Shown: one piece after another, positions 1-38,139 of the stretch
Layout: each line of letters starts with the position of its first letter
Numbering within the stretch: position 1 is the stretch's first letter
From: Bacteroidia bacterium
Lineage (GTDB): Bacteria > Bacteroidota > Bacteroidia > M30B66
Length of the DNA: 38,139 bases
Assembly (NCBI GenBank): GCA_019695235.1
Contig: JAIBAI010000029.1
Coordinates: 1 to 38,139, forward strand
Reading direction: 5' to 3'
Notes under the pieces: generated by a model
What the model was told of the DNA's origin: nothing
The model's database searches: none
Seen by the model: the letters and a program-made list of their open reading frames with translations, nothing else
Position numbers and translations under genes: made by a program

Positions 1-1299
1 ATGTTGGATGAATATTGTGAGTTGATAGAAACGCAGGGCTATAATTACCTTGAGCAGATTGAGCAATCGTTGCAAGACCTTGTTGCCAATGATGCGGGCG
101 GTGAAAAGACCAATGCGGTGCGCACCCGCCTAGTGAAAGAAATTCAGAAAAACCCTGACAATCAGATATTTTCAGATTTATTGGTGTGGTTGTTTGTACA
201 AAAGAAAGACTTTGAATCAGCCCTGATACAATGCAAAGCCATTGACAAGCGTATGGGCGAAAATGGCAGAAGAGTCTTAGAATTGGCGCGGGTTGCCGTG
301 AGCAATGAGCAGTTTGAAACAGCAAGAAAAGCCTACCAATATGTGATTGACAAAGGGCCCGGAGAGATGTATTTTCAGGCAAGGAAAGAACTGTCAGTGG
401 CGCTTTACCGAAAGCTTGTTTCAGCGGTTTCATATACCCCTGCTGAACTTGAAGAGCTGCGTAGTTTGCTGGTAAAGACACATTATGAATTGGGTGGGGG
501 CGAAGCCGCCGCTCCTGTGGCCATCCGGCTGGCACATCTGATGGCATTTTATGTGAATAAACCCGATTCGGCACTTGCCATATTGCAGCCATACACCGAA
601 CCGGGAGCAGGATTGCCGCTGAGGTTGCTCAACGAAGTGAAGTTAGAAATTGCAGATATTCAACTGTTGCAGGGCGAGATTTGGGAAGCAACCCTTACCT
701 ATTCACAGGTAGAAAAATCAATGAAAAATGATACCCTGGGGCAAGAGGCGAAGTTCAGGAATGCAAAGCTGGCTTACTACAAAGGTGAATTCGACTGGGC
801 AAAGGCGCAATTGGATGTGCTCAAAGCGGCAACCTCAAAACTCATTGCCAATGATGCGCTTGAATTATCATTGCTGATTGCTGATAATACCGTTTACGAC
901 ACTACCGGCGAAGGTTTGCGAATGTTTGCCCGGGCCGACCTCTTGTTGTACCAGAACAAACCTGCATTAGCGCTTGAAACACTTGATTCGCTGGCACGTG
1001 GTCTTCCTGAAACAACACTTGCTGATGATATTTTATACCGGAAAGCAAATATTGCCATCCGACAGGGGCGTTATACCGATGCAATTGGTTTTCTTGAGCA
1101 GCTTTTAACGGCATACCGTACCGATATACTTGCAGACAATGCCTTGTTTTTATTAGCCGGATTGTATGAAAAGCAACTCAAAGAACCGACAAAAGCAATG
1201 GATTTATACAAAGAATTGCTTACTGATTTTCCCGGAAGCCTGTACGTTGTTGAAGCAAGAAAACGTTTCAGGATGCTACGTGGCGATACCGTTCAATAG
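1..1299 (+). CDS. Tetratricopeptide (TPR) repeat protein, 3' part only
   Basis: The visible 432 residues are almost entirely helical repeats of the TPR type, best seen at the C-terminal end, where successive units carry the A/Y/A/L spacing (ILYRKANIAIRQGRYTDAI, then FLLAGLYEKQLKEPTKAMDLY). No signal peptide or membrane segment is present in the visible part. The reading frame is open from the first base and begins in mid-repeat, so the ATG at position 1 is probably an internal codon and the gene starts to the left of the window. Bacteroidota commonly encode longer TPR proteins of this kind with an N-terminal signal peptide; I infer that this is one, acting as a scaffold in the periplasm or at the envelope, but no specific partner can be named. 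It ends 59 bases before the GH3 gene, which has its own promoter-like box. Confidence 0.75.
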   Translation: MLDEYCELIETQGYNYLEQIEQSLQDLVANDAGGEKTNAVRTRLVKEIQKNPDNQIFSDLLVWLFVQKKDFESALIQCKAIDKRMGENGRRVLELARVAVSNEQFETARKAYQYVIDKGPGEMYFQARKELSVALYRKLVSAVSYTPAELEELRSLLVKTHYELGGGEAAAPVAIRLAHLMAFYVNKPDSALAILQPYTEPGAGLPLRLLNEVKLEIADIQLLQGEIWEATLTYSQVEKSMKNDTLGQEAKFRNAKLAYYKGEFDWAKAQLDVLKAATSKLIANDALELSLLIADNTVYDTTGEGLRMFARADLLLYQNKPALALETLDSLARGLPETTLADDILYRKANIAIRQGRYTDAIGFLEQLLTAYRTDILADNALFLLAGLYEKQLKEPTKAMDLYKELLTDFPGSLYVVEARKRFRMLRGDTVQ

Positions 1300-1321
1300 C
1301 TGTTTTCAGCACTGAATTCAC

Positions 1322-1348
1322 TTGCCTTACAATTTAACCTTACCTTTG
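1322..1348 (+). promoter_or_regulatory. Bacteroidota-type promoter for the GH3 gene
   Basis: A perfect TAnnTTTG -7 box (TACCTTTG, 1341-1348) lies 10 bases before the ATG at 1359. A TTG at 1322-1324, 16 bases upstream of it, could be the -33 element, although the spacing is slightly short. No Shine-Dalgarno sequence is seen before the start codon. Confidence 0.55.
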
Positions 1349-1358
1349 TGGCTGTTGT

Positions 1359-2870
1359 ATGGGAATACGTTCAATTTTAGCCAAACCACTTGCTGCCTGG
1401 GTAGCTGGTAAGAATAAAAAATGGAGCAGCCGCCCGGCTGAAACACAGCAAAAGCTATTCAATAAACTCATCAGCAAGGCCGCAGGCACAGCGTTTGGAA
1501 GAGACCACCGTTTTGACCAGATAAAATCATACGAAGATTTTAAAAAGCAAGTACCGGTACGTGATTACGAAGATTTAAAGCCTTATATCGAACGGGTTAC
1601 AAAAGGCGAACAAGATGTATTATGGCCAGGTAAGCCCATTTACTTCTGCAAAACATCCGGCACAACATCCGGCACAAAATACATACCCATTAGCAAAGAT
1701 TCTATTTCGAACCATATCAATTCGGCGCGTGATGCGCTGTTGATGTATGTTCATGCTACCGGAAATGCTGCATTTTTAGATGGAAAACTTATTTTTCTTT
1801 CCGGAAGTCCAGAACTAAACGATATCAGTGGCATTCCGCTTGGAAGACTCTCCGGCATTGTAAATCATCATGTACCTGGCTATTTGCGCAGCAATCAGGT
1901 GCCTGACTACCAAACCAATTGCATTGAAGATTGGGAAACCAAGGTGAAAACCATTGCAGATCAGACGCTTCCGCTTGATATGACCCTCATTAGTGGTATT
2001 CCTTCATGGGTACAGATGTATTTTGAAATTTTACGTGAGAAAGCCGGGGGCAAAAACATCAGGGATATTTTTCCGAACTTCTCACTTTTTGTGTACGGAG
2101 GGGTAAATTTTGAGCCTTACCGCAGCCGCTTTCGTGATTTAATCGGTAAAGAAATTGATTCTATCGAGACCTATCCTGCTTCAGAAGGGTTTATTGCCTA
2201 TCAGGATTGTCATCCGGCAGAAGGTTTGTTGCTGCTGCTCAATTCAGGGATATTTTACGAATTTATTCCGGCAGAGGAGTATTTTAACGAACATCCTACC
2301 CGGCTACCTGTCTGGGAGGTGAAAACAGGAGTGAATTATGCCGTGGTGATGAATACCAATGCTGGTTTATGGGCTTATAGCATCGGTGATACGGTGAAGT
2401 TTGTTTCATTAAACCCCTACCGGATTGTTGTTACAGGCAGGATAAAACACTTTACCTCGGCTTTTGGTGAACACGTGATTGCCGAAGAGGTAGAAGCAGC
2501 ACTTAGAGAGGCTTCTGTAGGTGATGAGGTACAGGTGGTTGAATTTTCGGTGGCGCCACAGGTGCGCCCTTTAGAAGGTGGCTTGCCTTACCATGAATGG
2601 TTTATTGAGTTTAGCCGGATGCCTAATGACCCCGAACAATTCAGGCTTCGGATTGACAAGGAGCTTCAACAACGCAATGTATATTACAAAGACCTGATCC
2701 AGGGGAATGTTCTTAAACCGTTGGTTATCAGGTCGGTGGCTAAAGATGCATTTGTACGCTACATGAAATCAGAGGGGAAACTTGGTGGCCAAAACAAAGT
2801 ACCGCGATTAGCGAACGACCGCCAAATTGCCGACAAGCTTGAGGCAGAGGTGGTTCAGTCGTGGGTTTAG
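1359..2870 (+). CDS. GH3 family protein (acyl-adenylate/amido synthetase fold)
   Basis: This 503-residue soluble protein belongs to the GH3 family, best known from plants, where members adenylate hormone carboxylates (auxin, jasmonate) and join them to amino acids. The ATP-binding signature is clear near residues 100-110 (KTSGTTSGTKYIP), followed by the family's conserved YGGVNF and YPASEGF blocks in the middle and YSIGDTVKF and GRIKHFTSAFGEHV towards the C-terminal domain. Length is normal for bacterial GH3 proteins. The bacterial substrate is unknown; I infer an ATP-dependent carboxylate-activating enzyme. The start at 1359 is supported by the promoter box just upstream and by the typical N-terminus. 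The next gene, tdh, is on the same strand 124 bases downstream and probably has separate transcription. Confidence 0.88.
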   Translation: MGIRSILAKPLAAWVAGKNKKWSSRPAETQQKLFNKLISKAAGTAFGRDHRFDQIKSYEDFKKQVPVRDYEDLKPYIERVTKGEQDVLWPGKPIYFCKTSGTTSGTKYIPISKDSISNHINSARDALLMYVHATGNAAFLDGKLIFLSGSPELNDISGIPLGRLSGIVNHHVPGYLRSNQVPDYQTNCIEDWETKVKTIADQTLPLDMTLISGIPSWVQMYFEILREKAGGKNIRDIFPNFSLFVYGGVNFEPYRSRFRDLIGKEIDSIETYPASEGFIAYQDCHPAEGLLLLLNSGIFYEFIPAEEYFNEHPTRLPVWEVKTGVNYAVVMNTNAGLWAYSIGDTVKFVSLNPYRIVVTGRIKHFTSAFGEHVIAEEVEAALREASVGDEVQVVEFSVAPQVRPLEGGLPYHEWFIEFSRMPNDPEQFRLRIDKELQQRNVYYKDLIQGNVLKPLVIRSVAKDAFVRYMKSEGKLGGQNKVPRLANDRQIADKLEAEVVQSWV

Positions 2871-2929
2871 TCTGAAATTCTCAGCAAGCACAATCCGGCC
2901 TTATTTCTGCCGTTTTAAGCCAAACAGAA

Positions 2930-2965
2930 ACCTGTCTTTTACAAAGGGCAAAATACCTGTCTTTT
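2930..2965. repeat. 11-base direct repeat upstream of tdh
   Basis: ACCTGTCTTTT occurs at 2930-2940 and again at 2955-2965, a period of 25 bases, in the 124-base gap before tdh. Its role is unknown. It could be a regulator-binding pair or chance in an A/T-rich leader. A TACTTTTA box (2969-2976), one mismatch from the -7 consensus, follows immediately. Confidence 0.4.
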
Positions 2966-2994
2966 CACTACTTTTACGCCTTCAAATGCCCATT

Positions 2995-3957
2995 ATGACA
3001 AACAAAGCGAATATCCTGGTCATTGGTTCATCCGGCCAGATAGGTACAGAACTCGTAAAAGGACTCAAAGCAAGGTATGGCAATGACAAGGTTTTTGCTG
3101 CCGACATCAAGCCGCAACCCATTGATGATGGTGTTGTTGAACAGTTAGACGTTTTAGACAAAGAAGGCTTGTTTGCGCTGATTAAAAAACATGAAATCAA
3201 AGAAGTTTATTTGCTGGCTGCATTGCTTTCAGCAACTGCCGAGAACAAGCCTTTAAAAGCCTGGGAGCTTAACATGGATGGGCTTTTCAATGTATTGGAA
3301 CTAGCCCGTGAGGGGCATCTTACAAAAGTATTCTGGCCAAGTTCGATAGCTGTTTTCGGCCCAACTACCCCCCGGATAAACACCCCACAAACTACGGTTA
3401 TGGAGCCATCTACGGTGTATGGCATCAGCAAGCAGGCAGGAGAGCGTTGGTGTGAGTATTACCATAAGCGTTACAATGTTGATGTGCGTAGTATTCGCTA
3501 TCCCGGATTGATTGGTTATCAATCAGAACCGGGCGGAGGCACAACAGACTATGCTGTGCATATTTTTCACGAAGCACTTGAAAATGGCACATACACAAGC
3601 TTTTTGGGAGCTGAAACCCGTTTGCCAATGATGTATATGCCAGATGCGATAAAAGCGACGATTGATTTAATGGCTGCCCCCTCAGAACAGGTAAAGATGC
3701 GCTCGTCGTACAACCTGGCTGCCATGAGTTTCACACCTGAAGAATTGGCGGCAGAGATAAGAAAACACATTCCGGAGTTCCGCATCAGTTATGCACCTGA
3801 CTTCAGGCAACAAATTGCCGACAGTTGGCCGGCGGTGATTGATGATTCAGTGGCAAGAGCCGACTGGGGCTGGAAACACTCCTTCGGACTGGCAGAAATG
3901 ACAAATGATATGCTGGTTCACCTGGGTAAGAAAAACAAAGCCGGTGTGTTAAGCTGA
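2995..3957 (+). CDS. tdh: L-threonine 3-dehydrogenase, SDR type
   Basis: The 320-residue product is an extended short-chain dehydrogenase that oxidises L-threonine to 2-amino-3-ketobutyrate with NAD+, the first step of threonine breakdown to glycine. The N-terminal Rossmann motif GSSGQIG is at about residues 9-15, and the catalytic YxxxK is at Y142/K146 (STVYGISKQAGE). Blocks typical of the SDR-type TDH subfamily, rather than of sugar epimerases, are present: PSSIAVFGPTTP, RYPGLI, GGGTTDYAV and LPMMYMPDAI. This differs from the zinc-dependent MDR-type TDH of E. coli. The 2-amino-3-ketobutyrate ligase partner is not in the window. The frame is open back to 2827, but that part overlaps the GH3 gene and lacks family similarity. 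ATG 2995 was chosen; ATG 2986, three codons earlier, is equally possible. Confidence 0.9.
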   Translation: MTNKANILVIGSSGQIGTELVKGLKARYGNDKVFAADIKPQPIDDGVVEQLDVLDKEGLFALIKKHEIKEVYLLAALLSATAENKPLKAWELNMDGLFNVLELAREGHLTKVFWPSSIAVFGPTTPRINTPQTTVMEPSTVYGISKQAGERWCEYYHKRYNVDVRSIRYPGLIGYQSEPGGGTTDYAVHIFHEALENGTYTSFLGAETRLPMMYMPDAIKATIDLMAAPSEQVKMRSSYNLAAMSFTPEELAAEIRKHIPEFRISYAPDFRQQIADSWPAVIDDSVARADWGWKHSFGLAEMTNDMLVHLGKKNKAGVLS

Positions 3958-3976
3958 ACCTTATTGAACCGTGAAT

Positions 3977-5473
3977 ATGACAGAGAAACCGCTTCACCTG
4001 TACAATACCCTTAACCGAACCAAGGAGAAATTTACCCCCCTGAATCCTCCTTTTGTTGGTTTGTATGTTTGTGGTCCAACAGTTTACGGTGACGGGCACC
4101 TGGGGCACGGTCGCTCAGCAGTTACCTTTGATTTGCTGTACCGTTATTTATTGCATCTTGGCTACAAGGTGCGGTACGTGCGCAATATTACCGATGTAGG
4201 TCACTTAGAGAACGATGCCGATGAAGGGGAAGATAAAATTGCCAAGAAAGCCCGCCTGGAGCAATTAGAGCCTATGGAGGTTGCACAATATTTTACCCAG
4301 CGCTACCAGGAAAACATGCGGCAGCTCAATAACCTCAGCCCGGGTATTGAGCCCCGTGCGACGGGCCACATCATTGAACAGATTGCGATGATTGAGAAAA
4401 TCATTAAAAACGGTTTGGCTTATGAGTCGAATGGTTCTGTGTATTTTGATGTGTTGAAATACAACGAGCAAAAGCCTTATGGTATCTTGTCGGGAAGAGT
4501 GATTGATGAGTTGATGACAAATACGCGTGAATTAGACGGCAAGGAAGAGAAACGAAATTCACTTGATTTTGCACTTTGGAAGAAGGCAAGTCCTGAGCAT
4601 ATCATGCGCTGGCCTTCACCCTGGAGTGAAGGTTTTCCTGGTTGGCATATTGAATGCTCGGCGATGAGCTCTAAATACCTTGGTGAAACTTTTGATATTC
4701 ACGGGGGCGGTATGGATTTAATGTTCCCGCACCATGAATGTGAGATTGCCCAAAGCAATGCCAGCAACCAGAAAGACCCCGTGAAGCTGTGGATGCACAA
4801 CAACATGATTACCGTAAATGGTAAGAAAATGGGAAAGTCGCTCGGTAATTTTATTACCCTCAATGAGTTCTTTTGCGGCGACCATGCCTTGTTAACACAG
4901 GCGTTTAGTCCGATGGCAATTCGCTTTTTCATCTTACAGGCACATTACCGCAGCACGCTTGATTTTTCTAACGATGCTCTGAAAGCAGCTGATAAGGCTT
5001 ATAAACGCATCATAAACGGCTTGCGTAATCTTCGGATGCTTCAAGTACCTGAACCTGGTCAGATTGATGCTGACCTTGAAAAACGTATCAATGAGGCCTG
5101 TGATTTGGCTTACGAGGGGATGAGTGATGACTTGAACTCAGCGGTAAGTCTGGCTGCCTTGTTCGATCTTTTAAAGGCTATCAATTCACTGCGAAGCGGG
5201 CAGATACCATCCGGTGCATTGTCAGAGAAAACTTTTGCCAGAATGAAAGAAACCTACGAAACTTTTGTGCTGGATATATTTGGGTTGATCGAAGAAAAAG
5301 GACGTACAGGTCATGTATTAGAAAACCTGATGGAAACAATTTTAGACAGTTATACCGATGCAAAATCAAGAAAAGATTATGCCATGGTTGACCGACTTCG
5401 TGCAAAGGTAAAGCAGGAAGGTATCCTGATAAAAGATTCAAAAACAGGAGTACATTGGGATTATGAAGAATAA
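3977..5473 (+). CDS. cysS: Cysteinyl-tRNA synthetase
   Basis: This class I aminoacyl-tRNA synthetase charges tRNA-Cys with cysteine in the cytoplasm. The catalytic core shows the zinc-binding cysteine in [12 protein letters not shown] (about residue 32), the HIGH motif as HLGH (about 41-44), the zinc-ligand block [29 protein letters not shown], and the KMSKS loop as KKMGKSLGN near residue 275. The C-terminal helical anticodon-binding region is complete. Length (498) is normal. A GTG two codons earlier (3971) is in frame, but ATG 3977 is the simpler start. The last 11 bases overlap the start of the downstream glutaminyl cyclase gene, so the two are probably co-transcribed and perhaps translationally coupled. 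Confidence 0.96.
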
Positions 5474-6470
5474 GCAAGTGTTCACCCGGGTTTTTGCCTT
5501 TGCAATGTTGGCTCTGTTTTCTTGTGGGGGTAACAATAACACAGAACAGCCTGAAGCCCCACCACGTCAACCTGAAATACAGATTCCGGCAAATCTTCCG
5601 GCATTTAATGCCGACTCAGCATACAAACACACAGCACGTCAGGTGGCTTTTGGTCCGCGGGTGCCCAATACAAAAGCCCATCAGCAATGTGGCGATTACA
5701 TCATTGAGGTGCTTAAAAGTTACGGCGCAACAGTTGAAGTACAGGCTACCAAAGTAACAGCCCATACAGGTGAGACCTTGCAAATTAGAAATATTCTTGC
5801 ACGGATACATCCCGAAAAACAACAAAGGATTTACCTGAGTGCGCATTGGGATACAAGACCCTTTGCTGATCGCGACCAGAACAGGCCGAAAGAGCGTTTT
5901 GACGGAGCTGTTGACGGGGCTTCAGGTGTGGGGATTTTGTTAGAGATGGCAAGGATTCTTTCAGCTGACCAGGGGCAGATAGGAGTTGATATTGTGTTGT
6001 TTGATGCCGAAGATTATGGCGACCCCAATGAAGGTTCAAGTTATTGTCTTGGTTCACAGTATTTTGCTTCACATCTTCCGGCGGGCTTTAAACCTGAGTT
6101 TGGGGTGCTGCTCGATATGCCTGCTGCTCCTGCTGCTACATTTTACCGCGAAGGGTATTCAATGCAATATGCCCCCGGTGTGGTGGCCAAAGTATGGAGT
6201 ATTGCCGGAAAGCTTGGCTATCGTACCTTTTTCGTTAATGAGAATTCTGGTCCGGTTACTGATGACCATTATTTCATGAATTCAATTGCCGGCATTCCGA
6301 CCATAGACATCATTCACCATGACCCTTTCAGCAAGACCGGTTTTGGTGCTTACTGGCATACCCATAGTGACAATATGGAACAGGTTGATAAAACCACCAT
6401 GCAGGCAGTTGGCCATACCTTAACCGCACTGGTGTTCATGGAAAAACCTAAAACAGCTGCAAACCCCTGA
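5463..6470 (+). CDS. Glutaminyl-peptide cyclotransferase-like M28 lipoprotein
   Basis: The 335-residue product has a lipoprotein signal with lipobox LFSC and lipidated Cys21, placing it in the envelope. The fold is of the M28 zinc-peptidase/glutaminyl cyclase type: AHWDTRP (H128, D130), DGASGVG (D151), FDAEDYG (E183/D184), [12 protein letters not shown] (D218) and WHTHSDN (H299). The LLD..GAPxxTF-like block and the WHT..DN block resemble animal and bacterial glutaminyl cyclases more than M28 aminopeptidases, so I infer that it converts N-terminal Gln to pyroglutamate, using a single zinc ion. An aminopeptidase function is the alternative. It overlaps cysS by 11 bases and its TGA overlaps the porZ ATG. 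This position fits a role in maturing exported proteins. Confidence 0.85.
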
Positions 6471-8845
6471 TGAGGTACTTAAAATACACTAATAATTCAT
6501 CCGTGTTAAAGCCAATGTATCAATTGAGCCGATGGGTGGTGTTTATTGCAATGTTTTATTGCATGCCGGAGCTTATTATTGCCCAGCAAGGCACTGAAAT
6601 ACCCTTAGGTACATGGCGCGACCATTTGCCGATGGCCAACGGAATTGCCCTTGCCCAGTCGGAGCAGAAGGTTTTTTCTGCCAGCGCTAACGGGCTGTTG
6701 ATTTATAATCGTGATGACAACACTGTTGAGAAACTTAGCAGAAGCAATGGCTTATCTGATATTGGCATTTCATGGTTAGATTACCACAAAGCAACAAATA
6801 CCCTGATTATCTCTTATGCGAATGGTAATATTGACTTTTTACAAGACAACCGTGTAACGAATTTTTCAGATATAAAACGTGCAGGTTCTATTCTGGGGAG
6901 CAAATCAATTTATAGGGTTAGAATTGATGGAAATACTGCTTATTTCTGTTGTAATTTTGGTATTGTTACCGTTGATTTAATTAAAAGAGAAGTACGCTCA
7001 ACCATATTACCTTCGCTAACAAAACCAGAAACCTTTGATATTGCCTTCTCCGAAGATTCGCTCTACATCGCTACTGCCGCCGGTGTTTTTAAAGCGAATA
7101 AAGAAGACAAAACACTCCCTTATTATATAGCCTGGACACCAGTTTCTGCATTTGGAACTTCCAAATATTACCATATTGCGCTATTTGAAGAAAGCATATT
7201 TGCTGTTGCTTACAATGCAGGAGATGCATCTGAAAATTTATTAAGGTTAAATAAGAATGCTACTTTAACCCAGGGAATTTCTGCCGGTTACGACTATGCT
7301 GATTTGCGCGTATCCGGTGGGCGCCTTTTTATTGCCTCGAACGATGGATTGCGTACGTATAAATCTACAGCCGAGGGTGGGGGCGAAGAGAACCTTTTTT
7401 CGTACAGTGCAGATTTAAAACACCCTGAAATCAATGCTGCATTCAGAGACGACACCGACCCGAATATCTTCTGGATAGCTGATAAGAATTACTGTCTGAT
7501 AAAATCTTATGGCTTATATGACTTTCAGCCATTTATGATTGAAGGCCCCTATTCGTCGAATGTTTTTGCAATGACAAGCAACCTGCGTAATATATGGGTT
7601 GCACCGGGTTCGTATGACGGCGCCTATTCGCCTACATATAAGGTTGACGGTGTGCTTATGTACAACAAAGGAAATTGGGAACGCTATGAGTTAAAGTTTC
7701 CTGAATACATTCGTGATATTGTTTCTATCGCAGTTGACCCAACACAGGCCGGCCATATTTTTGCCTGTTCATGGGGTAACGGTGTTGCAGAACTGAAGAA
7801 CGGTGCTGTAGTAAATAACTACACCGAAACCAACAGTACACTTCAGGGTTATATTGGTATTCAGAAAGATTTACGCATCTCAGGGGCTGCGTTTGACAAA
7901 AAAGCCAATTTATGGGTAGCCAATTCAGGGGTTACCAAACCCATATCTTTGAGAAATGCTTCGGGCGAATGGAGGTCGTTTGGTTTCAGTAGTGATATCA
8001 ATAACAGCCAGACCGGGCCTGTGATGGTTGACAGCAGTGGCCAGAAATGGGTGATTTTACAAGAAAAAGGACTACTTGTATTCAGAACCGATGAGGATAA
8101 CAACCTGGCGGGCTACAAACGCCTGACCAGCGCTACGGGGCAGGGGGGGCTTTCGACAGACTTTGTTTTAAGCATGGCAACTGACCGTGATGGCTTAATT
8201 TGGGTAGGCACGAGCAAAGGGGTGTCAGTGTTTTACAGTCCTGATTTTATTCTCGAAACAGGTGCTGACAACTGGGATTCACAACGTATAACCGTAAGCC
8301 AGGGAGGGTTTAACCAGTACCTTTTGGATGCCGAGGAGGTTTCGGCTATTTGTGTTGACGGGGCCAACCGCAAATGGTTAGGGACCAAAAAGGCCGGCCT
8401 TTTCCTTGTCTCGCCTGATGGTACTTCACAACTTGCACACTTTAATGTAGAGAACAGCCCGATATTAAGTAATACAATCAATTCACTTAGTATTGACGGT
8501 GAAACGGGTGAACTTTTTATCGGTACTGACAGGGGTATTTGCTCCTACAGAACAGATGCCACTACCGGCGCAACGGGTTTTGGTAAAGTTTATGCCTTCC
8601 CTAATCCAGTAAGGCCTGATTATCACGGTGTTATTACCATCAACGGAATGGTTACAGATGCTGATGTGAAGATTACCGATGTAAGTGGCAATCTGGTTTA
8701 CCAAACCGTTGCAAATGGCGGAACTGCTACCTGGAACGGTTTGTTATATTCGGGCAAACGTGCCGCAACAGGAGTTTACCTGGTATTTTGCACCAATGCA
8801 GATGGCAGTCAGACCAAGGTCACCAAAATTCTTTTTGTAAACTAA
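6470..8845 (+). CDS. porZ: PorZ-like type IX secretion protein with beta-propellers and C-terminal sorting-like domain
   Basis: The 791-residue exported protein opens with a hydrophobic signal peptide ending LIIA, followed by QQGTE, then the PorZ-type N-terminal block (LGTWRDHLPMANGIALAQ). Repeated propeller blades follow (GLLIYNRDDN, IWVGTSKGVSVF, RKWLGTKKAGLFLV, ELFIGTDRGICSY), similar to two-component-regulator propeller repeats. The last about 85 residues, from FPNPVRP through VKITDVSGNLVY to GVYLVF, form a T9SS CTD-like beta domain. In Porphyromonas, PorZ sits on the surface with the PorU sortase attachment complex and helps add A-LPS to secreted cargo; I infer the same role here. ATG 6470 overlaps the preceding stop; ATG 6515 gives a shorter, more typical signal peptide and is a real alternative. 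The stop overlaps the recO start. Confidence 0.86.
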   Translation: MRYLKYTNNSSVLKPMYQLSRWVVFIAMFYCMPELIIAQQGTEIPLGTWRDHLPMANGIALAQSEQKVFSASANGLLIYNRDDNTVEKLSRSNGLSDIGISWLDYHKATNTLIISYANGNIDFLQDNRVTNFSDIKRAGSILGSKSIYRVRIDGNTAYFCCNFGIVTVDLIKREVRSTILPSLTKPETFDIAFSEDSLYIATAAGVFKANKEDKTLPYYIAWTPVSAFGTSKYYHIALFEESIFAVAYNAGDASENLLRLNKNATLTQGISAGYDYADLRVSGGRLFIASNDGLRTYKSTAEGGGEENLFSYSADLKHPEINAAFRDDTDPNIFWIADKNYCLIKSYGLYDFQPFMIEGPYSSNVFAMTSNLRNIWVAPGSYDGAYSPTYKVDGVLMYNKGNWERYELKFPEYIRDIVSIAVDPTQAGHIFACSWGNGVAELKNGAVVNNYTETNSTLQGYIGIQKDLRISGAAFDKKANLWVANSGVTKPISLRNASGEWRSFGFSSDINNSQTGPVMVDSSGQKWVILQEKGLLVFRTDEDNNLAGYKRLTSATGQGGLSTDFVLSMATDRDGLIWVGTSKGVSVFYSPDFILETGADNWDSQRITVSQGGFNQYLLDAEEVSAICVDGANRKWLGTKKAGLFLVSPDGTSQLAHFNVENSPILSNTINSLSIDGETGELFIGTDRGICSYRTDATTGATGFGKVYAFPNPVRPDYHGVITINGMVTDADVKITDVSGNLVYQTVANGGTATWNGLLYSGKRAATGVYLVFCTNADGSQTKVTKILFVN

Positions 8846-9558
8846 TGCTCGTTTCAAGCGAGGGAATTTTTTTACATCAGATCAGGCATACCGACCGGCA
8901 GCATATTGTAAAGATTTACACCCGACAGTTTGGTATGCTGGGTATGCTCATGCCTGCTACAAGGAGAAGGGGCAAGAGCAGGATGGCATTTCATCCGATG
9001 ATGCCCGTAACGGTTCAGTTTCAGCTAAGGGCTAATCGCTCGCTGTGTTATTTGAATGAGGTGCAACTTTTGCACCCTCTGCACCAAACATTGTTATCAC
9101 CGGTAAAAACAGCGCAGATGCTTTTTCTGGCCGAGATTTTACTCAAATCAATTCGTGAAGAAGAACAGAACGAGCACCTATTTGACTTCCTGTTGAACGG
9201 TATGCTATTACTTGAACAGCAAGAACATGAATGGCCTGATTTTCATTTAAAATTTTTGCTTGACCTGAGCCGCTTTTTGGGCTTTTATCCTGCCGATACA
9301 TTCACTGAAAAGGCAGCCTGGTTCTCAATTTCTGATGGGGCATTTCTTGCATCGAACGATGATTTGTGCTTCGATTTGCAAACCAGCCGGCTCCTGGCAT
9401 TGTTGCTTCGAACCTCTTATGACAATTTAAGCCTTCTGGCGCTAAACGGCACCACCAGAAGAAGCCTCTTGCATGCTTTATTGAAATATTACAGCTGGCA
9501 TCTTCACTCGGTGAAAGATTTAAAAACGCCGGGTATTCTTGAAGAGGTGTTTCGCTGA
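8845..9558 (+). CDS. recO: DNA repair protein RecO
   Basis: This 237-residue protein matches RecO: an N-terminal OB-fold segment with the family opening GIFLHQIRHTDRQHIVKIYTRQFG, followed by the helical domain with the FLLDLSRFLGFYP block. RecO works with RecR (and RecF) to load RecA onto SSB-covered gaps during recombinational repair. The frame is open further upstream to 8788, inside porZ, but the RecO similarity begins at ATG 8845, whose A is the last base of the porZ stop (TAATG). That overlap suggests translational coupling. The C-terminal zinc-finger cysteines found in some RecO proteins are not evident. The gene is the last of the cysS-recO run and converges on the metallophosphoesterase gene 45 bases away. 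Confidence 0.87.
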   Translation: MLVSSEGIFLHQIRHTDRQHIVKIYTRQFGMLGMLMPATRRRGKSRMAFHPMMPVTVQFQLRANRSLCYLNEVQLLHPLHQTLLSPVKTAQMLFLAEILLKSIREEEQNEHLFDFLLNGMLLLEQQEHEWPDFHLKFLLDLSRFLGFYPADTFTEKAAWFSISDGAFLASNDDLCFDLQTSRLLALLLRTSYDNLSLLALNGTTRRSLLHALLKYYSWHLHSVKDLKTPGILEEVFR

Positions 9559-9603
9559 ATGTTGCTTAAAGGCAAAGCTTCGCAGTGGTTATGCCTGCGA
9601 GGT

Positions 9604-10857
9604 TCAGCCAGCATGAAGTTCGAGTACCGTAATCTCAGGTTTGATACCCACCCGACCCATATATCCCAGAAAACCCAATCCGCGGTTCACATAAATCTGT
9701 TGGCTTCCTGAGGCATACAATCCGGCCCATTGCTTGTAGAGCCATTGTGAAGGGCTCCATTTTATACCCGGAATCTCAACACCAAACTGAAAACCATGCG
9801 TGTGTCCGGATAAGGTTAATGCGATGTCGGGATGGTCTGGCAAGACCTGCGCGTCCCAGTGAGAAGGGTCATGCGAAAGCAAAATCTTTACAGGCAGCTC
9901 CGGAAGTCCTTTTTTTGCCTTGTCAATATTTCCTTTGCGGGGAAAGCGTAATGAGCGCCCCCAGTTCTCCACGCCCAGCAAGGCTATACGACTGCCGTTG
10001 CGCTCAATGACCCGACCCTCATTCAACAATAAATCCCAATTCATCTCCTGATGAATCATCTTTAAGCGTTCAAGGTTTGCTGCTTTGGCCTTGGCAGAAT
10101 CCCAGATTACATAATCACCATAATCATGATTACCAAGTATCGAATAAATGCCAAGCGGGGCCGACAAGCCTTTCCAGGCCTCAATAAACGGTTCGGCTTC
10201 TGAAGCCCTGTCGTTCACAAGGTCACCCGTAAATACAATCATATCCGGCGCTTCGTGCATGATTAGTTCAACCGATTTCCTGAATGATTCATCCGAGAGG
10301 AAGCTGCCACTATGGATGTCTGACAGCTGCACCATTTTCATACCCTCAAATCCGGCAGGAAGACCTGGAATCCTGACCCGCACCCGGCGTACCTTAAAGT
10401 CGAAAGCCGTTACTGCCATGCCGTAAAGCATCGAAACAAAAGGTACAGCGGCAAGTCCGACAGCAATATAACTTAGAAACGATGCCCTTGAAACAGGGGT
10501 ACCGCTGCCCCCTCCGCTTTCAATTGCTGGTTTTTGCATTCGTTCTGCCACCCAGCGAAACAACCTGCCAATATCATCAATTGCCAGGAACAGACTTCCA
10601 ACTACTTTTGAAAGCACTACAATCATGATAAATGACACCGCATACAACATGAAGCCCTTCGGGAGAAATGGTTTGTTATAGCTCACTATCAACAAGATAA
10701 CCAGGCTAAACGAGAGCAGGCTAAAGCCCCAATACATCCGGCTTATCAGTAAACGCCTTGATTCAGAGTAATCAGTTGAAATAACTTTTACCGACTGAAA
10801 GAAGTACCAGTCAATCAAAAGAAGTACTGCCAAAAAGATGACAAATCGGAGAAGCAT
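9604..10857 (-). CDS. Membrane-anchored calcineurin-like metallophosphoesterase
   Basis: The N-terminal half contains about four hydrophobic segments (LLRFVIFLAVLLLIDWYF, then YWGFSLLSFSLVILLIV, LYAVSFIMIVVLS and FLSYIAVGLAAVPFVSM). These are followed by a complete two-metal phosphoesterase domain: LSDIHSG, FTGDLVND, LGNHDYGD, LSHDP and SGHTHGFQ. This is the arrangement of the YkuE-like/UDP-2,3-diacylglucosamine hydrolase-related group, but the actual substrate cannot be told; related proteins have been linked to lipid or envelope metabolism. An in-frame TTG at 10869 is possible, but ATG 10857, immediately before the first membrane segment, was chosen. It is divergent from the rhomboid gene, sharing an 81-base gap. 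A TAATTTTG box on the minus strand (complement of 10920-10927) is a possible promoter element. Confidence 0.88.
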   Translation of the reverse strand: MLLRFVIFLAVLLLIDWYFFQSVKVISTDYSESRRLLISRMYWGFSLLSFSLVILLIVSYNKPFLPKGFMLYAVSFIMIVVLSKVVGSLFLAIDDIGRLFRWVAERMQKPAIESGGGSGTPVSRASFLSYIAVGLAAVPFVSMLYGMAVTAFDFKVRRVRVRIPGLPAGFEGMKMVQLSDIHSGSFLSDESFRKSVELIMHEAPDMIVFTGDLVNDRASEAEPFIEAWKGLSAPLGIYSILGNHDYGDYVIWDSAKAKAANLERLKMIHQEMNWDLLLNEGRVIERNGSRIALLGVENWGRSLRFPRKGNIDKAKKGLPELPVKILLSHDPSHWDAQVLPDHPDIALTLSGHTHGFQFGVEIPGIKWSPSQWLYKQWAGLYASGSQQIYVNRGLGFLGYMGRVGIKPEITVLELHAG

Positions 10858-10938
10858 AAAGGAAGCCAAGAAATTCGGGTCGAAATTTGTTGAGTGAACC
10901 TATCATTAACAAACGGGCTCAAAATTAGTTGATTCAAA

Positions 10939-11697
10939 ATGGAAGAACAGCATAAAACAGACGGAATAACTGAAATTGCCGGTGAATCACCGGAAATGAA
11001 AGGTGAGCGACGAAACGTCATTTTCAGTGTCATTATTTCCGGTTTTTTGCTTTTGTGTATCTGGACGATATGGTTTTTTGAACGTTGGTTTCATTTAGAC
11101 CTTCATTTCCTGGCACTTGAACCGCGCACCATTTCTGGACTTCCAGGCATCTTTTTCGAGCCACTGCTTCATGGCAACCTCAATCATATTGCATCTAACA
11201 GCATTCCACTGTTTTTACTGTTAACCGGTGCCTTGTATTTTTATAGAGGAGCCGGTCTGAAAGCACTTGTATGGATTTGGTTTCTTACCGGAACACTGGT
11301 TTGGTTGTTCGGCAGGCCCAATTTGCATATTGGTGCCAGCGGTATTGTTTACGGCCTTGCTTCGTTCCATGCTTTTAGCGGCTTCATTCGAAACGACCTT
11401 CGCCTGATGTCTATTTCACTTTTAACCATCTTTTTATACGGCAGCATGATTTGGGGCATCTTTCCGCTTTTCCCCGGCGTATCATGGGAGACGCACCTGA
11501 TGGGCGGACTTTCGGGGCTGTACACTGCCATACGCTTTAGAAAAGAAGGCCCTCAGCCCCGTAAATACTTTGATGATGAGCCACCTGATGAGCCGGGTGA
11601 GCCGGAAACGCCTTCTGAAGAACCACCATTACAAAGTCATGCTAACATCAGCATTCACTATGTTTACCGTGAAAAGCCGAACAGCGAATCCAATTAA
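10939..11697 (+). CDS. Rhomboid-family intramembrane serine protease
   Basis: The 252-residue protein has a polar N-terminal tail of about 25 residues, roughly six membrane segments and a long acidic, proline-rich C-terminal tail (PPDEPGEPETPSEEPP). The active-site serine lies in LHIGASGIVYG (S134) and the catalytic histidine in SWETHLMGG (H186). The HGNLNHIASN block (79-88) matches the oxyanion-hole helix region. All of these are intact, so it is probably an active protease cleaving membrane proteins within the bilayer. Substrates are unknown. The stop overlaps the 3' end of the convergent efflux outer-membrane gene by 4 bases, so the two tails share sequence and no terminator fits between them. 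Confidence 0.9.
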   Translation: MEEQHKTDGITEIAGESPEMKGERRNVIFSVIISGFLLLCIWTIWFFERWFHLDLHFLALEPRTISGLPGIFFEPLLHGNLNHIASNSIPLFLLLTGALYFYRGAGLKALVWIWFLTGTLVWLFGRPNLHIGASGIVYGLASFHAFSGFIRNDLRLMSISLLTIFLYGSMIWGIFPLFPGVSWETHLMGGLSGLYTAIRFRKEGPQPRKYFDDEPPDEPGEPETPSEEPPLQSHANISIHYVYREKPNSESN

Positions 11698-13124
11698 CGC
11701 CACCCACCTCCGAGTGCTTTGTACAATGCCAATTCTGAAAACCGCTGGCGTTTATTAATATTCACCAAATCAAGTTGTGTTTGGAGTGAATTCTGTTGGG
11801 CTAATAATACCTCCAAATAGTTGGCTTTGTTTGATTTGTATAGTTCAGCGGCTGTTTCTTCTGCCTGTAAAAGAATGTCTTTTTGAGCCTGCTTTTGTTT
11901 TTGTATCTCTTGCAGATTGTGAATATTCGACAATTGGTTTTCTACCTCAACAAAGCCATTGAGAATGCTTTGCTGATATTGTTGCATCGCTGTTATTTGC
12001 CTCGACCGGGCAGTGTGAAAATGCGCCTTTAGGGCACTTCTGTTAACCAGTGGTGCCAGCAAGCTTCCGAGGGCATTATAGGCTATAGATGCCGGAGTAT
12101 TGAATAAATACCGTGGGTTGAATGCCTGATAGCCAAGGCCAGCGGTAATACTTAAATTCGGGAAGAAGGCAGCTTTGGCGGCTTTCAAATCAAATCGCGA
12201 ACTTTGCAACTGCCATTCAGCTTCACGTATATCAGGCCGGTTAGCTAATAACTGTGAAGGTACCCCTGCGGAGAGACTCAGTGGATTTTCCGGAAAAAGT
12301 GTCCTGCTATTCCGTTGAATAGTTTGAGGGTAACGGCCCAACAAAAAATTAAGCAAATTTTCGTGCTCGGTAATTTGCTGTTTTTTCTCAAATTCTAATG
12401 AGCGTGTATGCATCAATTGACTTTGAAACTGTTGTACAGCTAATTCATTAACACGCCCGGTTTCTTTTTGCAGACGCACAACATCCAGTGCTTCCTCTTG
12501 CTTCAGAAGTGTATGTTTTATGATTTCAAGTTCATGATCGAGCGCAACTAATTCGTAGTACAACCGGGCAATTTCTACTACTAAATTCGAAGCTACCACG
12601 CGATGCGCTTCAACACGCGACTTTAAATTTGACCCGGCTGAACGTCTTTGGTTTCTAAGTTTTCCCCAGATGTCAACTTCCCATGATGCATAAAACCCGG
12701 CATGTATGTCAGGTAAATCAACAGGAATCATTTTACCTGGAAGCATTTCCGTAACAATATTCCCCGCGCCATCCATGGTATATAACCCGAACTTTCGCAT
12801 CCCTCCGTTCAAATTTATTCCAGCCTGCGGCATAAGCATTCCCTTGCTTAGCCTTGCTCCTGAGCGTGCGATTTCGATTCGTTCTAATGCAATTTTCAAA
12901 TCATAATTTCCTACAAGTGCACTGTCAATAAGCTGAATCAGGAGGCTGTCACCCATAAAAAGTCTCCACTGAATTGTCCCTGAATTCTCTAACCCGGTAT
13001 TGGCCTGGTAGCGTTCGGGTATTGCTTTTGCCGGAATATTTAACCTTGTGCTAAAGGTTTTACAACTGCTGAAAACCAACAGTATGCTCAACAGAAAAAA
13101 GGTGTTAATTACATTTTTGTGCAT
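11694..13124 (-). CDS. TolC/OprM-like outer-membrane efflux lipoprotein
   Basis: This 476-residue protein has a lipoprotein signal with lipobox FSSC (lipidated Cys21) and the repeated outer-membrane efflux protein domain of the NodT/OprM type. Recognisable blocks are DLKIALERIEIARSGARLSKGMLMPQ, the periplasmic WEVDIWGKLRNQRRSA, LLANRPDIREAEWQLQ and AAFFPNLSITAGLGYQ. It would form the trimeric channel through the outer membrane for the RND pump encoded directly upstream. Its start codon lies 2 bases after the pump's stop, consistent with co-transcription. It is the last gene of the unit, and its stop overlaps the convergent rhomboid gene. Confidence 0.93.
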   Translation of the reverse strand: MHKNVINTFFLLSILLVFSSCKTFSTRLNIPAKAIPERYQANTGLENSGTIQWRLFMGDSLLIQLIDSALVGNYDLKIALERIEIARSGARLSKGMLMPQAGINLNGGMRKFGLYTMDGAGNIVTEMLPGKMIPVDLPDIHAGFYASWEVDIWGKLRNQRRSAGSNLKSRVEAHRVVASNLVVEIARLYYELVALDHELEIIKHTLLKQEEALDVVRLQKETGRVNELAVQQFQSQLMHTRSLEFEKKQQITEHENLLNFLLGRYPQTIQRNSRTLFPENPLSLSAGVPSQLLANRPDIREAEWQLQSSRFDLKAAKAAFFPNLSITAGLGYQAFNPRYLFNTPASIAYNALGSLLAPLVNRSALKAHFHTARSRQITAMQQYQQSILNGFVEVENQLSNIHNLQEIQKQKQAQKDILLQAEETAAELYKSNKANYLEVLLAQQNSLQTQLDLVNINKRQRFSELALYKALGGGWR

Positions 13125-13126
13125 GA

Positions 13127-16100
13127 TTACATCGTTTCTTTTAATACAGTTTCTTCTTTACGCCCCTTGTTAAATTTTTCAGCAATTGAAGCAAATGCAA
13201 CATAGAGTCCGGGTATGATAATCACGCCGAATACAGTACCAAAGAGCATTCCTCCTGCGGCAGCTGCCCCGATAGTGTTGTTGCCTATACTTCCCGCACC
13301 CGAAGCGAGCATCAAAGGAATAAGCCCTGCAATAAAAGCAAATGAGGTCATGATAATCGGCCTTAACCGAACGCTTGCTCCTTCAACTGCTGCTGCAAAA
13401 GGAGTTTTGCCCTGCTTTTGTTTTAATGTTGCAAACTCAATTATTAGAATGGCATTTTTCCCCAATATACCAATGAGCATAATCATGGCAATCTGAGCGT
13501 AAATGTTATTTTCAAGGCCAAGAATCATCAGCATAAACAGCGAACCGAAGATGCCAATTGGCAAGGATAATAAGACAGGAAGCGGAAGTAAAAAGCTTTC
13601 GTATTGTGCCGCAAGCAGCAGATACACAAACAAAAGACAAATGATGAAAATATAAATTGCCTGATTGCCTGAATTAGCTTGATCACGTGAAGCGCCAGCC
13701 CAGTCGTAACCATACCCCTTTGGTAAGGTGCTTGCTGCTGTTTGTTTAATTGCTTCAATAGCCTGACCGCTGGTGTAACCTGATGCCGGCTGCCCGTTAA
13801 TCATTGCCGAAATAAACATATTGTAGCGGGTAACCTGTTCCGGGCCGTACACTTTTTCAATGCGTAGAAATGCAGAAAAAGGCACCATTTCTCCAATATC
13901 ATTTTTAATGTACAACTTCATGATGTCATCCGGCTGTGCCCGATACTCAGGAGACGACTGTACCATTACACGGTACATCTGACCGAAACGAATAAAATTT
14001 GTAGCATATTCACTGCCAATAAGCGCCTGAAGGGTACTCATGGCATTGTCGGCAGTAACGCCTTTTTGCGCAGCCCGGTCGCCATCAATATGCAATAACA
14101 ACTGTGGAAAGTTGGTGTTGTATGTGGTGAAGGCATTGCTGATTTCTGGTCGTTTGTTCAGCGCTGTTACAAACTGATCGGCAACATTCTGAAACTGCGT
14201 TAGATTCTCAGAGCCTGTTTTGTCGAGCAGCCGAAGTTCAAACCCACTTGAGTTACCATACCCGGGCACCGGTGGGGGTGTAAAGAACTCGATGCTTGCA
14301 TCTTTTATATGACGCGTTTTCTCCTGAAGCTCCTGAATAATGGCTTTGTCGGTTAAATCACGCTCATTCCAATTCTTAAGGCTAATAAGGTTCATACCAT
14401 ATATTGAGCCGACACCTTCTGACAACATACTATAGCCCGAAAGGCCCGAAACAGACCTCACAGCCGCATGTGAAGAAGCAATTTGCTGTATTTCATCTGT
14501 TATCTTTTCGGTGCGTTCAAGCGTTGCGCCAACTGGTGAGTTTACGTTGGCATAGATGGTACCCTGGTCTTCTTCCGGAATAAAGCCGGATGGAAGGAGA
14601 GCACCTGTAATTCCTGCTCCGGTACTGAATAGCAATAAGACCCCAAAGGTCACAACACGCCGGTTTGCAATATATGAAATCAGTATCCTGTACCGTATCG
14701 AAAGCCGGTTGTACCAACGGTTAAATTTACGGAAACCTGTATCAAGCCAGCCTTTTGATTGCTTGCGTTGCGCATGGCTTATGTCTTTCAAAAAGAGCGC
14801 ACATAGCGCAGGGGTTAAAGTGAGTGCTGTGATGCCGGATAAGACAATAGAAACCGCCATTGTCAATGAAAACTGTCGGTAAAATATACCGGTCGGGCCG
14901 TCCATAAACGCAACCGGAATAAAAACAGCCGACATTACCAGGGTGATTGCAATAATGGCACCACCGATTTCATTCATTGCCAGTTCTGTCGCCAGCTTTG
15001 GGCTTACACCCAGGTGTTCCATTTTTGCATGAACAGCCTCAATAACCACAATGGCATTGTCAACAACAATACCAATCGAGAGAACCAATGCAAACAGGGT
15101 GATGAGATTTAATGAAAAACCCATCATCTGCATGAAGAAAAATGTGCCAACCAGCGATACCGGAATAGCAAGAATGGGAATAATGGTTGACCGTACATCC
15201 TGAAGAAACAGAAACACAATCAGCGCAACCAGTAAGAAAGCTTCCAGTAAAGTTTTAAGAACCTCCTGGATAGAAGCATCCAAAAACTCTGAAGTATCAT
15301 AACTGAGTGTATATTCCATACCCGGAGGGAAGGAGGCAGTTTGTAAGTCAGCCATTCGGGTTTTTATGGTTTTAATTACTTCACGGGCATTGGTTCCGGG
15401 CCGCTGCTTAATCATAATTGCTGCAGACGGCTTCCCGTTTTCTTTCGACAAAACATCATATTCCTGAGAATCAAAATCAACCTCTGCGATGTCTTTCAAA
15501 CGCAGGATACCACCGTTCACATTGCTGCGTAGAACAATGTTCTCATAGGCTTCTTCTGTTTTGTACTTTCCGGTATATTTGATTACATACTGCAATGCCT
15601 GCGCCTTGCGACCAGAGCTTTCTCCTATTTTCCCGGGTGCTGCTTCAACATTCTGCAAACGCAACATCTCAATTACTTCGTTGGCAGAAATAGAATACAT
15701 CGTCATTTTATCGGGCTTTAACCAAACGCGCATTGCATATTCTCTTGAGCCTAAAATATCTACAAATCCAACCCCGTCAATCCGTTTAAGCTCCGGCATC
15801 AGGTTGATATCCACGAAGTTGTATAAGAACTTCTCATCAAGCAAAGTATCAGTACTTAGAATATTCAAGTACATCAACATGCTGTTTTGAACCTTTTCAA
15901 CGATTACACCCTGTTTTCTTGCTTCCTCAGGCAACTCGTCAAGTACGGATGAAACCCTGTTCTGAACGTTTACTGATGCAATTTCCGGATCTGTTCCGGC
16001 TTTAAAAATCACCTGAATTACACTGGTACCATCATTGCCAGAAACAGAGGTCATATATGACATTCCTGGTACACCATTGATTGCGCGCTCAAGTGGTGTA

Positions 16101-16285
16101 ACAACAGCTTTTACACAGGCCTCGGCATTGGCCCCGAGAAACTTGGTAGTTACGTTGACTTCCGTAGGGGCAATGTCAGGATACTGCGTAACCGGTAACT
16201 GGCTTAATGCAATAAGCCCCAGCAAGGTAATGATAACCGATATGACTATTGATAATACCGGACGGTGAATGAATTTCGAAATCAT
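13127..16285 (-). CDS. RND multidrug efflux permease, HAE1 (AcrB-like) family
   Basis: At 1052 residues this has the normal AcrB length. It has the canonical N-terminus ISKFIHRPVLSIVISVIITLLG, the porter-domain block GANAEACVKAVVTPLERAINGVPGM, two sets of six membrane helices and two large periplasmic loops. The proton-relay helix 4 reads GIVVDNAIVV: D409 corresponds to AcrB D407, and the second relay position is Asn410 instead of Asp. Helix 10 retains the conserved lysine region (GILGKNAILIIEFA). It would export hydrophobic or amphiphilic compounds from the inner membrane/periplasm using the proton-motive force, together with the flanking adaptor and outer-membrane channel. It lies 2 bases from each neighbour. 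No frameshift or truncation is visible. Confidence 0.96.
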   Translation of the reverse strand: MISKFIHRPVLSIVISVIITLLGLIALSQLPVTQYPDIAPTEVNVTTKFLGANAEACVKAVVTPLERAINGVPGMSYMTSVSGNDGTSVIQVIFKAGTDPEIASVNVQNRVSSVLDELPEEARKQGVIVEKVQNSMLMYLNILSTDTLLDEKFLYNFVDINLMPELKRIDGVGFVDILGSREYAMRVWLKPDKMTMYSISANEVIEMLRLQNVEAAPGKIGESSGRKAQALQYVIKYTGKYKTEEAYENIVLRSNVNGGILRLKDIAEVDFDSQEYDVLSKENGKPSAAIMIKQRPGTNAREVIKTIKTRMADLQTASFPPGMEYTLSYDTSEFLDASIQEVLKTLLEAFLLVALIVFLFLQDVRSTIIPILAIPVSLVGTFFFMQMMGFSLNLITLFALVLSIGIVVDNAIVVIEAVHAKMEHLGVSPKLATELAMNEIGGAIIAITLVMSAVFIPVAFMDGPTGIFYRQFSLTMAVSIVLSGITALTLTPALCALFLKDISHAQRKQSKGWLDTGFRKFNRWYNRLSIRYRILISYIANRRVVTFGVLLLFSTGAGITGALLPSGFIPEEDQGTIYANVNSPVGATLERTEKITDEIQQIASSHAAVRSVSGLSGYSMLSEGVGSIYGMNLISLKNWNERDLTDKAIIQELQEKTRHIKDASIEFFTPPPVPGYGNSSGFELRLLDKTGSENLTQFQNVADQFVTALNKRPEISNAFTTYNTNFPQLLLHIDGDRAAQKGVTADNAMSTLQALIGSEYATNFIRFGQMYRVMVQSSPEYRAQPDDIMKLYIKNDIGEMVPFSAFLRIEKVYGPEQVTRYNMFISAMINGQPASGYTSGQAIEAIKQTAASTLPKGYGYDWAGASRDQANSGNQAIYIFIICLLFVYLLLAAQYESFLLPLPVLLSLPIGIFGSLFMLMILGLENNIYAQIAMIMLIGILGKNAILIIEFATLKQKQGKTPFAAAVEGASVRLRPIIMTSFAFIAGLIPLMLASGAGSIGNNTIGAAAAGGMLFGTVFGVIIIPGLYVAFASIAEKFNKGRKEETVLKETM

Positions 16286-16287
16286 GT

Positions 16288-17406
16288 TTAACGCAGAGGC
16301 CTGATTAAGAGTGCAATATCTTCCCGGCCAACGGGTTCAGGCTCTATCAGATCACCTGAACGCAACTGCTGAGCTCCTTCAAATAGAATTCGCTCGTCTT
16401 TAGAAATACCTGATTCAACGATATAAAGATGAGGAATACGCATTTTAGGAATGATATTTCGCTGCTCAACTTTATTGTCTTTGTTGACCACAAAAACGAA
16501 AAGTTTATCTTGTATTTCAAATGTTGATTTTTGAGGTATGATGATGGCGTTTTTAACAGCCTGCTGCACCACAATTTTGCCATTTGCGCCATGCTTCAAA
16601 ATGCCATCCGGATTGGCAAATCGTACCCTGAATGCGATGCTTCCGGTTGACGCATCAAACTCACTTTCAACTGTTTCGATTTTACCTGAATGGCTATATG
16701 GTGTGCCGTTTACAAGCATGAGTGTAACATCCTGTGGGCGCTGTTGGCTCTGCGAAATGATGTAATCTAAATACTCTTTTTCAGAAACATTGAAATATGC
16801 AAACATCTCATTGTTGTCAGAGATTGTCGTGAGCAAAGTGCCTTCTTCAACAAGACTCCCCCTTTTGTATGGAATTCTATTGATGATTCCTTTAAAGGGC
16901 GCTTTAATTTCTGTGTAAGAAAGGTGAAGCTTGGCTTGTTCTTCATTGGCCTCTGCTTCGGCAACATCTGCTTGCCGGGCTTCTAATTTTACCCTTGCCA
17001 TTGCCAGTTCTGATTGCGAAATAATATTCTTGTCGGCCAAACGCCTGGCGTTTTCAAGTTCAATTTCTGCAACATGCAAACCTGCCATAGCGCTTTTCAA
17101 TGCAGCTTTCGCCTTATGCAGCTCCTGACGGTATTTTGAACTACTTATCATAAACAAAGTCTGCCCTTGCTCTACCGTTTGTCCCTCATCAATGAGAATG
17201 TTTTCTACCAGCCCGCTAATCTGGCTTCTTAACTCAACATTCTGAAGTGCATTTATTTCTGCAACATATTCGTTATTATATGCGGTGTCGGCAACAAAAG
17301 GCTTGATCACCTTAAATTTTTCCTTCTTTTCGGCAAGAGGTTCTGAACTACACGCGCCGGTAAAAACAAGCGCAAAAAGTCCAAGACCCACAATATTTTG
17401 GTTCAT
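16288..17406 (-). CDS. RND efflux periplasmic adaptor lipoprotein (MFP family)
   Basis: The 372-residue product begins with a lipoprotein signal ending TGACSS (lipidated Cys19). It then shows the biotinyl-lipoyl-like segments VELRSQISGLVENILIDEGQTVEQGQTLF and LSYTEIKAPFKGIINRIPYKRGSLVEEGTLL, separated by a helical hairpin rich in Ala, Glu and Lys, followed by beta-barrel and membrane-proximal domains. This is the standard membrane-fusion adaptor that links the RND pump to the TolC-like channel. The frame is open to 17454, but the upstream 16 residues are polar and would block the signal peptide, so ATG 17406 was chosen. It is 2 bases upstream of the pump gene, and 82 bases separate it from the small leading gene. 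Confidence 0.93.
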   Translation of the reverse strand: MNQNIVGLGLFALVFTGACSSEPLAEKKEKFKVIKPFVADTAYNNEYVAEINALQNVELRSQISGLVENILIDEGQTVEQGQTLFMISSSKYRQELHKAKAALKSAMAGLHVAEIELENARRLADKNIISQSELAMARVKLEARQADVAEAEANEEQAKLHLSYTEIKAPFKGIINRIPYKRGSLVEEGTLLTTISDNNEMFAYFNVSEKEYLDYIISQSQQRPQDVTLMLVNGTPYSHSGKIETVESEFDASTGSIAFRVRFANPDGILKHGANGKIVVQQAVKNAIIIPQKSTFEIQDKLFVFVVNKDNKVEQRNIIPKMRIPHLYIVESGISKDERILFEGAQQLRSGDLIEPEPVGREDIALLIRPLR

Positions 17407-17436
17407 TGGTTTTGAATAGTTTAAATGGAATGGTTT

Positions 17437-17474
17437 TCCGGTGTTTCCGGACAAAGAAATCCTGTTTACACAGG
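17437..17474 (-). other. Two short inverted repeats between small ORF and efflux adaptor
   Basis: The 82-base gap inside the efflux unit contains TCCGG-N5-CCGGA (17437-17451) and CCTGT-N4-ACAGG (17461-17474). The stems are only 5 bp. They could be regulator sites or weak attenuating hairpins; chance is also possible. Confidence 0.25.
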
Positions 17475-17488
17475 GCCTGATGCTGTAC

Positions 17489-17857
17489 TTATGCCTTGGG
17501 TGGCGGAGGATTCAGCTCAGGATGGAACTGATCTGAATAACAGCTTTTGTAGAATACGATTGGCTGACGTGAAAAGTTCTTTTGTTGTACCGATTCTTCT
17601 TTGATACCATCAGGGCTGGTCTCATCCTTTTCCTCGAACTGACCTCCATCAGTGCGCGATGCATCCTTGTTCTCAAGCCCATTGTGCTTGTCGCCAGCAT
17701 CGAGAAGCCAGATTTTTGACGACGCTTGTACTGCGCCAGCGTTCTCTGTTGTTTGCTGCGCCCCTGTAAACATCTTCTCAGCAGTAATATGAAAAAGCAG
17801 AACCGTTTGTAATAAACAGATTAAACCAAATAAAGTATGTGCACGAAGCAGGTTCAT
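17489..17857 (-). CDS. Small unknown protein with N-terminal membrane segment, first gene of efflux unit
   Basis: I do not recognise this 122-residue product. It has one N-terminal hydrophobic segment (LFGLICLLQTVLLFHI, about residues 9-24) that could be a signal anchor. A long hydrophilic, charged stretch follows (many Glu, Lys, Asp, Gly), then a C-terminus with FYKSCYSDQF and the proline-rich end ELNPPPPKA. There is no lipobox. It stands first in the minus-strand efflux unit, 82 bases before the adaptor. A perfect TAnnTTTG box lies 10 bases before its ATG, which supports it as a real gene and as the 5' end of the transcript. A role as an accessory or sensing protein for the pump is possible but unproven; alternatively it may be unrelated to efflux. 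Confidence 0.6.
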   Translation of the reverse strand: MNLLRAHTLFGLICLLQTVLLFHITAEKMFTGAQQTTENAGAVQASSKIWLLDAGDKHNGLENKDASRTDGGQFEEKDETSPDGIKEESVQQKNFSRQPIVFYKSCYSDQFHPELNPPPPKA

Positions 17858-17867
17858 TTTGGGCGTG

Positions 17868-17875
17868 CAAAGATA
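17868..17875 (-). promoter_or_regulatory. -7 promoter box for the efflux unit
   Basis: On the minus strand this reads TATCTTTG, a perfect TAnnTTTG box, 10 bases upstream of the ATG of the small leading gene. No convincing -33 TTTG at the expected spacing is seen. Confidence 0.5.
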
Positions 17876-17984
17876 ATGCTAATTCCTTGCCTAAGTTCAG
17901 AACGGATAAAAATCAAATTTGTTTAATCAAATGAAAAGAACTTTGCACCAAATCGCACCGCAACAATAAGCATGGGCAATTCAT

Positions 17985-17992
17985 TACCTTCG
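17985..17992 (+). promoter_or_regulatory. Possible -7 promoter box for the ABC-F gene
   Basis: TACCTTCG differs from TAnnTTTG at one base and ends 4 bases before the ATG at 17997. If used, the transcript would be leaderless or nearly so. No -33 element is evident. Confidence 0.35.
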
Positions 17993-17996
17993 CCGG

Positions 17997-19880
17997 ATGA
18001 ATTATCTACAGGTAGAGAACCTTAGCAAATCCTATGGTGACAGGGTATTGTTCTCAAAAATCTCTTTTGGTCTGCAACAGGGTCAGAAAACCGCACTTGT
18101 TGCACGAAATGGTGCGGGAAAGTCAACCCTGATGCGGATTCTCACAAACCGGGAAATTGCTGATGAAGGTACTGTTGTTTTTCGAAAAGATATCCGCGTT
18201 TCATGGCTTGACCAAAACCCACCTTATGACCCGCAAAAGACGGTACTCGAGACCATCTTCTCTGGCAACGAGCCACGTCTAAAAGCAATTAGCCGATATG
18301 AACAAGCCCTGGCGCAACACGAAGCGCAACCCAATTCACAAACTACCCTGGTGCTGGAAGCAACAGTGGCTGAGGTAGAAACCCATAAAGCATGGGATAT
18401 GGAAGCACGGGTGAAAGAAGTGCTTGGAAGGCTTGATATTCATCTACTCGACCAAAGAATGGACTTGCTTTCAGGCGGGCAACGAAAAAGAGTAGCCCTA
18501 GCTGCGGTACTCATCGAAGAGCCTGACTTACTTCTGCTCGATGAACCTACCAACCACCTGGATGTTGAAATGATTGAGTGGCTGGAGGCATATTTAAAAC
18601 AAAGCAACCTCACCTTGTTGATGGTAACGCATGACCGGTATTTCCTTGATAATGTTTGTACTGATATTATCGAGTTAGACCAGCGAAATGTTTTTCGTTA
18701 CAAGGGCAACTATGCTTATTACCTTGAAAAAAAGGCGGCAGCAATAGAAGTCTTTAACAGTGAAGTAGAAAAAGCACGGAATCTTTTTACACGCGAGTTG
18801 GAGTGGATGCGCCGAATGCCTAAAGCACGGGGCACAAAGGCTAAATCAAGAATAAATGATTTCTATGATTTGAAAGAAAAAGCCTCAAGAAGGCAACAGG
18901 ACGAATCGGTACAGCTGCAAGTGAAAAGCACAAGACTTGGGGGTAAAATTCTGGAGCTGATTAAAATATCGAAAACCTATGGTGATTGGGAGATAATTAA
19001 GCCTTTTACATATATCTTTCGAAAAGGAGAAAAGATCGGAATTGTTGGTAAGAACGGAAGTGGGAAATCTACATTTTTGAAAATGATTATGGGCGAATTA
19101 AAGCCCGATACCGGAAAAATTCAAGTTGGCGAAACAGTTGTATTCGGATATTATTCGCAGGAAGGAATGATTGCTCAAGAAGACAAGCGTGTCATTGAAG
19201 TTGTACGCGATGTGGCTGATGTAATCCCTATGGCTGATGGAAGAAATTTATCAGCTTCCGGGCTGCTGCAAATGTTCCTGTTCCCGCCGGATATGCAATA
19301 TACACCAGTGGCCAAACTAAGCGGTGGCGAAAAAAGACGTTTGTATCTTCTTACCATCCTGATGAAAAATCCGAATTTTCTAATTCTGGATGAACCAACA
19401 AACGACCTTGACATTCAAACCTTAAATATCCTACAGGAGTTTCTTGAGCATTTTGGTGGTTGTGTTATGATTGTTACCCATGACAGGTACTTTATGGACA
19501 GCCTGGCAGAACATCTATTTGTCTTTGATGGTACAGGCGAAATAAAGGACTTCAATGGCAACTATACCGATTTTCGTCAGGAACAAATTAATGTAAAAGC
19601 ACAAGCAACCACAGTACAAACATCTGTAAAAGTTGCGCCGGAAGGGGAGAAGAAAAAAAAGACAAAACCATCCTTTAAAGAAGTACACGAGTTTAATTTA
19701 CTCGAGAAAGAAATACCTGAATTAGAAAATAAAATCAGCGAACTTCAAAACAAAATGAATCTTGGCATTAGTGACCATATAGAACTAACACTCATTGCAG
19801 AAGAGTTTTCAAAGGCCGAAGCCCTTCTGGATGAAAAAACAAGCAGATGGATGATTTTGGCCGAAAAAATGGAAGATTGA
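17997..19880 (+). CDS. ABC-F family ATPase, Uup-like
   Basis: The 627-residue soluble protein has two ABC ATPase domains and no membrane helices. NBD1 has a P-loop VARNGAGKST (about 35-44), signature LSGGQRKRVAL and Walker B LLLLDEPTNHLD. NBD2 has GKNGSGKST, LSGGEKRRL and FLILDEPTNDLD. A basic linker between them contains ARGTKAKSRINDFYDLKEKA, and the C-terminus ends in a coiled-coil after a KKKKTKPSF linker; both are typical of Uup within the ABC-F group. ABC-F proteins act on ribosomes, and Uup also affects DNA or ribosome-assembly phenotypes. The first glycine of the NBD1 P-loop is Ala36, a substitution I believe is common in Bacteroidota members. It is divergent from the efflux unit (139-base gap). 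Confidence 0.92.
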   Translation: MNYLQVENLSKSYGDRVLFSKISFGLQQGQKTALVARNGAGKSTLMRILTNREIADEGTVVFRKDIRVSWLDQNPPYDPQKTVLETIFSGNEPRLKAISRYEQALAQHEAQPNSQTTLVLEATVAEVETHKAWDMEARVKEVLGRLDIHLLDQRMDLLSGGQRKRVALAAVLIEEPDLLLLDEPTNHLDVEMIEWLEAYLKQSNLTLLMVTHDRYFLDNVCTDIIELDQRNVFRYKGNYAYYLEKKAAAIEVFNSEVEKARNLFTRELEWMRRMPKARGTKAKSRINDFYDLKEKASRRQQDESVQLQVKSTRLGGKILELIKISKTYGDWEIIKPFTYIFRKGEKIGIVGKNGSGKSTFLKMIMGELKPDTGKIQVGETVVFGYYSQEGMIAQEDKRVIEVVRDVADVIPMADGRNLSASGLLQMFLFPPDMQYTPVAKLSGGEKRRLYLLTILMKNPNFLILDEPTNDLDIQTLNILQEFLEHFGGCVMIVTHDRYFMDSLAEHLFVFDGTGEIKDFNGNYTDFRQEQINVKAQATTVQTSVKVAPEGEKKKKTKPSFKEVHEFNLLEKEIPELENKISELQNKMNLGISDHIELTLIAEEFSKAEALLDEKTSRWMILAEKMED

Positions 19881-19921
19881 GAAAAATATTTTTATAGATT
19901 TACTTTCATTTATTGCTTATT

Positions 19922-20977
19922 ATGAAAAGATATCTACTATTTACCTTAATAGCGGTGCTGACACTTCAGTCATGTATGACAACGGTGGTTTTTCAGGGCT
20001 TGCGCCCGGCAGACATCAGCCTTCCGGGCAATTTCAAAAATGTTGTTCTCGTAAACAGATATAAACCGGCAAAACAAAACCGTTGGTTTAATACGGTGGA
20101 GGGCATCTTTACCGGAGAAATACTATTCGCCGATAAACAGGGGGTTGACGAGGCATTGGCAGCCTTGCAGGGCAGGCTTCAGAGCGGACCGAAGTACAAT
20201 ACCTTTATTGCGAATGAAATGCTTGAAGGAAGTGGCACAGGAATACTTCCTCCACCGCTTACGAAAACCCAGATTCAAAACCTCTGCGCACAATACAGAG
20301 CTGATGCTGTGATTGCCATTGAAGCTTTTGATTCAGACATCGGAATTCAGACAGCATCTAAAACGCGAAAAAGGACTGAAAAAGGCAAGGAAATAATAGA
20401 ATCATATTTTGAGGCGATTGAGCAGGTAAACGTTAAAATCGGATGGAGAATTTACAATGGTGAAAACGGCGCAATCATTGACCAACATCAAACATACGCA
20501 ACAAAAGAGTTTGCCAGCGAAGGTTTTACCCCCGAAGAAGCCCGAAGAGGCCTTGTGTTTCCTACCCAGGCAATCTTCCAGACGGGCAGAGAAGGAGGTG
20601 ATTTGTACGGTATCAGAATAGCACCCTCATGGGTAACTTATGAGCGGATGATCTATACAAAAGCAGCCGGTTTGGGCTCAATGAAAATAGCCAAACGCAA
20701 AGCACTGCGCGGCGACTGGAAAGAAGCAGTCACAATTTGGGAACGACTTTCACGCTCAGAAGATTTGAAAATTGCAGGCAGAACAACCTATAACATGGCC
20801 GTTGCATACGAGTTCATGAATGATTACGATAACGCATTAAAATTCGCAAGAAAGGCATCTGATAAATACCATCTGGTGCGTGCTGATCAATATATTCAGG
20901 TGTTAAATAACCGCCTGGCTGAGTTGAAACGACTTGATTTTCAAATGCAGGAACCAGCAGTTACTCCGGGCGAATGA
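19922..20977 (+). CDS. DUF6340-like lipoprotein
   Basis: The 351-residue product has a lipoprotein signal with lipobox LQSC (lipidated Cys18) followed by MTTVVFQGLRPADISLP. It resembles a Bacteroidota-restricted family annotated as DUF6340. The middle contains a predicted nucleotide-like alternating beta region (FKNVVLVNRY; YRADAVIAIEAFDSDIGI). The C-terminal about 100 residues form two TPR-like helical pairs (ALRGDWKEAVTIWERLSR; TYNMAVAYEFMNDYDNALKFARKAS). The function is unknown; an envelope-located scaffold is a fair guess. An in-frame TTG (19913) precedes it, but ATG 19922 starts the signal peptide cleanly. It lies 41 bases after the ABC-F gene and may be co-transcribed with it, although a TACTTTCA box at 19901-19908 could give its own promoter. 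Confidence 0.78.
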   Translation: MKRYLLFTLIAVLTLQSCMTTVVFQGLRPADISLPGNFKNVVLVNRYKPAKQNRWFNTVEGIFTGEILFADKQGVDEALAALQGRLQSGPKYNTFIANEMLEGSGTGILPPPLTKTQIQNLCAQYRADAVIAIEAFDSDIGIQTASKTRKRTEKGKEIIESYFEAIEQVNVKIGWRIYNGENGAIIDQHQTYATKEFASEGFTPEEARRGLVFPTQAIFQTGREGGDLYGIRIAPSWVTYERMIYTKAAGLGSMKIAKRKALRGDWKEAVTIWERLSRSEDLKIAGRTTYNMAVAYEFMNDYDNALKFARKASDKYHLVRADQYIQVLNNRLAELKRLDFQMQEPAVTPGE

Positions 20978-21010
20978 GCTTGCAAAAATGTGGCTTGTTT
21001 TGCTCCCCCT

Positions 21011-21026
21011 TCCCGCACGTACGGGA
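21011..21026. repeat. Imperfect 16-base palindrome, copy 1
   Basis: TCCCGCACGTACGGGA is palindromic except for one C/A pair (positions 6 and 11 of the element). It occupies the place of the T-arm in the tRNA-Asn remnant and differs by one base from copy 2. Confidence 0.7.
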
Positions 21027-21040
21027 GCCCCTTTGATTAA

Positions 21041-21056
21041 TCCCGTACGTACGGGA
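21041..21056. repeat. Perfect 16-base palindrome, copy 2
   Basis: TCCCGTACGTACGGGA equals its own reverse complement. It sits in place of the anticodon 5' stem in the tRNA-Asn remnant. Two near-identical copies 30 bases apart suggest a REP-like repeat family; I noticed no further copy in the window. Confidence 0.8.
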
Positions 21057-21105
21057 CTATAACCAGCATTCAGTCAGAAAGCAATAACAAGGCTGAAATA
21101 TAAAC

Positions 21106-21133
21106 AAACAAGCCGGCGTAAGCCGGCTTGTTT
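21106..21133 (-). terminator. Intrinsic terminator of tRNA-Asn
   Basis: A perfect 12-bp stem (AAACAAGCCGGC with its complement) closes a 4-base loop, starting 2 bases beyond the tRNA 3' end. On the minus strand it is followed by T-rich sequence (GTTTATATTT). It has a short T-run on the plus side too, so it may also stop transcripts coming from the DUF6340 gene. Confidence 0.8.
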
Positions 21134-21135
21134 TG

Positions 21136-21209
21136 CTCCCCCTCTTGGGCTCGAACCAAGGACCCTTTGATTAACAGTCAAATGCTCTAACCAGCTGAGC
21201 TAAGGAGGA
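21136..21209 (-). tRNA. tRNA-Asn (GTT)
   Basis: The minus strand folds as a complete cloverleaf of 74 bases. The acceptor stem TCCTCCT pairs with AGGGGGA (one T-G pair), the D-arm contains AGCTCAGCTGGTTAGAGC, and the anticodon loop CTGTTAA gives anticodon GTT. The T-arm is CTTGG-TTCGAGC-CCAAG, and G is the discriminator base. The 3' CCA is not encoded (CAA follows the discriminator), so it must be added by the CCA enzyme. It ends 2 bases before a strong terminator and has its own promoter-like sequence upstream. Confidence 0.97.
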
Positions 21210-21221
21210 GTTTGAGGGCTG

Positions 21222-21252
21222 CAATGTTACGAAAAATTTTATCAATCACCAA
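21222..21252 (-). promoter_or_regulatory. Possible promoter of tRNA-Asn
   Basis: On the minus strand TTG (21250-21252), a 20-base spacer and TAACATTG (21222-21229, one mismatch to TAnnTTTG) end 12 bases before the tRNA 5' end, which is suitable for a short 5' leader. Confidence 0.4.
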
Positions 21253-21305
21253 TCAAACATCAATATGTGTTGAATTTTATCGTACTGACATTCAGATAAA
21301 TAGCC

Positions 21306-23126
21306 TTAAACAAAGGACTGGAGGTCAAAAAGTCTCTTGTAAGCACCCTGTTTTATGAGCAATTCATGGTGTGTTCCACGTTCTACAATCTCACCATCCT
21401 GCATCACTAAAATCAGGTCAGCATGCTGGATAGTGGTCAGGCGATGTGCGATGATTAAGGCAGTACGCTGCACCATTAGCCGCGAAAGGGCATCCTGGAC
21501 CAATCTTTCACTTTCAGTGTCTAAAGCTGAGGTGGCTTCATCAAGTATCAAAATGGGCGGATTGGCCAAAACTGCCCGGGCTATGCTAAGACGCTGCCGC
21601 TGGCCTCCTGATAGCTTATGCCCTCGATCGCCTATATTGGTCTGGTAAGCATCCGGCATTTCTATGATGAAATCATGCGCATTGGCAATTTGAGCCGCAT
21701 GTTGAACTTCCTCTAATGTAGCACCAGGCTTCCCAAGAGCGATATTGTTAAAAATACTGTCGTTAAAAAGAACACTTTCCTGACTGACAATCCCCATGAG
21801 CCGACGCAGGCTGTCGAGCTGCAAAGCACGTATATCATGCCCGTCAATCAAAATACGCCCATTACTCACATCATAAAACCGGGGTAGTAAATCAGCAAGC
21901 GTTGATTTCCCTGAACCCGACTGGCCCACAAGAGCAATGGTCTTCCCTTTGCTAAGCGTAAAATTAATGTCTTTTAAAACCGGCTCTTGATGGTAGCTAA
22001 AATCAACGTGCTCATAGCGCAACTCCTGCTCAAACAGATCAAGAGAGATGGCATCTGTGGCGTTCTGTATACGGTTTTCGGCATTTAATATCTGGTCAAC
22101 ACGCTCCATCGAAGCACGTCCTTTTTGAAGATTGTAATAAGCTTGAGAAATGGCTTTTACAGGCGGCAGAATCTGCGAAAACACCAAAATAAATGTCATA
22201 AAAATTTCCGGACTCAATGCATTATTACCGCTTAAAACAGCTCTGCCACCAAAGAGCATAATGGCAACAATCACCATCGAACCCATGAGTTCACTTAGTG
22301 GTGATGCCAAATCTTTCTTACGGTAAATACGGTTCATCAGCCGTTTTAAAGCATAATTGGTGTGCCTGAAACGCTCTCTGCTTAAAGGTTCTGCATTAAA
22401 TGCCTTGAGAATCCGCAATCCGCCAAGGGTCTCCTCAGTCAGCGACATAAGCTCTCCGGTTCTTTTCATGCCCTCCTCTGATGAACGCCGCAAGCTTTTT
22501 CCTATCCGCCCGATGATTATTCCGGCAACAGGTATAAGTACCATTGAAAACAATGTTAACTCCGGGCTCATAAAAAATAAGGTGAGCACGTACACCAGCA
22601 CCGTAGGCGGATCGCGAAAAATCATTTCAATGGCTCCGATAACCGACCATTCAATCTCCTGCACATCATTTGTCATCCGGGTCATGATATCTCCTTTTCT
22701 TTCATTGGTGTAATATGAAAGCGGAAGGGCCAACACCTTGTCGTACAGTGCGTTGCGTATATCCATGATGACCCCGTTGCGCACAGGGGCTAAAAAATAC
22801 ATTGCCAGGTACCGAAAAAGATTTTTTAGTAAAAACATCAATACTACCATGCCGCAAAGCCAGAGCAGTGCAGCCTCCTTTCCGGTACTTTCAATGATGC
22901 CGGTAACTTTATATGCAAAATAGTGTTGAAACCATCCGGCACTGAAATGAAAGGCCGGAAGAGAATGAACCTTTTCTTGTGTTTCAAATAGCAAGCCCAA
23001 AAAAGGAATCGCCAGTGTAAGCGTAAACAGCCCGAAGACAATACCGAGCAAGTTAAATCCGATATTTAGCCCTACATATTTGGCGTAAGGGCGCACATAC
23101 CGAAAGGGTCCACGTAGCAGATTCAT
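21306..23126 (-). CDS. MsbA-like ABC transporter, fused permease and ATPase
   Basis: The 606-residue half-transporter has an N-terminal six-helix exporter domain (first helix near LNIGFNLLGIVFGLFTLTLAIPF) and a C-terminal ATPase: GQSGSGKST, Q-loop IVSQESVLF, signature LSGGQRQRLSIARAVL, Walker B ILILDEATSALD and switch IAHRLTT. The overall type is the lipid A/multidrug exporter group (MsbA/LmrA), working as a homodimer in the inner membrane; flipping of lipid A core is likely but not proven. The frame is open to 23180 with ATGs at 23180, 23144 and 23126. The box TACCTTTG on the minus strand (23134-23141) lies between the last two, so initiation at 23126 (MNLLRGPFRYV) fits best and matches the usual family N-terminus. 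Confidence 0.92.
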   Translation of the reverse strand: MNLLRGPFRYVRPYAKYVGLNIGFNLLGIVFGLFTLTLAIPFLGLLFETQEKVHSLPAFHFSAGWFQHYFAYKVTGIIESTGKEAALLWLCGMVVLMFLLKNLFRYLAMYFLAPVRNGVIMDIRNALYDKVLALPLSYYTNERKGDIMTRMTNDVQEIEWSVIGAIEMIFRDPPTVLVYVLTLFFMSPELTLFSMVLIPVAGIIIGRIGKSLRRSSEEGMKRTGELMSLTEETLGGLRILKAFNAEPLSRERFRHTNYALKRLMNRIYRKKDLASPLSELMGSMVIVAIMLFGGRAVLSGNNALSPEIFMTFILVFSQILPPVKAISQAYYNLQKGRASMERVDQILNAENRIQNATDAISLDLFEQELRYEHVDFSYHQEPVLKDINFTLSKGKTIALVGQSGSGKSTLADLLPRFYDVSNGRILIDGHDIRALQLDSLRRLMGIVSQESVLFNDSIFNNIALGKPGATLEEVQHAAQIANAHDFIIEMPDAYQTNIGDRGHKLSGGQRQRLSIARAVLANPPILILDEATSALDTESERLVQDALSRLMVQRTALIIAHRLTTIQHADLILVMQDGEIVERGTHHELLIKQGAYKRLFDLQSFV

Positions 23127-23133
23127 CAGCCTC

Positions 23134-23141
23134 CAAAGGTA
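23134..23141 (-). promoter_or_regulatory. -7 promoter box that decides the ABC exporter start
   Basis: On the minus strand this is TACCTTTG, a perfect TAnnTTTG box, 7 bases before ATG 23126 and downstream of the other two candidate starts. A TTCG 17 bases upstream is a weak -33 candidate. Confidence 0.5.
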
Positions 23142-23247
23142 CATGAATTTCAAGCGCACGAATGGGTGTACACCACACATAGTGCTCCTGTGGCGATTGT
23201 TGGGCTTACTGTATGGGTAAAACTGCCATATTTAACCTAAAAAACGC

Positions 23248-23255
23248 TAATTTTG
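23248..23255 (+). promoter_or_regulatory. -7 promoter box for the E2 gene
   Basis: TAATTTTG matches TAnnTTTG perfectly, 33 bases before the ATG at 23289. The -33 element is not clear. It lies in the 162-base divergent gap between the ABC exporter and E2 genes. Confidence 0.45.
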
Positions 23256-23288
23256 CCGGCTCAAAACATTACCCCGATTCAGATAATT

Positions 23289-24581
23289 ATGGCGAAATTT
23301 GAACTGATTATGCCTAAAATGGGCGAAAGCGTCGCGGAAGCTACTATCATTAAATGGTTGAAAAACCCGGGCGACACCATCGAATTAGACGAAGCTGTGC
23401 TTGAAATTGCCACCGACAAGGTTGACTCTGAAATCCCATCCCCTGTAGCCGGCATCCTTGAAAAACATCTCTTCAATGAAGGCGATACCATTCAGGTAAA
23501 CGGGGTAATTGCAATTATTAATACATCAGGCGAGGCAGCAACTACACCTGCCGCACCTGCGCAACAAGCCATTCAGGCAAAAGAAACACCGCTGGAAGTG
23601 CCGTTTGTGTCGCAGACCCTTGAAGTATCAGCCATCAAATCAGTACCAGGCGGACGCTTTTATTCTCCTTTGGTACGCAGCATGGCAAAGCTTGAACAAA
23701 TTAGCCAGGCAGAACTTGATGCTATTGCAGGCTCCGGAAAAGATGGCAGGCTTACCAAAGATGATATGCTAGCATACCTTGAAACACGTAAAAGTGGTAA
23801 GGCCGTTAAACCCGCGGGCGCAACAAATACCACGCCGGTAAAGCCTCAAGCCCCTGCCGTTTCTGTCTCTGGCGGCGACGAAATCATCGAGATGGACCGC
23901 ATGCGAAAACTGATTGCAGACCACATGGTGATGTCGAAATCTGTAAGTCCGCATGTTACCTCATTTATCGAAGCCGATGTGACTAACATGGTACTATGGC
24001 GCGAAAAAGTGAAAAAAGAGTTCGAGAAAAAAGAAGGTGAAAAAATTACTTTTACCCCCATCATCATTGAAGCGGTTGCAAGAGCTATCCGCGATTTCCC
24101 GATGATTAATATTTCAGTTGATGGTACAAAAATCATCAAAAAGAAAAATATCAATGTAGGTATGGCAACGGCCCTTCCTTCCGGAAACCTGATTGTACCG
24201 GTAATTAAAAACGCCGATACCATGAACCTTGTCGGTTTAAGTAAAGCCGTAAATGACCTTGCAAACCGGGCAAGAAACAATAAACTTAGTCCGGATGAAA
24301 TTGCAGGAGGAACCTTCACAATTACCAATGTTGGCTCTTTCGGTAATGTAATGGGCACCCCAATCATAAACCAGCCGCAGGTGGCCATCATGGCCATCGG
24401 GGTTATTAAGAAAAAACCTGCAGTGCTTGAAACACCACAGGGTGATGTGATTGCCATCCGACACATGATGTTCTGCTCTTTATCGTATGACCATCGTGTT
24501 GTAGATGGTTCTCTGGGTGGAAGCTTTCTGCGCAGGGTAGCCGATTACCTTGAAGCATTTGACATAAACCGCCCCATCTGA
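23289..24581 (+). CDS. 2-oxoacid dehydrogenase E2 component (dihydrolipoyl acyltransferase)
   Basis: The 430-residue protein has the full E2 layout. A single N-terminal lipoyl domain has the lipoylated lysine in ATDKVDS (K44). A flexible Ala/Pro-rich linker, a peripheral subunit-binding domain at about 118-155 (SPLVRSMAKLEQI..GRLTKDDMLAYL) and a second linker follow. The catalytic core ends with YDHRVVDGSLGG (catalytic His about 402). It transfers acyl groups from lipoamide to CoA. The family cannot be settled between pyruvate, branched-chain and 2-oxoglutarate complexes from sequence by eye; the single lipoyl domain and core look closest to the branched-chain/pyruvate type of Bacteroidota. 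No E1 or E3 gene is nearby. Start at ATG 23289; in-frame codons back to 23253 lack an ATG. The stop overlaps the next start (TGATG). Confidence 0.92.
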   Translation: MAKFELIMPKMGESVAEATIIKWLKNPGDTIELDEAVLEIATDKVDSEIPSPVAGILEKHLFNEGDTIQVNGVIAIINTSGEAATTPAAPAQQAIQAKETPLEVPFVSQTLEVSAIKSVPGGRFYSPLVRSMAKLEQISQAELDAIAGSGKDGRLTKDDMLAYLETRKSGKAVKPAGATNTTPVKPQAPAVSVSGGDEIIEMDRMRKLIADHMVMSKSVSPHVTSFIEADVTNMVLWREKVKKEFEKKEGEKITFTPIIIEAVARAIRDFPMINISVDGTKIIKKKNINVGMATALPSGNLIVPVIKNADTMNLVGLSKAVNDLANRARNNKLSPDEIAGGTFTITNVGSFGNVMGTPIINQPQVAIMAIGVIKKKPAVLETPQGDVIAIRHMMFCSLSYDHRVVDGSLGGSFLRRVADYLEAFDINRPI

Positions 24582-25399
24582 TGGAATTAATTCTGAAAAA
24601 ACCACTTGTAATTTTCGATATCGAGTCAACAGGCACCAATGCTGCCGCTGATAGAATTGTTGAAATTTGTGTACTAAAGGTTTCGCCGGATGGGAAAGAG
24701 GAAATCCGCACCCGACGCATCAATCCTACCATCCCTATTCCGGCGGAGGTTACTGCAATTCATGGTATATCAGATCAGGATGTAAAAGATGAACCTACGT
24801 TTAAAATGCTTGCAAAAGGCCTTTTAGACTTCATTGGAGATGCTGACCTGGCGGGTTTTAATTCAAACAAGTTCGATGTGCCTATGCTGATCGAAGAATT
24901 TTACCGGGCCGGAATAGAATTCCCCATGGAAGAGCGCAACCTTGTGGATGTTCAGAATATTTTTCACCAAATGGAGCAGAGAACCCTTGTGGCTGCTGTG
25001 AAATTTTATTGTAACCGCGACCATATTGGTGCACATGGCGCCGAAGCAGATGTCATCGCTACCTATGAGGTGCTAAAGGCACAGCTCGACAAATACCAGA
25101 ATCAGGAGTTTACTGACCGCTCCGGCAAAACTTCCGTTCCGGTGGTTAACGACATTCAAAAACTTTCTGAGTTTACTACCAACCGCGACTGGGTTGACTT
25201 CGCAGGGAGAATGGTATATGACAGAGATGGCAAAGAATGTTTTAACTTCGGAAAACACAAAGGCAAAAGGGTAGAAGAAGTGTTTGCCAAAGAACCCAGC
25301 TATTACGACTGGATTATGAATGGCGATTTCGCCTTGTCAACAAAAAGGGCAATTGAGAAAATTCGCACCAGAGGCCTTGTAAATAAATTCAAAGCCTGA
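24581..25399 (+). CDS. DnaQ-like 3'-5' exonuclease (DEDDh)
   Basis: The 272-residue protein has the exonuclease fold of the DNA polymerase III epsilon/exonuclease X group. Exo I is VIFDIESTG (D13, E15), exo II is AGFNSNKFDVPML, and exo III is AHGAEADVIATYEVL with the His and Asp of the DEDDh type. The C-terminal about 70 residues (FNFGKHKGKRVEEV..YYDWIMNGDF) match the small domain also found behind exonuclease X-type nucleases. It is probably a repair or proofreading nuclease acting on 3' ends of DNA. Its ATG shares one base with the E2 stop, implying translational coupling to a metabolic gene, which has no evident functional reason. The FAH-family gene follows after one base. Confidence 0.88.
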   Translation: MELILKKPLVIFDIESTGTNAAADRIVEICVLKVSPDGKEEIRTRRINPTIPIPAEVTAIHGISDQDVKDEPTFKMLAKGLLDFIGDADLAGFNSNKFDVPMLIEEFYRAGIEFPMEERNLVDVQNIFHQMEQRTLVAAVKFYCNRDHIGAHGAEADVIATYEVLKAQLDKYQNQEFTDRSGKTSVPVVNDIQKLSEFTTNRDWVDFAGRMVYDRDGKECFNFGKHKGKRVEEVFAKEPSYYDWIMNGDFALSTKRAIEKIRTRGLVNKFKA

Positions 25400-25400
25400 G

Positions 25401-26012
25401 ATGAAAATCATCTGTATTGGCCGGAATTATTCAGAACATGCAAAAGAACTGAACAATCCCGTTCCTGAAGAACCTGTGTTTTTTATAAAACCCGACTCTG
25501 CTATCCTTAGAAATAATACGCCTTTTTACATCCCTGAATTTACGAATGAGGTGCATTTTGAAATTGAAATTGTACTGAAAATTAACCGGCCAGGAAAACA
25601 TATAGCAGAACAATTTGCACACAAATACTTTGATGAAATCACTGCCGGAATTGACTTCACAGCACGTGATGTACAACAAGAATTAAAACACAGGGGCCTC
25701 CCCTGGGAAAAGGCAAAAGGCTTTGATGGGGCAGCACCTATTGGCTTGTTCGTGCCTAAATCGAGCCTGACAGATATCAATGCTTTGGACTTCCGGCTCG
25801 AAGTTAACGGTGAAATAAAACAGCATGGCAATACCCGTGATATGCTCTTTGGTTTCGATAAAATTATTGCATACATCACCCGCTTCGTTACCCTCAAAAA
25901 AGGGGATTTAATTTACACCGGAACCCCTGCCGGCGTAGGACCTGTTAAAGCAGGTGATAGGCTTCAGGGCTTTATAGCCAATCAGTCTATGTTCAATTTT
26001 CAGGTAAAATAA
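25401..26012 (+). CDS. Fumarylacetoacetate hydrolase (FAH) family protein
   Basis: The 203-residue protein is a short FAH-fold enzyme like FAHD1/YcgM. It begins MKIICIGRNYSEHAKEL and has the metal-binding acidic residues in EVHFEIEIVL (E..E) and the following AGIDFTARDVQ (D). The GFDGAAPIG and GDLIYTGTPAGVGP blocks are present. Members act as acylpyruvate hydrolases or oxaloacetate decarboxylases; the exact substrate is not determined here. It starts one base after the exonuclease stop and is likely the last gene of the E2-exonuclease unit. Confidence 0.9.
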   Translation: MKIICIGRNYSEHAKELNNPVPEEPVFFIKPDSAILRNNTPFYIPEFTNEVHFEIEIVLKINRPGKHIAEQFAHKYFDEITAGIDFTARDVQQELKHRGLPWEKAKGFDGAAPIGLFVPKSSLTDINALDFRLEVNGEIKQHGNTRDMLFGFDKIIAYITRFVTLKKGDLIYTGTPAGVGPVKAGDRLQGFIANQSMFNFQVK

Positions 26013-26055
26013 ATCTCCCTGAACATTTTGTACGTCTGCGCTGTTTTCTTTCTGG

Positions 26056-26088
26056 TTGTTATTCGCCGAAAAAATATCAGTACCTTTG
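26056..26088 (+). promoter_or_regulatory. Bacteroidota-type promoter for the PepSY-like lipoprotein
   Basis: TTG at 26056-26058, a 22-base spacer and a perfect TACCTTTG box at 26081-26088, 31 bases before the ATG. This is the most complete two-part promoter match in the window. Confidence 0.6.
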
Positions 26089-26119
26089 AATAAACCTGAC
26101 GCAATTAAAACCATTGATC

Positions 26120-26545
26120 ATGAATAAAATTTTGGCATTTGTATTTTTAACATTCACCATTCTCACGGGCTGTGAGAAAGATGCCATACTATCAGCACAA
26201 GATTTACCCGTTGAAATAACAACCTATCTCAACAAACATTTTCCTGATAACCAGGTGACGCTTGCAAAAAAGCAACCAAGAGAAACTGACAGGTTTGAGG
26301 TAACGCTAAACAACGGTTTTAAACTTGAGTTCAATAAAAAATACGAAGTAATTGACATTGACGGCACCTCAAAACTACCCGATAGTGTTGTGCCGGCGGC
26401 GATTCTCACTTATGTGAACTCAAAATTCCCTACAAGCCATATCATGGGTTGGGAAATGCAAACACGTCAGCAGAAAGTTGATTTAAGCAATCAGCTCGAA
26501 CTGATTTTTTCGAAAGATGGCAACTTTCTGAGAATTGATGACTAA
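26120..26545 (+). CDS. PepSY-like domain lipoprotein
   Basis: This 141-residue protein has a lipoprotein signal with lipobox LTGC (lipidated Cys18). It has two copies of a PepSY-like unit: the first runs from LPVEITTYLNKHFP to GFKLEFNKKYEVIDIDG, the second from VPAAILTYVNSKFP to QLELIFSKDGNFLRID. Such small exported PepSY-like proteins are common in Bacteroidota and are thought to bind or inhibit other envelope proteins, but no function is established for this one. ATG 26120 was chosen over in-frame TTG 26114. It is a single-gene unit with its own promoter, converging on the outer-membrane protein gene 40 bases away. Confidence 0.8.
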   Translation: MNKILAFVFLTFTILTGCEKDAILSAQDLPVEITTYLNKHFPDNQVTLAKKQPRETDRFEVTLNNGFKLEFNKKYEVIDIDGTSKLPDSVVPAAILTYVNSKFPTSHIMGWEMQTRQQKVDLSNQLELIFSKDGNFLRIDD

Positions 26546-26585
26546 ACAAATCTGTACAGCCAACAGCAAATCAGAAAAGCTTAAC

Positions 26586-27293
26586 TTATAGGCCAATAGC
26601 TGTAAATGCCATGATGCCGGATGATCTGGTGGTAGCCCGGGTTGCGCATCGTTCAAGCCTGACACCTGCCAGCCATGTAGATTTTCCGCTGTCGAATTTT
26701 TTTAAGCAGTATTTCAGCTCAAGCTGATAGATGTTCCAGTTACTATTAATTAAAACTCCTGGCATTGAACGAAGGCCAATATTCAGATCCACCCCAAGAT
26801 GCTTATAGGCACCATAAAAGCCAATACCAGCCAGCTCATCAGCATTACCATATAAGTACCGTGTACCACCGGCATTAGCCCAGTAAAAGTACCGTCCCCC
26901 AACAAACCACTCTTTTTCAGAATTGTTGTAAGTATATTGAATTCCTAACCGAAGGTCGGCATAGAGCATGAAATCATCCTCACCCCAGAACCCCTCAAAA
27001 CCAGGGGTGTTGGTGCCATCCAGCCTGACCTTAGCCATTTGTCCACCCAATGACCCATCAATATAATACCCCAGACCTTTTACCCGCGACATCTGAAAAT
27101 GAAAGGAGGGGGTTACTGACCTTCCACTGTAAGTACCTTGTTTAAAATAGTGCGGGTCTTTCTCACTCGCCGGCCCACTTACATAATAATAACTCACCAT
27201 AAAGCCAAGAGATGAATTGTGTGAAGTGTTGTATTGGGCTAAAAGCACCTGGCTAAATATACAACTTGCCAGAAAGAGGTAAATTTTTTTCAT
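26586..27293 (-). CDS. Unknown outer-membrane beta-barrel-like protein
   Basis: The 235-residue product has a clear signal peptide (MKKIYLFLASCIFSQVLLA) followed by Gln at +1. The mature part alternates hydrophobic and polar residues with many Tyr, Gly and Trp (LGFMVSYYYVSGPA, FMLYADLRLGIQYTY, WFVGGRYFYWANAGG, YQLELKYCLKKF), the pattern of an 8- to 10-strand outer-membrane barrel. I do not recognise a named family. The C-terminus ends GIMAFTAIGL rather than with a classical aromatic residue. It is divergent from polA across a 211-base gap. I see no functional hint from its neighbours. Confidence 0.65.
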   Translation of the reverse strand: MKKIYLFLASCIFSQVLLAQYNTSHNSSLGFMVSYYYVSGPASEKDPHYFKQGTYSGRSVTPSFHFQMSRVKGLGYYIDGSLGGQMAKVRLDGTNTPGFEGFWGEDDFMLYADLRLGIQYTYNNSEKEWFVGGRYFYWANAGGTRYLYGNADELAGIGFYGAYKHLGVDLNIGLRSMPGVLINSNWNIYQLELKYCLKKFDSGKSTWLAGVRLERCATRATTRSSGIMAFTAIGL

Positions 27294-27504
27294 TTTATGG
27301 ATAAATTCTTAGGTTTAAATAACCATGCTTTTCTCATATTGACAGGTTGTTGGAAATACTTGCCTTATATGGTATTGGCAAGCATGAATCTCCTGATTAT
27401 TTTGAGTTTTGTAAAAATTAGCCTCTAAAGTTTCAAACAGGTTTGTAAACAATTGACTTTGGCAAGAGAAAAGATTTTATACGGCAATGGCTTACCTTAG
27501 TACC
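27294..27504. promoter_or_regulatory. Divergent intergenic region before polA
   Basis: This 211-base A/T-rich gap should hold promoters for the outer-membrane gene (minus) and polA (plus). TACCTTAG at 27493-27500, one mismatch from TAnnTTTG, ends 4 bases before ATG 27505. GGTTATTTAAACC on the minus strand (27318-27330) is a near-palindrome. I see no RNA gene or terminator. Confidence 0.35.
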
Positions 27505-30333
27505 ATGAAATCAAACCCACACGACGATAAACGCCTCTTCCTGCTTGATGCATTTGCCCTGATATACCGGGCGTATTTCGCATTTAGCCGTAATCCGATT
27601 GTGAACTCTAAGGGGATGAATACCAGCGCAGCGTTTGGATTTACCAATACCCTCATTGACCTGATTACCCGCGAAAAACCAACACACCTTGCGGTGGTTT
27701 TTGACGCACCTGAAGAAACCACACGGGCTGCCGAGTTCAGTTTCTATAAAGCCAACCGCCAGGAAATGCCAGAGGATATCGGCAATTGCATCCCCTGGAT
27801 AAAAGAAATTATTCACGCATTCAACATACCAATTCTTGAACTTGCCGGCTACGAAGCAGACGACATCATTGGAACGATTGCAAAACAAAAAGCCAAAGAG
27901 GGTTACGTAGTCTATATGGTCACCCCTGATAAAGATTACGGTCAATTGGTCGAACCAAATATCTATATCTACAAACCTGGCCGCCAAGGAAACGAAGTTG
28001 AAATACTGGGGGTGAATGAAATAAAAACAAAATGGGAAGTGGATAGCCCCCTGCAGGTGATTGATATCTTAGGCCTCTGGGGTGATGCGGTTGACAATAT
28101 ACCAGGCGTGCCCGGTGTAGGCGAGAAAACTGCAAAAAAACTCATTCGTGACTTTGGCTCAATGGAGCAGGTACTTCAAAGAACCAATGAACTGAAAGGG
28201 AAATTGCGTGAAAATCTTGAGCAGTTTTCTGAACAAGCCCTGGTTTCTAAAATGCTGGCTACCATCATCCTCGATGTGCCTGTTGAGGTAAATGATGATA
28301 ATCTGCTTATCAGTGATCCCGAAAAAGATAAGTTATCAGCGCTGTTTGCCGAACTTGAGTTCCGCACACTTGGGCGTAGAATATTGGGAGACATGTTCTC
28401 CGTTAATCGCGAAAATACAGGACAAAAAAGTCCTCTATCAAAACAAACTGTTTCAGGCCAAATTTCAATGTTTGATAGCGAAGAACATGAAGAACCTATA
28501 GAGCAAACAGAACATTTAAAGGGAAGAAACATCCATAATACCGCACACAACTATCACTTGGTAAACGATGTGCAGGAAATGAAAAATTTGGCTGAACTAC
28601 TTGAAAAGCAAAAGCTGCTCTGCTTCGATACTGAAACATCTTCTCTTGATTATTTTAGCCTCGATTTGGTAGGGCTTTCTTTTAGTATTCAAACCGGAGA
28701 AGGCTGGTTTGTGCACGTCACCGCTGACCATTACAAGGCACTTGAAATTACAGGAATCTTTAAAAAAGTACTTGAAGACCCTGCAATAATTAAAGTCGGA
28801 CAAAACATCAAGTTCGACCTTCAGGTCTTGCGCAGGTACAATATTAACGTATGTGAGCCTTTCTTTGATACCATGCTGGCACATTACCTGATTGAACCTG
28901 ACCGCCGGCACGGTATGGATTACCTGAGTGAAACCTATCTTGGATATACCCCGGTACCTATCACCGACCTCATTGGGAAAAAAGGAAAAAACCAGGGCTC
29001 AATGCGCGATGTGCCGCTTGATAAAATTACCAAATATGCAGTGGAAGATGCCGATATTACCCTTCAGTTGATGAAGGTGCTTGAACCGATGGTCGAAAAA
29101 AGAGAAATTGGTCCTGTATTACATGATATCGAACATCCTCTAATACCTGTCCTTGCCGAAATGGAGTATGAAGGGGTTAAGATTGACCAGCCTTTTCTTG
29201 AACAATATTCAAGTGAGCTACACAACGACTTAGTGAAGCTTCGTGATGAAATATGGGGCATGGCAGGCCAGGAGTTTAACATTGATTCACCCAAACAATT
29301 AGGTGATATTCTGTTTGGTAAATTGGGGCTGCCAGGAGGTGAAAAAACAAAAACCGGACAATACAGCACCAATGAAGAAGTGCTGCAAAAGTTAGACAAA
29401 GTACATCCAATCGCAACCAAACTGATGGATTACAGAGAGGTGACAAAGTTGAAATCAACTTATGTGGATGCCCTGCCGGCATTGATCCAAAAACAAACCG
29501 GACGGGTACACACCACCTTTAACCAAACCATCGCTGCCACAGGTCGCCTGAGTTCTATCAATCCGAACCTGCAAAATATCCCCATCAGAACCGAACGTGG
29601 AAAAAGGATACGAAAGGCTTTTATTGCACGTGATGAAAACCACTGCATTGTTTCTGCTGATTATAGCCAAATTGAATTAAGACTTATTGCAGAGATTGCA
29701 GGCGAACAAAACATGATTGAAGCCTTTAACAAAGGAATTGATATCCACCAGGCAACTGCCGCAAGGGTGTATGGTGTTGATATTGATAAAGTAAGCCGTG
29801 AAATGCGTAGCAATGCCAAAATGGTAAACTTTGGAATTATTTATTCCATCAGTGCATTTGGGCTCTCCCAACGTTTGGGTATCGCCAGAAAAGAGGCTGC
29901 CGACCTAATTGAAAATTATTTCCAGCAATATCCGGGAATACGCAAATACATGCAGGAAACACTCGAATTTGCCCGCCAAAACGGATTCGTGAAAACAATA
30001 ATGGGCCGCCGACGCTATCTGAGTGACATCAACTCACGCAACTTTACCGTGCGGGGCTTTGCCGAACGAGAAGCTATTAATGCACCAATACAAGGCTCAG
30101 CAGCTGATTTGATAAAAATTGCTATGATCAACATTCACCGCGAAATGAAAAAGCGTGAAATGAAATCGGTGATGACCCTGCAAGTGCACGATGAACTTGT
30201 TTTTGATGCCCACCAAGATGAATTAAATGAACTTAAAATACTGGTCGCTGAACTAATGAAAGGCGCAATTAAAACTACAGTCCCCATAGAAGTGGAAATA
30301 GGAACCGGACTTAACTGGCTTGAAGCACATTAA
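27505..30333 (+). CDS. polA: DNA polymerase I
   Basis: This 942-residue protein carries all three activities. The N-terminal 5' nuclease has LLDAFALIYRAYFAF, YEADDIIG and the helix-hairpin-helix block GVPGVGEKTAKKL. The 3'-5' exonuclease is intact, with CFDTETS (D375, E377), NIKFDLQVL and YAVEDADITLQL. The polymerase domain has TGRLSSINPNLQNIPIR, DYSQIELR (D719) and QVHDELVFDA (D896). It fills gaps and removes RNA primers during replication and repair. An intact DTE motif means proofreading is probably retained, unlike in Taq. ATG 27487 is also in frame, but a -7-like box lies between it and ATG 27505, and the family N-terminus (KRLFLLDA) fits the later start. It ends 3 bases before the convergent metF stop. 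Confidence 0.96.
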   Translation: MKSNPHDDKRLFLLDAFALIYRAYFAFSRNPIVNSKGMNTSAAFGFTNTLIDLITREKPTHLAVVFDAPEETTRAAEFSFYKANRQEMPEDIGNCIPWIKEIIHAFNIPILELAGYEADDIIGTIAKQKAKEGYVVYMVTPDKDYGQLVEPNIYIYKPGRQGNEVEILGVNEIKTKWEVDSPLQVIDILGLWGDAVDNIPGVPGVGEKTAKKLIRDFGSMEQVLQRTNELKGKLRENLEQFSEQALVSKMLATIILDVPVEVNDDNLLISDPEKDKLSALFAELEFRTLGRRILGDMFSVNRENTGQKSPLSKQTVSGQISMFDSEEHEEPIEQTEHLKGRNIHNTAHNYHLVNDVQEMKNLAELLEKQKLLCFDTETSSLDYFSLDLVGLSFSIQTGEGWFVHVTADHYKALEITGIFKKVLEDPAIIKVGQNIKFDLQVLRRYNINVCEPFFDTMLAHYLIEPDRRHGMDYLSETYLGYTPVPITDLIGKKGKNQGSMRDVPLDKITKYAVEDADITLQLMKVLEPMVEKREIGPVLHDIEHPLIPVLAEMEYEGVKIDQPFLEQYSSELHNDLVKLRDEIWGMAGQEFNIDSPKQLGDILFGKLGLPGGEKTKTGQYSTNEEVLQKLDKVHPIATKLMDYREVTKLKSTYVDALPALIQKQTGRVHTTFNQTIAATGRLSSINPNLQNIPIRTERGKRIRKAFIARDENHCIVSADYSQIELRLIAEIAGEQNMIEAFNKGIDIHQATAARVYGVDIDKVSREMRSNAKMVNFGIIYSISAFGLSQRLGIARKEAADLIENYFQQYPGIRKYMQETLEFARQNGFVKTIMGRRRYLSDINSRNFTVRGFAEREAINAPIQGSAADLIKIAMINIHREMKKREMKSVMTLQVHDELVFDAHQDELNELKILVAELMKGAIKTTVPIEVEIGTGLNWLEAH

Positions 30334-30336
30334 AAC

Positions 30337-31290
30337 TCAATACGCTGCCTTTACAATCCGCCGCACCGCATCTGACTTACCCATGGTGTAAAAATGAATG
30401 CAGGGCACTCCGTGACTGATTAGTTCTTTCACCTGTTGAATAGACCATTCAATACCTACCTGCATCGCCTGCTCACTGGTTTTGCACTTTTCAAGCTCAT
30501 CAGCCAAAGCCTCCGGCAAGTCAATATAAAACGTCTTCGGAAGGAACTGAATGTGCTTTAAGGTCGTGATCGGCTTGATGCCGGGAATAATCGGAACATC
30601 TATGCCGCTCTTGCGACAGGCATCTACAAATGCAAAATATTTCTGGTTGTCGAAAAATAACTGTGTTACAATATAGTGCGCCCCCGCATCAACCTTCTCT
30701 TTCAGATGCCGTAAGTCAGTCTTCAAGTTCTGCGCCTCGAAATGCTTTTCAGGATATCCGGCAACACCAATACAGAAGTCGGTAGGAATACCCTCCACAA
30801 TCTCATCATCTAAGTAATTGCCATTATTCATCTCTGAAATCTGCTTTACCAAAGTAGATGCATGCGCATGCCCGTCACGCTCTGGTACAAAAATGCTCTC
30901 TCCTTTTACAGGATCACCACGCAAGGCCAAAACATTATTCATTCCTAAATAATGCATGTCGAGCAATGCACTCTCGGTTTCATCACGGCTAAAACCTCCA
31001 CAAATCAAATGGGGCACAGTATCTACACCATACTTGTTTTTTATGGCGGCACAGATGCTCACCGTACCCGGACGTTTTCGCGTTGACCGGCGCTCATGAA
31101 GCCCGTTACTTAACTTTTTAAAAACAAACTCCTCACGGTGGTAGGTTACATTGATAAAACTTGGGTTAAACTCAATCAATGGGTCAACACCACTAAAAAG
31201 ATCCTGTATATCACGCCCTTTGAGCGAAGGCAACACCTCAAAGGAAAATAGGGTGCTTTTCGCCCCTGCTATATGTTCTGTTACTTTCAA
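30337..31290 (-). CDS. metF: 5,10-methylenetetrahydrofolate reductase
   Basis: This flavoenzyme reduces methylene-THF to methyl-THF, the methyl donor for methionine synthesis. The TIM-barrel sequence is recognisable from LFSFEVLPSLKG through FINVTYHREE, TVPHLICGGFSRDETE, NVLALRGDP, FCIGVAGYPEKH, GAHYIVTQLFFDN and PIIPGIKPI to the end VPCIHFYTMGKSDAVRRI. Typical Bacteroidota MetF begins MKVTEHI and is about 318 residues. The matching point here is a TTG codon at 31288-31290 (then KVTEHIAGAKS), giving 317 residues. An ATG at 31383 would add 31 basic residues of no family similarity; it is possible but less likely. Divergent from leuS and convergent with polA. No folate or methionine riboswitch was seen. 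Confidence 0.9.
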   Translation of the reverse strand: MKVTEHIAGAKSTLFSFEVLPSLKGRDIQDLFSGVDPLIEFNPSFINVTYHREEFVFKKLSNGLHERRSTRKRPGTVSICAAIKNKYGVDTVPHLICGGFSRDETESALLDMHYLGMNNVLALRGDPVKGESIFVPERDGHAHASTLVKQISEMNNGNYLDDEIVEGIPTDFCIGVAGYPEKHFEAQNLKTDLRHLKEKVDAGAHYIVTQLFFDNQKYFAFVDACRKSGIDVPIIPGIKPITTLKHIQFLPKTFYIDLPEALADELEKCKTSEQAMQVGIEWSIQQVKELISHGVPCIHFYTMGKSDAVRRIVKAAY

Positions 31291-31401
31291 GTATGTGCGA
31301 ATTTTGGGTAAATTTAAGAATTTAGAATCTATCTTGACCAGATTCAGACATAATCGGGGGCTTTTGTACTTTCGCATCTTCATTTTATTTCAAATAGCGC
31401 G

Positions 31402-34185
31402 ATGGAACCGGATTTCAAGAAAATAGCTGAAAATTGGCAAAAGAAGTGGCGAGAGGCAGGTATCTACCAGACCCATATTGACCCGGCCAAACCAAAGTAT
31501 TATGTGCTCGATATGTTCCCATACCCCTCGGGGGCCGGCCTGCATGTGGGGCACCCATTGGGCTATATTGCATCCGACATCGTTGCCCGCTTTAAACGCC
31601 TTAAAGGTTTTAATGTGCTTCATCCAATGGGCTTTGACGCTTTTGGGCTCCCGGCAGAACAATATGCAATACAGACAGGAAAACACCCGGCAGAAACTAC
31701 TGAAACCAATATCAAACGCTACAAAGAACAGCTAAACAATATCGGGTTTTCTTACGATTGGAACAGAGAAGTTGTGACCTCCGACCCATCGTATTACCGC
31801 TGGACACAGTGGATTTTCCTGAAGCTTTTCAACGCATGGTACAATAACGATACCCAAAAGGCTGAAGAAATTTCAACTTTAATTCAGCACTTTGAATACT
31901 CCGGAAGTGAAAGAATTAATGCCGCCGGAGCAGAGCATACGCCTTTCTCAGCACAAGATTGGAACCGCTGGCCGGAAAAAACAAAACGGGATATCCTGAT
32001 GCAATACCGCCTTGCATATCAAAGCTATGCTACCGTCAACTGGTGCGAAGCTTTGGGTACGGTGCTTGCCAATGATGAGGTGAAAGACGGCCTCAGCGAA
32101 AGGGGAGGGCACCCGGTTGAAAAAAGAAGCATGCGCCAATGGTTCCTGCGCATTACAGCTTACGCTGAACGCTTGCTCAATGACCTGGAGCAACTTGAAT
32201 GGACAGATGCCATGAAAGACATGCAACGCAATTGGATAGGCCGCTCCGAAGGTGCAATGCTGCGTTTTAAAGTTGAACAAACCCAATATGAAATTGAGGT
32301 ATTCACCACGCGCCCGGATACCATCTTCGGAGTTGATTTTATTACCCTGGCACCTGAACATGAATTGCTTGATAAGATTACACCAACAAGCCATTTAGAT
32401 GCGGTTCAGGCATACACCTCTGTTGCGAAAAATCGCAGTGAGCGTGAACGAATGACAGAAGTAAAAAAGGTAAGCGGGGTCTTCACAGGTGCCTTTGCCA
32501 CACATCCGTTTACCAATAAGAAAATCCCCATCTGGGTGGGTGATTATGTGTTGGCCGGATATGGTACAGGAGCTGTAATGGCCGTACCTGCAGGCGACCA
32601 GCGCGACTGGGATTTTGCTACCCACTTCCAAATCCCCATCACTCCCATCCATCAGGAACATGATAGCAGCAAGGCAGCTAACCCGGCAAAAGACAGCATA
32701 CTGGTGAATTCTAATTTTCTCAACGGACTACAAGGTGAGCAAGCGTTTAGTGCGGCTGTTGATGCTATTGAAAAAACAGGTATTGGAAAACGAAAAGTAA
32801 ATTACCGCCTACGGGATGCCGGATTTAGCAGGCAAAGGTACTGGGGCGAACCTTTCCCTGTGGTTTACCGTGAGGATATAGCCTATGCACTCGATGAAAA
32901 TGAACTCCCGCTTGAACTGCCCCTGATGGAAGATTTTAAGCCTACCGGACAACCGGAAGGCCCTCTTGCCAAAGCTACGCAATGGGTACATACCAATGAA
33001 GGGGTACGCGAAACAGATACCATGCCCGGTTATGCCGGCTCATCATGGTATTTCCTGCGTTATATGGATGCCAATAATCCTGATGCTTTTGTTTCTAAAG
33101 AAGCTGAAGCATACTGGCAGGATGTTGACCTCTATATCGGCGGTACAGAGCACGCCGTTGGCCACCTGATGTACGCCCGGTTCTGGCAAAAGTTCCTCTT
33201 CGACAGACACTTTGTTTCTAAAAGTGAACCTTTTAAAAAACTGATTAATCAGGGTATGATTTTAGGCCGGAGTAATTTCGTTTACCGTGCAGTTAATGAT
33301 AACCTTTTTGTTTCACATGATATCCTTAATAAGCACCCGGATATTAAAACAATACCATTGCACGTAGATGTTAATATTGTGCGAAATGATGTGTTGGATA
33401 TCGAAGCATTTAAAATTGCAAATAACGATAATAAAAATGCAAGATTTCTGCTAAATGAAAATGCTGAATATGTCTGCGGTACAGAGGTTGAAAAAATGTC
33501 AAAATCAAAGTTCAATGTCGTGAACCCTGATGACATTATCGAAGAATACGGTGCTGATACACTGCGCCTATATGAAATGTTTCTGGGGCCAATTGACCAG
33601 CCAAAACCATGGAATACCAATGGTATTGAAGGGGTTTATCGCTTTTTGAATAATAAACTCTGGCGACTTTTTTACAATGAAAAAGGAGATGTGAAAATTT
33701 CTGATGAACCCCCCACAGAAAAGGAGCTGCGCATCTTGCATAAAACCATTAGGAAAATTGAAGAAGATATTGAACGATTTTCATTCAATACATCCGTTAG
33801 TACCTTTATGATTTGTGTGAATGACCTGCTTGAACTTAAATGCAGTAAGAAAAAAATACTAAAAGACCTTTTAATCATCCTTTCACCTTATGCCCCACAT
33901 GTGGCCGAAGAGCTGTGGCTTTTGGTTAAAGGCAACAACGACAAACAATTCATCGTCCAGGAAACCTTCCCTGAATGGAAAATGGAATACATAGAAGAAA
34001 GCACCGTGATGTATCCCGTTGCTTTTAACGGAAAGGTGCGCTTTAAAATTGAAGTACCTGCGGATTTGCCTGAAGCTGATATTCAACAACAGGTTACTGC
34101 ACATAGCGAAACATCCAAATGGCTCAATGGCCCCCCAAAGAAGATTATTGTCGTTAAAGGAAGAATGGTAAATGTTGTAATCTGA
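31402..34185 (+). CDS. leuS: Leucyl-tRNA synthetase
   Basis: This 927-residue class I synthetase charges tRNA-Leu and edits mischarged products. The HIGH motif appears as HVGH (H48-H51) in YPSGAGLHVGHPLGY. The CP1 editing domain includes FTTRPDTIFGVDFITLAPEH and GTGAVMAVPAGDQRDWDFA. KMSKS is intact with Lys698 (VEKMSKSKFN), followed by the anticodon-binding domain and the C-terminal end. Bacteroidota-type insertions are present around residues 155-200 and just before KMSKS (LHVDVNIVRNDVLDIEAF). A TACTTTCG box (31367-31374), one mismatch from the -7 consensus, is the best promoter candidate, 27 bases before the ATG. The exonuclease III gene follows after 5 bases. Confidence 0.96.
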   Translation: MEPDFKKIAENWQKKWREAGIYQTHIDPAKPKYYVLDMFPYPSGAGLHVGHPLGYIASDIVARFKRLKGFNVLHPMGFDAFGLPAEQYAIQTGKHPAETTETNIKRYKEQLNNIGFSYDWNREVVTSDPSYYRWTQWIFLKLFNAWYNNDTQKAEEISTLIQHFEYSGSERINAAGAEHTPFSAQDWNRWPEKTKRDILMQYRLAYQSYATVNWCEALGTVLANDEVKDGLSERGGHPVEKRSMRQWFLRITAYAERLLNDLEQLEWTDAMKDMQRNWIGRSEGAMLRFKVEQTQYEIEVFTTRPDTIFGVDFITLAPEHELLDKITPTSHLDAVQAYTSVAKNRSERERMTEVKKVSGVFTGAFATHPFTNKKIPIWVGDYVLAGYGTGAVMAVPAGDQRDWDFATHFQIPITPIHQEHDSSKAANPAKDSILVNSNFLNGLQGEQAFSAAVDAIEKTGIGKRKVNYRLRDAGFSRQRYWGEPFPVVYREDIAYALDENELPLELPLMEDFKPTGQPEGPLAKATQWVHTNEGVRETDTMPGYAGSSWYFLRYMDANNPDAFVSKEAEAYWQDVDLYIGGTEHAVGHLMYARFWQKFLFDRHFVSKSEPFKKLINQGMILGRSNFVYRAVNDNLFVSHDILNKHPDIKTIPLHVDVNIVRNDVLDIEAFKIANNDNKNARFLLNENAEYVCGTEVEKMSKSKFNVVNPDDIIEEYGADTLRLYEMFLGPIDQPKPWNTNGIEGVYRFLNNKLWRLFYNEKGDVKISDEPPTEKELRILHKTIRKIEEDIERFSFNTSVSTFMICVNDLLELKCSKKKILKDLLIILSPYAPHVAEELWLLVKGNNDKQFIVQETFPEWKMEYIEESTVMYPVAFNGKVRFKIEVPADLPEADIQQQVTAHSETSKWLNGPPKKIIVVKGRMVNVVI

Positions 34186-34190
34186 TTGCT

Positions 34191-34964
34191 ATGGAAACCC
34201 TACGAATTGCTACCTATAACGTAAACGGACTTCGCTCTGCACTGAGTAAAGGTTTTCTTGACTGGCTCGTTGATGCAAACCCGGATGTAATTTGCCTGCA
34301 GGAAATCAAAAGCCAGGCCGATCAGCTTGACCTTGAAATTTTCAAACAGGCCGGCTATTTCCCCAGCCTCTTTCCGGCACAGAAAAAAGGATACAGTGGT
34401 GTTGCAATACTTTCAAAAAAACAACCTGATTTAGTTGTCAGCGGGCTCAATCACGACCTGTACGACTTTGAAGGGCGCTCTCTTAGGCATGATTACGGCG
34501 ACCTGACAATTCTGAGTACCTACTTCCCTTCTGGTTCGAGTGGAGATGAGCGACAAGCTGTAAAAATGCGCTTCCTCGAAGATTTTTATACCTATGCACG
34601 GGAACTAATAAAAGAAAGACCTAAAACAATTATTTGTGGCGATTACAATATCTGCCATCGCCCCATTGATATCCACAATCCGGTTTCAAATGCAAACAGC
34701 AGCGGATTCTTGCCCGAAGAGCGCGAGTGGATGGAGTCTTTTTTAAACAGTGGCTTTACCGACTCATTCCGCCACATGAACAAAGAACCGCACAACTATA
34801 CATGGTGGAGCTTCAGAGCAAATGCAAGGGCGAAAAACCTTGGATGGCGCATTGATTATATCATGGTGAGTGATATGCTTCAGCAAACAATCAAAAAAGC
34901 GGTAATCCTGCCCGATGCAAAACACAGCGACCATTGTCCGGTAATCACTGAAATCGGATACTGA
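34191..34964 (+). CDS. xth: Exodeoxyribonuclease III (AP endonuclease)
   Basis: The 257-residue protein is of the Xth/ExoA type. It has ATYNVNGLRSA (N10), ICLQEIK (metal-binding E38), GDYNICHRPID (D151, N153), GWRIDYIMVSD and the catalytic HSDHCPV (D247, H248). It cuts at abasic sites and removes 3' blocking groups in base-excision repair. Length is standard. It starts 5 bases after leuS and is probably transcribed with it. It converges on the response-regulator gene with a 5-base gap, leaving no room for a terminator. Confidence 0.95.
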   Translation: METLRIATYNVNGLRSALSKGFLDWLVDANPDVICLQEIKSQADQLDLEIFKQAGYFPSLFPAQKKGYSGVAILSKKQPDLVVSGLNHDLYDFEGRSLRHDYGDLTILSTYFPSGSSGDERQAVKMRFLEDFYTYARELIKERPKTIICGDYNICHRPIDIHNPVSNANSSGFLPEEREWMESFLNSGFTDSFRHMNKEPHNYTWWSFRANARAKNLGWRIDYIMVSDMLQQTIKKAVILPDAKHSDHCPVITEIGY

Positions 34965-34969
34965 AAAGG

Positions 34970-35665
34970 CTACTGGCCTATTGATGAAGGGTCAACCAAG
35001 CGGAACCCCTTACCGTGGATATTTAAAATCTCAATCGCAGGATCACCTGAAAGGTACTTGCGAAGCTTGGTTATATAAACATCCATGCTTCGGCTGTTTT
35101 CAGGTTGATTACTTTTCCAAATTGACCTTAACGCAAAATTACGCTCAAGCAAATCGTTTTTGTTTAAACACAATAATTGCAATAAGTCCGACTCACGAGT
35201 GGTGAGTTTCTGCACCTGATCACCTAATGTAAGTTGTTGTTGTACAGGGTTAAATAAATAATTGCCGATACTGAACTCATTTGGCAGACTCTTTTTTACC
35301 TCCTTTTCAGTTCGCTTTAAAATCGCACGGATACGCATTTGCAATTCTTCCATGCTGAAAGGCTTGGTAATATAATCATCCGCACCTGCTTTAAAACCTT
35401 CTATTGCATCATCACGCATGGTCTTTGCAGTGAGAAAAATTATCGGAACAGCCTTGTTTGTCTTCCTGACCTCACGTGCCAAGGTAAAACCATCCATCAA
35501 GGGCATCATCACATCAAAAATGCATAAGTTCCATCTTTCACTTAAAAATGCCTCCAATGCCAATTCACCGTTTATTGCCAGATGAACCGAAAACCCTTTG
35601 GCATTCAGGAATTCCTGAATGAGTACTCCAAGATTTGGGTCATCTTCTGCCAGAAGGATTTTCAT
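34970..35665 (-). CDS. rprY: OmpR-family response regulator, RprY-like
   Basis: The 231-residue regulator has a receiver domain with the acidic pocket EDDP (residues 7-9), phospho-acceptor D51 (IFDVMMPLMDG), the conserved Thr in FLTAKT and K101 (ITKPFSMEEL). A winged-helix DNA-binding domain follows (LTTRESDLLQLLC; RSMDVYITKLRKYLSGD; INIHGKGFRLV). Sequence pattern and length closely resemble RprY of Bacteroides and Porphyromonas, which is linked to stress and envelope control; the symbol rests on recognition by eye. It lies 28 bases downstream of the histidine kinase gene and is presumably phosphorylated by that kinase. Target genes cannot be told from the window. Confidence 0.9.
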   Translation of the reverse strand: MKILLAEDDPNLGVLIQEFLNAKGFSVHLAINGELALEAFLSERWNLCIFDVMMPLMDGFTLAREVRKTNKAVPIIFLTAKTMRDDAIEGFKAGADDYITKPFSMEELQMRIRAILKRTEKEVKKSLPNEFSIGNYLFNPVQQQLTLGDQVQKLTTRESDLLQLLCLNKNDLLERNFALRSIWKSNQPENSRSMDVYITKLRKYLSGDPAIEILNIHGKGFRLVDPSSIGQ

Positions 35666-35693
35666 AGAATTGCAAATTTAATGGTTTTCAGAT

Positions 35694-37340
35694 TCATACG
35701 CCTGCCTTACCCTGCCTCACAGGTAAATTAACTGTAAAAATACTCCCAACATTCTTCTCGCTTTCAAGCCTGATAGTGCCATGATGCTTTTCTACTATAG
35801 CCTTCACATAACTTAAACCCAACCCAAACCCCTTTACATTATGAATGTTCCCCGTAGGTACACGATACAGCTTTTCGAAAATCCGCTTCTGATGATCCCT
35901 TGAAATCCCGCTTCCATTATCTTCAACTGATAAACTGAAAATACCCCCCTTTACCTGGGTGCTTATTTTAATCTCGGGCAACTCCGGTGTGTATTTAATG
36001 GCATTGTCAACTAAATTATTTACCATATTGGTAATATGGGTCTTGTCTGCTTCTATTACCGGATCTTTTGCTTCAAGATTAAGTACAATCTTCCCCTTTT
36101 TCTGCCCAACAAGCATCTGCATACTCTTTGAAACCTTCTGTATAATTTCATGCATATCAACCTGTTCAGGCCTGAACTCAAAATCTGCCTGATCATACAT
36201 CGCACTTTGTAAAACATTTTCAACCAACTGCCCCAGACGCTTATTCTCATCATTAATCATACGGGTATATCTTTTGGCCGTATCTTCATTACGATTCACA
36301 TCAGGGTCGGATAAGGCCTGGCAGGCAAGAGATATAGTGGCTATCGGTGTCTTTAATTCATGTGTCATATTGCTGATGAAATCATTCTTTACCTCTGATA
36401 ATTTCTTCTGCCGGATAATCGTGGTTATGGTCGAATAAAAAGTGAGTATAATTATTAAAGTGAAAAATATTGATGTGCTCAACATGAGCCATAAATTGTT
36501 GAATATATACCTGTCCTGTTGAGGAAAATATACCATCAAATAATCCGGCCGGTAAAAAATATCATTCGGAAATAAACGCACCCTAAAAGGGGTCTTCATT
36601 AAATCCTGCGTATAAATGGTAGGGTGATTCACAAAGAGCTTGTTGTTTATAAAATCATATAAACCAAACTCATACGGAGTATTTAAACCAACAGCCTTAA
36701 ACTCTTCTTTGATAAGCGAATCAACATACGCAGGATTAACACGGTCTTCAACACTGCTATTGACGTTCAGATTGTATAACTCACGGAAAATATCGGTTAC
36801 CAGACCCGACTTCTTCATCATTCGCTCAAGCTGTGGATTCCCCATCATCGGCTTGCGAAGCCCGCCTCCAATATCACTGAATGCTGGGGTGCCACTTGCC
36901 TGACGTGCCTTGCGAATCTTTCTGAATACAATGTCGCCCAACGAATCCTTCCTGATTTCTTCTATCACGTCAACCGAACCATCCTGATTAAACTGACGAA
37001 ATTCGGTCTGCAACTCCCCCGGACTCACCTCATTCCAAAATACCAAACCCGAGGTGGTAGTGTCCTTGCGGTCAATTGATTTGCGTATCAGTGAATCTAT
37101 GCCCAAATAAAATAATTTCCCCTGACGGGTAACGTCAAAACGCTTTCTCACATTTACCGCCACCTCCTTTCGCTCAACCAATTCGGCTACATTACGCATG
37201 GAAGTGTTTACAAGGCTCTCAAAACGCTCCTGTTCTAAATCCATCGCATTGCGTATCCAGTATATCTGAATCGCTGTTAGACCGGCCAATGCAATGACCA
37301 TTAATACTATAATTACCCGTATGTTAGTTCGGTTTATCAT
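35694..37340 (-). CDS. rprX: Sensor histidine kinase, RprX-like
   Basis: The 548-residue membrane kinase has a first membrane helix at about 8-27, a periplasmic domain of about 250 residues with no recognised ligand fold, and a second helix at about 285-309. HisKA has the phospho-acceptor H327 in SNMTHELKTPIATI, and the HATPase domain has N-box LVDNAIKYTP, G1 DNGSGIS and G2 GFGLGLSYVKAI. It is paired with the RprY-like regulator downstream. Its ATG overlaps the rsmA stop by four bases (ATGA), so it is probably translated together with rsmA. The RprX name is less certain than that of the regulator, since the sensor domain is poorly conserved. Confidence 0.88.
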   Translation of the reverse strand: MINRTNIRVIIVLMVIALAGLTAIQIYWIRNAMDLEQERFESLVNTSMRNVAELVERKEVAVNVRKRFDVTRQGKLFYLGIDSLIRKSIDRKDTTTSGLVFWNEVSPGELQTEFRQFNQDGSVDVIEEIRKDSLGDIVFRKIRKARQASGTPAFSDIGGGLRKPMMGNPQLERMMKKSGLVTDIFRELYNLNVNSSVEDRVNPAYVDSLIKEEFKAVGLNTPYEFGLYDFINNKLFVNHPTIYTQDLMKTPFRVRLFPNDIFYRPDYLMVYFPQQDRYIFNNLWLMLSTSIFFTLIIILTFYSTITTIIRQKKLSEVKNDFISNMTHELKTPIATISLACQALSDPDVNRNEDTAKRYTRMINDENKRLGQLVENVLQSAMYDQADFEFRPEQVDMHEIIQKVSKSMQMLVGQKKGKIVLNLEAKDPVIEADKTHITNMVNNLVDNAIKYTPELPEIKISTQVKGGIFSLSVEDNGSGISRDHQKRIFEKLYRVPTGNIHNVKGFGLGLSYVKAIVEKHHGTIRLESEKNVGSIFTVNLPVRQGKAGV

Positions 37341-38113
37341 AGCTGTTCAAGCCACAATGCAAGCTCAGCAAATTGTATAACACTAAGCTGCTCTGCACGC
37401 ATAGTTAAAAAAGGATGTTCAGGTGTTTTACCTTTTAACAAAGGTTTTAATGCGTTTCGCAAGGTCTTACGGCGTTGGTTAAATGCTGTTTTAACAACCG
37501 TTTTTAACCACCCGTAAGATACCGGAAGTGAAACGCCCTCCCTACGCGTAAGCCTGATAACTGCCGAACGTACCTTTGGTGGTGGATTGAACGCATTCGG
37601 CTCCACCGTGAAAAGATATTCTGTCTCATAATAAGTCTGAATCAACACACTTAATATCCCATAAGTCTTGCTTCCATGGCTGGCAACAACCCGTTCAGCA
37701 ACTTCCTTTTGAAACATCCCGCTTAACTGCCTTACATTGGGTATAAAATCGAGGCAATGAAACAAAATCTGAGATGAGATATTGTAAGGATAATTCCCCA
37801 CTACAATACCTTCAGCATCAAGATACTCATTAAGAGGAAGCGCTAAAAAATCTTGCGTAATTATCTTTAATCCGCGATAATGCAAACGTAAATACTCAAC
37901 CGATTCACGATCAATTTCTGAAACCTGTAAATCAATCTCCTTCTCAAGCAAATATTTGGTGAGCATCCCCATACCAGGCCCCACTTCAATAACCTTATTC
38001 CCTGGTGCCGCCTCAATGCTCTCAGCTACCGCCTGAGCAATAGATTCATCTTTTAAGAAATGCTGCCCTAAATGCTTCTTCGCCCTTACCTGCTGAGGTT
38101 TTAATAAACTCAT
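37337..38113 (-). CDS. rsmA: 16S rRNA (A1518/A1519-N6) dimethyltransferase KsgA/RsmA
   Basis: The 258-residue SAM-dependent methyltransferase dimethylates two adjacent adenines in helix 45 of 16S rRNA late in 30S assembly. The start KKHLGQHFLKD, SAM motif I VIEVGPGMGMLT (43-52), the acidic motif SEIDRE and catalytic motif IV GNYPYNIS (N107-Y110, the NLPY motif with Tyr at the second position) are visible, followed by the C-terminal helical domain with FNQRRKTLRNALKP. The gene is complete; its ATG is 26 bases from the right edge, so its promoter is mostly outside the window. The stop overlaps the histidine kinase start. Confidence 0.96.
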   Translation of the reverse strand: MSLLKPQQVRAKKHLGQHFLKDESIAQAVAESIEAAPGNKVIEVGPGMGMLTKYLLEKEIDLQVSEIDRESVEYLRLHYRGLKIITQDFLALPLNEYLDAEGIVVGNYPYNISSQILFHCLDFIPNVRQLSGMFQKEVAERVVASHGSKTYGILSVLIQTYYETEYLFTVEPNAFNPPPKVRSAVIRLTRREGVSLPVSYGWLKTVVKTAFNQRRKTLRNALKPLLKGKTPEHPFLTMRAEQLSVIQFAELALWLEQL

Positions 38114-38139
38114 ACGCTTTCAAGCAACGAACGAAATGC

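Follow-up and report, generated by a model that had tools for sequence, protein, structure and literature searches.

The altered tRNA-Asn copy in the DNA analysed here is best explained as the relic of a tRNA-linked unit whose small GIY-YIG nuclease gene has been lost, a reading to which we give, on sequence evidence, a probability of roughly 0.7. The window, i.e., the whole stretch of 38,139 nucleotides that was analysed, is one entire contig of a Bacteroidota genome (G000; 2.83 Mb in 116 contigs), and it keeps the order tRNA-Asn, terminator and hairpin-armed copy without the nuclease reading frame. The preliminary description of this DNA overlooked both the link to the GIY-YIG nuclease and the event that created the copy, a duplication of the 3′ part of the tRNA together with its terminator.

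Anatomy and setting of the tRNA-Asn copy

The only tRNA that ARAGORN finds in the window is the intact tRNA-Asn of Table 1, which scores 65.4 bits with the Rfam tRNA model. The copy begins about 70 bases past its 3′ end, on the same strand, and consists of three tRNA-Asn blocks in gene order with two interposed 16-bp palindromes (20992-21067, minus strand). The preliminary description had reported this succession of blocks and palindromes, and it is borne out by the local alignment of the copy to tRNA-Asn, which scores 65.5, whereas no score above 44.5 was reached in 1000 shuffles. None of 100 shuffles of the window contained two palindrome matches with at most three mismatches. Palindrome 1 had been placed at the 5′ stem of the anticodon arm; that stem is indeed removed, but the last base of the D-stem, base 26 and the start of the anticodon loop are removed with it. 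The 5′ acceptor strand is absent from the copy, and a normal cloverleaf is therefore not possible; ARAGORN and Rfam call only the intact tRNA-Asn, and the copy lacks the complete cloverleaf and acceptor pairing of a functional tRNA. Base pairing between the two near-identical palindromes is also possible (fold z-score -4.65). The exact palindromes of the window, including TCCCGTACGTACGGGA, have no further site in this genome, and no GIY-YIG reading frame or remnant is left in the window.

Table 1. Features of the window around the tRNA-Asn copy.
Feature	Coordinates	Strand	Basis
Intact tRNA-Asn (GTT), source of the copy	21135..21209	-	ARAGORN, Rfam
Terminator-like hairpin of tRNA-Asn, AAGCCGGCTTACGCCGGCTT followed by a T-rich stretch	21102..21129	-	sequence
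Copy: D-loop/D-stem block GCTGGTTATAG	21057..21067	-	alignment
Palindrome 1 TCCCGTACGTACGGGA, replaces tRNA positions 26-35	21041..21056	-	alignment, palindrome shuffles
Copy: 3′ part of anticodon loop and 3′ stem TTAATCAAAGGG; GC, then palindrome 2	21029..21040	-	alignment
Palindrome 2 TCCCGTACGTGCGGGA, in place of most of the T-arm	21011..21026	-	alignment, palindrome shuffles
Copy: acceptor 3′ strand and 3′ flank AGGGGGAGCAAAACAAGCC, 19 identical bases into the terminator copy	20992..21010	-	alignment
Beginning of the terminator copy, truncated: AACAAGCC, after which the sequence diverges (ACATTTT)	20985..20999	-	sequence
ABC transporter; synteny anchor, its C-terminus precedes tRNA-Asn in the family	21306..23180	-	protein scan, synteny
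2-oxoacid dehydrogenase E2	23253..24581	+	protein scan, synteny

The ABC transporter gene, tRNA-Asn and the E2 gene are syntenic across the window's family. E2 follows tRNA-Asn in the relatives, while in the window a local rearrangement has inverted the ABC gene and tRNA-Asn relative to E2, which lies beyond the ABC gene. Comparison of syntenic loci had been proposed as a way to see the uninvaded ancestor; the interval from tRNA-Asn to E2 is empty in L309, L310, L313 and L314. The same interval holds a decayed GIY-YIG gene in L308, tandem tRNA 3′ ends and terminator in L306, with CCCCGAGCTTGCCTCGGGG in the T-arm, and another arrangement of this kind, with TCCCGAGCTAGCCTCGGGA, in L307.

At other sites of this genome, copies of tRNA-Val, tRNA-Trp and tRNA-Ser have their D-loops replaced by CCCGATAGCTATCGGG or a closely similar sequence. 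Three 74-bp tandem copies of the tRNA-Val 5′ part, with TCCCGATAGCTATCGGGA in the D-loop, lie at a contig end (L378, G000:C24:41144-41307). Copies of the 5′ parts of tRNA-Trp (L383, G000:C108:14176) and tRNA-Ser (L388, G000:C97:64100), with palindromic D-loops, are found directly upstream of the intact genes, and at the tRNA-Ser locus the 3′ end and terminator are duplicated downstream too. No nuclease was found near these hairpin-armed copies or near those of genome G082, and with no remnant in the window either, the window copy could have formed without a nuclease. One GIY-YIG gene of this genome, with an early frameshift, directly follows tRNA-Asp and its terminator (L260, G000:C58:31557). 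Outside tRNA contexts, a repeat of about 146-163 bp carries CCCCGATAGCTATCGGGG at its ends or inside (L381 and L384, contigs C39 and C111).

The tRNA-linked GIY-YIG unit

The units are composed, in order, of an intact tRNA gene, its terminator, a small GIY-YIG reading frame and a copy of the same tRNA with its terminator, in which a TCC(C)G..C(G)GGA hairpin takes the place of at least one arm. Reading frames that end inside tRNA-Asn copies encode a GIY-YIG protein (Pfam PF01541) of about 95-105 amino acids, with little beyond the catalytic domain. In tRNA-Asn units, the tail of the nuclease, LAQLVRVPHVRD followed by the stop codon, is encoded by the copy itself, LAQLVR corresponding to the tRNA D-arm and VPxxRD-stop to the palindrome plus TTAA. 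In tRNA-Phe units, GTTC[GATCC]CTGG becomes GTTC[TCCCGAAGCCTCGGGA]CTGG, and the terminator is likewise duplicated.

A first search for the nuclease, performed with a seven-sequence alignment in 395 genomes (E<=1e-18), returned 16 genes in 13 genomes. All 14 genes that do not lie at a contig start adjoin a tRNA gene (Asn, Phe or Asp), and most of the 16 reading frames are followed by a partial tRNA 3′ copy with one arm replaced by a palindrome. In a wider search, with a twelve-sequence alignment, 120 of 325 genomes of Bacteroidia proved to contain the clade. Ninety loci (30 + 60) were then sampled in E-value order, from related genomes whose kinship is ignored in the counts. An upstream tRNA on the same strand is present at 27 of the 30 loci first sampled; among the further 60, a tRNA lies within 300 nt in 43, and a significant tRNA copy follows the reading frame in 35 of these 43. 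Over the whole sample, a tRNA is found within about 300 nt upstream at 70 of the 90 loci, with at least 12 isotypes represented (e.g., Asn, Met, Val, Leu, Arg, Pro, Ala, Ser, Asp, Phe, Lys, Gly, Thr and His), and copies of the tRNA and terminator downstream of the reading frame occur far above shuffles. When a tRNA anywhere at the locus is counted, the figures are 80/90 for GIY-YIG loci and 0/20 for control transposase loci. Units also occur in tandem: genome G493 has 14 GIY-YIG matches (L335, G493:C9), several of which are arranged behind tRNA-Asn as a 379-bp tandem, and tandem copies are found in G166, G270 and G340 as well. At another locus (L347, G309:C12), a row of tRNA-Asp and tRNA-Gly genes, many about 100 bp apart, lies upstream of a GIY-YIG unit.

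The predicted structure of the nuclease has a mean pLDDT of 88. UPF0213 and Slx1 are the nearest solved structures both by sequence search and by fold, and the related plant enzyme HIGLE is also among the nearest, with weak fold matches (best E 0.012). Slx1 and UPF0213 are structure-specific enzymes, and a fold of this kind would fit, without proving it, an action on branched or hairpin DNA. To our knowledge, UPF0213 and Slx1 are not tRNA-linked, unlike the Bacteroidota nuclease. A phage or plasmid origin of the nuclease was considered and rejected, as the phage search (50,697 records) and the plasmid search gave no match. In the open-access literature, we found no report of GIY-YIG genes beside bacterial tRNA genes, no paper on the tail LAQLVRVPHVRD and no relevant paper on the palindrome. 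Provisionally, therefore, the arrangement of tRNA, GIY-YIG gene and hairpin-armed copy, which is common in Bacteroidota, appears not to have been described before.

Hairpins in place of tRNA arms

The preliminary description had suggested a search of sister genomes for tRNA fragments joined to the palindrome; the junction TTAGAG-[TCCCG N6 CGGGA]-TTAATC is found again in the tRNA-Asn copies of numerous other Bacteroidota. A contig scan for TCCCGTANNTACGGGA retrieves tRNA-Asn copies with a palindrome at the same place, often with a second one in the T-arm. The pattern GATTAATCCCGNNNNNNCGGGA, searched in 395 genomes of the phylum, has 14 matches outside the window's own genome, 10 of which are tRNA-Asn copies, and its reversed control has none. 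The inner six bases are free in this pattern, yet they are self-complementary or nearly so in the tRNA copies. In Cognataquiflexum rubidum (L105:2981-3228), truncated hairpin-armed tRNA-Asn copies form a 77-bp tandem array.

An automatic scan, from which natural arms were removed, identified 120 arm replacements in 85 loci. The replaced intervals lie nearer the arm apices than random ones (3.3-3.6 versus 4.9-5.0 nt; 0/5000), which upholds the earlier proposal of arm replacement rather than random decay. The 90 loci fetched by the nuclease alone contain 81 hairpin replacements in 56 loci, located in the anticodon arm (56), the T-arm (15), the D-arm (6) or the variable region (4); they comprise 72 distinct palindromes, all of which carry CCG..CGG. 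Where loci were retrieved without use of the palindrome, the slot between the D-arm and TTAATCA of tRNA-Asn is occupied either by the natural ten bases (5 variants) or by a TCCCG..CGGGA-type hairpin (19 variants, some with one mismatch), and by nothing else. Among sixteen 16-base versions, that of the window included, 98% of cells are paired, and covariation scores 0.323 against 0.077 after shuffling (0/500); their inner pairs alternate among C-G, A-U and U-A, and the signal is lost when the partner is slid by 1-3 bases. This covariation shows the inserts to be hairpins, as had been supposed. Hairpin-armed copies at L397, L345, L343 and L340 are called tRNA-Lys, -Glu or -Phe by ARAGORN because the new loop resembles another anticodon, which constitutes an annotation hazard.

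An alternative that we consider possible, though unlikely, is that REP-like dispersed palindromes prefer DNA hairpin loops and are tolerated in duplicated tRNA ends, that their link to GIY-YIG genes is indirect, and that the duplication in the window was hit twice. CCGATAGCTATCGG indeed has 804 copies, spread over 99 of 325 genomes, whereas its reversed control has 4, so that a genome-wide palindrome family exists; it reaches 65 copies per genome and also occurs outside tRNA contexts. The D-loop replacements without a nuclease in the window's own genome point the same way, as do the second palindromes, which occupy differing T-arm positions in different lineages. Against this, the number of exact TCCCGYANNTRCGGGA palindromes away from tRNA/GIY loci is close to that expected by chance (53 against about 25 in the control, with 13 of the 53 located at such loci), and the occupation of one slot by many covarying hairpins argues for maintenance at fixed sites, not random arrival. 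Genomes bearing CCGATAGCTATCGG are, moreover, enriched for GIY units (57 of 120 GIY-clade genomes versus 42 of 206 others; p=5e-7, kinship ignored). A genome-wide mobile repeat of TCCCGTANNTACGGGA was rejected, since outside tRNA/GIY loci this sequence is near chance and often represents ordinary terminators. An exchange of this kind is also seen outside tRNA: a dispersed repeat (GTCATCC..GAAAAT..ATTATTTGGGGATCT), compared between L005 and L007 (both G039), has a small hairpin in one copy where the other carries TCCCGTACGTACGGGA.

It is improbable that REP elements were moved into the tRNA duplicate by a RAYT (REP-associated tyrosine transposase). All 35 palindrome-rich genomes examined have the Y1 transposase family, against 30 of 45 palindrome-free ones (p=7e-5), but CCGATAGCTATCGG lies near only 1 of 20 Y1 transposase loci, at a distance of 835 bp, none of these 20 loci holds a tRNA, and no constant GTAG-type tag was seen beside the palindromes. 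Still less credible is the remnant of an att site left at tRNA-Asn by a tyrosine-integrase island, with palindromes added later. Such sites typically show a direct repeat of the tRNA 3′ end and flank, as is seen here; yet no integrase is found among the scanned proteins of the window, the corresponding interval in relatives holds a GIY-YIG gene or nothing and no integrase, and we know of no att repeats that include palindromes inside arms or the D-arm. An assembly artefact or a chance similarity to tRNA-Asn, which the preliminary description had named as grounds for refutation, has a negligible probability: the assembly is of metagenome type and other palindromes do lie at contig ends, but the feature is interior to a 38-kb contig, its alignment score is far above shuffles, and the same arrangement recurs across many unrelated assemblies.

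Possible mechanism and relation to known systems

In the favoured reading of a GIY-YIG unit that lost its gene, the nuclease would break DNA at the tRNA or at its copy, and recombination between tRNA copies would spread the unit or amplify it in tandem, as has been proposed for phage SegB. The hairpin may stop the copy from acting as a tRNA, may protect it from cleavage, or may itself be the structure that the nuclease cleaves. The palindromes themselves may arise by insertion, by exchange or by template switching.

SegB, a free-standing GIY-YIG homing endonuclease found in the tRNA clusters of phages T4 and T6, shares microhomology with tRNA-Tyr at its 3′ end and drives tandem amplification, and a 718-bp tRNA-Tyr/segB repeat has been reported (PMC13096335). 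It is the closest known relative of the Bacteroidota units. As with SegB, the Bacteroidota GIY-YIG gene adjoins a tRNA and its 3′ end shares tRNA sequence; tandem arrays of units occur in some genomes, for which recombination would here be the presumed mechanism. Unlike SegB, they are chromosomal, encode a predicted nuclease of about 95-105 amino acids that is mostly catalytic domain, and copy the whole 3′ part of the tRNA with its terminator, the arms being replaced by hairpins. Measured against SegB, the window has kept the tRNA and the copy, while the GIY-YIG domain is absent (decayed in L308).

REP/RAYT systems and GTAG/CGTC-tagged palindromic repeats are short palindromes dispersed in bacterial genomes (PMC3733652). 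The Bacteroidota palindromes are likewise short and, in the case of CCGATAGCTATCGG, dispersed, but they lie inside the arms of tRNA copies, are tied to GIY-YIG genes and do not flank the transposases checked. Small palindromic repeats of organelles, such as those of Volvox mitochondrial DNA, are regarded as selfish DNA (PMC2670323); in contrast to these, the repeats described here are bacterial, site-specific to tRNA arms and nuclease-linked. A more general and rather doubtful proposal is that a Bacteroidia-wide class of tRNA-anchored amplification might exist, built from a tRNA, a minimal GIY-YIG nuclease and a tRNA copy with covarying hairpins for arms, which the nuclease recognises or avoids. 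Dispersed CCG..CGG palindromes might then be its non-autonomous traces, forming a GIY-YIG counterpart of RAYT-REP.

Altogether, Bacteroidia chromosomes commonly carry a counterpart of the GIY-YIG/tRNA partnership reported from T-even phages, to which a new component is added, namely tRNA copies in which hairpins take the place of arms at preferred positions that depend on the isotype. This accounts for many odd tRNA pseudogenes and mis-called tRNAs, and supplies hypotheses on the function of many small proteins annotated as 'GIY-YIG family'. It also makes testable the idea that such units alter tRNA dosage, e.g., against tRNA-cleaving toxins or defence nucleases.
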